This document shows positions 1-64,000 of a stretch of DNA of 64,000 nt, one piece after another. This stretch comes from Watersipora subatra (taxonomy: Eukaryota > Bryozoa > Gymnolaemata > Cheilostomatida > Watersiporidae), in contig NC_088716.1 in NCBI RefSeq assembly GCF_963576615.1, positions 58,001,681 through 58,065,680 on the forward strand. Direction: 5' to 3'. A program made the translations under genes and the position numbers. The notes under the pieces are model-generated. The model made no database searches. It was not told where the DNA came from and worked only from the letters and a program-made list of their open reading frames with translations. How positions within the stretch are numbered: position 1 is the first letter of the stretch; each line of letters starts with the position of its first letter.

Positions 1-144
1 GCCAAGGGGCCTAAATTTTACGGTTTTTATGCTAATCATAATTAATTAAAACTATAATATTCTTTGACGCTGATTTGTTTCAATTTCTGTTAAATTTTAT
101 CAGATGTTAATGCTACTTTGTTTTATAGCTAAATAATTTCTAAG

Positions 145-3100
145 ATGAGCTACAAACTTATCAGGACACTTTCTCATATGAGGCTGATAAAAACCAAACC
201 ATCATTACCTTTCATCTCATTTTGTAATGAGTGTTTTTCCAATGGACACAAGATGGCCTCCAGCAAGAGGGTTTCCAATTACAGCACAGACAGGTCTTCT
301 GATCTACCACCAGAGGACAGAGATAAAACTTTTAAAGGCAGTGTGAGTGTTATTTACTTCATTGCGGCGTCATCATTCATTGCTTTTCTTGCAAGATAAA
401 AATAATTATATAAAGCTGTTTCAGATAATGTTAATTTTAATAGAAACCTGATACATGTAGAGTTATCTGCTTCACAAATGTGTAAATATGCAATGCTTAA
501 ATCAAGCTTACTCAGTTTGCTGAAGTCTTTTGAATGAATTTTTGTGAAAACTTTTGAAACAAGTTTAGGTTTTTTGAAGGTGATTTCGGGTTTTTTACAT
601 GCACTCTTCTGGGGTACATCTAGAGAAGGATCTTTGGTTGGTAATGGTACGCAAGAGCATTTACTGAGGCTATACAATAGCGGGGCTATGTGGTTAAAGG
701 CCAAACGCCTATACCCTATAACCTATGTATCCCATACGCACACCCCATACGCATACCCCATGCGCATACCCCAGACGCATACTCCAGATGCATAGGGGAT
801 CCGAATGCACTCCATGGATTGAGATTGTTTATTAATATACATAATCTCTATAGAAATGTTACAGCAACATATTTACTTAGCTCTTGTACCACATATTCTG
901 TTTTATCTCAGTACGATTTTGGCAAGTTGAACCAGGCAAACATTGCTATTCTAGCGAGTCATTATCAAGAAGGCATGTATTGGTATTGACCATTGTTTGT
1001 AGACGACTGTTGATAATGAGTTTGTTACACTGTATCTATCTGTTGTCATATTTTATTAGGGAGAGGGAGGGAGAGGGAGGGAGAGGATAGAGAGTGGAAG
1101 AGTGACAAGGGGAGATATAAAACAGCTGTGGATTTGAGATTAACTAATTGGTTTTTACTTTACAGGTCATTTCTTGGAAATCTGTAACTGCTGCAGCTGT
1201 GTTTGGCATTGTGGGTGTTCTTTCCTTGAGAGAGCTACGGAAACTTAAAGATGCTAGTGAGTTATCTTCTCATGTATCTCTCGTACAGTAATTGACTAGG
1301 GTGGCAGGGTGGCTGAATTAAAACAGCTGCGACATGAGAATATTAACAGCTTTATACAAGGATAGCTTGTTCGTGCTTGAATAGATGTTAAAAGCAATTG
1401 TAGATTTTGGTCAATCGTCTGTACGATAGGCTGATGACATACATATTTTATTATTGATTATAATTATAGCCAATAATACAAGCTTCATCTATGAACACAA
1501 AAAATTGAAATTGCTACTTCATTACAATTTTATAGTAAAGTAGAGATTATTCATTTGCATTTTTTAATATTCATAATAAGTTTCATAGGAAGTAAACAAA
1601 CATTTACTTAACATTACATTTTGATGACTTAAGTTATTACAATAGCGATATTCCAATCATGGTTCGAAAAAGTCTTTGAGTTTTTTCAAAAAATTTAATT
1701 CGGATTTTTTGATAGTTTTGATTTTTTTGGCTTACTTTGCTCAAGCAGGTTACTGGTGTATTGTATTGCTAATCAGAATGCTGGTCACCTATCATTCAGT
1801 ATTCTTTACATGCTTTAATCTGATTTACATGGTTCAGTTTGACAGCCAAATTCTTATATTTCATGCATGCATCAGTCATATACAATTATAATGTGCAAAC
1901 TGCATGTAAGTTAGTGGAGTAGAGCTACTAGCGTAGAGTAGAGCTACTAGCGTAGAGTAGAGCTACTAGCGTGGAGTAGAGCTACTAGCGTGGAGTAGAG
2001 CTACTAGCGTGGAGTAGAGCTACTAGCGTGGAGTAGAGCTACTAGCGTGGAGTAGAGCTACTAGCGTGGAGTAGAGCTACTAGCGTGGAGTAGAGCTACT
2101 AGCGTGGAGTAGAGCTACTAGCGTGGAGTAGAGCTACTAGCGTGGAGTAGAGCTACCAGCGTGGAGTAGAGCTACTAGCGTGGAGTAGAGCTACTAGCGT
2201 GGAGTAGAGCTACTAGCGTGGAGTAGAGCTACTAGCGTGGAGTAGAGCTACTAGCGTGGAGTAGAGCTACTAGCGTGGAGTAGAGCTACTAGCGTGGAGT
2301 AGAGCTACTAGCGTGGAGTAGAGCTACTAGCGTGGAGTAGAGCTACTAGCGTGGAGTAGAGCTACTAGCGTGGAGTAGAGCTACTAGCGTGGAGTAGAGC
2401 TACTAGCGTGGAGTAGAGCTACTAGCGTGGAGTAGAGCTACTAGCGTGGAGTAGAGTTACTAGCGTGGAGTAGAGCTACTAGCGTGGAGTAGAGCTACTA
2501 GCGTGGAGTAGAGTTACTAGCGTGGAGTAGAGCTACTAGCGTGGAGTAGAGCTACTAGCGTAGAGTAGAGCTACTAGCGTGGAGTAGAGCTACTAGCATG
2601 GAGTAGAACTACTAGCGTAGAGTAGAGCTACTAGCGTGGAGTAGAGCTACTAGCGTGGAGTAGAGCTACTAGCGTGGAGTAGAGCTACTAGCGTGGAGTA
2701 GAGTTACTAGCGTGGAGTAGAGCTACTAGCGTGGAGTAGAGCTACTAGCGTAGAGTAGAGCTACTAGCGTGGAGTAGAGCTACTAGCATGGAGTAGAACT
2801 ACTAGCGTAGAGTAGAGCTACTAGCGTGGAGTAGAGCTACTAGCGTGTTACAAATTGAAAAAATAAATTCAAAGATTTAAATCATTTGATTTTTTATGTC
2901 AAGTTTTGGGTGAAATATTGCTCATACTGTTAGATAGCATGCTGTTGATTTAAATTCCTAAACAAGGCATGTAGAAAGAATAAGGTGAGTTGATAACTCT
3001 CCCAAAGCACGTTAGTAGTAAGGTTTGTTCTCATGGCATGTTTGGTATCACAAACAAAGTTTTTCGCTAGCCCAAAACAACCGATTATAACGCGTTGTCC

Positions 3101-6100
3101 ATAGTATCAACTTTTTAATTAGTTTAGACTCTAACTGCAGCCATTTTATTCCCATTCGTTGAAGGAACTTTGATCGGTAATGTGCGTGTATCGGCAATGT
3201 GTGTATATATCGGTACTGTATATGTATCTATACTGTATATGTATCAGCGATGTGTATGTCTGTAATGTACATGTATCACTAATGTATATGTATCTGGTTA
3301 CAGAGAAGCGCATGTTGCGATTGATTCTGGCTGCACTCATGTAGAGATTATGGTCTTAACAGTTCATATTCATGTTACAGAATTAGCTGAGAGCAGAGGG
3401 GTTGTCATAGGGAAAGCTGATCTCGGAGGAGACTGGACGTTAATGGACCACACTGGAACCAAGAGAAAAAACACAGACTTCCTAGGCCAGTGGCTGATTC
3501 TCTACTTTGGCTTCACCTTTTGTCCTGATGTTTGTCCAGAGCAGATGGAAAAGCTGGTTGAAGCTGTTGATAGGATCGGTGAGTGTCCCAGCGCTTCTGT
3601 AATTGACTTTCATGTTGTATACTTCAGCCATGATTTACACAAATAAATAAGGTTGTAGAATTGTCCTACCTTTCATTGCATTTCTCAGGCTCAATGATTA
3701 TACTCGCCCTTCCATATACTGTTTTGTCAAGTATGTTTGCCACACATTTTCTGGGGCCATAAAAGGCGACATACTTAGTTTCTAGCATTGTATCTAGCAG
3801 GTATTAATACCGAGTATTAAGTTGTTTACTGTGTTAACGGGATTGCAGATCAGGTGTTGTGTATAAATCTTTGAAACAATCGGTGTCAATCCAGGTTGCG
3901 ATATGTTAGACCTCAAGCTATTAGTGCCTAAACGCGTATTTTTAACTAGTGCGGAGTTTGAAGGTCAGGTGCCAGTTCCGAATCCATTGACTTTAGATTT
4001 GTCAGTGTTTCTTTGTTTTCATAGATGATGATAAAACCTTACCAAATGTTGTGCCCATATTTATAACCCTCGACCCCGAGCGGGACAGTCCTCTCCTACT
4101 CGCCCAGTACCTCTCAGGTAAGGGAGTTGTCTTCAACTTGCAACTTTATGAATGTCACTATTGTGTTATAATATCAACTTGGATAGACTTCTTTAACTTA
4201 GCTTCTGGCAAATTGTTACCAGATCACTGATTGGTTCTAGATGCCTACTTATATTATGTACATCTAGTTTCACACAATACTGAGAATAGTTTCATCCTTA
4301 ATCTGTAAAATTCACACGCGTGTTGACCAAACATCTAGAAGAAGGCACATCACATGTATTGACGTTATGACTACGAGAGAGGTGCTTGCTGGTGTCAGAG
4401 TATTGCAAGAAATCAAGCTTGCTACATGGCACAGACACCTTGATCTGTAAAATCACATGAACATTGACCAAGCATCTAGAGGTTGCTGCTAGGGTACGGC
4501 TGAAGCGTACTGCGTGCACAGATACCATGGGAATTGGTTCTTTAAACTGGCATATCTACTTCAATCGCTCGCTTCCTCATGGCTCACCACATTGAGCATC
4601 TTCCTGACAGTGATATTTTATAAGAGAAAGTTGAAAGAACCAGGTAATTCAGCATTACCATTATCAAATCCTTTCCAAAATATGCAATTGGGTGAGCTGG
4701 CTGTTGATTTTGCTGTAGAATTCTCAGAGAAGGTAATAGGTATGACCGGTACCAAGGAACAGATTGCACAGGCTGCCAAGGCCTATAGGATATACTATTC
4801 AGCTGGTCCCAAGGATGAGGACAACGACTACATAGTGAGTGTCACTGATCAGCTCAGCTATGGGTTAATACATGTTATGTCCTGAGTCCTCTACGTCGAT
4901 GTAACAAAAACTTACAATTTTTTCCCAGCCTGATCAAAATCTATACCTATATGCTTGAATGCTGCTTGTATTTGAACATTCACACGTATAGATGTAATAT
5001 TAAACAGCGGAATATCACTCTTCGGTTGAAGCCCAAGCAGCGTACAAGCTTGCAATGGTGACATTTGCCAGCTACTCATTAAGGATTGTAACATTATGCA
5101 CTTTAATACATATCATTGTGAAAGTGACTGCTTCATAACTTCCTGAGTTACTTTCTATTAATGTTAAATCTTGTGTGAAGAGTACATGTACGGTGGTGAA
5201 ATGAACTACATAAATGTGATACTTTCTTTAAGACACCTGCAATTAATTAACAATATGTAAACAAAAACATAGGAGAGAACCACACAATCATTTTCTTGGC
5301 TGGCTAGGGATGTTATCCAAAAGTATAGCAAAATGTAGTTTGTATATTAATTTTTTACTGGATTAGATAGCACTGTGATGAATGCCATGTACTGTACTCA
5401 ACAATATATGGATTGTCGGTGTAACAGGCTTACATTGAAAAGAGCCAACTTTCAAGTGAGATATTAGCCAATTCCCTAAATACATTCCTAATTCACTGCG
5501 GAAAGTGATGGGACGGCACTTCCTGCCTACTTTGTAGAAAGTGTCACTTTCTCCAGTTACTCATGTGTGAAATTCGGACTACCCTAAAATATTACTTATT
5601 ACTCTCAGGTGGACCACTCTATAATCATTACTTTCAGGTGGACCACTCTATAATCATTACTTTCAGGTGGACCACTCTATAATCATTACTTTCAGGTGGA
5701 CCACTCTATAATCATTACTTTCAGGTGGACCACTCTATAATCATTACTTTCAGGTGGATCACTCTATAATCATTACTTTCAGGTGGACCACTCTATAATC
5801 ATTACTTTCAGGTGGACCACTCTATAATCATTACTTTCAGGTGGACCACTCTATAATCATTACTTTCAGGTGAACCGCTCTATAATCATTACTTTCAGGT
5901 GGATCACTCTATAATCATTACTTTCAGGTGGACCACTCTATAATCATTACTTTCAGGTGGACCACTCTATAATCATTACTTTCAGGTGGACCACTCTATA
6001 ATCATTACTTTCAGGTGGACCACTCTATAATCATTACTTTCAGGTGGATCACTCTATAATCATTACTTTCAGGTGGACCACTCTATAATCATTACTTTCA

Positions 6101-6549
6101 GGTGGACCACTCTATAATCATTACTTTCAGGTGGACCACTCTATAATCATTACTTTCAGGTGAACCGCTCTATAATCATTACTTTCAGGTGGATCACTCT
6201 ATAATCATTACTTTCAGGTGGACCACTCTATAATCATTACTTTCAGGTGGACCACTCTATAATCATTACTTTCAGGTGGACCACTCTATAATCATTACTT
6301 TCAGGTGGACCACTCTATAATCATTACTTTCAGGTGGATCACTCTATAATCATTACTTTCAGGTGGATCACTCTATAATCATTACTTTCAGGTGGATCAC
6401 TCTATAATCATTACTTTCAGGTGGACCACTCTATAATCATGTACCTGATAAATCCAGATGGGGAGTTCTGTGAATACTTTGGTCAAGATAAAAAAGCATC
6501 TGAGATTTACCAAGGGAGCAGAAAGCACATGCTTGCATGGAAGAAATGA
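145..6549 (+). CDS. SCO1: SCO1/SCO2-family mitochondrial copper chaperone, six exons, complete
   Basis: Inner-membrane copper chaperone that delivers copper to the CuA site of cytochrome c oxidase subunit 2. Exons: 145-342, 1166-1256, 3381-3578, 4025-4117, 4719-4834, 6421-6549; all junctions are GT-AG and phases agree (0,1,1,1,0), giving about 274 residues, between human SCO2 and SCO1 in length. Residues 1-65 are a basic, Ser-rich mitochondrial presequence. Exon 2 starts with the family-typical ISWKS and carries the single membrane segment (around 70-85). The thioredoxin-like domain follows, with copper ligands in CPDVC (exon 3, after YFGFTF), LDPERD in exon 4, [10 protein letters not shown] closing exon 5, and the third ligand His in VDHSII at the start of exon 6. 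The C-terminus (HMLAWKK) is normal. The first ATG at 145 is chosen because the frame is open from there and the presequence is plausible. The odd point is the last intron, whose 3' end is a minisatellite made of copies of the acceptor itself. Confidence 0.95.
1059..1090. repeat. GA-rich simple repeat in SCO1 intron 1
   Basis: Short purine-only run of GAGAGGGAGG units about 75 bases before the exon 2 acceptor of SCO1. The rest of intron 1 (343-1165) holds only a small CATACGCAC-like repeat near 728-790 and otherwise no recognisable element. Confidence 0.7.
1914..2849. repeat. 19-bp minisatellite (about 49 copies) in SCO1 intron 2
   Basis: Head-to-tail array with unit GTGGAGTAGAGCTACTAGC. The first three units carry GTAGAG instead of GTGGAG, the middle is nearly uniform, and the distal part carries linked variants (GAGTTAC, GCATGG, AGAACTAC). 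A block of variants seen from about 2511 recurs from about 2701, a shift of 190 bases or ten units, so a ten-unit segment was duplicated. No open frame of note. The rest of intron 2 (1257-1913 and 2850-3380) shows only AT-rich sequence and, near 3190-3290, degenerate GTATATGTATC repeats. Confidence 0.95.
5609..6440 (+). repeat. 29-bp minisatellite containing SCO1's last 3' splice site and exon start
   Basis: Twenty-eight tandem units of exactly 29 bp (812 bp, no length change) run from 5609 to 6420; the 29th, partial unit is the true start of SCO1 exon 6 (6421-6440). Each unit reads ATTACTTTCAG, then GTGGACCACTCTATAATC, so each reproduces the intron acceptor and the codons for Val-Asp-His-Ser-Ile-Ile, including the copper-ligand His. 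Variants GGATCAC (units 6, 11, 16, 21, 26-28) and GAACCGC (units 10 and 20) recur with a ten-unit (290 bp) period. Use of an upstream unit would put a TAA stop in frame after 14 codons. The remaining part of intron 5 (4835-5608) shows no recognisable element. Confidence 0.95.
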
Positions 6550-6853
6550 TGGAGCTAGTCATTAGTTACATGTGTGGCTACATCCAGGATATCTGACAGA
6601 CGGAAATGGCTGTTTAAAGTTATTATTATTGTTGTGACCATGTTGACAAAACAAAGATTTTTTATAGTGTTCTATTTTCACCAAATAAAGAGAGCAGCAG
6701 ATTGCAGCAGTTTTATTTAAAGAAATTATTAGTGTGAAAAAGTAACAATCATTGATGTGCTACAAAAATAAAGAATCTGGTTATGTAGATCGAAAATTGG
6801 ATTTATGAGAATCTATAAAGAAAATTTAGAAATTAAATTTACAAAAAATGAGA
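6550..6853. other. Convergent 3' region between SCO1 and HLCS
   Basis: Only 304 bases separate the two stop codons. For SCO1 there are AATAAA signals at 6684-6689 and 6767-6772 on the plus strand. For HLCS an AATAAA lies on the minus strand at 6717-6712, about 140 bases past its stop. The 3' untranslated regions therefore probably overlap. No other gene is seen here. Confidence 0.6.
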
Positions 6854-9800
6854 TTAATAGGTTGATCTCTCTTTGACAGTGATCAGATTGTGTAAGATGT
6901 CAAAACTGTTACCATCTGGCTGTACACTAAACACGCTTCCATCATCACTCTGCAATCGTAGGAAGCCATGTTCATCCAATCCGATTATCATAGATTCCTC
7001 ACTGTTTTGCTCCGGGACATGTACCCTCACACCTGAGTGCATCCAGTGCTTGTAGTATTCATTCATGAACTCTGTTTTGTCTTTGTTTAGCAGATCTAAA
7101 ATGAAAATGAGCTTGTCATCAATTGTCGCTAACTTTCTGACCCTCAGTTTCAGTGTGGAGCTGCTGAACTAACAATGAACTCTCATCCACAATTATGCAA
7201 TAGATGTGTTATTTCCAAGGTGAAGTTGTCTACTCATTTTGTGTAGCCTTTGGCAGCCAGATAATAGTTGTTGATGTAAAGGTATTAGCTTCAACATTAA
7301 GGATACAGTCGACACAGCTATGGTTGGACACTTAGCTAGCTAGCTAGCCGAGTGTATGCTAAAGCTATTGCTAGCTTGCTAACCAGTCGAGTGTATGCTA
7401 CCGCTATTGCTAGCTTGCTAACCAGTCGAGTGTATGCTACCGCATTGCTAGCTTGCTAACCAGTCGAGTGTATGCTACCGCATTGCTAGCTTGCTAACCA
7501 GTCGAGTGTATGCTACCGCTATTGCTAGCTTGCTAACCAGTTGAGTGTATGTTACCGCTATTGCTAGCTTGCTAACCAGTCGAGTGTATGCTATTGCTAG
7601 CTTTATCAGAGAACTACTGGACAATGAACAGAGAATCTCCATACCTCAAAGGAACTGAAGGAAAAAACAAGCTTATAAAATGCCTTATCTCATCGATTCT
7701 TATCAAAATATAATCTACCTGCAGTCTACAAAGATGCAACCTTATTAAGCACATGTACTCTGGTCAATACATACACGCATCCACTCACCGATGAGATATT
7801 CCATGTGGTTACAGATTTGGCCAGCCAACCATTCCGCACTAACATCTGGAATTGTGCTTCCATTCTGCTCATTGTAATCATGTACAATATCATTTAAATT
7901 TTCTGTTGGCTTCAGATTCTTCACGTTCACCCCAACACCTACATTAGGCAATATGTAATGCAGGTAATTCACATTTTGGTGAGCAACAGCGGTACGTCAA
8001 AACCAAATTTCATATCAACAATTTGTAACTTTTGTTACAATTGGATTGGCTAAAGTAAAAGCAATTATGGCACGACGTCAATCTTAATACACAAGGTTAA
8101 CATTGTAATATGGATGTCAGGAGTGAGTCACATAGCAACTGCATGTCAACCTTGCAATCAAGAAATATACAGATTTGGTAGCTGTATCAGACTATGTATA
8201 GCTTTACCAATATGTTGGAGTAAATGCGCTGCCAGGTTTTTGATAGCTTACAGAGATATTCTAGTAAAACGGTGCTTTTGTATCAGACACACTCTGTTCA
8301 GGTTACCAACATACCTACTACCGCGATAAACTGGTTACGCCAAGTGCTGCATGAAACAATAATTCCTCCTATTTTCGTCTTTTTGTAGTAAATGTCATTT
8401 GGCCACTTGACAGAGACTTTGCACTCTTGGCTCTTCAGTGACTGTCCAATAGTAAACAAATACCATTTAAGAACTCACCATGTGAAACTGGTAAGGCAGA
8501 CTGTGACTCAGTAGAGATATTGTGCTAGTTGGTTGCTATTTACGAACACTGGTACTCTCGTGAAAGGAAAATGTGTGGAATACTGGGTGGCAAAAGGTAA
8601 CGTGTTCCTAGAAAGCTCGTCATTTATTATTTTAGAAAGGTAGATACATGGTGGGTCACGAATAAGGATAGCCACTGAATGAAATCAATTATTGAGCAAT
8701 CTTTGGTTATAAGCAAAGTTCAAAAACATTTAAAATCGTTGCGCAAATATCCAGTCCAAGGGTTAGAACACATTTTCCCAGACACTGATTGCATCAACAC
8801 TTATTTCTCATTTCATGAGACAGTCTTAGATAGAGATCTACCTGAACATAAGTTCATCTGTCTATTGATAATACACTACAAAAAATTATGGAAAAACCTA
8901 CGGCAGGGAGAAGTGTGGCAATTATTCTCGCTACAGCGACGGCGGGAATTGTCTGCAGAAGGGCAGGCGCTTGACCGAGGTTGCTGGTTGCAAGAAATGA
9001 TACCTGCATAGAGAGCGAGAGGGAGCCTGCGGGGCTTATCCAAGAGTTGGAACCTCTGCCTAAATCACATAAATATTTGGCACTAAACTTCATCACAAGT
9101 TTTACAAAACTGTTTTAAGTAAAAGTATATTTTGAAGTTAGCTTCTTAATGTGCATCAATCAACTAGTTCCAACCTTCACAAGAGAATAAGGCTGTGAAG
9201 GGCTTCACGGGTGAAGGGAGCTAGCAATACATGGTGCAATCAAAAATGAGGGGTAGACAACTCCAAATATGGCAATAACTTTAATTAGTATTTAATGAAT
9301 TTGGAACAGCCCCGCATTACTTACAAAAACCGTAGATTTTTGTAAATCTTGTCAAATGTGATGCTTAAATGGCTGTTTAAAAGTTAAGTCAAACATGAGA
9401 AGACAACTCAGGACAGCAATCAGCATTAGATTTCTACTTGTCATAAGCTCATTAGTCATTACTGCTATGATAGCTTAAGAACACAGCAGACACCCCTAAA
9501 ATGTGAATCTGTTCTAATAACATTTACGTTATGAAGATTTCATTTCGTGCGAACCGTAAAATACGTGTAAATAGCCTAATCCATTCGGAGATCTTCACAA
9601 ACTCACCCCTTTGGTCCTTTAGGAAGGAAAAATGAAAATTAACTTTTTAATTTAATGACTGTACAGTAAATGTAGTATGACTGGCTTCTATCCATAATTT
9701 CTTATTTTTCCTATCACTTTCATTTGGTTTAGGGTCCATGATTCCGGCAATTTTGTTCTAAGGATGACCGTATACATTCATTGTTAATTTGAATAAATTT

Positions 9801-12800
9801 TTCCGCCTTTTGTCTACACAGCAACATCAATGTTGCAAAAAAATGTATATGACTAAAATAAAGCATAACAAAAATATATCTTTGCTATAATAAAAATGAT
9901 GTCCGTCTGTCCGAAGCAAGGGTTGCGGTTAGGATAAAAGAGATAAATGGTTACATTCAATGAGACTCCAACTCGTGATTTCTAGCTTGATAGACTGACA
10001 CATCATATCGCTGAATAATTGCGGAGCTCGTATTCTCTGTGCTTTATCAACACACCTGATGATCTCCCACTAGACTGCCAGGGTACTAGTACATATAATA
10101 AAATATTCCTATACGTCATTTTCTTTTCGACCACGGCAAAAAAATGATACTTTTAATGCTATGGGCCATTATTCAAATCAAATTTGAAAACTTGTACTAA
10201 CTTGACATTTTACGTTGTATGGAACTTCTTATGTGATGCGAAACAAAAACGTTGCATAAATTCTTTACATTATGTGGAATTTACACAAAAGGAGGCTTAA
10301 CTTATAGAAATGTTTACTGTAAAAGTGAAAAATTCGGGAAGTTATTTTGCCAAAAAACTTAGACTAAATACAGTACATACCAACACCAGAGAATTGTCGG
10401 TGGGCGATTGCCACCAACCCAAACTTGGGATCATAGATGGAATTGAATGGCTGAATGAGGAGTTGCGTGGATGCACAAAGCTCTTGGTAGAGTAGGACAT
10501 TTCCAATTACATTGCTAGTCAAGCTCTCTTTATAAACCTGAAAAATGGCAACTGTAACACACGCCATGTCTATCTCTTTAGTCACCTGCAGCAACTTGTC
10601 AAGAGATTTGGTAACTTTTCAGCATATTTTGCATAAAGAATGCAATGGCACCTAATGTATAATGTTGGATAGGCCAACATCACCATCTACCTGTGATGAA
10701 GTTGATTGACAGTTAATTTGGAGTAGGTATACAAACAATGATCGATTAACGATATAAAAATTTCATCTCAAGATGTTTATCAAGTTTAAATATGTAATTA
10801 TCATGGTCAACTGTAGCACAGAATATTGTAAATGAGAAGCTAGCAACACAAAGGGTAGCCAATGTGTGATATTTATTAAGTTAATTTTAATTCGTTACTT
10901 TTAATGAGCTCCACTTTCTTTGCTTGTTAAGGGGGTCAACCGTAAGTCAAGGTATGACTATACTTGCTAATATTGAACTAAACAAACGATATAACAACGA
11001 TATGCATTTATTAAAGGAAGCTAGACAAAATCTAACGATATTCATGACTAATTCTGTAAAGCTCTATGGCTAGTCATTGTGATATTAAAACCTGGATACG
11101 TGTAAAACATAGTTTTTATTTTTTTACTTTTAAAACCAGTCGGCAAATACACCCTCGCACCACCACTCTAATAATTAGCCAATGTTAGATAACCCAAATA
11201 GGGAGACCATTGTTTCGGAAATAATAATCTTGCTCAGCAATGCAGTATGAAGAGAACATCAAGAGTGATATGATAACCTACGATATGCACTCCTGCTAGC
11301 CACATACTATCACTTTCCTGCCAACTACACATACCCGCCGACTACACATACCCGCCGACTACACATACCCGCCGACTACACATACCCGCCGACTACACAT
11401 ACCCGCCGACTACACATACCCGCCGACTACACATACCCGCCGACTACACATACCCGCCGACTACACATACCCGCCGACTACACATACCCGCCGATTACAC
11501 ATACCCGCCGACTACACATACCCACCGACTAAACATACCCGCCGACTACACATACCCGCCAACTACACATACCCGCCAACTACACATACCTGCCAACTAC
11601 AAATCTGCCAACTACACATACCTGCCAATCGAATGATGTCACTTTACCAGGTTTTTTAAAGGAAAACTCAGAAACCTTATCAATGTTCAGAAGGCAATTG
11701 TCAACGCGTCCAAGAGAACTGTTGGAAACATGAGAGAGGAAGTCCTGCGCCACCTGCACATGGAAACCGTAAAATCCTATCAATACATTCCTGCATGGAT
11801 TTGACAGCAGCTATGCACACAAACCTAACCTGTCAGCAATGGCTCCTATGCCCACTAGAAATACATGGACACCATAAATTTTTCAATTTTCACAAGTGAC
11901 AAAGATCAAATACAAGGTGTAGTCTGAGCATGAATGTTTGAAAAGAATTATTTACACAAATCATGAAATCGGTAGAATTGATAAAATATGGTTTTCATGA
12001 GAGATGGTTACATATTGCTACATATGGATGACATACATTATCAGCTGGGCAGTAGACCTGACAAACTGTTGCCACTGGTTGACTGGCATTCGCAGCCCGT
12101 CTAATGCCAAGACAATCCAAAATATGAATTGTTATCGGCATACACCCTGTCACATCCTCATTCAGATACGCTTGAGAAAATATGGCCTTTCCTCCCTCCG
12201 GGTGAGTTGCCTCTACAGCACCAAATCGGTGTTATCGTAACTCTTACAGTGCTTCAAAAGGACGTAGAAATTTCAACTAGCATTACTAGCAGACAGGAAA
12301 AAGATCATCTGATTTGAGTTGTGATCACGAATAATGCAATAATAATTAATATTAATAATTAATATAATAATTATATTAATAATTAATATAATAATTATAT
12401 TAATATTAATGTACGCTGAAAATTTAAACAAACAAATGCGGAATTATTAGCAACAAGTGTAGTGCTTAGGTCATTCTCCTTTGTTTCAACCTGAAATGTT
12501 CTCAGTAATACGACGCCATAGCATCGAGACAATGATGCCCTCGCATCGAGACAACGATGCCCTCGCATCGAGACAACAATGCCCTCGCATTGAGTACAAC
12601 GACACTATCGCATAGAGTACAACGACGCTATCGCATAGAGTACAACGACGCTATCGCATAGAGTACAACGACACCGTCGCTTAGAGTACAACGACACTGT
12701 CGCTTAGAGTACAACGACGCCGTCGCTTAGAGTACAACGACGCCGTCGCATAGAGTACAACAACGTCGTCTTATGCAATGACATCTTTGCATAAAATGTA

Positions 12801-15800
12801 ATAACATCTTCACATAAAATATGACATGGCCATATAAAACAACGACATAGTCATATAGAATGCTATGTCGCAGTATAGAATACAACTACATCATTGTATT
12901 GAATATAACACAGATACAGTTTGAACCAAACACAAAATGCAGTAATTGATGCGAAGTTAATACGAACTGTTTTTAATTTTGAACTCAACCAATTTAATAG
13001 AGTAGTAAGCCTTAGACACACTTGCATTGGAAACGATATAAATAAACATTTACAATTGTTTGTACATCGAGCCCTTCATGTCTCCAGGCATGTGAATCGA
13101 GCAACCAAAAAATTAGATTTTAGCCAAGTCCTTTTTGAAAAAATTGTACTACATGTATTTAGAGGAAACAGAAAGAACTTTCAAAACCAATAGCAAACGC
13201 TTTTTCTAATGCTTATCCATCGGTGATTAGTATTAGATTTTCGCCGATTTACAGCAAATGACCATTAATTATTGACATTGAACTTTTCTCCATCTGACAG
13301 CCTTCATAAAAACACTTTGATGAGCTGCACTTGAATATCTAGGTTCTAAAAGGTCTCCAACAAACTTTCTAACAACATCTCCAGAGGTAGTCTTACAGTT
13401 ATCTAACAACTAAGACCTAGCTAATGACTTCTGACAAACACCAACCCAAGATAATAGGATTCGATGTCTCAGTCTTAGCCAGGATTGACAAGGTGACGCC
13501 TTCCTTTTTGCTGATATCACTCTCATAGCAATGCTTGTCAACTGGTACTAAGGACGAAGCACTGGCTGCTCCATATGTCACCTTTAGTCTCTGCCAGGTA
13601 GATTAGTGAGGTTATGAGAAGATTAACAAGGAGAGACAGCAAAGTACCTGCTACAGATGGTGGAAATAATAGCTGAGGAAGTAAAATTGCGACTTGCATA
13701 AACAGTAGCATTTATGTTATAGGGCTTTTACTTTTTAAGAACAGTAAAATACGTGTAAATTGCCTAATTCGTTGCAAGATCTTTCCAATCTCACCATTTG
13801 GTTATACAAAAAGGAAAAACTAGACTTAACTTTTTAATTTATGGGCTGTACTGTAACTGCAGTATTATTAGTTTGTATCAACAACATTTCTCTCTTTTTT
13901 GACCATCTTTACTGGTTTTATAGACTATGATTGCGGTAATTTTCCAATGAGTTGATGGGGAATGTACATCTTCGATATCTATTTACAGCAATTTGTTTGA
14001 TTTTTCTAGACAGCAAAGTCTATTCAGCAAAGTAAACCTAAGCAAAACAAAAAAATACTTCACTGTAAATAGAGCGGTGTCTACCTGTTCGTCGTCTATC
14101 TTTATCAAGGAGTTAAGGTTGGTATAAAGCTAATAAGACAGACGCTGTAACACCTGCGCCAATCGATCAACTTTAAGAATTTATGAACAATTGCGCAGCT
14201 ACGTATATGTATTCTCCATTTTGTTTACAAACAGATTATCTATCACGATGAACTAAAATATCATAGATACAACGGCACATGAATGTCATTTTTTTTCTTT
14301 CACATGTGCGACGAGATATGTTACCATTCAATCCGATTTGAGAACTTGTCTTGACTTCACACTTTATATACACACTACATTATAAACATATACACCCTAT
14401 ATGGAATTTTTTACGTAGTATGAAGCAAAAACTTCACATAAATTTTTTACGTTACCTGGAATTTACGTTGTAGAAGGTATACGTTATAGGAGTGTCTACT
14501 GTATGTGTTAAGATATGCTATATAGCAGTAGGTCGGCTATTAAAATATTGACACAAGTAGGAGAGAGAGTATCTCAAAGTATTGATCACTAGTTAACGTG
14601 CTGGCATTCCCCTGCGCTGTGAGAAATTGCTAGGTTTAGTAACTATCGTAAAACCTCTAATTGAACGCCATGGTGCTCTACTTTTCAACCCTTTTTCTTT
14701 ATTGGCGGTCAATTGGAGGAGGCGTTCAAATAGAGGCTGACAGTGTATTTTTCAAATGGCTCGTCAGAATTTTAGGCGAAGCGAATGTCGCTTCTATTTT
14801 TCCCTTTTCTTCTGGTGGACAGATATTAAACCTTTTGTATGCAATAAATCTGCTAGCTTACCTCTAACTTGTCAAAGATCTTTAAATAAAATATCTATTG
14901 GGAAGCCGAGAAATATCTCTACCAGTTGTATTAGATCGCTTGCAATTAATCTGCGATGACATTATAGCATGTGCCTAGCTTAGCAATTTGTTGAAGCTTA
15001 AAATTTTCATTTCGTTTTAAATTTGAAGACATTTTTTATCTTATACCTATGTTTAATAATGTTGCATAAAAGCTCATTGTACTCATTGATATGTTTGCTA
15101 CAGTTAGCAGCTACAACTAGCTTTTACTGTGCAATAGAAGAGGAGTTACGAGCGTCGATCAAGTGTAAGATCAGATAACCGCAATTATGCTATCAAATAC
15201 TGTATGCTAAAAATCTGCAAATTTATAAGTTATATAATGATAACCTTTTAAATACTGCAAATATATATTCATGAACAAGTGACATAAACGAACCATACTT
15301 ACAGAAACAAAAATTAACGTTCTTAAATTTTTTAGCTAAGCAAAACTTTTACGCGTTGCATTTAGCGCAAATGCAACGCGTAAAAGTTGTGCTCGCTAAA
15401 AGTAACCTCTGGCCCAAAACTAGTCGTTCATCTACCACCGTAAATGTAAACCGTTTTTTCGTAAACATGTACTTCGAAGTATTAAGACCGTGTTAAACAA
15501 GGGACTACTATTAGCTTGAGGCAATTATTAATTATTTCTATGGCGTTCCATCAAAGTTGTAACAAAAAAGGATGAAAAGATTTTGTCAATAATGTCAAAA
15601 TGGCAGTCAAATAGAGGTGGCGTTCAATTAGAGAGCGGCGTTCCATCTTTCAATCCTTTTCTCAGGGTGGTGATCAACTGGAGGTGACGTTTAAATAGAG
15701 GTGGCGTTCAATTAGAGGTTTTACGGTATTTATACATATTATTGTATATATATTCCAAACTGTGGGAAGGGAGTTGATTGGCACAGGTGTTAGAGTGTTG

Positions 15801-18800
15801 GTCTACCAAACAGAATGTTATGAGTTCAAATCTCGTACGATGCAATATTTTCTCTATTGGCTATGGCCTCAGATGAATGGATTACTGTAGTAAAGATTGT
15901 AACAGCATACTTGAAGCTTTTATGCATAAATCTGGACATAATGACTGTGTATAACTCACCCGCAATGTGTCATCAGCTGCCTCTTCACCTTGTACTAAGT
16001 CAGCGCGAGTGCAAAACATCTCATCAAATCGTGAACCGATTGAGAGAACACTGCCTCCATTGTTGAAATATTCTGCAAACCTTTCGTAGACCTCGCCAGA
16101 TCCTTTGCGAACCTGAGGTATGAACAAATGGCCCTAACTAATAATGCTGTGAATTGGAGTAATATTAATTTTATGTCTTCCAAGAAAGGTTAATGTTCCA
16201 AGAAAGCAGAGATTACAAAAAGCAAGTTAGTCTAATTACTAATTGTGCAACAAATTAGAACTAACATCAATTGTTTTGTTAGGAATCCATGATAAAACTC
16301 ATCAACCAGTTCTAGATATCTAATTATTATTTAGGTTTACGCAATCAAGAAAACTTTGCAATTATTAGAAATAAATTTATTATCAATTTTTTACTCTCAA
16401 TTTTTGGTTATTAATTTCCGGTTATCAACCTTTTGTAATAAATTTTTGTCATAAATTTTTTCTATTACCGTTTTTCTACAAATTATTTTGATATAAATTT
16501 TTTATAAGATTTTTTAAACACATTTTTTACAAGACTTGTTTAACACATTTATCAATTTTTCTAACACATTTTAGTCATTTAATTTGTTTAGCACACTTAT
16601 TATCATTGTTTTGGCTACCATTTTTTGGCTACCATTTTGTGGCTACTATTTTTTGTTATCAGTGTTTGTTATCAATTATCGCAGCTAATAAACTTAGCAA
16701 CACCCACCGATTGGTCAACTATGACCAGAAGTTCACAGAATTTGGCCCAATTGGTATTCAGAGCATCATGATTGGACAATCTGTATATTATGTGCCAATC
16801 AGTGTCCACCCTGCTTTCCAACAACATATGATGGATCCGTGAATAGACTGGCTGAAATGACTCGTCTGCTCCTACGTAAACCAGAATGTTGACGACAGAC
16901 GCCATTCTGCAATGAGAAAAGGTATTACAGCTTACCGGGTTATGACAATTAACCTTACTAACCTGCCAGACATGCAGCCTATACCGTGTGCCAACGCGTA
17001 CCATCTATTCATGAATATGGATACAAGCCACCAGACTTGCGGTTAAAGTTCTGCTATTCACCATATGAGCAAGGTCTTTCAAACCAAATATTAAGTTTCT
17101 TACAAAGGAAGAGCAAACTGAGAAGGCAGCGCCTAGGTAATACATCAAAGACCTTGATACCTTGTGATATAACCATGCATTTTCAAGTACGCGTAAATGT
17201 TGAATAGATTTTATAATAAATCATATGTAAAGACATTCAAATTGAATAAGTGAGCATTCAGTTCTACCTAGGAAAATAGCTAAAATGTTTAAAAAACGTG
17301 AAAATTGATCTGATAAAATTGATGTGAATAGCAAGCACTGACATCTAATAGAAACTACACCTATTCACAGCCACCCTGACTCACTCCTCCACACCCATCT
17401 TCTGATACCAGCACTTCGATTCCATCTGCTTCTCCACTGACAAGTTACTGCAACTCCTAAATACGGCTCTTAAATTACCTACATAATCTCTCGGCTATGT
17501 GCCGAACAAAGTTCTGTGAAATATATAAGCTGAGTAAGCTAATCATTACCTAGAAGCTCTGTCAGGGGTTTTTCCCATCCCACCCTCAGCGGTTGGTGTT
17601 GGCTCTTTGGCTACAAAATTTGAAGGTTAACAAAATCAATATCAAGTTGTCAGCTGAAAGCCTATTCAATAAAATAACACACTATTCCTGGGCCTTAATA
17701 GACTCAAAACCATCACAATAAATGTTTTGTTTGTTGGTCTCTCGTATGTCCAGTTATAGTGATAAAATACGCATGCTTGCAGCACTTGCTCGCATTAGAA
17801 ATTGAAATGGAATCGAACTGGAATTGAACTCTGAAACAGAGGTTTTGAAGGCAGGCGTACTAACCACTATGAAAAGTAGCCACATTATGGAATAATCGTT
17901 TGCTTACTGCTAGTACACTGGAGGATCATGATTGCGTGAGAAATCACGATGCGTATTGATTATGAGTACAGCGCACCCCCAGGCTGCAGCGTTCCTGTTT
18001 AACCGTTTTTCGCCTTATAATGTGAAACACGATGTTTTTTCATCCTTTCGTTACACCATTTTTTCACCATGCGACAACAAAAATGTCTCTCGAAATTAAA
18101 AATTGGCAACCTGTGTGCTGCATACGTCAGAGTCACGACGATGCCGATATGCTATTCGGGATATCCCTCCTAGAACGGGTGAAAGAGATACGATGCTCTC
18201 ACAACCTCTCTTAGTTCAGCATTCACAACCTCTCTCAGTTCAGCATTCACAACCTCTCTCAGTTCAGCATTCTTTGTGTTTCGTAAGACGATTAATTAAA
18301 GTGATGATGAAATTAGGGTTTAGTTTAGTAAAATACTTAATAAAACTTAGATTTAGGTGTGTGTGTATATGTGTTATATGTCTGTCTCAAAGATAAGAAC
18401 CCTATACGGTACGTACTGTACATTGTAATGGTATATTTTATTGCAGATCATAACCACTAAATACACTAAAGTTAGTGCAGGTAACTATAATTTCTAAGGT
18501 TAGTATACTATTTTGCTACTAATTTTTAATATGTACAGTACGTATATATAATTTTGATGCTCTTTATCAGGAGGTGTTTGCATTAGATAATTCCTATGAG
18601 TTTCTATACCACTCTATACTACATTTTCGCCTTGCGATTCCAATAGCAGAACGAATTAATGTCGTAGGGCAAGAGTCCACTGTACAGTTATTCCAGGCCG
18701 TGACAAGCTGGCCACGTGGCTTAATAGCGGTGTGCTTGGCTTACACCCATGCCTCCGCCGAATGTATCGGTTAAATTCCTGTGGTGTGTGACTTTTTCCC

Positions 18801-21800
18801 AATGCTCTTAGCTGGCTTTAGACAGACACGGTTCTTATTACAGTCAAGATAAAAATATTAGCTCAAGTTCCTAGCTCGAGTTACACAAATTCATTGAGTA
18901 AAGAAACTTAACCAATGGCAACTTCATTACCTGCCACTGTTTATAAGCTGTTTTAAATCTTAAGGAATCTCTAGCAGAAAAAGTAAGAAATGTTTTCAAC
19001 AATCTGTTGTAGCTATGCCTCGAGCTTTCAAGTATATAAATTATGCATTGGCAGGACACACAGAAATAAATAAATACTTTCATTTAAAAGTTGGGATGGT
19101 AAATGTTGTATATGTTGATTGAAAATAAGTTTTCTATGCATGTACCTTTTTATTACCTGTGCAACGCCGGGTATTCACCTAGATATACACGAGTTGAACT
19201 TTAGAAGTCTTCACTTTGGAATAATACAACCATTAACTATGGCTTTGAAAGCATCTACTGCCTTAGCACTGAGATATTGAAAAATCTGCTCAAATTAGAA
19301 AATAAACAAATGAACAAATAATGATCGACCGCCAGGTCTACAAATTAAACATGAAAGCTACGCAGATGTTCAGATGCCAGACATGTTTAGCCAAATGTTT
19401 AGCCACCGCAAAGTCTTATTCCGATTTAAGTATAGACACCAAACAAAAAGAAAAATGGAACAGCTAAAACCATATGTAATCTTAGACAAAGCTTAGTGGT
19501 TTACATAATCAGCTGACGGGTCAACAGTATTTCGTATTTAAACAGAAGAGGTAAAAAGCTTAATGACATGTGACAACAATGAGTTAGCATGATGAAGTAA
19601 AGTGACTAATATACATACTTTAACCATTTAAACACTCCGAAATAATGATATATTAATAGTGTACAAGATGGGATAGTGGAATAAGAATAGGAAAGATAGA
19701 TCTGTGCTTACATGATCAGATTAACAAAAAATAAGAGAGTTCCACTAACAAAATCAGGTAAAAGGAAAGACTAAGTAGAAACTGTACCAGAAATATCAGG
19801 TCAAACCAATCAATGAGTACTTACGCAAAGCACAGACCATGGAAGTACCACTTGAACCAGAATAGTCCACACTGCCAGCATATATTTCCTTACCCTCCAA
19901 CATACAACAATAAACAACTATACAGATTGTATGGAAGGAATGACGAGTACTAGGCTTATATATAGTTGTATAGTTAGTTTCATAGTTGGTATATAGGTTT
20001 ATTTGTTGATTTCTCTGCGTAACCTTACTCGTTACTGCTTAGAATTCATGTAAACATTCTGGAATCAACTTCAACTATTCCAATGGGCACAGCAGTGCTG
20101 AACCAAAGTGATATGCAAGGCCTCTCTGAAATCTACTAAAGGTACTACTCACTGGGTTCTGTAAACCAGAACGCTCCATCACCGCAATACTCTCAATTCG
20201 AACCAGACCGGGGACTTGGTGTCGCTGCCCTGTGAGAAATTGGTCTATAAATGCTAGGTATTGAGTCAAAGTACATCGGCATACCATTCCAGGCGTGGCT
20301 CCGGATAAGTAGGCTATTTGAGTGCAAAAGTTGGGTATCTAAAAGTAGAGAACAGTTTGAGGATCCTGAACATGTCATCATATCAGACCTGAAATGTTCA
20401 GGTAAACATCAATGGGTCATGGGTGGTGCTCAAAGGTTACCTATAACTTGGGTTCAGGTATGTGTTGGTATTAAGGGGTGTGTGTATATTATTTACATGT
20501 AATACTATTAGTGCCATTTTGGACAACACTGAGATTAAGTATCAGCAAGTCTAACGAAGCAGCAGCCATGAAAAAGTTGAACAGATCATTCTCGTTCTAA
20601 CACTTATCGACTACAGACCTCAATTTAAATCTATGGTGAAACACCTATTTATTTAATTGGGAAAACCACATGTACCAGAACAAAGATTTAACTCTAAAAC
20701 ATTGTAAAAGGATACTGAGTGTGGTCAGAAGTACAGGTTTGATCAGAATATAAAATACTACCATATAGCAATTAAAACAGGTAAGCTCATCTACATGACA
20801 TTACAATATTACTTAGTAAGCCATAATTAGAACAATGGTTACCAATTACACATACTGAAGCAGTTAGGAAACCAATGACTATACTATCACAAATGTGGCA
20901 AAAAATCTTATAGAACTTGTTGCGGCAGAAAACCTAATTTTAGTCAATTATAATACCTAATATTTTAACACCAAAAAGGAATAAAAATATAAAGCTGTTC
21001 CAGGTCTAACGGTAACCAACTATTGACTTACCATATGCTAACATCAGCATTGCTATACATTGTTCTATCCTATACAGTAGGTTTCTGTATATCACAGTAG
21101 AAATATTCTGCAGATTTTGTAGTAATAACAAAACAAGCTCATTTACATGGAGTGCAACTGCTATATTGCTGTAGTACAAAGAAAAAGGGACTTACATTAC
21201 CAGTGGCTTAACAAACATTTGTGTGGCAATACACAGAGTAAGTGTTTAATTCGCTAGTAACGATCTAAAAGATACGAAAAAAGCAAACACTTGCTAAGCT
21301 TTGCCTATCCTAATATCAGTTCAACAATGAAACTAGAGAATCTACAGATGAAAACTGAAAGACTAAGAGTTATACCCATTCTGAGTCATGACCTTTGCTG
21401 CTATCATAACATTGGCTGGTTGTTAGCAGAATATACATATCCTGTTGAGGGCGCTCAGTATTGTTGAGAATTGGAGTGAAAGCTGGGAGGTTGACTACAG
21501 TTTTCTTCCCAACTGTGACATACGCTTCATCCGTCTCTTTAACCACCTGCAGCAACATGTCAGGAAATTTAGTAGCTAAGGAGCACCGCCTGCTTTACGA
21601 TAAACAAGACATGCTAATTGATTACGTTTTAATAAATAGTTGATACAAAAACTGAGTTAAAGTTCAGAGAGTCTGTAAGTGGCTCTGGCCTGTTATTCGC
21701 CATTTAAAAATCTTAAAATAGACACATCAAGGAACAGTTCAACGACGAAATTTAAATCATGATTTTTTTCAGGAAAAAAATCACGATTTTTATAAGTCCG

Positions 21801-23365
21801 CAAAAATCAGTGTTTCTTGGCCGACAATCTTGTCTTGACATGTGTGTACACAAATCTGTAAACACTTCTCTGTCATGACTTCGCAAGTGTAATGAAGATA
21901 ATTGATTGCATGTATAGCGCAAAAGCTACAAAAGGGCCTTTGAAGTCTGGGCATATGCTTTTATTTAGTACACCTCAAAACAGGATTTTTTCATGCCAAC
22001 CTTAAATCTTAAAATAGACATATAGGAAAATAATTTAATGATGAAAGAACAATCAAATAAAATTATGGCAGGGGGCAGTAAAAAATTATACAGTTACATA
22101 TTATGGTATACTACATACTACATAGTTTTTAAAAGTAGGTGCTAGTTTTTTAATATTTCTGGCAAAGTATTTGATAGTATCTATTGGTATATGTTTTCAT
22201 GGGAAAATATATTACAATGCTTCTAAAAATAGCCTTGTTTGCACATCCGAACAACATATATTAACAAGGGCTGTGCCTACCTTTGACAGAGGCGTAGGTG
22301 TTTTTCATCTAAAACCTCTCAAACAACATATTGATTGGGTTAGTTAACTCACATCTTCCATCGGGTTAAAAAACTGAAGTAAAATTTATAGAAGAACGGC
22401 TAATATTTTATGAAAACAGTGCTTTCAATATTAATATTATTAGAAGACCTTTTATGTAAAGGGTTAAGGTAATTTCTTATTTTTGGTATCCACTTTAACT
22501 TGTCAGTTACGATTTAGACATGTCAGCTGATGGGTCAAGCAAGACGCCTTGTGATAGGCTGCAAATTGTGAGCACACGACTACGATTAGAATGCCTCATA
22601 TTGAAACAAATAAAAGAGCATTATATTTGAATACTTCACCCCATCTTTTAACTCCAGAGGAATAGCGGTTGGGCCCAGAGTCTTTAGTGCAGCAATGACC
22701 GAGACATTTTTCGTAAGAACAACCTTTAATATTTCTGAGAGTTCACTAGACTGGACCGCTGTATGTAGCCTGGAAGCATGCCTCCAAGAAACGTACAGAC
22801 TCGGCAGCAGGAACATTTCTGCAAATAAACAAAATTAGTGCACTATATAAAAATTAAAAAAATAGAAATATAAAAATATATTACAAAAACAATCGTGTCA
22901 ATACTGGAGGCATTTCTCAAAAAAATTGGCTAAATGTAATAGCACCATGACAGCATGGCATAGCTATCCATTTTTGAAGGTGGCATGAGTTTCCCATCTC
23001 AAACCTTTCAAACAGCATAATTATTGATTGGGTTAGTTCCTCTGTGTTAAACAAGCTGAAGTAAAATTTACAGTAGAATGGCTAACATTTTATGAAAATA
23101 GCCCTTTAGTGAGTTTCTATTATTAGAAGAACTTGCTGGTCGTTCTTACTAAATCATCGGCCTGAGAGCAACTAGCACTCAGCAAGTCACCTGCCGACAC
23201 TTGGCAGATATATGTTGTTCTTTGTTCTATGTTGAAACCGCTGAAATATATGTAATTATTAGACTTTTCAGAAGAGCATATGCTTTGCAGTGATACAAAA
23301 ATACAATAATCAGATGTAGCTACAAGATGTGAACCTTGGCTCCTTGAGCCGTAACTCCTAAGCAT
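6854..23365 (-). CDS. HLCS: Holocarboxylase synthetase (biotin--protein ligase), about 15 exons
   Basis: Biotinylates the biotin-dependent carboxylases in cytosol and mitochondria. Exons in transcript order: 23365-23191, 22818-22640, 21546-21376, 20338-20153, 19894-19825, 17610-17550, 16906-16708, 16112-15960, 13590-13446, 11776-11648, 10537-10381 (or starting up to 10614), 9059-8902, 8441-8315, 7938-7789, 7095-6854. The last five give the catalytic domain: HRQFSGVGRGS (biotinyl-AMP loop), SWISPAG, VKWPNDIYY, KIGGIIV, GVNVKN, and the C-terminal domain ending NLITVKERSTY. Exons at 16.9, 16.1, 13.6 and 11.8 kb match the animal N-terminal half (NILVYVGADES, FNNGGSVLSIG, FHVQV). The first five exons are assigned by continuous splice phase; LYVSWRHASRLH in the second recalls invertebrate HLCS N-termini. 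About 770 residues are recovered (human 726). The join between 11648 and 10537 is unsolved: a stretch present in the human protein was not found, or E10 is longer. Confidence 0.88.
7322..7605. repeat. About 38-bp minisatellite in the last HLCS intron
   Basis: Seven to eight degenerate units, each with TTGCTAGCTTGCTAACCAGT followed by CGAGTGTATGCTACCGC, period 37-39 bases. GCTAGC palindromes recur throughout. It lies in the intron between 7096 and 7788, which otherwise has no visible element. Confidence 0.85.
9484..10319. mobile_element. Non-autonomous TIR transposon, family A copy 1 (836 bp)
   Basis: The left end CAGCAGACACCCCTAAAATG and the inverse of the right end (CAGTAAACATTTCTATAAG) are diverged versions of the terminal repeat CAGTAGACACTCCTATAACG, best seen in copy 2. 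TA follows the right end, suggesting TA target duplication (Tc1/mariner-like), but the left flank has diverged. The interior aligns along its length with 13703-14501: shared blocks include TAAAATACGTGTAAAT near the left end and GAAGCAAAAAC-like sequence near the right end. No transposase frame. It sits in an HLCS intron, its right end only about 60 bases from the donor of the exon at 10381-10537. Confidence 0.75.
10548..10617 (-). other. Segment homologous to the start of the HLCS exon at 21376-21546
   Basis: On the minus strand this 70-base stretch aligns without gaps to 21580-21511, roughly three quarters identical, covering the intron side, the TTGCTGCAG acceptor and the first codons. Translations read VTKEIDMACVTV here and VVKETDEAYVTV there. 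It lies immediately upstream of a strong acceptor (CCATTTTTCAG) for the HLCS exon at 10537. It is either a 5' extension of that exon or an old partial duplication left in the intron. Confidence 0.6.
11320..11628. repeat. 17-bp minisatellite (about 18 copies) in an HLCS intron
   Basis: Unit CGACTACACATACCCGC, nearly uniform in the centre and degenerating to CCAACTACACATACCTG at the 3' side, where it stops about 20 bases from the HLCS exon donor at 11648. One strand is C- and A-rich with almost no G. Confidence 0.92.
12336..12412. repeat. AT-only palindromic tract
   Basis: About 75 bases of A and T built from ATTAATAATTAATATAATAA and its complement, able to fold on itself. It lies in the HLCS intron between 11777 and 13445. 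Confidence 0.7.
12520..12775. repeat. 22-23-bp minisatellite rich in CGACG/CGTCG
   Basis: About eleven units. The left part reads CCTCGCATCGAGACAACGATG and the right part GAGTACAACGACGCCGTCGC. The CGACG-C-CGTCG core can pair with itself. It fades into AT-richer half-copies up to about 12900. It is locally GC- and CpG-richer than the surrounding intron. Confidence 0.85.
13703..14501. mobile_element. Non-autonomous TIR transposon, family A copy 2 (799 bp)
   Basis: The right end is AGGAGTGTCTACTG followed by TA; the left end begins CAGTAGCATTTATG and seems to have lost part of the terminal repeat seen in copy 1. The interior shares TAAAATACGTGTAAATTGCC, AAAAAGGAAAAACT, CTTAACTTTTTAATTTA and ACTGGTTTTATAG with copy 1 and the fragment at 30545. 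No coding capacity. It lies between the HLCS exons at 13446-13590 and 15960-16112. Confidence 0.75.
14646..15726. mobile_element. Non-autonomous TIR element, family B (1081 bp), TA-flanked
   Basis: The left terminus is CGTAAAACCTCTAATTGAAC followed by GCCA; the inverted right terminus reads the same over 24 of 25 bases. Both ends are flanked by TA, as expected for a Tc1/mariner-type target duplication. Subterminal copies of GGCGTTCAATTAGAGG are repeated several times near the right end and once near the left. No transposase frame remains. It contains a perfect hairpin, annotated separately. It is inserted in an HLCS intron. Confidence 0.85.
15344..15388. repeat. Perfect 20-bp-arm hairpin inside the family B element
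   Basis: Arms AACTTTTACGCGTTGCATTT (15344-15363) and its exact complement (15369-15388) flank the 5-base loop AGCGC. Imperfect pairing continues outward (TTTAGC against GCTAAA). Exact arms in an otherwise decayed element suggest recent inversion or selection on structure. Confidence 0.9.
15770..15930 (+). mobile_element. tRNA-derived SINE-like copy (family 1, copy a)
   Basis: A head with A-box-like GGTGTTAGAGTGTTGG and B-box-like GAGTTCAAATC is followed by CGATGCA and GGCCTCAGA blocks that recur in the copy at 44.6 kb. The head also matches the minus-strand copy at 47.6 kb (GTGTTGGTCTACCAA). It ends about 30 bases from the HLCS exon donor at 15960. Confidence 0.6.
16300..16690. repeat. T-rich degenerate repeat tract in HLCS intron
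   Basis: Diffuse copies of TAAATTTTTTATAAG, TTGGTTATCAA and TTTTGGCTACCATT-like words, strongly T-biased on the plus strand. On the HLCS sense strand this is A-rich and sits just downstream of the exon donor at 16708. No gene seen. Confidence 0.5.
17775..17880 (-). mobile_element. Possible tRNA-derived SINE head (family 2)
   Basis: On the minus strand TAGTGGTTAGTACGCCTGCC resembles a tRNA A-box region and GAGTTCAATTCCAG a B-box, at tRNA-like spacing. The rest is not tRNA-like and no folding pattern for a functional tRNA is apparent, so a SINE remnant is the better reading. It lies in the HLCS intron between 17611 and 19824. Confidence 0.45.
18204..18275. repeat. 24-bp unit repeated three times
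   Basis: Unit CACAACCTCTCTCAGTTCAG plus CATT, three copies with one substitution. In the HLCS intron 17611-19824; the surrounding sequence has no other recognisable element. Confidence 0.8.
22268..22458. repeat. Direct repeat flanking HLCS exon 2, copy 1
   Basis: Shares ATTGATTGGGTTAGTT, CTGAAGTAAAATTTA and TTTTATGAAAA-type blocks in order with 22948-23133. The two copies lie either side of the exon at 22640-22818. They are diverged and no terminal repeats are visible. Confidence 0.65.
22948..23133. repeat. Direct repeat flanking HLCS exon 2, copy 2
   Basis: Partner of 22268-22458, offset about 680 bases. It ends about 60 bases below the donor of HLCS exon 1 (23191). Confidence 0.65.
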
Positions 23366-26300
23366 GCGATATCTTTTCCCATCACAAGTGCAAGAACATC
23401 TTTAACCCAATCAAAACTGGTATTATATTAATTCTAATTAAAACCATAAAAAATGCAAAAGTGAAACTTGCAACAATTTTGCATTTTTTGAGCTGAACCT
23501 TATTCCCAAACAGTCAACTAGATAGATACCATAAAGAAACCTATCCTAACCATGTTGCGCAGTTTCATGCTATTGTATGGATTCATGCAATACCCATCAC
23601 TCTGACGTTGGATGATTCATATCCAATCTGGCATTTAGTAATAAATGGAAGAGCCTAGTTTTCACTTTGTCTAGGAAAGACCTTCTGATTTCTAATGCCT
23701 TATCATCCCTTCCCAATCTCTTAAGTTGATGGTAGCAATTTATCTATCTGTTTATGTTCTTCTTTCCATCAGGTTAATTTGAACTGATGTCTTTCAATTT
23801 GGAAACTAGACTGTCTGCCCGGCTTGTATCTAAATTTACTAAAACTATATTGACACTGTCTGTACACATATTTTGACAGCACTAAACCAGAACTAGCCAG
23901 TGAATGATTACTGCGTGTTCGGGCAGTGTGGAGAAATAAAATGTTTTCATTCTTGAATTCAACTCAAGCTTTCCTAGATATCATTTCATGAAGGTGCTCT
24001 ACATTATCCTAGTCGTAATGTGATTCTCAAATGTAGGAACAGAGACTAGCATTTTCACTGATTGTCCTTGAGCCTTTTAAAAAAGTTGCAACTAAAAATC
24101 ATTCTTAGATCACCCACGCTAATACAATTGTGAGCCTCAATGAGAGAGCTGCGCCAGACATTATAAGGTAATATATTTACTTTATAAGAGAATAAATAGA
24201 GTAGTCTACAGTTTTGAAATCAAACAGAACTTGGGAATAAATAGTTAACTACCGTAACATAGGCCTACTCCTACACTGAATATACCCTGCAATTGGTGTA
24301 ATGTCAAACAAGATGAAGCGTGGCAAACTTATGTGACAACCTTTATTAGGAATTTGTTTTTTGGATAACAGAACAGAAACCTTCTTATTAAGTGACGATA
24401 GCTCTGAGAAGAGCTGAAGAGTATAGGTAACGGCATAACAATTTTCGCTTATGGGTCACATCTGTGAATGTGACTCTGGTGGCCGAGCCCCAGTTGACAA
24501 GGAATGATTGCTACAAAGTCCCTTGGTCCCCTAAAATATCTACATTCCTGGCAGGAATGTCTAGAAATGACTAGAAAAATTAAGTTTCCTGTTTTGCTGT
24601 ACTTAGTGTACATACCAATGCAGTGCCAGTGAATATTCCTCTATATGAAGCAATAGTTATACTATGTATTCTGATATTCTGTTGTTTACATTTGTTCATA
24701 ACTTCATACTGCTCACACCCAGTTTATTCTACTCATGTTGTGCTCATCTGTTGTCTTTACTAACTCTGCGGAGAACATGAATTGTTCAGTGACTGACATA
24801 AAAATGATTTCTATTTGTTTCTCCTAAACAATCGGCATGATTTTACCAATTCTTCTATAAGTCCTTCCATTTTCCCTCTTTGATTTTCAATGTTTTAATT
24901 TAAATGTGTTTATTTGAAGTTTTATAATATTTCCATGAGCAATATTTTCTAGTTTGTAGTTTTCAAAAAACTTTTTATACTGATGTACAACTTAGCTAAA
25001 TATCGATTTAACTCTAACAACCCTATACTACACTAGTGGACCTGGGGGCCATAAAGGTTGATGGTGAAAAAATCTGAGAAATCACAAAGCTTGCATTAAA
25101 ACAGCATTTCAAATGCTGCCAACTTACTGTCACTAGATAACAATTAGGCATACAGCTATGTATCGCCTACCGAAAGATACTACAACAGATAGCAAAAAAA
25201 TGACAAACCAGAGCTGCTGGTTATCTGGGCATAAAGCTCTTTGAATTCAGAATTTTCGCTGTGAAATTATGAGGTTTTGAATACAGCAAACCATAGTATC
25301 ATAGACATTCATGAAATTTGAACAAAAATTGAGTAAATACGGTCAGTAATAAAAGGCAACACTGTAAGAGTTTGTTAAGTAACCTACCCTTTGATGAGAT
25401 GCAGTGTCAAGTGCGATGGATGGTTTGGTTGCATTAAAATAAGTTATTTCCATAGCTATTGGTTATGTAAACCACCAAAATATTAAATGCATTTGAAGCT
25501 TTTAATAGTCCTTAATCCACAGAGCTGCTAGCTTTATAACCTACACATATATAACAACCTACTTCAGCAGAGGAAAGAGAATGCAGTGCCGGTGTGGTAA
25601 CCAAGTTCATCCAACCTACAATGGCCTTGCAATGTGATCGGAGCAGATGTCAGCATCTGTAAGCTGAAAATTCTAATCTCGCATGAGATTGGCTTGATCT
25701 CTTAGCAACCTATTATTGACTCACCAGAGAAGAATATTGGAGGGTGATGACTCGACTTTATCAACGCTTTGAAGCCTGAACCGGAAATAGTTCGGAAGAT
25801 GTTTCCCCATATGATCCCACACCTGAGAAAGCTCATTTGAGTAGTTTCACTTCATCTTAGCCCACTTCTACTTTACGAGAAGACTACAAAATTTTAATCA
25901 GTTTGTGCTTAATGCCTTCTTAGCATAATTCTTAGTTTAGGGCCGATCCAAGCTGCTAGCTTGTGTATGGCAGAAATACTGAGGGCATTTCAAACCAGCT
26001 GGGAAACAAAAAGTTGTTGACTGGAAATTAGTTTCTAACACACTAACTTAATTTCTTGATAACTGAAGCTCAGAAATACATTTATATAATCCTCCAGGTA
26101 GGTAGGCTACTTCTACGTCCAAACAATCATACTAAGTCAGAATCTATTGCCCCTACAAACCAGAAAATCAATTCAATATCAGAAAAACAAAAATCAAAAT
26201 AAAAATGTATTTTGATTTCAATCATTTTGAAGACTACCCAATGAGGCTCACATTTCTGTGTAACTATGCAAACAAGTTTTATTGAAAAAATTATACACTT

Positions 26301-27418
26301 GCATCAATGATGGAACAAAACATACTCTTTCATTTACATACATTCAAGCATGTAATCTGTACTGCTACAATATCATTAACTACACTTGGGGCAATGGGAT
26401 CATGGCGTGGCTCATAATAACAAAATTGCTAAAAACTATGTCACAAGCTACTCACTTAATGCATTGCTGTGAGTTATTAGGGTAGTGGTTGAAGATGACT
26501 TGGAACCTGCCAGTAATAACAAAAGTGATCTACCAGTTTCTTCTGTTACCTATAAAACATGACTTTTTTGAGAGTGTGAAATAAAAACTATTTACTCCAT
26601 ATGATTTGTTTTTCTTTGCATTCTGCAAACTATATAAAGAACTATGATATTCTAAGTGCTTTCATAGTCGAAAGAAAATTTTTAATACGGTCTAAAATCA
26701 AGGGTCCTGTCTGTATACAAAAGACTAGATCCAAGGACTTGTCGAATTGTTAACGATCTCTGCACTGCGACACTAAGTTCATCCCCATGATCGACTTCGT
26801 TTGTGGTTGGACTCCTTTATTACTCATTACTGTTGGTTAAATTGGTGCTGTAACGGATATGTTTACTTGTACTTCACGAGTTATTTTAATATATGGCTTA
26901 ATAGTAACAAAACTGTAAAACTAATAGAACATACGCAAACAAGAAAATTGTAGTCTTCTTTCCTAACATATCTAGCAGTAGACTTCTTGGATTCCGACGT
27001 CTGGTGAAATGATTCGCAACCTGCCCTTTTAAAGCTTTTAAATTATGGTGCAACTGTAAACCGTAAGCTGTTGAGTAAGCTGTAGTGTCGCTCCAGATCT
27101 GTCACGTCGTGAATAGAGTAATACCTACAAAATTAGCCAGATATGTATACCTTCGGGTTGGTAAGAATGAGCCATATGCAAGTGCAGCGGGATTAATTGA
27201 TGCATACTGGTATAATTGAATCGCCAGAACTTAGTTTTTATCGCTGCAAACTTATTTCGCTATCGAAGACACCGTAGTCGGCTTCAGAGTGGAGGCTATT
27301 AAAATGTCAGGGCTGGGTTTCCCCTGATGTCCGATTTTCCTACGTACTCCGCGTTGTCCCAGTACAAAATTTTAGCCATCTATTTTTTCTTTGCCAGCCT
27401 TTTAAAAATTGTTTTAGA
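23366..27418. other. Head-to-head intergenic region between HLCS and the JmjC gene
   Basis: About 4 kb separating the HLCS start (minus) from the JmjC start (plus). Apart from the pseudo-exon at 24743-24990 and a possible weak SINE-like stretch around 25580-25690, no gene, strong repeat or clear promoter motif is recognised. Short open frames here (for example at 26282) are isolated and lack splice or family support. Confidence 0.5.
24743..24990 (+). pseudogene. Decayed copy of JmjC exon 3 and its downstream intron
   Basis: Aligns to 28231-28490: the exon part shares TCTGTGGAGAACATGAATTG (with GCG for GTG) and TATTTGTTTCTCCT, and similarity continues about 160 bases into the following intron (AATTTAAATG, GAGCAATATTTT/AAGCAATATTTT, TTTGTAGTTTT). 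In the copy the iron-binding His-Thr-Asp codons read Phe-Thr-Asn, one base is inserted about 45 bases into the copied exon, and a stop follows. The copy is not linked to other exons of the gene, so it is a partial genomic duplication, not a retrocopy. Confidence 0.8.
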
Positions 27419-30400
27419 ATGAAGCAGTTTTATCTTTTAATTTTTCACACAATTTGTCTTGTCTCAGAAAAGAGTAGCATATTCGCTGATAGTTCGTCAT
27501 CGACGAAAGCGCCTCTTAGTAAAGATGCCATTAGTGAAGAAAATGGTATAAAGTTTGGCGAACAAGGTTCTTCGCTAGAGCATGTTCTTACTGTTGGTAA
27601 TGGTATAAGCATGTCCACAAAAAGTTTTTTTACAAAATACGTACACAGCCAGCAGCCAGTCATTTTCAAGCAAGCTATTAAAAGTTCTCCGGCATATAAT
27701 CTCTGGAGCGACAACTACTTTTTGCAATTGGATGATATTCCCAAAGATCATGATGTGCTAGTTGAGAGCAGAAAAAAAGAGAACCGATCTGCCCCTCCAG
27801 TTCGCATGCCTTTCAAAGAATTTGTATCGATATACAATGTCACAGACCAGTATATGGTTGAACCAATTCCACCGTTTCTTTTGTAAGTAGCTAGTTTACT
27901 TTGTTGGTTCGAAATTTTTGGAAACCAGTAGGCCTATAGATTTGAATCAATTTTTTTCTGCTTCAGGAAAGACTTCATACTCCCACATCATCTACAATGC
28001 CAACAACTAATGAGAGATATCATTGTGGAAGCGGTAAGTAGTATTCAACCTTGAAATGTTGGCCTACAGTTAGTGTTTAATTTGAAACTAGATGTTATTT
28101 TGTTCTTTGATGTAAATTGATATTGTTGCCAAATGAATTTGTCAGGCCTATCTATCATGCATTGGACAACAATGTTTTAGATTCCAATTAGTTTTTGCGT
28201 GATTGCAGTTCATGTGGTTCAGCAGTGGCGGTACTTCATCTGTGGTCCACACTGACTCTGTGGAGAACATGAATTGTTTAGTGGCTGGCAAGAAAAGATT
28301 TATATTTGTTTCTCCTCAACAATCGGTATGATTTTATCGATTTTCCTCAGGCTTTTTCGTTCTCTTTCTGATTTTAATGCTATAATTTAAATGAGTTTGC
28401 AGCTAGCAAACTTCATGGTAATTCAACAAGCAATATTTTTTCATTTGTAGTTTTTTTTCAAACTCTTTATATTATGTATACATAGAAATTTTGTAAACTA
28501 ATGACCATGTTGACTCAAGTCCTTCGGGTTCAATATAGGCTTTAATGTTTGAAGCATGAAAATAGGAGTAAATATAAAATATGCTGGACAAACACAAAGT
28601 GTTTAGAAAAAGAGCTGATATCTATTTATATTAGCTCATCAGTATTCTAAAATTGTTCAAGCCAATAGCCAAGCTTGTTTCTTTCTTCTCTAAACTTACC
28701 TATGTCCTTATTCGCTTGTCAAAATTCACTTAATTTCTTATGGTAGTTTGTATGCTCGGCTTCTGTTTTGTGCACAGCTGTCAAGATCTTTTCTACTTTC
28801 ACTTGTTCTGCTTGCCAAGTTTTCAGATTCTCCCGTCATGACTGCACCAGCCTTTTGAATTTTAGCTGTAAGAGACAAATAGACAAACATAGACCTCTAA
28901 GCCTAACCTTATCTACATACAAATCTGATCCTTACAGTATGTACAGTATATGTAAAATAATATTTATTGAATGTAGGATTTAGTTCCAATCGATCATCCA
29001 GAAGGAGCTTATTCAGGAATTGATGTGGACAATGTTGACTTGAGTAAGTATCCAGGAGTGCCCCAAGTTGACTTCCTCTATGCAGATGTGGAAGCAGGCG
29101 ACTGTCTATACATCCCATTCAAATGGTATCGTCATTTTTATTATAATTACTTCCTGATTTTTTGCTACTGTTTAGTCTGCAAAACCTGCGTGAATGATAC
29201 TCATTATCCTTGCCCACTTAAAATGTTGAACAATGCTCATAGATAATCAAAGATCGACTTCGTGATATCCTCTAGATTCTTGCTACTTAAAGCAAAAGTG
29301 CTACATTAGTGTGTTGTTGTCTCGTCACAGGATTCACCAAGTGAGGTCGTATGACAGAAACATTGCCGTGAATATCTGGTGGGATACATTTAGAAATAGT
29401 GAATTGAATCTGGATGTATGTGACTCAGCATTTGACCCTGATTGGTCATTGAATAGAGTGGAGTTCACGGGATTTCAAGGACTCGATGGCTCACCTGCTA
29501 TTGTCAGGTAGGACCTGCTCTTCGTCGTAGGGCATTGTAATGCTCTAGTTTAAAGATGAGCTTACACTAGATGTTAGTAGATTTTATCAGAAAGTATTAG
29601 TATTTTTCTATCATTTGTAGCTGTGTTTGAGGTGGTCTGACTGCCAGGATGTGTCAAGATTAAAATGAAGAAAGCTTGATCGCTGTTAAAACGCTCAGAT
29701 CAAGCGAAAGTGTGATTATGACGTCTGTTATAGTTGCGAAGAGACTTCGTTTGAACGCAATAGCTGATATTAACTATAGCAATGATAGCAATCAGTGACT
29801 GTTTCACACATATATTTCTTTGGAGCGTTTTACTGCGATCAGGTTTTGTCAGTTTTAATCTTAGAACGTGCTGGCAGTCAAATCACATCAAGCATCTAAA
29901 ACAATTGCAAATGATAAGAAATACTGATACTTGATAATAAAATCTACTAATATTTTTTGTAAGTTCATCTTTAATGGTGTTTAAAGAATCATTGTAACAA
30001 ATTCTAACATAACTATAACAAATTCTAAAATAACTATAACAAATTCTAACATAACTATAACAAATTCTAACATAACTATAACAAATTCTAACATAATTAT
30101 AACAAATTCTAACATAACTATCACAATTCTAACATAACTAACAAATTCTAACATAACTTTAACAAATTCTAACATAACTATAACAAATTCTAACATAACT
30201 GTAACAAATTCTAACATAACTATAACAAATTCTAACATAATTATAACAAATTCTAACATAACTATAACAAATTCTAACATAACTGTAACAAATTCTAACA
30301 TAACTATAACAAATTCTAACATAACTATAACAAATTCTAACATAACTATACCAAATTCTAACAAAACTATAACAAATTCTAACATAACTATAACAAATTC

Positions 30401-33400
30401 TAACATAACTATACCAAATTTTAACATGACTGTAACAAATTCTAACATAACTATAACAAATTCTAACATAACTATAACAAATTCTAAGATAACTATAACA
30501 AATTCTATCATAATTAGACACAATGAACAGCGCTGCCAATGAAGGAGAGTACACTTTTCAAACTCACCCCTTGGGCCATACAAAAAGGAAAAACTTGACT
30601 TAACCCTTCTAATTTGTAGGCTGTACCGTAACTGCAGTGTTATTAGTTTGCATCAACAACATTTCTCCTTTTTCTGATCAACTTCACTGGTTTTATATGT
30701 GTACACATATACTTGTGCATATATATTGCAAGAACATGTATATATATACATATTCTTGTGTATATTTATATATACACTAGTATATGTATATACATATACA
30801 CATATACTTGTGTATATATACATATAGATAAATAAGTATATGTAAGTGTGTGTATTTTGTTTCAGTAAGAGAAATCAAATGTTTGTATATATGCTCATAA
30901 AAAACTGATGCTGACCGAAAAATACATAAATGAAATAATAATTTAGAACCATAAAAATTATACTATTTGATAAAAATGTGATTAAGATACGGTATTCACT
31001 TAGATCTAAAACAGTGTTTGCGTAGGTTCACTCTAAATTTCATTGTGGACAGACGTTCTGAGGGTAGTTTTGTCAAAACTAAGATTGGTGTGGCTTCGGA
31101 TGTTATTAACCTTAAGTCATAACTTTCCATATACCCATGGAAATCAAGGAATTCAGGTTTAGGCATGCTAAAAACTGTCAGAATTAAGAACTCTGTCAGT
31201 TTTTTATTGAAGCAGGCTCTAGAAAGCCTGATAAAATTCATGCTATCCTTTATTCCATAGAAAAATCACATTTACTGAATGTTTGTCAGTGAATTCATCT
31301 GTATCAACTAGCAGGCATTTGGAAAATGACTTGTGCAGAGAATTACTTTATTTTATAGCAATGTAATACGGAAAAATTGAGTTACATTTTAATGGTGTGA
31401 AGTTGCTACATCAAAATACATGTATATTCTATTTCCTTTCAAAAATAACATTTTTAACACAAGAAATATCTGGAGATGTTTTATCTTTCAGTGGAAATAT
31501 CATAAGCTGATCACAATACAATGGTCTGATTGGTTATGCTTTAAACCAGAAAAATTTGTGAAACATTTTTCTTACGTTAGAAAAATTGCTGGACATCAAT
31601 TGACAGCAGCTAGAAGAATTAAATGCCAACCAGATAACAGAATGTTGGGAGAGGTTAACTAAAAAATTGTTGAGTTATGTAACCGTTGGATGCGGATTAC
31701 CTGCTGTCAAACTTGTTCATAATGCTAGCAGTAGTATACAACAGCAGGTATGCTGCCCTTTGCTCGTTGTCCATTCATAGTCAGTGCGCTAATAATTCGT
31801 TCAATGTCTTGACATACGTCACAATCTGATAATTTCGTACCAAAACTTTATGTGATCTATTCTGTAGGGACCACATAACCGATATCATGAAGTCAGAATC
31901 CAGTGACTTTGATAGCTTTGTGATCAAGCTTGGGGTGCAGGTAGGTAAAATTTCTTTATTTTTTCTTTGTATAAACACACGTAAGAACCTTTTACCACAT
32001 CTGCAAATGTTATGTATAATAAAAACTTATCAAATAGCTATTTTAGTTATGTTCTCAAGGGAATTGTGACAGTATTGTTATCAGACAGAGTAAACACAGA
32101 ATAAGAATTATTCACCAAGGTAGTGATAGCTGATGATTAAATGTGTTAGCAATTCCCTTGAGGTTTTCACAAAGCATAACCTCAAGGCCATGCTTGCTTT
32201 ATACTTGTAATGTAGTTTAAAAATATTTATCTAGTTTGCTTTTGTCACGAAATTGTATTTGTGGGCTGACAGTTTTTTGGAACCTGACAGTACCACTTTG
32301 TGATCTGAAAAGGCTGATTTGAGGTATAACAGCGTTGATTTGTGGTATCGCAACATTGATTTGTGGTATAAAAGCGTTGATTTTGGTCTGACAATGTAGA
32401 GTACATTAATTTCTACTCCAATAAGAGTCAGTATAAGTAGGTTGTATGCTCAGTCTTTTAACACATAAAGTACATCTAGTGTTTTTGTTACTACGTGTAC
32501 CTGCATTTCTAGAAAGAAAAAAAATTTTTCACATCCATAAGTGTGAGATTCTGCATGATGTCTGTCAGTTAGGTATAATATGCATATAATTTAGAAGGAG
32601 TTGGTGTTCTTTAGCTAAAACTGAAACTCATGAAATTTTCGTAGTTGCTCGATGAGGAGGAATTCCAGCAGACGGAGGAGTATGACGAGATTATCGCTGT
32701 GGCAAAGCAGGTGAGAGGACTTTATTTTACTACGGGACTTGTTAAGCCGTCCCTAGCTGATTCGATGAATGATGTTCACTTACTGCAGTTGTAATTATTG
32801 AGGCTCATACAGCCTTCAACTGACTTTAGGATGTATGAGAGTAATTTAACATTCTCTCACTCATGAGAGTCAGCGCTTTAAATTACATCTCATTACCAGA
32901 ACCATTCAGCCGAAGTTGGTATTGAAGGGGGTGTGTATGGCGGAGGAGTTTAGAGGATGTAGAAGGGAATATAGAAAGGCTGCGGGAGACAGCGTGGCAC
33001 GTGGCATAGAAAGGGCTCTGGTAGGGCTGTGATAGAAGTGTGGGAGGTTGTGTGGGTGGTGGCATTGGAGGTGATGTGAGAGTTTGTGTGAGAAATGTGT
33101 AGAACAAGGTACATGAATGGTGTGCCAAGGGGCATGCTAGGGGTGTGATAGGAGGTGTAGGAGGGAGTATGGGAAGGCTGCAAGAAGCAGCGTGGCAAGT
33201 GGTGTAGGAAGGACTGTGAGAGGAGTGTTGAAGGGGAGTAGTAGCAACTAGCGAATCTTTGTCCTTACTACTAATAATAAGTTCTTGTTACATTAATCAC
33301 TATTAGTTTTTACAGATTTATTTTGTGTACGTTACAGAAACGTTCATTTAATTTAAGCCCTGCAGGCTACTATCTTTTAGCATGCTTTCTATCACAATCG

Positions 33401-36400
33401 CATAGCTTAGTTATTATTCCTATTTCCTTTCGCTCGCTGGTGGGTGGTCTTGTGATTATGATGACAAACTGAAACTGACGGTAAAATCAATAAACTGCTT
33501 TATAAATTAAAGAGCAATGGCACACACGTTTCTTTTTTTGCAAAGAGCTAGCAACTAGTGGGCCGCCCATTCTGGTACTTGCCTAAAGACTGCATGATAT
33601 AGAATGTATCTAACAAGAACTTTTCTCTTTACCTGCTCAGTGGCACATGCTAATCTAGCTAATCCCTGTACTCTTGCAAATGTAGCCTCAGCATCTATAT
33701 TTACATTGATGCAATTTAGACAAGCATAAGCTTGCTTTCTGTATATTTCTAAAACATTAAGGTATTGCCTATCCAGTTGGCTCGAATCACCAAAGTCACC
33801 GAGTCTTATTTGTCGAGTAAGGGACACATCCCTTGCTATGGTTTAGTACATTCTGAAAACTATACACATGTTTTACCACCTTCTGTCTATGTAAACACAC
33901 AGACTGGCTGTATGGATACCAGTTGTCTCTAAACTGAGGTACAATCGAAATCATTAGCAGTTAGGAAATACTTTCCTGGTCTTACATTTGGGAGTACTTG
34001 AGCCCCTGCGGTGACAAATCCTGGTCTACTACAAATGCGGATAACTACCAGCTGAATTATCTAAACACCTAGCTAACATCCCTTGAACATAATTATATAT
34101 TTATATATAAGATAATATATTTATGTAGTTTATATACATAAACACACTCCGATATCAATTGGAAAAAGCTGTTTACAGTAGATTATGTAGTAAAAACTTC
34201 AAAGTTTACAGTTTGCATCTGCAAACAGAATAAACCGAATCAATGAATAAAAAAATTTGAAGTTGTGGCTATGAAGATAAAACAGCAGAGGTTTAAATGA
34301 TTCTTATCATTTTTGAAGTTTTCTATTGCAATCTTTTAGTGCAATGATATCTAACAAAGTTTTACTGGCTAAAAATGTTTAGTTATATAGCATTTAACAA
34401 CAACCTGTTTTTATCTCTGTAATAAACAGTTGGGTTCAATAAACAGTTATTAACTGGTGGACTTATCGGTGATTGGATTTTCTCTCAAATTACGACTTGA
34501 ATGCTAAAAAGGAAGGAAAGAGTGCCAACTCTAAACAAGGCTATAGTTTAACATAAACATTACAGGGCATTGGGTGATGTAGGTGTTTGTTATGGCCTGC
34601 TCTTTGCCTATGTTGTTTGATGATACTTAGAAAAACTTTATCAGCTGCATTTGGTACTGTATTATCCCTAGATCGCCGCCACATGATGGAATATACTGCA
34701 TGGTAATCTTAGGATTAATGGTAATGGTATCGGCAAGACCAATTCAGAATGATAAAACTTGCTGAGGTCCAAGACATAACTAGGTTGGCCCTGAAACAAG
34801 CCTTGCAGATACAGATGAAAGGGTTTGTAGGCTAAGGTTGATGAATTATAATCCCATTATCAGTTACACAGCTGACTTTTTTCATGGGCCTACCCTCAGG
34901 TTAGTGGGTGAGCCTAGCCTCAGATTAGTGGGTGAGCTTAGCCTCAGGTTAGTGGGTTTCCCTTGAGCGTTGCAGCACCCCTTATTTTTGCAGTGGATGG
35001 CTAGCATTGTTTTAGTAGCCCATTGTAGTTGGATTGAAGGCATGTTAAAACTATCATGTCATAATTATAGAGTAGAAAGTGCAAGTATTAAGACAATAGT
35101 GTAGATTTTGGGATAGGAGTGCGTGTATTGGGACAAGATGTTAGAGGACGGGCCAACAGTGTGGTTATTGAATCAACAGTATTGTTATCGGGACACCAGT
35201 GTGTATGTTAGAGCAGAAATGCTGCTATTCTGACAAGCGTGTAGGGTCAGCAGTATGGATATTTGAACAGGAGTTTGGGATTAGGGAACAAGAGTGTGGA
35301 TATCTGGTGTGGGTGTGAAAATATGGGACAAGCATAGCTAAGTCTGAGGCATACCAAACTAAGAACTGGACTGTCTTACACAAAAATATGCTAGAAACTG
35401 ATATAAATGGGTGCCTTGAGTCAGTGGTAGTGGAAGTTTAAAAAAATTTTGGCAAGCTAAAGAGTCAATCCATCAGCTTTTTTGGCGAGGGCCTTATGTT
35501 TTATACAGGTAAATAGGTTAGAAGTGTTTTTCCTACGTCCCGCTTCAATGAGCCATTTGCATCAGGTTGCATCATATTATTAATGATGATACTCCGCCAA
35601 AATGTTTTGAAATTGTGCCTATCAATATGTCCCATGCCTACAATTAATCAAGAGCAGAGTGTGTTCAGCATATGTATATTTGGCTGGTGTGTTTCCCTCT
35701 AATATTCTTGAGTAGATAGCTTAAGTAGAGTTTCTCTAGATATGTTGTATCAGAATACATGTTGTACACGTATTTACATATTGTACATACATGTACAATA
35801 TGTAAATACGTGTCTGTATATAATATACGTACATGTACATATACATATTTTACATGCATGTACTTATTGTACCTGTTTGTTTAGTATGTGCATACTGTAC
35901 ATGCATGTACATAATGTACATGCATGCACATACATACATGTATACATACTGTACATGCATACATACATTCATGCATGTACGTCATGTACATGAATGTACA
36001 TATGTGTATATTTGGCTGGTGTTTTGTCATCATATATTTGTTTGTAAATATCCTACATGAAGTTTTTCTAGGTATGTTGTATCAATATACATGTTGTACA
36101 TGTATGTACATTTTGTACATGTATGTACAAGCATGTATATTACGTATGTATACCATGTACATATTGTACATGGTATACATACGTACATGTACATATTGTA
36201 CATGGATGTACATGTATGTACAAGTATGTATATTACGTATGTATACCATGTACATATTGTACATACATGTACATACTTATGCATACATTTACAATATGTA
36301 CATGTATGCACATATTGTACATACATTTACAATGTGTACATAAACAGATATATTGTACATTTGCATGTGCAGTATGTATACCATGTATTATATGTACATA

Positions 36401-36749
36401 CATGTACATATAATACATACTATCACATAGTACATTATATATATTAGATGTTCAGTATACTAGATGTGGATCAGGATGGAAGAGCAAGCAGGAATGATCT
36501 GGAGATGCTGAGTGATGACCACTGGAATGTCATCGGATATAATTTCAATGTAAGTCAGAGTGTGGACATATCATGCGTAATATTTAACTACGGACTCACT
36601 CAAGGCTGTATATTAACAGCAAACCTTGCTGAAATGCTGTATGTAGGTGTTGTCTTCCCTTGTAGCTGATAAGAAGCATGGTGGATGAGATTCTTGAAGC
36701 GGATGGAGAGGAAATAGGAGCCGGACAAGAGCCTCACGATGAGCTGTAA
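27419..36749 (+). CDS. Secretory-pathway JmjC-domain oxygenase with EF-hand-like loop and HDEL tail, nine exons
   Basis: Predicted Fe(II)/2-oxoglutarate-dependent oxygenase of the cupin/JmjC family (resembling JMJD-type small hydroxylases); substrate unknown. Exons: 27419-27882, 27967-28033, 28209-28325, 28977-29125, 29331-29507, 31868-31940, 32645-32710, 36448-36549, 36666-36749; all GT-AG with matching phases, about 432 residues. Residues 1-18 form a hydrophobic signal peptide. The JmjC fold follows: QQPVIFKQAIKSSPA, then WFSSGGTSSVVHTDS with the His-x-Asp iron ligands, a Lys in AGKKRF, and the distal His in KWIHQVRS before NIWW. An acidic linker (exons 6-7) leads to DVDQDGRASRND, whose D-x-D-x-D-G spacing fits an EF-hand loop. 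The protein ends in HDEL, an ER-retrieval signal, so it should sit in the ER lumen. Introns carry large repeat arrays. The family assignment is firm; naming an orthologue is not. Confidence 0.9.
29994..30512. repeat. 21-bp minisatellite (about 24 copies) in JmjC intron 5
   Basis: Unit AACAAATTCTAACATAAC plus TAT. Because 21 is a multiple of three, the minus strand has long open frames of a repeated seven-residue word (VIVMLEF); one shortened unit near 30121-30145 shifts phase. AT-rich, no sign of a real gene. Confidence 0.95.
30545..30690. mobile_element. Family A transposon fragment (copy 3)
   Basis: About 145 bases matching the left-central part of family A copy 2: CTCACC, ATACAAAAAGGAAAAACT, GGCTGTACCGTAACTGCAGT, ATTAGTTTGCATCAACAACA and TTTCACTGGTTTTATA-like blocks in the same order. 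It is cut off by the 21-bp array on the left and by AT-rich microsatellite on the right. Confidence 0.8.
30700..30850. repeat. TATATGTA/TACATA microsatellite
   Basis: Alternating TA, TG and CA steps with interspersed ACTTGTG words, directly after the family A fragment in JmjC intron 5. Confidence 0.8.
32920..33240. repeat. G/purine-rich strand-asymmetric tract in JmjC intron 7
   Basis: Over 300 bases very rich in G and A and poor in C on the plus strand, which is the JmjC sense strand. Two loosely similar halves share GGCTGC, CAGCGTGGCA and GGTGTAGGAAG-like words. Runs of GGG recur every 10-20 bases. The frames found on the minus strand are proline/threonine/serine-rich by composition only. 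Confidence 0.6.
33633..33835 (-). CDS. Possible orphan coding exon antisense to the JmjC intron
   Basis: The minus-strand frame begins after an AG (CCATAG) and ends in CACTGAGCAG at a good donor (GTAAAG). The translation is compositionally protein-like: RQIRLGDFGDSSQLDRQYL, then VLEIYRKQAYACLNCI, then RVQGLARLACATEQ. I do not recognise the family. No partner exons were found upstream or downstream on the minus strand, and the acceptor is weak. It could be an exon of a nested gene, a gene fragment, or chance. Confidence 0.3.
34160..34400. repeat. Dispersed repeat R2, plus-orientation copy
   Basis: Complementary in order to 45655-45925: AAAAGCTGTTTACAGTAGAT, TATGTAGT, AACTTCAAAGTTTA, GAAGTTGTGG, GCAGAGGTTTAAA and AACAAAGTTTTACTGGCTAA all occur there inverted. 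No terminal repeats identified. Confidence 0.7.
34890..34962. repeat. 29-bp unit repeated about 2.5 times
   Basis: Unit CCTCAGGTTAGTGGGTGAGC plus CTAGCCTCA-type sequence, three near-copies. From about 35070 to 35330 a looser repeat of AGTGTGGATATTGGGACA-like phrases follows. Both lie in JmjC intron 7. Confidence 0.7.
35667..36430. repeat. TACATGTA/GTACATATTGTAC low-complexity array with a 337-bp duplication
   Basis: Dense self-complementary words (TACATGTACA, TGTACATATTGTACATG) fill the end of JmjC intron 7. The phrase GTATATTTGGCTGGTGT plus ATGTTGTATCA and CATGTTGTACA occurs near 35669-35775 and again near 36006-36110, so the block was duplicated as a unit of about 337 bases. The array stops about 18 bases before the acceptor of exon 8 (36448), which has almost no pyrimidine tract. 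Open frames of Tyr/Met/Cys/His repeats here are compositional. Confidence 0.85.
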
Positions 36750-38109
36750 TTGTTTTTCTTGTTGTTTTATTTGTCTCATCTTAATCAAGTTTTGTCAACA
36801 CAGATTGCTCAGTTCGCTAAAACATGCTCAGAGTTACAGCTCTTTTGTCTTGACAGCTTAGAGACTGGACCTATATGAATGTGTGTCACATCTTATTTGA
36901 TACCACTTGACAGCTTGGTAAGTTTTGGTCATCACAAGAAAGGCTAAAACTTGTGGTTGTGATTCTGGCAGTCAAAAATTAAGGGGCCTTGTTAATGTAG
37001 TCGATGGACCTACTGTCTCGACTACATATATGCTTAAGTTAAGCTGCGGGGAGTAGGAGTGTTCATATCTCAGGCTTCACATTCCATAATATTCTGTAAT
37101 TATTTTCAAAATTATTAATAGGAAACAGCTTCACAGGTTGCCTCATTGCGTATTTTTGCCTCGTAATATTATTTTTATAGTATTTGATGAATTTAGAAAT
37201 ATACTTCAGAAATCTTGATTTCTGTACCAATTGTACATTAGTCGCTTTCATTAGCTTTTGCTGCTTTGAAACTTTTGACCACGCAACATGCTCGGTCAGT
37301 GACCCATTGACATCATTTAGTTCCAGATTACCAAGAAGCACGGAATCTAGGACTATTCCACACCTCACTCCTTAAGAATGATGATAGTCATACTAATTAA
37401 TTGCAGGTAGAATTCAGTGTCAATAAACGATTATTGCTTAACCGTGATTAGACAACCAGAAATAGTCTTTGATTAATCCTACATATTATACAGAGGACTA
37501 GGTCACACTTGGCTTGCTACGATATAGCTGGTTATTGACCATCTTCGTACAGAGTATTATGCATTGCAGGTGCCAAGCTAATTATAGCACGTATAGTTAT
37601 GTAAACACATTGCATAAAGTATATTCTGTTTAAAACTGATCATCCCACGTTTACACTTGGCAGCGAATCACATTGCGAAGAAAGGTAATGACTTATAGCT
37701 CATTTCATAAAGTGGTAAAGCCACACTACCGCCTAAGTTCTGATATATTTTCTGTAAGCATGGGTTGGCAATTCATTCACGAAACAGACTAGTCGGCCAC
37801 ATTTGTAAGGCAAATATTCGACCACATTTGTAAGGCAAATATTCGACCACCCACAACCACTACCACCACAATTATTAAATACATACTTCTATCAACCTAA
37901 AATATGTATTCTAGATAACGTCTAATAGCTAACTTTAGTAAAATTTGTGCTCAATATTATTGTCCAGCAAGATCTGGTGACCCAGGTGATGGTACGCAAC
38001 AGCTCAACAGTGAACTCTCCTGGATTCAATGGCAGCTGACGACCCACTTCCATGAGCTTGTCATGCCGTCTGCCATCATCCAGACTTTGTCCAACCCATC
38101 AGAAGTGTG
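36750..38109. other. Convergent intergenic region after the JmjC gene
   Basis: Contains a small duplication near 37790-37850 (CGACCACATTTGTAAGGCAA). From about 37965 to 38109 the GC content rises and the sequence looks transcribed; on the minus strand it would be the 3' untranslated region of the membrane-protein gene. A plus-strand frame runs 37914-38371 but is antisense to that gene's last exon. No other gene seen. Confidence 0.45.
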
Positions 38110-41100
38110 TTATGAGCCGAGTCTGTTCCAAATCAGCTGTTTCAGTCTCCTCAATGCACTGGTAGGCTCGGCTAGTGGTTTAGTGGGAACAAAAACTTCA
38201 GGCTGTTTGAATTTCAAGTTACGAATGGAGTCCATTTTAATTCCATTTTCTAAAATGCAATACTGCGGTATTGGCTGTTTCGGTTTTACGTCTAAATACT
38301 CTTCGTCCTCACATGAAGAGGCTATGCTAGGAGTGCGTTCAGACGCATCACAGTCAATCTCCTCGACTTGAGGGAATGACTTGCTCATTTCAATAGTGCC
38401 AGTTTGCTGTCTTATCTTGTTCCCACTGTTTGAATTTTCCTCAAGAAGGCAAGCTGTATGTGAGTCTGTTAAATTATTAAGACCCCAGGATTTCTGCTCC
38501 ATTTGGTTTCCTGTACATAAATTGGTGTAACAGACATATTAACACTGAAGCCTAACCTTGTATACCCAAGCAGGTCCCCTGGATCCTAGACCGTATTAGG
38601 TATTTTCAATCAACCCTGAAGGCACATAGGATAAAACAATTTTTTGTAAACTGAATTTTATATAGAAGCTCCAAGCTTGTAGAACTCAATAGAAAAAACA
38701 AAAATCAAGTTTTGTAAAAAGCTTTTTTGCACATTCCGTTAAAGTTGTGATATTTTACAAGCAACTAAAGAAACATAATGGTTGATGCACACTGAGCCTG
38801 ATAGAGTGTGTATATTTTTATGAATTGAAAGACAAGTAGTTTTAGTGTAAAACTATTGTTGTTGAGAAGAAGTTTTCTAGTTTTGTCTATTTTTACTGTA
38901 TTCGTTACTAAGAATTTCAATCGGTGTGTCATTAGCAACTAGCGTTCTGTTAGCAGCCATTTTTCATTTCTAAGTCAGTTAGAAGTGCCCTCGGTATTTT
39001 GACAACATCTCAAAGAATCTCAATAATACAAATAATACAGAATACAAATCTCAAAAATTATTAGTCTAATTAAATTAAAACTTCATAACGATTCTAAAGA
39101 CCTGTTCCAAATAAAGGGACTTCAATTTCGTAATCTTGATGAGACGGAAGTAAAGAAGCAGCAAAGCTAAGAATCCGAGTTTACTCAGCGTAAGATCAGG
39201 TGGAAAAACATATTTCCGAGTCATCACAGGCCTAGGCTTCAGTGTTAAGAGGTTTATTTGAAGTTTTGAACATCTGATATAAAATTCTAAGTTCTGAAAA
39301 AACTGCATTACTTCAAGGTTCTTTATCTGTTTCACTCAAGTAGCCTCCAACAAGGGATTTCATGTTGGATCATTGAGCACATGATCCAACATAAGCACAT
39401 GATCCAACATGAGCACATGATCCAACATGAGCTCATGATCCAACATGAGCACATGATCCAACATGAGCGCTTGATCCAACATGAGCTCATGATCCAACAT
39501 GAGCACATGATCTAACATGAGCACATGATCCAACATGAGCTCTTGAACTAAAAATGTAGATTAGAGAAAGGGTTTGGTTCACGTGCCAGTCTCAGTTTAA
39601 AATGTCAAAATTCAAGCTCATAACTTTTTTGTCTCAAACATGCAATATGGTAAATTTTGAAAAATATATTCAATATTGATATCAGTTTTTTACATTAATG
39701 GTATGTTTGTTTATGTTTCCTATTAACTGTTATAAATTCTTGATTCAAGTGAGTACATATTTCATACAATATTTGTGTTGTGCGCAAAGTGCTAATACAT
39801 GTTTAGGAGATTTACAATACTTCTGAAAATATATCACATTCAATTTGTTAAAGTTGGTTTAAACTTTAAATGCTCTATTTAAATCATGCCTCTAGTCTGT
39901 TTATTGAGAAGATTTCATACCATGTCAGGACAAAGAGCTTTAGAAATGAACATTGAACATTTTTAGCTTTACTCAACACATTTTTGCTACAGTAAAAAAT
40001 CATAGAATATCATTGTTACATACGAAAAAACATGCCAGCTCTCTCCTATCATGCTTCATCTATTTTTGCTCAAGGTTAGCAACCACTTGTAAACCCTTCA
40101 AATGCCATTTTTATTTGCAATCATGCCTGAAACCATTATTTTTTTTGCAATCGGGAAAAAATTAAAAAATGGTAGGCTATATCTATATTTTTATAGTGAT
40201 CTCTATCAAAGCAAACTTATCAACAATGCTTTATATTTCCAGTATTAATGGTGAGTACAACTTAATATCAAAGTATTATCGTTCACCTTACCTAAAATTT
40301 AAAAAAAAAGGGCGATCAAGTAGTTCACAGAGATCTGCTAGTTGGTGGACGCCGGAGCTTCTCATTCAACGAAAATAAGGGGTAACTTATTAAAGAGTGT
40401 TCATCAGGTTGATTGAGTAATTACAGTTCCAGTTTCTTTGACCCTTACCTGTTTGGCTACTGACATTGATACGATGAAGCCACATGTGCTTGCTCTTATA
40501 CCAGGTACTGCGGTACAGATATCAAACACTTAATAGTCTGCTGCCTTACCTGAGGACATGAAGTGAATACTGAGGACTGAACCCAGTTTCAGTCTTGAGT
40601 GGTCCTCACTGCCTCGGAGGTTAAGGTCAGCTACAGTTGTAAGTATCTCTGATGGGGTCATGGAGTTCAGACTTTCTTTTCTGTATTCTGTGACTAGCCA
40701 TTCTCTTCTGTATAGTTATCATAATTATATATTAATTACATGATTATATGAGGAGTTTAGTGATTTCCATCGTAAGCCTAATACTAATTTCAGGCTTCTT
40801 TAGAAGTCGTCTTCCCACTTGATGGCTCAATGTAGGTCAGTGAATTAAATAGCAGACTGCACCCAGCCTTGGTACTGCATTGATTTGTAAATGTCATTAA
40901 TAATCATATAAGTAGCTCAGCCTTTTATTTGATTGCACACTTAAAAACTCAGCAAACCTGTGTATTCAAATACAGAGACATCCAAATACAGAGACACTCT
41001 GTCAACGCATTTAACTTACATTCACTTGAAGTTTAAAAACCTGTTTATCTATGATTTTTGTAACCAAACACTAACCTTCTTTCCTTGACTAACTTGGATA

Positions 41101-41157
41101 TGAAAAGGAAGAGGGCGTAGAGAACTCCGACCACTGCTAGCCCACAGTACAGATATC
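38110..41157 (-). CDS. Unrecognised single-pass membrane protein, 3' three exons
   Basis: I do not recognise the family. Exons in transcript order: 41157-41076, 40680-40550, 38510-38110, with GT-AG junctions and agreeing phases (enter 1, then 2, then 1). The first encodes a hydrophobic segment YLYCGLAVVGVLYALFLF followed by basic ISKLVKERR, a typical stop-transfer with cytoplasmic side after it. The tail (about 175 residues) holds SEILTTVADLNLRG and acidic CEDEEYLDVKPKQPIPQY, and ends KQLIWNRLGS; EYLDV could be a tyrosine-based signalling or sorting motif. The 5' part (extracellular domain, signal peptide) is not settled: upstream candidates at 41.7 and 42.2 kb do not match phase. The neighbouring gene at 50003-55758 has the same overall plan and the same phases at its membrane exon (1 in, 2 out). 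Confidence 0.65.
39355..39545. repeat. 18-bp minisatellite (about 10 copies)
   Basis: Unit CATGATCCAACATGAGCA with variants GCTCATG and GCGCTTG, in the intron between 38511 and 40549 of the minus-strand membrane-protein gene. Confidence 0.9.
39560..39812. repeat. Dispersed repeat R1, plus-orientation copy
   Basis: Aligns inverted to 44812-45062 over about 250 bases. Shared blocks include AAAGGGTTTGGTTCACGTGC, AATATTGATATCAGTTTTTT, ATTAATGGTATGTTTGTTTA, TGATTCAAGTGAGTACATAT and TTCATACAATATTTGTG. Identity is high enough for relatively recent origin. Confidence 0.85.
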
Positions 41158-41756
41158 CTGGATAAAGGAGAACTCATAGACCGAGTTCACTAGTCGGGAT
41201 TCATAATTTACTAGCCTTAGTTTATTAGGTATAAAGCATGAGGAGCAAAGAATGCACTAACTTAACCAATACCAAACTTTAACTAAACAATAGAGAGTGG
41301 GCTTAGAGCGGGTTCTTTGTATTGGTTCGATTTTAAAAGAGACTTTGGAGGCTCAATCCTAAAATATGGCTACCAAGAAAACGGACCTTGAGTCATTTAA
41401 AGTATTGGTAAAGGTTGACTATAACTTTTAAATTTTTTATACAAGTGGCACTACTATTCAAAACAAAATTGTTTTTAAAATCTCATTGCTCGTAGTCGTA
41501 TGTACAAATATTAAAAAATAACAAAATGGTGTACTCGTTTAAGGTATTTACATAAAGGGAAAAGCTAGATCAATTAATGAAATTGCTGAACGAGTTCAAT
41601 TAGGAACCAAGATGTGCAGTTTGTAGCGAGATTCAACTCACAATAAAATATTTGGCTTAAATTCCTTATTGTTTGTCAGTTTTTCCTACAGGTCCAGACT
41701 TGGCGACTGTAGTTCTATTAGCTGGAGAACAATAAACTACCACTCATTAAGCATAC

Positions 41757-42085
41757 TATATAACAATAAAATGTTACATATTGTTACATGTATATTATAT
41801 GGTTATAATGGTACATGTACATATAACACTGTGTATACCGCACATGAAGACACCATCTATGCATCTAAGATTGTTTTTAATTTTAAAAGTAGTTATTTTA
41901 CATTTTCCGTTAAACATACTAAATAACAATAGCGTGTTACATATTGTTATATGCATATTATATGATTGTAAAGGTATCTGTACATATAACACCGTGTATA
42001 CCACAAATGAAGGTACTATCTATGCATCTATGGTCGTTTCTAGCTTTAAAAGTAGTTGTTTTACATTATCTAATATCTATAACAT
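41757..42085. repeat. About 165-bp tandem duplication
   Basis: Two adjacent copies share TGTTACATATTGTTA, TATTATATG, ACATATAACAC, GTGTATACC, CTATGCATCTA and AAAAGTAGTT in order. It lies upstream of the minus-strand membrane-protein exons. Overlapping frames on either strand are by-products. Confidence 0.85.
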
Positions 42086-42139
42086 GCAGTTTCCAAAAAG
42101 TTAGCTTGAATTATGAAAGTAGAGAAACATGGCACTTAC

Positions 42140-42196
42140 CCTTCGGTTGAAGAGTATCCATAAGTTTGCCAAAACCATGAGAGTTCTGGTTCTCAT
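42140..42196 (-). CDS. Candidate start exon with signal-peptide-like sequence
   Basis: From ATG at 42196 the minus strand reads MRTRTLMVLANLWILFNRR to a strong donor (GTAAGT). Position and character would suit the first exon of the membrane protein at 38110-41157, but its phase-0 end does not fit the phase-1 entry of the exon at 41157, and no bridging exon was found. An alternative ATG gives phase 1 but no signal peptide. Confidence 0.25.
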
Positions 42197-42985
42197 GAGA
42201 TCGAGCACGTCTTATACAGTGGCTGATACTAGTATACGAACCTCTTCAGCCTCCTATAATATTCCTACAACACCAACCAGAAAACCAATCAAACTAGCTA
42301 CTAGAGGAAAAAGTAGTCTACCGAAGGAAACATCTACTATCAGATAAATTAATACTGTATATAGCTTCTAGCGCATTGTCACTCTTGGCCAATGAGCTGT
42401 TTCTTAATTAAATAGAGTATAATGAACCTAGTCTATTAAAGCAACACATGTATGTACTGAAACTATAGCTGCTATTCATTGTTTCTGTAAGAAGACTTCT
42501 ATATCATATTATATTCTAAATCGGTATCAAGATACTCGGGTAAGTATATCTTATTTCCAAATATCATTATATTGGAAATTAAATAATTAACTTTTAAATT
42601 TAAAGAATTTAGTTTATTGCAAGGTATGGATGTTAATTCAATTGCCTAGTATGATTTCTGTCGGAGTTGATCAGTTACAAGTACATGTAAATAAAACAGC
42701 ATTTGAGGTAAATTTGTGTTTGGCTATATATCTCAAACGTTTATTATGTTAAAAATAAAATTATTATTATTGCATGAAGTTTGTTAATAATAAAAAAATA
42801 TTGAACTTAAAAAATTTGATAAATTAACAAAACAGAGAAAAAGAACAATGTTTTAGTTGGTATATTAGATCAGTTACTGTATGAATTGCATACGTTTGGT
42901 GTTTCAATTTAAACTGAACTGCTTTAAAATGTTTCTTTTGCTTCACAATTAGATGTGAGAACTAAAATAAACCTAAAACTGTAAT

Positions 42986-43082
42986 AAGATGTGAACTGTG
43001 TCAGCACATGCGTAGGTTAGCTACTGTGTCAGCACATGCGTAGGTTAGCTACTGTGTCAGCACATGCGTAGGTTAGCTAGCT
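42986..43082. repeat. 28-bp unit repeated 3.5 times
   Basis: Unit GTGTCAGCACATGCGTAGGT plus TAGCTACT, near-identical copies. Confidence 0.9.
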
Positions 43083-44569
43083 ACTAGTATTAAAGCTGCC
43101 AGAGTTATATACATGTAGGAGCAAATGTAAGGCTATAACTAAAGTAGCCCGGGAACTCTCCTATCCAGCATTCAATATATTTCTGGTTAAATTTTTAGCT
43201 CTTTTAATTAAAAAACCAGTAATGACTTCAAATGAAGAATTATTTTTAGGTGCTATTTTTAGTGGCAGTTCATACGTGCAGTATGTTAGCATTGAATTAG
43301 ACAAAACACATTGTTGCACGCATACATAAGTTGTTCAACGATATCGTTTAGAAGAAGTAATTTATTTTGACGAATGCATTCATCCTCCTCTTGTGATATT
43401 TCAACTTTCTCAACTTGCTAAGTACCAGCTGCTCCCTTCTACTTCAGAAGAAATTCTTATATTTCTTACAAATGCAATCTAATTTGAGATGCCACCGGTG
43501 GTTCGGTTATCTAACAATATGTATCACTCCCCTCTGGACATTCTTAATGCTCCCTGATGAACCATTAGCAACTAGATTATAGAGTCAACCTCCTCCCTCC
43601 TTACTGAACCGTGCGTAACTTTGCATATTTGTCACTCCTTTGAGCTTCCAGGAGGCAAAATATTCACCCAAACCGGACCGGTTAAAGATCTTGCGTCTGC
43701 TCAGTGATGCTAGACAAAAACTCATCAATTTTTCTATTTGTCTTTGTTTATAGAAACCATCATTGCTTTTTTTCTTCAATCGCTGCTGAGACTCATGGGA
43801 TAGCAGGAGACTTCCTCTTACGTTAATGAGATTTCTAAGAAGGCATGAATCAGAGCCTAATCAGAGCCTACATGTAGAAATGCTGTCTGTTTACTCATTA
43901 GCTTATTCTGTCCAGTCAGAGACACTTCAACTAAGTCTAGCAAATCAATGAAGACCCAAGGCACCGCAATATCGCCTCGTTTCTCTCTTTTCAACCATCT
44001 GACACTGGTCTATGTTTCCACTCGATAATTTAGATTGTTAGTGCTTTTAAATGATGATTGGCTCTTTTGTAGCTTTTGTGATGGCACTTGTTCAAACAGA
44101 CTGGCTGCTGAAAGACTCCAATTAGACTATAAACACTAGATCAATTAAATTGATCAGCAGTTAAAAGTTTTTTCAGCTTTAAATCTTAATTTAGAAAACT
44201 CCAATACTTTAAACTTCTATTTATTAATTTATTACAATTAAACTTTTTAAGGACACCAGTAAATATTTTTGACTGTATTTTTAAACATTGGCTAAGATTA
44301 GGCTTGTCTTCAGTTGGCATATCCATTTGTTCGCTGTCACATACTGGCTGGAGAAGTGTAACATACTGTAGATATAATGAGCTCACTCAGCGCCTATTGT
44401 TACGTACTACTAGTATGGTGGCAGTACAGTGTGCTGTGAGAAATGAAGTGAGCCATATAAAGGTGAACCGGGTGAGCCGGGTGAGCCGAGCGGGCCGGAT
44501 GAGCCAGGTGAGCCAAGTGACCCGGGTGAGCCAATAAAGTGCAAAAATATATATCTGCACAATCATTCT
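43083..44569. other. Gene-poor stretch
   Basis: No coding exon with splice support was recognised. A small run of GTGAGCCGG/GAGCCAGGTG units lies at 44464-44530. Short open frames at 43585 (minus) and 44304 (plus) have no supporting motif. Confidence 0.4.
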
Positions 44570-44735
44570 GCAACACCAAAAGGTCGTCAATTGGTGAAAA
44601 GCAGTCAATTGCAGAGAATATCGCGAGTTCAAATCCTATACGATGCAGTCTTTTTTCCTAACCCCTAACTGTGGCCTCAGAGAGACAGATAGGGCACTTG
44701 TTAAAGTAAAAATTGTGGGGTTGGTAGCATACAGT
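44570..44735 (+). mobile_element. tRNA-derived SINE-like copy (family 1, copy b)
   Basis: B-box-like GCGAGTTCAAATCC, then CTATACGATGCAGT, TGGCCTCAGA and a GTTAAAGTAAAAATTGT... GCATAC tail, aligned with copy a at 15770-15930. The A-box half is more diverged here. Confidence 0.6.
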
Positions 44736-44811
44736 AAGCTTAGTTAGGTGCTAAATAAGAGTGAGGTAATCTTGTTAAAAGTATGAGATAAATTTTCAGA
44801 AGTGTTGTAAA

Positions 44812-45062
44812 CCACTTAAACACGTATTAGCACTTTGCGCATAGCACAAATATTGTATGAAATATGTACTCACTTGAATCAAGAATTTAGTACAGTTAAT
44901 AGGAAACATAAACAAACATACCATTAATGAAAAAAACTGATATCAATATTGAACATAATCTTCAAAATTTACCATATTGCAATTTTAAAAGAGAAAAATT
45001 ATGAGCTCGACTTTTGATATTAGAAACTGAGATTGGCACGTGAACCAAACCCTTTCTTTAAT
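44812..45062. repeat. Dispersed repeat R1, minus-orientation copy
   Basis: Inverted partner of 39560-39812, about 5.0 kb away. Confidence 0.85.
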
Positions 45063-46854
45063 TCCCCAAGTGAGCTGCCAATCCTTATGGATACCGCAGT
45101 TGGATTCTTAAATACAATTTTTTGGAATTTGTTTCGACCAACTAATTACCATATAGAAATCGGTTTAATAATCTGTCGAAAACCTATGGAAGTCCCATCC
45201 TTACCTAAAACAGCTCAAATGATAACCTCTGATTAAATTAGCAAAGTACAAAATCTGGCATAATTGTGAAGTAATGTCATGTTTATCATGAATAGGAAGA
45301 TATAAATACAAACGATAGAATATTGACTATATATTATATATGATAAAAGTGTTGTAGACAGATAATAACAATTGAAAAATCAGCAAGTCATAACGAGGGT
45401 GTTCTTTGTATTTTTTTGCATGCTATAATTACGTTTTTTTGAATGTATAGTTTACAAATTAAATTGTACACTTTTATTAGATTTTTTAAAATAATTAAAC
45501 AAGGATTTTAGATCTTAGGTAAATTAAAAAAAAGAAACCGCTTGCACTATTACACTACAGAATATATATTTGTAATGAGTGATGGTGTAAATAAGTGCAA
45601 TAGTTCATAATTTAGATAAGTAAAAATTTTATTGAAATATTGAAAACAAATTCCTCAAAGGGACTAAAAACTGGCTGTTGTTAAATGATACAAAATTAAG
45701 CATTTTTAGCCACCAAAACTTTGTTAGATGTCGTTGCAATAAGAGAATAGGGTAAAGAACTTCAAATGTGATGGAAATCCTTCAAACCTCTGCTTTATAT
45801 TTTTATATCCACAACTTCGAACATTTTATATTTATCAATAATGTTTATTTTATTTGTGGATGATGACTAAACTTCAAGGTTTTTTAATTACATAATCTAC
45901 TGTAAACAGCTTTTTTTCTTTTCTAATAAATTAGAAATGAGTTTTAGGTAAGTTCTGATAAAATATACTTTTTACAAAAAAATGCAGTGTATTATTTTTG
46001 TTGTTGTCAGTATTGATTAGCTACATTTGCGTTTAGTTTTAACTGTGTTTTTTGCAGTATCGAGCTAAGCATCCTTCCTGATCTTTAGCAGAGATAAGTT
46101 TTTCGGAATCACGGTTGGCCAAGGTTTTTAATTATGGTTTCACAAACCTTTAAGTAGTTGCTCCTGCCCTTAGGGAATCTTTGCTAGTTTAAATTGAGTA
46201 AGTTTTAGGTTAAACAGAAAGGGCAAGCTTGAAGTTGGTAAACAGGGAGGGCATGTGCATAGCAAGCCAGGTCTGTCTATGTCGAACTATATATTCAATT
46301 TTCCACAAATGTCTTGGTGTATCAGCTTTGAGGAAAGAAGGCTTAGAAAAGTAAAAGGCAACAAGGTAATTCTAATAAAATGAGTGATGTGAAATTGCTA
46401 AAAGCAGCCACTGTCTTCTATTAGTCATGTTTTTATAATAAATGGTATCTGCTCAGACTAGTTGACTGAATGGTGCAATTCTGCAAGGCAGTCATTTTAC
46501 TTACGGTATGTTTTGTCATTGGCACATGAGATCTTTGCAGTAGGCAATGGAATATTGTTAAATTGCTCCAAAAAGCTGTTTACCTAATATAATTCATAAA
46601 AAATTCTGCTATCTTAGTGTTTTCACTAAAATAAAAAATGCATTTGTACGCAAGATCACAAGCACTCTGTCTTAGTTAAACAGGCATCTCATGTAATAAA
46701 TCACATCATGTCAGTAGCAGACAACTCTAGCCAATCTGTGCTTTGCTAGAAGAAAATTGTGTTGAATCAGCAATCTATGCAGTTAACTACATGTACTTAT
46801 AGTATGATTATAGCCAGTAATAGTACATCAGTTTTTCAAATTGGATGTACTATA
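45063..46854. other. Gene-poor AT-rich region with repeat R2
   Basis: AT-rich, without supported exons. It contains the R2 copy at 45655-45925, annotated separately. Confidence 0.4.
45655..45925. repeat. Dispersed repeat R2, minus-orientation copy
   Basis: Inverted partner of 34160-34400: TTAGCCACCAAAACTTTGTT, CAAACCTCTGCTTTAT, CCACAACTTCGAA, TAAACTTCAAGG and ATCTACTGTAAACAGCTTTT match the complement of that copy in reverse order. Confidence 0.7.
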
Positions 46855-47190
46855 ACTAGATAAATCGTCACTCTATTCTCAGTACTGCTGGTCTACCATT
46901 ACTAACTATATCATCACTCTATGCTCAGTACTGTTGGTCTACAATTACCAGCTATATTGTCACTCTATGCTCAGTACTGCTGGTCTACCATTACTAGCTA
47001 TATTATCACTCTATGATCAGTACTGCTGGTCTGCCATTACCAGCTATATTGTCACTGTATGCTCAGTACTGCTGGTGCACCAATACTAGCTATATCATCA
47101 CTCTATGCTCAGTACTGTTGGTGTACTATTACTAGCTATATCATCACTCTATGCTCAGTACTGCTGGTGTACCAGTACTAGCTGGTGCGT
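46855..47190. repeat. 46-bp minisatellite (about 7 copies)
   Basis: Unit TATATCATCACTCTATGCTC followed by AGTACTGCTGGTCTACCATT and ACTAGC, with scattered substitutions. Confidence 0.92.
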
Positions 47191-47539
47191 AATAACTTAG
47201 CCTTCTTTGTTGTGTATTCTGTTTAAGATTATTAGTTGTACACCAGACAACGCAGACACATAATTTTTAATAGCTTGTCATACTATCCTATCTCACCCAT
47301 GAATGTGACAGCAACTATATTATGCAACCCTTGGCGCCAGTTAACTGTGGCTTGTCTGTGGTATTTTAAATAGCTCCAGTTCCTATTTAGTTTACATGTT
47401 TTACAGCTGAATGTTATTAACCTGAACTTTCAAGCTTAAAACTCCTGCTTCAGACATGAAAAGGAGCAAATGTTTTACATTATTATTATTACATTCCCAA
47501 ATATATAATGAGAAATTAAATCTACACTATTAGAAGAGC

Positions 47540-47640
47540 CGTGTTAATCCGTCTGCCTGACGCTATATTTAGAAGTTGGGAAAAATATCGCTTTCAAGTC
47601 GATTCAAACTTACAGCTTTTGACTTGGTAGACCAACACGC
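47540..47640 (-). mobile_element. tRNA-derived SINE-like head (family 1, copy c)
   Basis: On the minus strand: GTGGTAGCGTGTTGGTCTAC (A-box), CAAGTCAAAAGCTG and GTTTGAATCGAC (B-box), matching copy a. The segment continues toward 47540. Its 5' end runs directly into the 17-bp array. Confidence 0.65.
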
Positions 47641-47921
47641 TACCACCTGTACCGATCGACCACCTGTACCGATCGACCACCTGTACCGATCGACCACCTG
47701 TACCGATCGACCACCTGTACCGATCGACCACTTGTATCGATCGACCACCTGTACCGATCGACCACCTGTACCGATCGACCACTTGTATCGATCGACCACC
47801 TGTACCGATCGATCACCTGTATCGATCGACCACCTGTACCGATCGACCACCTGTACCGATCTACCACCTGTACCGATCGTCTACCTGTACCGATCGACCA
47901 CCTGTACCGATCGACCACCTA
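47637..47921. repeat. 17-bp minisatellite abutting a SINE head
   Basis: About 16 units of CGACCACCTGTACCGAT, with CTTGTATCGAT variants. The first unit overlaps the 5' edge of SINE copy c, whose start on the minus strand (ACAGGTGGTAGCG) contains the ACAGGTGG core of the repeat. All six frames stay open in places because of the repeat, giving a spurious 141-residue frame. Confidence 0.92.
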
Positions 47922-49046
47922 CAAACGCTAAAATAATTGAGCAGATAGTTATTATCCATGACGATCTCTCACAGCATCAGACTGCCAGGGTAATCATATG
48001 AACAAAATGGAAAAAAGAAGATTGCACGGAACACGGAAATCTGCTGAATTTGCGAAGTTTGATTTACCGAATGTAAGAATGAAAAGCTAAATAAAATGAA
48101 AGCTGTTCTTTCATCATGGTAGCTATAACTGTTTTATAAATATAAAACTGTGGGCTTTTATACACTGTTTTACTTTGTCTACCAGACTAAAAATTCAAAT
48201 ACTACAAATGATTAAAAGCAGGATAATGCTAGTCTGGTCAAATATCTAGTGCAATCATTTAGGAGAGAAGCGATGAGCTGGGAACAGTGCTGAATAACGT
48301 CTCACTATAAGCTAATTGTTCTATGGGGCTATATATTGAACATCATAGACATCACTTGCAAGCACATTAGATAAAGCTTTTATCGATTGCTTTGTATAAA
48401 CATTTTCAGTTTCACTCACTGTGACAGACAACGCCGCGCAGTGACAATCACAACATTGTCAGCTAGTTGGAAGATTTCAATTACGTATAGATTATAATAA
48501 TATGATCACGCTGCTATCGACAGTTCGGTGAACCAAGGTAAGACACAGTCATATATTTAGGCCAATTTGTTTTTGCAAGTTCGCTTTATTTTTTTCCAAG
48601 TGTTTCAAAAACTTGCTCACAACTTTAAATATGAATCTTTAGCTCCTACAGTGACACAGTCCTTTGTTTCAAAAGCTACAATTCTGCTAGTTAATAGGTG
48701 TGCAGAGTAAACGTCCAGCTTTAGTGTAAGAAGCCTGTGCTCTAAGCCCTTATGACTTCTGATTTAGGAAACAGTCTAATGTCTCTAGTTGTTAAGGCAA
48801 TCTTTTCATCAGGCTTCAACACCTGACTGATGACTCACTTCGCAATGAGGTTTTCTTTATAAAACTGCTTTTCTTGATAACATGTTTTTAGAAAATGCAA
48901 ATTAAAAGTTGATTGGCCCCAAGTTTATTTGAGGCTTCTCTTTTTTGTGCAGCTTCTGCTGAGCACCCAGGAGAGAGTAGTGAGAATTGAGCACATGTTT
49001 AATTAAAACACATCAACTAAATGCAACTTTGCTACGAGCATTGTTC

Positions 49047-49300
49047 TAGTTCTTCACTCTTTTCATTATCAGCTGTGTTGGACTCGTTCAGAAGTCGCTA
49101 GCACTCTCAGCTCTTCACTCTTTTCGCTATCAGCTGCGTTGGACTCGTTCAGAAGTCGCTAGCACTCCCAGCTCTTCACTCTTTTTGCTATCAGCTGCGT
49201 TGGACTCGTTCAGAAGTCGCTAGCACTCCCAGCTCTTCACTCTTTTTGCTATCAGCTGTGTTGGACTCGTTCAGAAGTCGCTAGCACTCCCAGCTCGTAA
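49047..49300. repeat. 61-bp minisatellite (about 4 copies)
   Basis: Unit CAGCTGTGTTGGACTCGTTC, AGAAGTCGCTAGCACTCCCA, GCTCTTCACTCTTTTTGCTA plus T, about 700 bases upstream of the membrane-protein start at 50003. Confidence 0.92.
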
Positions 49301-50002
49301 CATTGGGAAATTAATGAACTTATTAAAACATTGAATGTTTTTGGAATTACAAGACTAAAACTAAAAACTTTGTTGAATACTTCTCTTCTATACTGCTCAT
49401 TCTCACTTTAATTTACTAATAAGCAGAATTTGTGGTTAACATCCTGAAATTGAACATCTTATATCGATTATGCTAGAAAACCTTTTATGTTTAATGTCTC
49501 TAATGTACAATTTCAATTACTGTCTAACGATTTATTTATATATTAGCTTGTTTTTATAAATGATGACCAAAATAGTTTATACCTAGGAAAAAAGACATTG
49601 ACAAAACCAAGGTCTGATCTTTTGCTTGTAACAAAGAGGTACAGGCTTTTGTTGAACAAGTGACTTTAGCCTCAGTTCCAGAAGCTCTTAGACAAACATC
49701 TCTCAATGCGTTATACCATAGAATGGCCTAAAGGTTTATGCCTGAAGCAAGACTGTAACATCTGCATAAATAATATTGGTGGATGTTTGTCAGAATTGAT
49801 CGTAACACTTAATATTTCCTCAATCAGTAAGCATTAGAAATCAGGCTCTTGAATAGTAGAGTTGTCCAATTAGACAATGCAGGCAGCGTTACCTCATTAT
49901 TGACATTTGTTTATCTACCTATAGTTGATACTAATGTGGTTTAATTTTTATGCCTTTATCAATATTGTTAAAAGCATTACATATTCTGTTTCAGTCTAAA
50001 GG

Positions 50003-53000
50003 ATGCTGTCGCAGGACTTTCGATTTATGATTTGCGGTCTACTTTTTCATCTTTGCTGTGAGGCTCGTGTTGCATTGAACGATCAAGCTCATAGCAATAT
50101 TTCTTATTTCAGTGAGTATTATAGATATTATATTAGTCTCTCATTTTCTTAGTATACACACAAGTCTCATCACAATATATAGGTCACAACATAGGTCAAT
50201 ATTAATTGACAAGACATTCACTGCTATAAACCAGTTATAAAAAGCTATTGGCTACGCAAACTTTTAACTCGCTATGTCAGGGTTGTTCGAAGGTGACATG
50301 CAATATACATCAGCAATGCAATGTCACTAAATATATCGTCATCATTTACTCTTACCTGACACAAAGAAAAGTTTTACCTACATTGTGGAAAGCTTTTCTA
50401 TATTTTATAGCCTGTGAATGTGAAGTACTTAGCCTACTAATCTGGATGGCTTTGAATGGTCTCTCATCATCTAGTATAATTAGGAAACCTACATTTTCTT
50501 TGGTTCACAAGAGTTGTTGTTTTATACCTCCACAAGGGCACCTGTCGAAGCTGGAAAACTATGTTGTTGAGTGTATTGACCAGCTCTGGTTTGCTAGCCA
50601 ACCTAATTATATTTAGAGGCATATTAGTCATGTAAAGAACTACAAAAGTGATGCCGCAGTTCTGGGACTTTGGTTGGTCAGCAAGATCACTGACATAATA
50701 AATTATTATGAAAGAAATATATTATTAAGAAATATATTATATTTCTTAGCTAGCATTAGCTCTAAACATAGATAGTTGGGCATGAATCTTACTGGATGTT
50801 ATAGAAAATACTTAGGAAGTAATACCTTCTCATGTTATAGGTTTTAATGAGATTGTAATAGCGGCTAGTAGCCCAGCATTTTTCCAATCTTCAATCAGAT
50901 AGCCAACAGATAGGTTTTTAAGAGGCTGGCTCTCAGGAACCAGATGGAGTTTGAGACCGATTATTTTAGCAACTTGGTACAGAAGGTACAGAGCATATGC
51001 GTGTGACCTTTAGACGAAAGATGGAAAAAATTTGGAAACTCAACGTATATGCGATCTAACAGACAAACTAACAGACAAACTAACAGACAAACTAACAAAC
51101 TAACAGACAAACTAACATACAAACTAACAGACAAACTAACATACAAACTAACAAACTAACAGTCAAACTAACAGACAAGCTAACAGACAAACTAACAGAC
51201 AAACTAACAAACTAACAGTCAAACTAACAGACAAACTAACAGACAAACTAACAAACTAACAGTCAAACTAACAGACAAACTAACATACAAACCAACATAC
51301 AAACTAACAAACTAACAGTCAAACCAACATACAAACCAACATACAAACTAACAGTCAAACCAACATACAAACTAACAGTCAAACCAACATACAAACCAAC
51401 ATACAAACTAACAGTCAAACCAACATACAAACTAACAGTCAAACCAACATACAAACCAACATACAAACTTACAGACAAACTAACAGACAAACTTACACAC
51501 ATGCATGCACACGCACACCACACGACACCACACCACACCGCACCGCACCACACCAGACACACAATGACAAAGCTGAATTAATTAATATAGATGCTGTTAC
51601 AGAGAGCTAATCCCCTTATGAAATAATATAAAACATTTTGTCTAATGGTGAACTTCTGGTCTCGCTGAGTTGGTCTGGACCACTCGGTGAGATGAGTGTA
51701 CTGTAAATACAATTTTTACTTTACAGAAAGCACTTACTACAGGTGCTTTTACCGATGTTTCCAATGATGAACATCACCATTAGACTGAACATTTACACTT
51801 TTTATCTCTTCTACATTATGCTTTTGGCTCATTAATAAACATGTATAGCGGTTTTATTGGTTGAACTGCGACAGTCTGGTGCAATATAACTAATGAATAC
51901 CTAATTTGCTATTATTAATACCAAGAAGAAAGAAATGTCTCAGATCAATGATGGAGACAATAGAGCTTGATTATCTAGCCGTGTATAGCTGATATAAATA
52001 GCATTTTGTAGGTGCTCCTTGGGCTAGCTCGTCAATGCAGCTACATACTAACCCCTCCAATACAAGTCTCAAAATGGATGGAGTCTCAAAGCACTCTTCT
52101 GTTACAAGGTTTTCTTCATCTACCACACCTGCTGATACAGGGCTAACAGGTACAACTGGGTATTTTTGGGTGTAATCGGTAGCAATGGCACCAAGCTACG
52201 ACAAAGAGATGGGTTCCATTTCACAGAGAAGCTTTTTGCTCTTTTTAATTCAGGAACAAAGAAACAGTTTAAATATTGTTTATAAAAATATACCAAATTA
52301 AAATCGTTTAATTTGAAAATAAAGTTCCAAGTTTTTATTAATTTTTCATAAGCCGTTAATAAAATTAGTAAGTCAACCTTTCGATATTATGATAAGCATA
52401 TTATATTATATTAGGCTCGATATTGTGGTGAAAAGAAAAAAACTGTTTTATTTAAGATTTTAGTAACCCTAAAAAACAGCACAGGAGTTTGTACAAAATA
52501 AAATGTTACACGCAGGTTTACTCAGCGAGATGAGTGCGCAGTAGTTAGAATTTCTATTTTACAGAAAGCACTTACTACAGGTGCTCTTACCAATGCTCCC
52601 AAGGGTTTGTATCAATATTTTATGACTGTCTGTTCAAGACCAATCTCTCATGAGCTCTCATGACGCACATCACCTGCTTGTGAGTGTCATGAACATTTTG
52701 TTGTGTCTTTCAGCCTGGACTGAGACTATAACAAACATTATCATCATGGCCTTCCTAGGAGGAGTCATTGTCAAATATTTGAAGCTGAATAAAGTAGTAA
52801 GGTGAGAAGGCTCGACTAACTATGAAACATATGCGCTTATTTTTTCCTTTTACACTAAAGCATCATTGTGGTACCAGATGCAGAAACATACTGCAGGTTA
52901 TTTAAAAGTTATCGTAAATATGATAAACGCGTAATAATAATATAATAATAAGTATAATAAAGATCTAATAAAAACAACAACTCTGAATCACCACTGAATC

Positions 53001-55758
53001 AACCAATTTTCACTTTTGCTTGCATGTAAATACCAAATCAAAGACTAACCAGCGACATTGTGAAACAATACTTGAAATTGGAGTTGTCTCATGACTCACG
53101 TGCTGTAGATGGCACAACTCTTGAGGCACAGTATAAGCATGAGGGAAAGGTTTGAGTAGTATGTAAAGTAATAATCTAGAAAGAGCATCTATATATAGTT
53201 ATACATTACAAAGTTGATAACACAAGGCATCTCACTGTAGTAAAATATATTTTACTTAGTAGAATGGTTATTAAAATAACTTTCAAAAGGCCACAACTCC
53301 GAATACATCCTAATAAAAGCAAAATGGAAAAAGATTATCCATATATTAGCACACCCAGTTAATCAGGCTGCAAAGAGTTTAAGATAATTTATCTCTAAGA
53401 CTAAGAAATTACTCAAATGTTTGTTGACAGATAATTTATCTGGTAGGCTAAAAAATTACACCACTTTCTAATAAAATGTTATTTGTATAGCCTAAATTGA
53501 TCAAATAAAGTCTGCAAACCCTAGATAGCTTAATAGTACATAACTAATCAATGTGCACACTGCGAATAAAACAATATGATTTAGTTATGCAATAAACTGA
53601 AGGCTACATAGTCACGGTTCATGAAATAGAAAGAAGGCGGTAAGAAAATCAAGTGCTTGCAACTGTTCGAGTAAGCATGCACAAATGTGAGTTCTCCATA
53701 ACTTAGTTCTTTCTATGAGACATCGAAATTCAAAATTTTTTATATATTTCATGCAAACATGACACTCGCAAAACGTTATACTAGTTTCAAAGTATTCAAA
53801 GTTGGTCCTTAAAGGTTGACTTGCAACAAAATTCACATTACAGTTATTTAATATCAAAAGATTCACCATGTCTTACTCTGTTGTGTTGTAGGTGCCAAAT
53901 ATGTGGAGATGTGATTACAAGCTCTTAAAAGCTCAAAAACGAAAAGTCGCCGTAGATTAGAATCTCTTTATTTCGATGACGTAATCACGAAATTTGGTTA
54001 TCGTCTTGTCACGTATGTTCTCACATGAATTGAAAGGCCAATAAAAAGCTCAATATAAAACTTATCGTAGTACTAGTTTATGACAAACACTTCAGGTTTT
54101 ACCGAAGACCCCGTATCAAATATAGATGCTCGCTACTTTACAGTTTTGTTTCGGCCTGGTCTAATTGGCAAGTCGTAATCTGATCATGTGACCCAATACT
54201 TCGCAAATAATTTCTGCAGCACTTTTTGATTATTACAAGTGACCAACAGGCTCGTCATGATTATCAGACAATGATATGTACTCCTTCAAGCTAAGGCTAA
54301 AAAATTAAACGAATTTTTACGGTAAGTTATAAGATACCACTGCTAAAAGTGGCAGCATTACAATGATGATAAAACAGACACGTAAGAACAATAGACATGG
54401 TTTTATTGAATGCGTGAAGTATATTTGTGAAAATATTTCAACGAATAAGGTTGCATGAAAGTGTAAACAGAAACCATCTACCACAGCACCGTCATATTTG
54501 AGCCGTTTTGGAAAGAGAATTTAAACTACGGCGGTCTTGTGTGGCTGCGATTAACTGTTCATTTTTGAGCTTTTAAGAGCTTGTAATCACATTTCCACAT
54601 TTTTGCACCTACAACACAACAGAGTAAGACACGGTGAATCTTTTGATATCAAATAAATGTAATGTGAATTTTGTTGCAAGTCAACCTTTAACAATTGTAT
54701 GTATACTCACTTTGTGAAAACTTGAAGCCTTCCACATTTTATCCTAAAGGTCACAAATATGGCTGCTACCACATTTCAAGATATTTTATGAATGTGTTTC
54801 ATAATGGCTGTTTCATTGAACAACTTTTAAGACTAGTTAAACATTAAAAAACGTCAATCGTATTATGTTATGTTTTGTCAGGGAGATTAGCACGGCTGCC
54901 CAGGATGTCATAGCCCGAAGGAGTCGCAACAACAACAGTGATAACGTTGAAGATAACGATACTATCCAACTCTCGCCTGTAGTCTCATCCTTAAACTTGT
55001 CCGACTTGTCGGATTCCAATGACTCAACAAGCTCTCATCAACCACAATGTAATGGTGTAATCTTCAAAGCGTATAGTGTGACTAAACCATTGCCTGATCA
55101 ATTGTTAACTAGAGCATCGCATAGTCATTTAATCTCGGGAGATTCCGCAGAAGAAGCAAGAGAAGACAACAATGACCACCTTCATTATTCGACAGTTTCC
55201 CTCAAAAGTGATTCATTTGTACTTGACACACTAAAAATATCTAATCTCCACACTTCAAAGCTTTGTCCACTTCATCATTCTGACCAAAATAAGCCCACCA
55301 AGGCTGAAGTCCTTAAGGACCACCAACAGAGAGCATATGATACTGACTTCTGCCAATGTCACTTATCATTCAGTGGCAATACACCTGCTACCACCAGTAA
55401 GTGTCGGTGTCAGTTGTCCTCCTCTACACCTGCTACCAATGGCATCCATGATCATCAAAATAGTCATACATTTTTATGTGGAACGGAAACCTCCAGTGAT
55501 TGTAAAATGAACACAAGGAGTTCATTAGACTGCTCTTCTCTGCCACTATTAACGCCTCCTTGCCATTCACACTCTCAAGACTGTGTTCCTCGAGTCGCTG
55601 TCAATGACAGTGACATGGAAATATCTAATAATCGTAACAAAAGTTATTTGTCATTTAAAAAAAGTGGCATTACAATGCATCAGAGTCTAGACACTCTTGA
55701 AGGAAAAAAGTTAATTAGTGAGGCAACTACAGATATTTCCAGATATACTGGTTTATGA
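50003..55758 (+). CDS. Unrecognised type I single-pass membrane protein, four coding exons, complete
   Basis: I do not recognise the family. Coding exons: 50003-50111, 52012-52149, 52714-52801, 54882-55758, phases 1, 1, 2, all GT-AG; about 403 residues. Exon 1 encodes a signal peptide (FRFMICGLLFHLCCEA), preceded by an acceptor at 49994, so a 5' untranslated exon exists upstream (a donor CCAAGGTAAG near 48538 is a candidate). The mature ectodomain is short (about 65 residues), Ser/Thr-rich, with NIS and NTS sequons. Exon 3 encodes the membrane segment NIIIMAFLGGVIVKYL, followed by basic residues. Exon 4 is a 292-residue cytoplasmic tail, Ser/Asn/His-rich, with NLSDLSDSNDS and a Cys/His-containing middle (CQCHLSF, CRCQLSS). 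There is no domain I can name. The long disordered tail suggests a receptor-like or adaptor role, but that is inference. Confidence 0.8.
51057..51500. repeat. 12-bp-based ACAAACTAACAG array in membrane-protein intron 1
   Basis: Units of ACAAACTAACAG, with CATACAAACCAA and AGTCAAACCA variants arranged in longer sub-repeats of 24-64 bases. One strand has almost no G. It is followed by a CACACCGCACC tail to about 51545. Leu/Val/Ser-rich minus-strand frames are by-products. Confidence 0.92.
51687..51765. repeat. Direct repeat flanking membrane-protein exon 2, copy 1
   Basis: GAGATGAGTG and TTTACAGAAAGCACTTACTA followed by CAGGTGCT are repeated at about 52520-52600. The pair flanks the exon at 52012-52149, offset about 832 bases. 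Confidence 0.7.
52520..52600. repeat. Direct repeat flanking membrane-protein exon 2, copy 2
   Basis: Partner of 51687-51765. Confidence 0.7.
53809..54691. mobile_element. piggyBac-like MITE with long inverted ends, copy 1
   Basis: TTAA at each end (53809-53812 and 54688-54691). Termini begin AGGTTGACTTGCAACAAAAT, and the inverted similarity extends about 190 bases, including GTCTTACTCTGTTGTGTTGT. No transposase. TTAA target sites are the hallmark of piggyBac-type transposition. It is inserted in the last intron of the 50 kb membrane-protein gene, 190 bases before exon 4. Confidence 0.85.
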
Positions 55759-58700
55759 GTTGTATTAACCAATCAATGTCACGCTTACATTTGAACAAAT
55801 AAATTTCATCTATTGCTGATACAATACACAGCGAAATATATCGCTGTAACTTTAGCTGATAATTATAGTGAGCCTATTATGTCAAAATCGAAATGAACTT
55901 CATGTTTGAGCTCCTATCATGACACATTATTACACAATCTTGGTTGCTTTATTCAAAAATTGCAACACAGTGCCAATCCCTGACTTCATGACAAATTAAA
56001 ATAAAAAAATGTGTTCCACTATATCAAACTTTATTAGCTAAAGGTTACATTTATAAAATGTTTCGTTTTTAAGGTGACAGACATTCTTTACAAAACTATT
56101 TGATTTTACAGCTTCCTAATAACTCACTAAGCAAACAAATGTTTTTTATTCATGGACCCACTTGAAATCATCCGATCTATTGATAAACTAATTTTATCAA
56201 AATATTTTTTTAATCTGTTTAACAGGCATAGAAAATAGAAGAACAATACATTAAACACCCTGTGTGTTCTACTTTTTGCAAACTATAAAAAAATTCTTAT
56301 TAAAGATGATGATTAATTGTCAAATAAAATAAAACCTATAAATATAGATTCAACTTTATCTATAATAGACAATTTAAAGATTAAAAAAGGGAACAAATTG
56401 TCACGCACTTAAACAGTAGCCAGGCTTTGATTTTGATATGACCAGACTTTCCTGACAGCTACAAGGGGGTCATAGGTTATTCACTAAAAGTTTGATTTTG
56501 GTTATTTTAGATAGACAGCACTCCAATATTAAAGAATCTTGGTACTTTTTTTTACCTTTATACTTACTATAAGATTATACTTACTCCTAGCGACTGCATT
56601 GCATGGCTGAGTTTGTCTGTATTTAAATGTAATGATATTCTAACTTGCTGTTTATACAATGTTATGACAGGAAGCTTTTGCAAAAGAACAGTTCAGTGAC
56701 ATTCTGTATATATATATACTGTAGTTTCAAATTTTTTGAATTTCAACAAATATTGGTGGGGAGTGCAAAAGCAACAAAAGAATTTGGTAATTGTAGCAAA
56801 TCATTAAATATTGGCTTATTACTGCAATCGTGTTCACTGACCCTATGCAGTTGAAATGGGAGGTTGTCTACTCACTATTCTACTGACCCGTTCTAACACG
56901 CCCCTATAGCCGACGACCTTTTTGTGGTAACATTGTGCGACGCAGGTAAAAGCCTTACCTGTTTTGGTTTTCAATCTCAGATATATAACTACGTTGACGC
57001 GCACCTATTTTTTCAATTTTACGTAGTTCAACGATGATAGCCATCTGCGTTTTACCCAAAGGTGTTTGATTATACAGCATTATGTTGAACTTACGCAAAG
57101 AAAGGTAAATGTACAACGAACATTGTTTCAATACCATTACAGTTTATACTTGTTTAATTTATAATGTTTTGAAAACGGAGTAAGATGCAAAGCTACTGGA
57201 TGAAAATCCATTCAAAAACAGGCTCGCTTAGTGCGTGTTTATGACACGACATTGTGTCTACTAATCTGTGTCAAATTTACTTGTTTTTTATATGGGTTTT
57301 ACATGCATACTTGCGTAGCTAAGCAAGAAAATAACTTTGCTCTATTAGAACGATTGGAAACTCAATTGTTTATGTAATAGCTCTTCGGATTATTCCGTGC
57401 CTCAAAATGAAGAATTAGGCCTGATCATGCTGGTCATGAGGTAAACTGGTTCTTGCTCTCATCAATTGCTGATTGAGTTTTGATGTTTTGCCTTAGGACA
57501 GTTTCCAGTTGCTCCATCTAGACAATAATTAAAAATGCATCCTCATCATTATAATCGTTTTTTTGGGTTCCTATTACTGTACTCGCGCTTTACTGTTGGG
57601 CCATATCTCAAATTGAAACTAGTTAGACTGAAATTGTGATATGAATAGAAAAAAAAACTGCAAGAAGTCGGAAATTGCTGTCAATCTTTATTCTCCAAAT
57701 GACATATATGTAGACCTATAATTGACAACACTAGCAGAGCAAACCAACATATTTAATTAAACATATGTAACATGGCTGACACAAAAAGACTCATTTTTGT
57801 GCTTAAGTTGTCGGTTGATAGAACAGAGATCTCAAAACATTCATAGGATAATTTGGCTATTATTTTACTGTATTAAAATAATCTAGTTAAGCGAACCAAA
57901 CCAAAATATCCATTTTTCTAAGGTGGCTTGTCCTCAGAAGAGTAGACATTTTCAAAGAAGTATATAATGCAATTGAGATGTTTGGCTAGAAGCACAACAA
58001 AATTTCAAACAAGATTATGAAGATATCCAAAATTGTATCATCAAAACAAGGACAACAGTTAATTGGTATTGTAGCCTTATGTATAACAGCCAGATATCAA
58101 AATTTTGAAAGCGTGTGCAGTAATCTCATGGTGCAAGTGTTGCTGTCGGGCACTACGAACAACCAACTAAGAATAATAACCCTATTTAAGGAATCGACAG
58201 TTTGACCCGAGATTAGACTAGCAAAGTTTCAGAGAACTCTAAAAACAGATTCAATTTATAAAGCTCACCAAAAACCAGTTTAAAATTTCATTAACAAGTC
58301 AAACCAGCGTAGAGTAGACAAACAGACAATGAGAAGATGGAGATCAAACACAAAACTACCCGGTCAGATTGTGACAGGTTTAGGGGCTTGGATAAAGATG
58401 TAGTAAATGTTCAATTTGATTAGAACAAAGAATACATCAATTTAAAAGCAATTTCCGTGAATACATAGTTTACACAACAATTTATGTATACATGCTGATC
58501 TCAAATGACAACTTAGAGATACTAGAAGTTTGAAAATTAAATGCTCTATTTAAAAAGCAAACATGACACCCAAAGCTGTCTATGTTAAGAACGTTTAAGA
58601 CTGAAATATGCACAAATGAGCTGAATAAAGTAAACCATCATAACAAAGCCAGTGAACTTTCATCATTCATAAAGCATAAATTTTCTTAACATCTCTTTCA

Positions 58701-59188
58701 GCATGGTTTAAAATTTCAAGCTTTCTTCATTTGACCCCACAATAAATTAGCAGGATTTTTTTATCCGATTTATTATTAACTTTGTTTCACCAACTAATGT
58801 GATAAAATAACTCAAATTATGTAAAAAAATAATAACATGGGAAATAAGTAGTGTTTATAAAATAAATTTTTTGTGATACAAATATGTTTTAGATAGAGCA
58901 TGTGTGGTATGTTCAGTAGTTTTAATGGGTTTGGCTATGAAGGGGATGGTTTGGTATAAAGGATAGTCTGTTTGAGTACTTTAGACAGCAATGGTTCACA
59001 AATACCAAAAGCTGATTGGGCCCACAGTTCTCCAATCATTGGGCATAATCTGAAGTCTGCTAATGCTGCCACTTTCCGGAGAGATCTTTGTTTCTCAAAG
59101 CTGGTTGGTGAGACAACGAAATACTCAAAATTTTCTATTTTGAGTTTACTTTATGGGTTCACTTTTTGCATGCAAATCTGGCAAAGTT
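55759..59188. other. Gene-poor AT-rich region
   Basis: Contains the 3' end of the membrane-protein gene (AATAAA at about 55798) and one orphan exon candidate at 56959-57080. Otherwise no coding or repeat structure is recognised. Confidence 0.4.
56959..57080 (-). CDS. Possible orphan first exon
   Basis: From ATG at 57080 the minus strand reads MLYNQTPLGKTQMAIIVELR, then KIEKIGARQRSYISEIENQN, ending AG at a strong donor (GTAAGG). The basic/amphipathic, coiled-coil-like composition and clean donor suggest a real exon, but no second exon was identified between here and 55.8 kb. Family not recognised. Confidence 0.35.
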
Positions 59189-60109
59189 TTAAAGGTTGAC
59201 TTGCAACAAAATTCACATTACAGTTATTTGGTATCGAAATAGTCACCATGTCTTACTCTGTTGTGTTGTAGGTGCAAAATATGTGGAAATGTGATTACAA
59301 GCGCGTAAAAGCTCAAAAATGAACAGTTAATCGCAGCCATCACGAAACTGCCGTAGATTAGAATCTCTTTATCTCGACGAGGTACTCAAACATCGTGGTT
59401 AATGTTTTTGATCACGTGAAATTAAAGGCCAATAAAAAGCCGTTTTATATTGAGCTCAATATAAAATGTCTTGTAGCACTAGGTTATTACAAACACTTTG
59501 GGTTCTACAGGAAAGCCCTATCAAATATAGATGCTCACTACTTTACAGTTTTGTTTCGGCTTGGTCTAATCGTCTAGTCGTAATCTGATCATGTGACCCA
59601 TACCTCCTTCCAAACAGCGGGAACAGTTTCTGCAGCATCTTTCGACTATCACAGGTGACCAACAAGCTTGTCATGTTTATCAGAGGATGATATGCACTCC
59701 TTCGCGCCAAGGTTAAAAAATTAAACGATTTTTACGTTAGATTTTGAGATTATCATCGCTCAAAGTGATGGCATTGCAATGATGATCAAAAAGACGCATA
59801 AGGGCAATAGACATGGTTTTATTGAATGCGTGAAGCATATTTGTGAAAATATTTCGATGAATGAGGCTGCATTAAAGTGTAAACAGAAGCCATTGTGTTC
59901 AGCTACTTCTCATTTGAGCTGTTTTGAAAAGGGATTCCAATCTACAGCGGTTTCGTGATGGCTGTGAATGACTGTTCGTTTTTGAACTGTTAAGAGCTTG
60001 TAACCACATTTCCACATATTTTGCACCTACAACACAGCAGAGTAAGACATAGTGAATCTTTTGATACCAAATAACTGTAATGTGAATTTTGTTGCAAGTC
60101 CATATTTAA
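59189..60109. mobile_element. piggyBac-like MITE with long inverted ends, copy 2
   Basis: The left TTAA at 59189-59192 is followed by AGGTTGACTTGCAACAAAAT; the right end is slightly eroded (CAAGTCCATAT) before TTAA at 60106-60109. The interior matches copy 1 throughout (CAAATATAGATGCTC, GTAATCTGATCATGTGACCC, AATAGACATGGTTTTATTGA). No coding region. Confidence 0.85.
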
Positions 60110-60607
60110 ATATTGTACCGCAGTCAAAAGTGCATTACAGCCTTATCATGCCTCAAATGTCGTCTCACGTCTTTCAATATAATCATGGAGAACAAATTAC
60201 CGCAGTTTTTAGAGGCAATTTATTTATATTAATAGTACCACCACTGGTAAAGTTGAAAAATTTACCTTTTTATTAAAAGTAAAACAACAATAATGGTTAT
60301 TATTTTCATTGTTTCTTTTCTGCAACCTTTTACTGAGATAGGTGCTTACATCCTGTTATGATTTGTAAGGCTGCTTATATGTTAATTTTAATAAATTCAC
60401 CGTTTTAGGTCTATTTATCTAGGGTCAGCTCATGTGCTAGGTTGGCTTATGTGCGAGATTATATGGCAAATTATTTTTTATGAAACGTGTCTACATACTA
60501 AAAGTTCTAAATTGTTAGCTGACCTTAAATTAGAAAAATGTGTCACTTTGTTTATCAGTTTAAACAGCTGTAATACTGCATCAGGAATGAGCTTTTATAA
60601 TGCAAGT

Positions 60608-61370
60608 CAGGGTTGGAAAAAATCAATGATTTTTATAAAAAATCAAAAAATCGAATTTTTTGGGATTTAAATTGATTTTTACGAATTTTTGTACCAATAA
60701 CTATTTTGGTATCTTGCAACGAGAATGCTAATGCAAATTTATGTAAAGAATTACATTTTATTCTGTGATAAGAAACTGATAATTGATAATTGACAATAAT
60801 TCATAATCTATAGCGAAAATCAGTGTCGGTGATAAGAATGCATCGGCTTCGCAATTTAATTGAGGAGTTTAAAGAGAAATACAAGTTTACCAGCCTTTAC
60901 TGTACTCAATCGATTACGTAGTTTGCTGTGCACTAGCCCAAAAGTGGAAAAAACACGTTCTACATTAGCGCTGCCGCATATACTAGTGAATACTCGTGAT
61001 ATAGCTTCCTTGTCCTTCCTTTCAATACCGTTTGCCGACTCCACACTTACTGTACCTATTGTATTATACCAGGGATTAGCGCTGCAGCATGCAGTTCAAG
61101 ACTGCAAGCCTCTGTAAACTCTCACTCCCTGTAGGTTCCTATTTAATTAAATTCTTAAGTAAATGAATGTTTGGTCAATGAGTTTATACTATCCAGTTAA
61201 AAGCAGTACAAAACAGGTTGTTTATTGCTAGACTAAATCTACTACACTAGTGGTAGACTATTTTCTTGAAAAAAATCATTTTTTGAAAAAAACATGATTT
61301 TTTTCGCGTGATTTAAATCGAATAAAAATCACTTGATTTAAATCGTTTGATTTAAATCGTGCTAACCCTG
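60608..61370 (-). mobile_element. hAT-family DNA transposon, internally deleted, with perfect 8-bp TSD
   Basis: Target duplication ATGCAAGT at 60600-60607 and 61371-61378. Terminal inverted repeat CAGGGTTGG at the left, CTAACCCTG at the right, followed by ATTTAAAT-rich subterminal DNA. The minus strand at 61044-60856 encodes the end of a hAT transposase: the dimerisation domain (ANVERVFSTFGLVHSKLRNR, then KAGKLVFLFKLLN) and stop. The rest of the transposase is absent, so it is non-autonomous. The intact TSD argues for fairly recent insertion. Confidence 0.92.
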
Positions 61371-61617
61371 ATGCAAGTAAATCCCAAATTAGTTTTTCCA
61401 GAACCAAAATTAGTTTTAATATTAGTTTTAATTATTAGAAATTATTAGTTTTAATCAGATCCAAAATTGTCCTTTAAAATGTTTAACTCTATCCGTCATG
61501 TGCAATTTGTGCTTCATTGTGTAGGGGTAGATAACGTGATGGACCAAATGATTGAGAAACTATGATAGTATCAAATATTTCATCCACGATTCTGCATAAA
61601 ATCAAATAGATTTGTAG

Positions 61618-61690
61618 TACAGTCATACCTCGACATACGAGCTTAATGCATTTTGGGATTGTATGCCAATTTACTCTCATCTCAAGGCAT
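61618..61690 (+). mobile_element. Possible single end of a mariner-like element
   Basis: TACAGTCATACCTCGACATA followed by CGAGCTTAATGC resembles terminal repeats common among mariner-type MITEs. A similar, inverted word (GTAAGTCAAGGTATGACTAT) occurs at 10941-10960. No matching second end was found nearby. Confidence 0.35.
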
Positions 61691-62854
61691 TATTTCCTAT
61701 ATAAAGTAACTACATACAAATTAATCCGTTACCATACTATGGAAAAAAACACAAAACAGAGTATTACAGTGGAAAAACGCGTTTTTAATTCTTGTAGGCT
61801 AGTATGTACGCTAAAAACTAACAAATACCTATTCAGTTGTTTCAATTTGCAATCAAATATCACAGTACTATGAACACTACTGTAAGTTTTTACCTTCGCG
61901 ACAGACGTAGTGGCTAATGGCGGTCAGTAAGACTTGACAGCAACGCGTTCGGTACGCTAAACCTTTGTGATGCTATGGAACAAACATTCTGAATTTAACT
62001 TAAATTAATTTAGTTTATTTATTAAATGCACACTTAAAGTTAAGGACTGCTCTCTTGCTAAACTTACTTTAGTTTTGTTGTTTCAATTTTTTTATTATCT
62101 CTCTCCGATTTGACGTTTCGTTCCTCGCATTCACTATAACTTTTAGCCAACCATTTAAAAATATGCAATTGAAAGCACCTATTTAGCTGTATGGGAAATG
62201 CTGATACAAAAGGTTTTTTTCGCAAAGATGAACATTAAAAGACGGAATGCAATGCAAACTCTGAAAGTTAGACTCCAACTGTTGGAAAAACATAATGGGG
62301 TTTGGATGGGCTCCTTTGAATTCTGCATTCCATAAATTCTATGTCATTCTTCAGTGTGAATAATTTACATCAGAAGAGAAAAGATTAACAAAAATCATTG
62401 TCATCTGTATCTGCTCAGGGATTTTTTGTTACTTTTATTATAACTAGTCCCTGGTAGATTAATAGAATAGGATATTCTGCCCTTGATCATCGGCTCACAA
62501 GATAACTGTCATTAGATCTTGTCAGTTATTTTCATTTGAGTATCAGCTATTGAGGATCTGCTTTTTGATAATATATGCCTTTGATATTTTAGCTCTCACA
62601 TTTCATTGAAGTTTTTTTCACATTTGTGTTTACATATGTGATCTCATCTGTGTTGCATACTTCTGTTATTTAGTATCTTGTATGATTTTCGTTGTAACGA
62701 AAATCAGTTTGAAAGGCCTGAAATATAGCAACATAACTGCTGCTTTTTGGTTTTGTTGCCTTCAAAATATTTTCCAATTCACTTGTCTGTCAGTTTTTGT
62801 TTTATAAAAAGTCGGACACCCACTTTTAATTATTTTTAGACATCCTGTCATCTC

Positions 62855-62988
62855 GGTGGATGTTCAATGACTCATGCATGGGATATTTTAGGATGTGTTC
62901 TATAGAATGTTATGGCATGTTGGTGGATGTTCAATGACTCATTCATGGGATATTTTAGGATGTGTTCTATAGAATGTTATCGCATGCC
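62855..62988. repeat. 67-bp tandem duplication upstream of the 63 kb exon
   Basis: Two near-identical copies of GGTGGATGTTCAATGACTCA, GGGATATTTTAGGATGTGTT and CTATAGAATGTTAT, ending about 20 bases before the ATG at 63008. Confidence 0.9.
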
Positions 62989-63007
62989 CTGAAGTAAGTT
63001 TCAAAGT

Positions 63008-63122
63008 ATGAAGAAAAGCTCCCGAATTCTCTGCACGTTACTTGGTGCTGGTGTCACCCTCCTTCTACTCCTTAAAATGGATGCAAGCTTTAGCATTTCT
63101 ACGATCAGCACCACAGAATTAT
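63008..63122 (+). CDS. First coding exon of a secreted or membrane protein, gene continues past the window
   Basis: From ATG at 63008 the frame reads MKKSSRILCTLLGAGVTLLL, then LLKMDASFS and onward for 38 codons to a GTGAGT donor in phase 1. Basic N-terminus plus hydrophobic core make a signal peptide or signal anchor. The size and phase match exon 1 of the 50 kb membrane-protein gene. An acceptor-like CACCAG near 63952 is followed by sequence that hits a stop in the required phase, so the next exon is not established. Confidence 0.45.
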
Positions 63123-64000
63123 GTGAGTTAGAAATGCACCCTGTAATAAGTGCTTTTATCCTTGTATAGTGCACCAGCTAACTTGACACCAAGACCACTT
63201 GTATTCGAATGACACAATAATAGGTATAACATAACGAATGACGTAACGAATGGCGTAACCACTAGGTAGGAAACACAGAGACAGCAATCCATGAGACAGT
63301 AATTACTTGTACATAGAATAAGTAATAGTATTACATGCAGTAGCAAGAGTAAATGATATAGGCTTATAAAATAATACGTGCATGCATAGGTTACTATATA
63401 TACATAGACTACACACCCGTAGGCTATGGTCTCTGTCCTAGTCGTGTCTCAACCCAAAAATGTACCTTTTTCTATATTCCTGGTGATCCTAAGCTGCTGA
63501 ATATTTGAAGGTCTAATCTATGGTGGCATACTATAACTACATCAATTTCATTGGTTTCCATTCAGCCCCCAGCTGTATCATTTAATGTTGGCACATACTT
63601 GCCAGAATGGTCATGCGCTATGTAGAGCACTTTCAAATTTTCTATGCATACCTTTCCTTCTCAATATCCCCTCCTGAAGGTACAGTCGATTGGGAGTAAA
63701 TGATGAGTAATCACTGAAAGGCGGTATGTGGTGGATACGGTAACTGGTCTATAAATGACCCACAGATGAAGCCACTATTACCATTTTTAGCATTAACCAA
63801 ATTTCGTATTGCATGCTAGATCATTTATCGTAACCTACAAACATTAGATATTTTTATAGATCTCAGATCACATTTTCAATAATGCTTCATAGAGGCACGT
63901 GCGTAATCACTTTCACTGAAACCTTTATGGCTCCATTTTTTATACCACCAGGTGTCCAAGTCATTGTACAAACTACCAGAATTTTCCACAAATGAAAAAG
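63123..64000. other. Presumed intron to window end
   Basis: No repeat or exon is recognised with confidence. Confidence 0.3.

Follow-up and report, generated by a model that had tools for sequence, protein, structure and literature searches.

How does a gene make a correct mRNA when its last coding intron ends in 29 nearly identical splice acceptors, and is such an arrangement a device for regulation or a tolerated accident? The question is raised by SCO1 of the bryozoan Watersipora subatra, which lies in a window of 64,000 nucleotides (C9:58001681-58065680, the whole stretch of DNA that was analysed; positions are those of the window, and a slash within a sequence marks a splice junction). 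The gene and its repeats are laid out as follows.

145..342, plus strand: SCO1 exon 1, coding part, beginning at ATG 145 like the deposited protein
1166..1256, plus strand: SCO1 exon 2, from the spliced model
1914..2847, no strand assigned: minisatellite of 19 bp x 49.2, unit GTGGAGTAGAGCTACTAGC, wholly within SCO1 intron 2 and away from splice sites
3381..3578, plus strand: SCO1 exon 3, which carries the copper-site motif CPDVC
4025..4117, plus strand: SCO1 exon 4
4719..4834, plus strand: SCO1 exon 5, ending ...DYI, with donor GTGAGT at 4835, phase 0
5598..6440, plus strand: acceptor array (a mirage by its structure), 29 x ATTACTTTCAG/GTGGACCACTCTATAATC, without indels, with an apparent 10-unit higher-order duplication
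6421..6549, plus strand: SCO1 exon 6, coding part (VDHSIIMYL...AWKK), beginning at the 29th acceptor, stop at 6547-6549
6684..6689, plus strand: first AATAAA past the SCO1 stop codon, a second one being at 6767

Splicing to the 29th acceptor gives a six-exon, 263-residue SCO1 frame from ATG 178. This model is identical over all its residues (100% identity, 263/263) to the deposited W. subatra SCO1 homolog of 274 aa, whose start, ATG 145, is located 11 codons before that of the model. The frame is open over the six exons and the introns keep their GT and AG. Human SCO1 is the best solved match of the model (2gqk, E 1.1e-68, residues 95-263), its structures aligning across exon 6 as far as the C-terminus, and PF02630 matches exons 3 and 5. 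The two motifs that identify an SCO copper chaperone, CPDVC (CxxxC) and VDHS with the distal His, are both present, and we take the CPDVC cysteines and the VDH His to be the copper-binding residues. Among related entries, the SCO1 of Acipenser ruthenus has two copies of the SCO domain's first half, which may reflect a duplication in the gene model or in the assembly. Downstream of the W. subatra gene, a 39-base minisatellite of 6.7 copies occupies 7333-7593, near a minus-strand open frame at 6857-7168.

The array lies across the junction between the last coding intron and exon 6, each unit being composed of 11 intron bases, which end in CAG, and 18 exon bases, which start with GTG. A previous sequence-only reading had described 29 acceptor copies extending over 812 bases, exactly 28 units without indels, and TRF and a script agree on this. 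TRF reports a period of 29, 29.1 copies, 97% matches and 0% indels over 5598-6440; the script found 29 CAG/GTG sites, all spaced by exactly 29, with the first exon-side base at 5609 and the last at 6421 (812 = 28 x 29). That reading holds for gene, splice boundary, number of copies and register, and for the frames with small corrections; the start of the array, set at 5609, has to be moved to 5598. A 24-base probe with up to 3 mismatches matched 29 times in the window and not once in 100 shuffles.

The units belong to four types, A (19 copies), B (7), C (2) and D (1), arranged in the order D AAAA B AAA C, B AAAA B AAA C, B AAAA BBB A. This order suggests that a ten-unit block of 290 bases was in turn doubled once the array was in place. 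The 31-base seed of the array starts with ATTAC...CAG, closes with ...AATCAT and has AT on both sides. Judging from the similarity among the copies alone, the array is probably recent and its copy number has probably changed. As had been claimed, each unit covers the acceptor and the first codons of exon 6, but the copper-ligand His is not included in every copy: it is kept, together with GTGG, in 27/29, whereas the C-type units 10 and 20 read GTGAACCGC. The acceptor AG, on the other hand, is indeed kept in all units (29/29). We estimated 4-5 substitution events in the array from the four unit types; the probability that all of them miss the two AG positions of the 29-base unit is 0.75 with 4 events and 0.70 with 5. 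Since such conservation is expected without selection, it is no sign of function, and selection on the AG was rejected, the mutation events being too few.

What each acceptor would yield can be read from the frames. Early acceptors lead, in 26 of 28 cases, to a 235-residue product with a stop after 14 codons; this had been claimed for every one of them, but those of units 9 and 19 give a 231-residue product with a stop after 10 codons. All the early stops fall in the exon holding the true stop, from 5651 for unit 1 to 6434 for unit 28. The complete frame is reached from the 29th copy alone, and the remaining 28 are normally intronic. The earlier claim that the last of the 29 acceptors is needed agrees with the deposited W. 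subatra protein, perhaps itself a homology-guided gene prediction, which fits the use of this acceptor.

How could the 29th acceptor be chosen? An AG may be skipped when it lies less than 12-15 nt from the branch point, and in other cases a linear search takes the first AG (PMC1431707), a preference that is strong but has exceptions (PMC7317903). The motif ATTAC, a candidate branch site, occurs 30 times: for 28 copies the distance is 7 nt to the AG of the same unit and 36 nt to the following AG; the final copy in the array has no AG but that of its own unit, 7 nt away, and a further copy, shortly before the array begins, is located 14 nt before the first AG. The proposed geometry, with ATTAC 36 bases before the next AG, therefore holds for 28/30 and, because this spacing compares with 7 nt to the own AG, an AG can be served by the ATTAC of the previous unit. 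By the first-AG rule and by transcription order, the earlier acceptors should compete well, and no sequence feature making the last unit a better acceptor was found in the array. RNA structure hiding the early AGs was rejected as well: the stretch 6186-6480, which takes in the final eight or nine repeats and the beginning of exon 6, forms a fold that is less stable than the average of its shuffles (z = +1.19; 185/200 shuffles at least as stable). What does distinguish the acceptors is the length of the terminal exon to AATAAA, 264 nt from unit 29 versus 1076 nt from unit 1. Exon definition favours the short exon, and it is the most likely basis for the choice of the 29th acceptor.

We thus arrive at a reading to which we assign a probability of about 0.82: the SCO1 array would be a recent, tolerated mirage in which functional mRNA comes from the exon-proximal acceptor, probably through exon definition. 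A stretch of ~29 bases across the acceptor of the last coding intron would have been duplicated in tandem, and the array could have grown by unequal exchange or slippage, including one 290-base block duplication. Some use of early acceptors probably occurs, and it may be tolerated as lost output, perhaps aided by a second SCO gene.

Mirages were first described in lancelets. They are minisatellites of exon/intron boundaries, known in amphioxus from Adh and globin genes and from those of troponin C and PGBD5; regular splicing is reported to be undisturbed, the Adh3 and BflGb6 mirages vary in length, and Adh3 units of 10-72 bp form a range that includes the 29 bp of SCO1 (PMC3087553, PMC3902484). 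The units of BflGb6, BflGb9, Adh3, troponin C and PGBD5 span or overlap the boundary at either intron end, like that of SCO1. By its structure, the SCO1 array is such a mirage minisatellite, placed at an acceptor: the unit lies across a splice site (exon 6 being assigned by homology) and is present in 29 head-to-tail copies. The 'tolerated oddity' suggested by the sequence-only reading fits best, with a direct precedent in amphioxus. The differences are those of phylum (Bryozoa), of scale, 29 near-identical acceptors against the 6 and 3 units of 150-160 bp described for the two BflGb6 haplotypes (PMC3087553), and of evidence, the amphioxus mirages being supported by length polymorphism and RT-PCR and the SCO1 array by its sequence.

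Two other known systems share part of this architecture. NAGNAG tandem acceptors likewise place competing AGs at one intron end (PMC3250501). Their isoforms differ by three bases, whereas the SCO1 acceptors are 29 nt apart, shift the frame and have each a candidate branch site and pyrimidine tract of their own. For the potato RdRp gene, intron gain by AGGT tandem duplication has been described (PMC4974935); the SCO1 seed likewise contains AG/GT and is tandemly duplicated, but no new intron is proposed here, the copies lengthening an existing one. What is new is a bryozoan mirage with a 29-fold acceptor and signs of more in the genome, the kind itself being known; no report of a bryozoan mirage was found in the literature searched, from which subscription papers were mostly absent, and this is weak evidence of novelty.

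To place the SCO1 array in its genomic context, we counted the minisatellites with a period of 10-100 and no fewer than 5 copies in twenty stretches of 10 kb, taken at fixed positions along C1-C10. These 200 kb contain 17 of them, 10 without indels, which make up 16% of bases, and two stretches are nearly all one satellite. Splice boundaries were surveyed at 60 kinase-exon loci taken from the PF00069 matches (at least 142 in the genome), picked roughly down the list before the sequence was seen and passing over five seemingly intronless matches and part of those with stops; TRF was run on all 60 loci and the candidates were then read. Donor-side arrays, running through the donor or starting exactly at it, were found at 4/60 loci, and acceptor arrays at 0/60, SCO1 being the sole acceptor case.

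In the OSR1-like L032, a 45-base unit is repeated 7 times from the exact GT, which is kept in 7/7 copies, and includes no exon bases. The MAP3K2-like L069 has 2.7 copies of 111 bases across exon and intron, with GT kept in 3/3. The DCLK1-like L073 carries ATCAAG/GTACTT repeats, with GT in 7/8 CAAG copies, the gene's own included. The fourth array, in the MAPK-like L074 (G000:C3:66857950-66858800, minus strand), presumably NLK, consists of 32-base units that are 99% alike; the gene's own copy reads CAG/GT and 10 other copies in the fetched stretch read CAG/AT, which makes the additional donors look dead, provided that CAG is the end of the exon, as homology indicates. The L074 donor, GTTGGT, is weak, and each unit contains two further GTAG-type sites. 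In the best alignments of all four, homology to solved kinases stops at most about three residues from the first, exon-proximal donor. The L069 copies also repeat an HRDIKG-coding stretch in frame within the intron.

Arrays with the boundary outside them were not counted (L033, L036, L040, L046, L057, L062, L075 and L081; L030, L050, L054, L061, L063, L064 and L077; second arrays of L069 and L073), nor was that of L067, located inside a coding exon; runs of 2-3 base units in L034 and L045 were left out of the survey. At the first 56 loci, with two boundaries each, local minisatellite density predicts 1.03 boundary arrays against the 4 seen (Poisson 0.021), in a post hoc test on a small sample, with L032 borderline and absent from the test script's own array list. 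Boundary arrays are thus at or somewhat above chance and, because the test is post hoc and L032 borderline, the excess is modest at best. The SCO1 array does not seem to be a one-off in the W. subatra genome. A far wider claim would be that splice-site minisatellites are pervasive (4/60 plus SCO1; thousands genome-wide if the sample is representative), exceed background and are read correctly by a strict exon-proximal rule that overrides first-come or first-AG choice; we regard it as doubtful.

The alternative that survives best makes the array a splice-dependent dampener, in which frequent use of early acceptors would cut SCO1 output, either because the mRNA decays or because the 231/235-residue proteins are unproductive, with expression set by the number of copies. 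Indeed, 28 early acceptors have an intact AG and each truncates the frame. The sequence-only reading had invoked NMD, which we rejected as the main reading. Since the intron concerned is the last coding one, no known exon follows the one with the early stops, and the junction-dependent arm of NMD is missing: none of them lies upstream of a later junction in the known exons, assuming no 3′ UTR intron. A review states that last-exon termination evades junction-dependent NMD, and also that UPF1-dependent destabilisation is described in humans for 3′ UTRs of more than 800 nt (PMC9661723). Between the stop and AATAAA there are 1031 nt in the case of unit 1, within that range, but 248 nt in that of unit 28, the true stop being at 135 nt, so that a weak length-dependent effect remains for the upstream acceptors of the first units. 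Nothing points to conservation or selection, and unrelated genes have boundary arrays too. A regulatory role of the array is not supported, and we consider the dampener rather unlikely.

Could early acceptors be harmless since each one also forms a donor? In such a splicing ratchet, CAG/GTGGAC would act as an acceptor and then as a donor, so that early use would be re-spliced to the last unit through zero-length exons. AG does directly precede GT in every unit, and all routes would yield the same correct mRNA. As a donor, however, GTGGAC matches GTGAGT, found in 4/5 SCO1 donors, at 3/6 positions only, and GTGAAC, present in 2 units, at 4/6. The regenerated site ATA/GTGGAC is weaker still against the usual donor consensus. 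Ratchet splicing was rejected on account of this poor donor and is very improbable.

An equally slim chance is left to the idea that SCO1 is losing its function to a paralog, the array being simply unconstrained. A second, divergent SCO gene does exist on C1 (G000:C1:48333000-48352999), with the motifs CPDIC and VDH and with the last intron at the same position, DYI/VDH, as in the array-bearing SCO1. An array common to both genes was rejected, as the exon 6 acceptor of the paralog is single and ordinary (CAACCAG/GTTGAC). Four significant tblastn pieces relate the two genes at 38-61% identity; the paralog is therefore an old duplicate and not a fresh replacement. SCO1 itself retains CPDVC and its His in addition to the open frame and intact intron ends described above.

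Finally, an assembly artefact is scarcely credible: tandem repeats are known to cause assembly errors (PMC6868369), but the 843-base repeat should be sound because the assembly is built from PacBio HiFi reads at a stated ~39-fold coverage with a primary consensus QV of 63.2, and the stated numbers of reads and bases correspond to reads of ~6 kb on average, which greatly exceeds the length of the repeat (PMC12902671).

Read as a tolerated mirage, the SCO1 array offers a natural experiment on 3′ splice site choice, with 29 equally spaced acceptors of which scanning, transcription order and exon definition each predict a different unit. For annotation, it means that gene predictors may pick the wrong copies of an array. 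Furthermore, if boundary arrays are as common as the survey suggests, the same question could be asked over many genes, and for donors too, making the W. subatra genome a possible test bed for splice-site choice.
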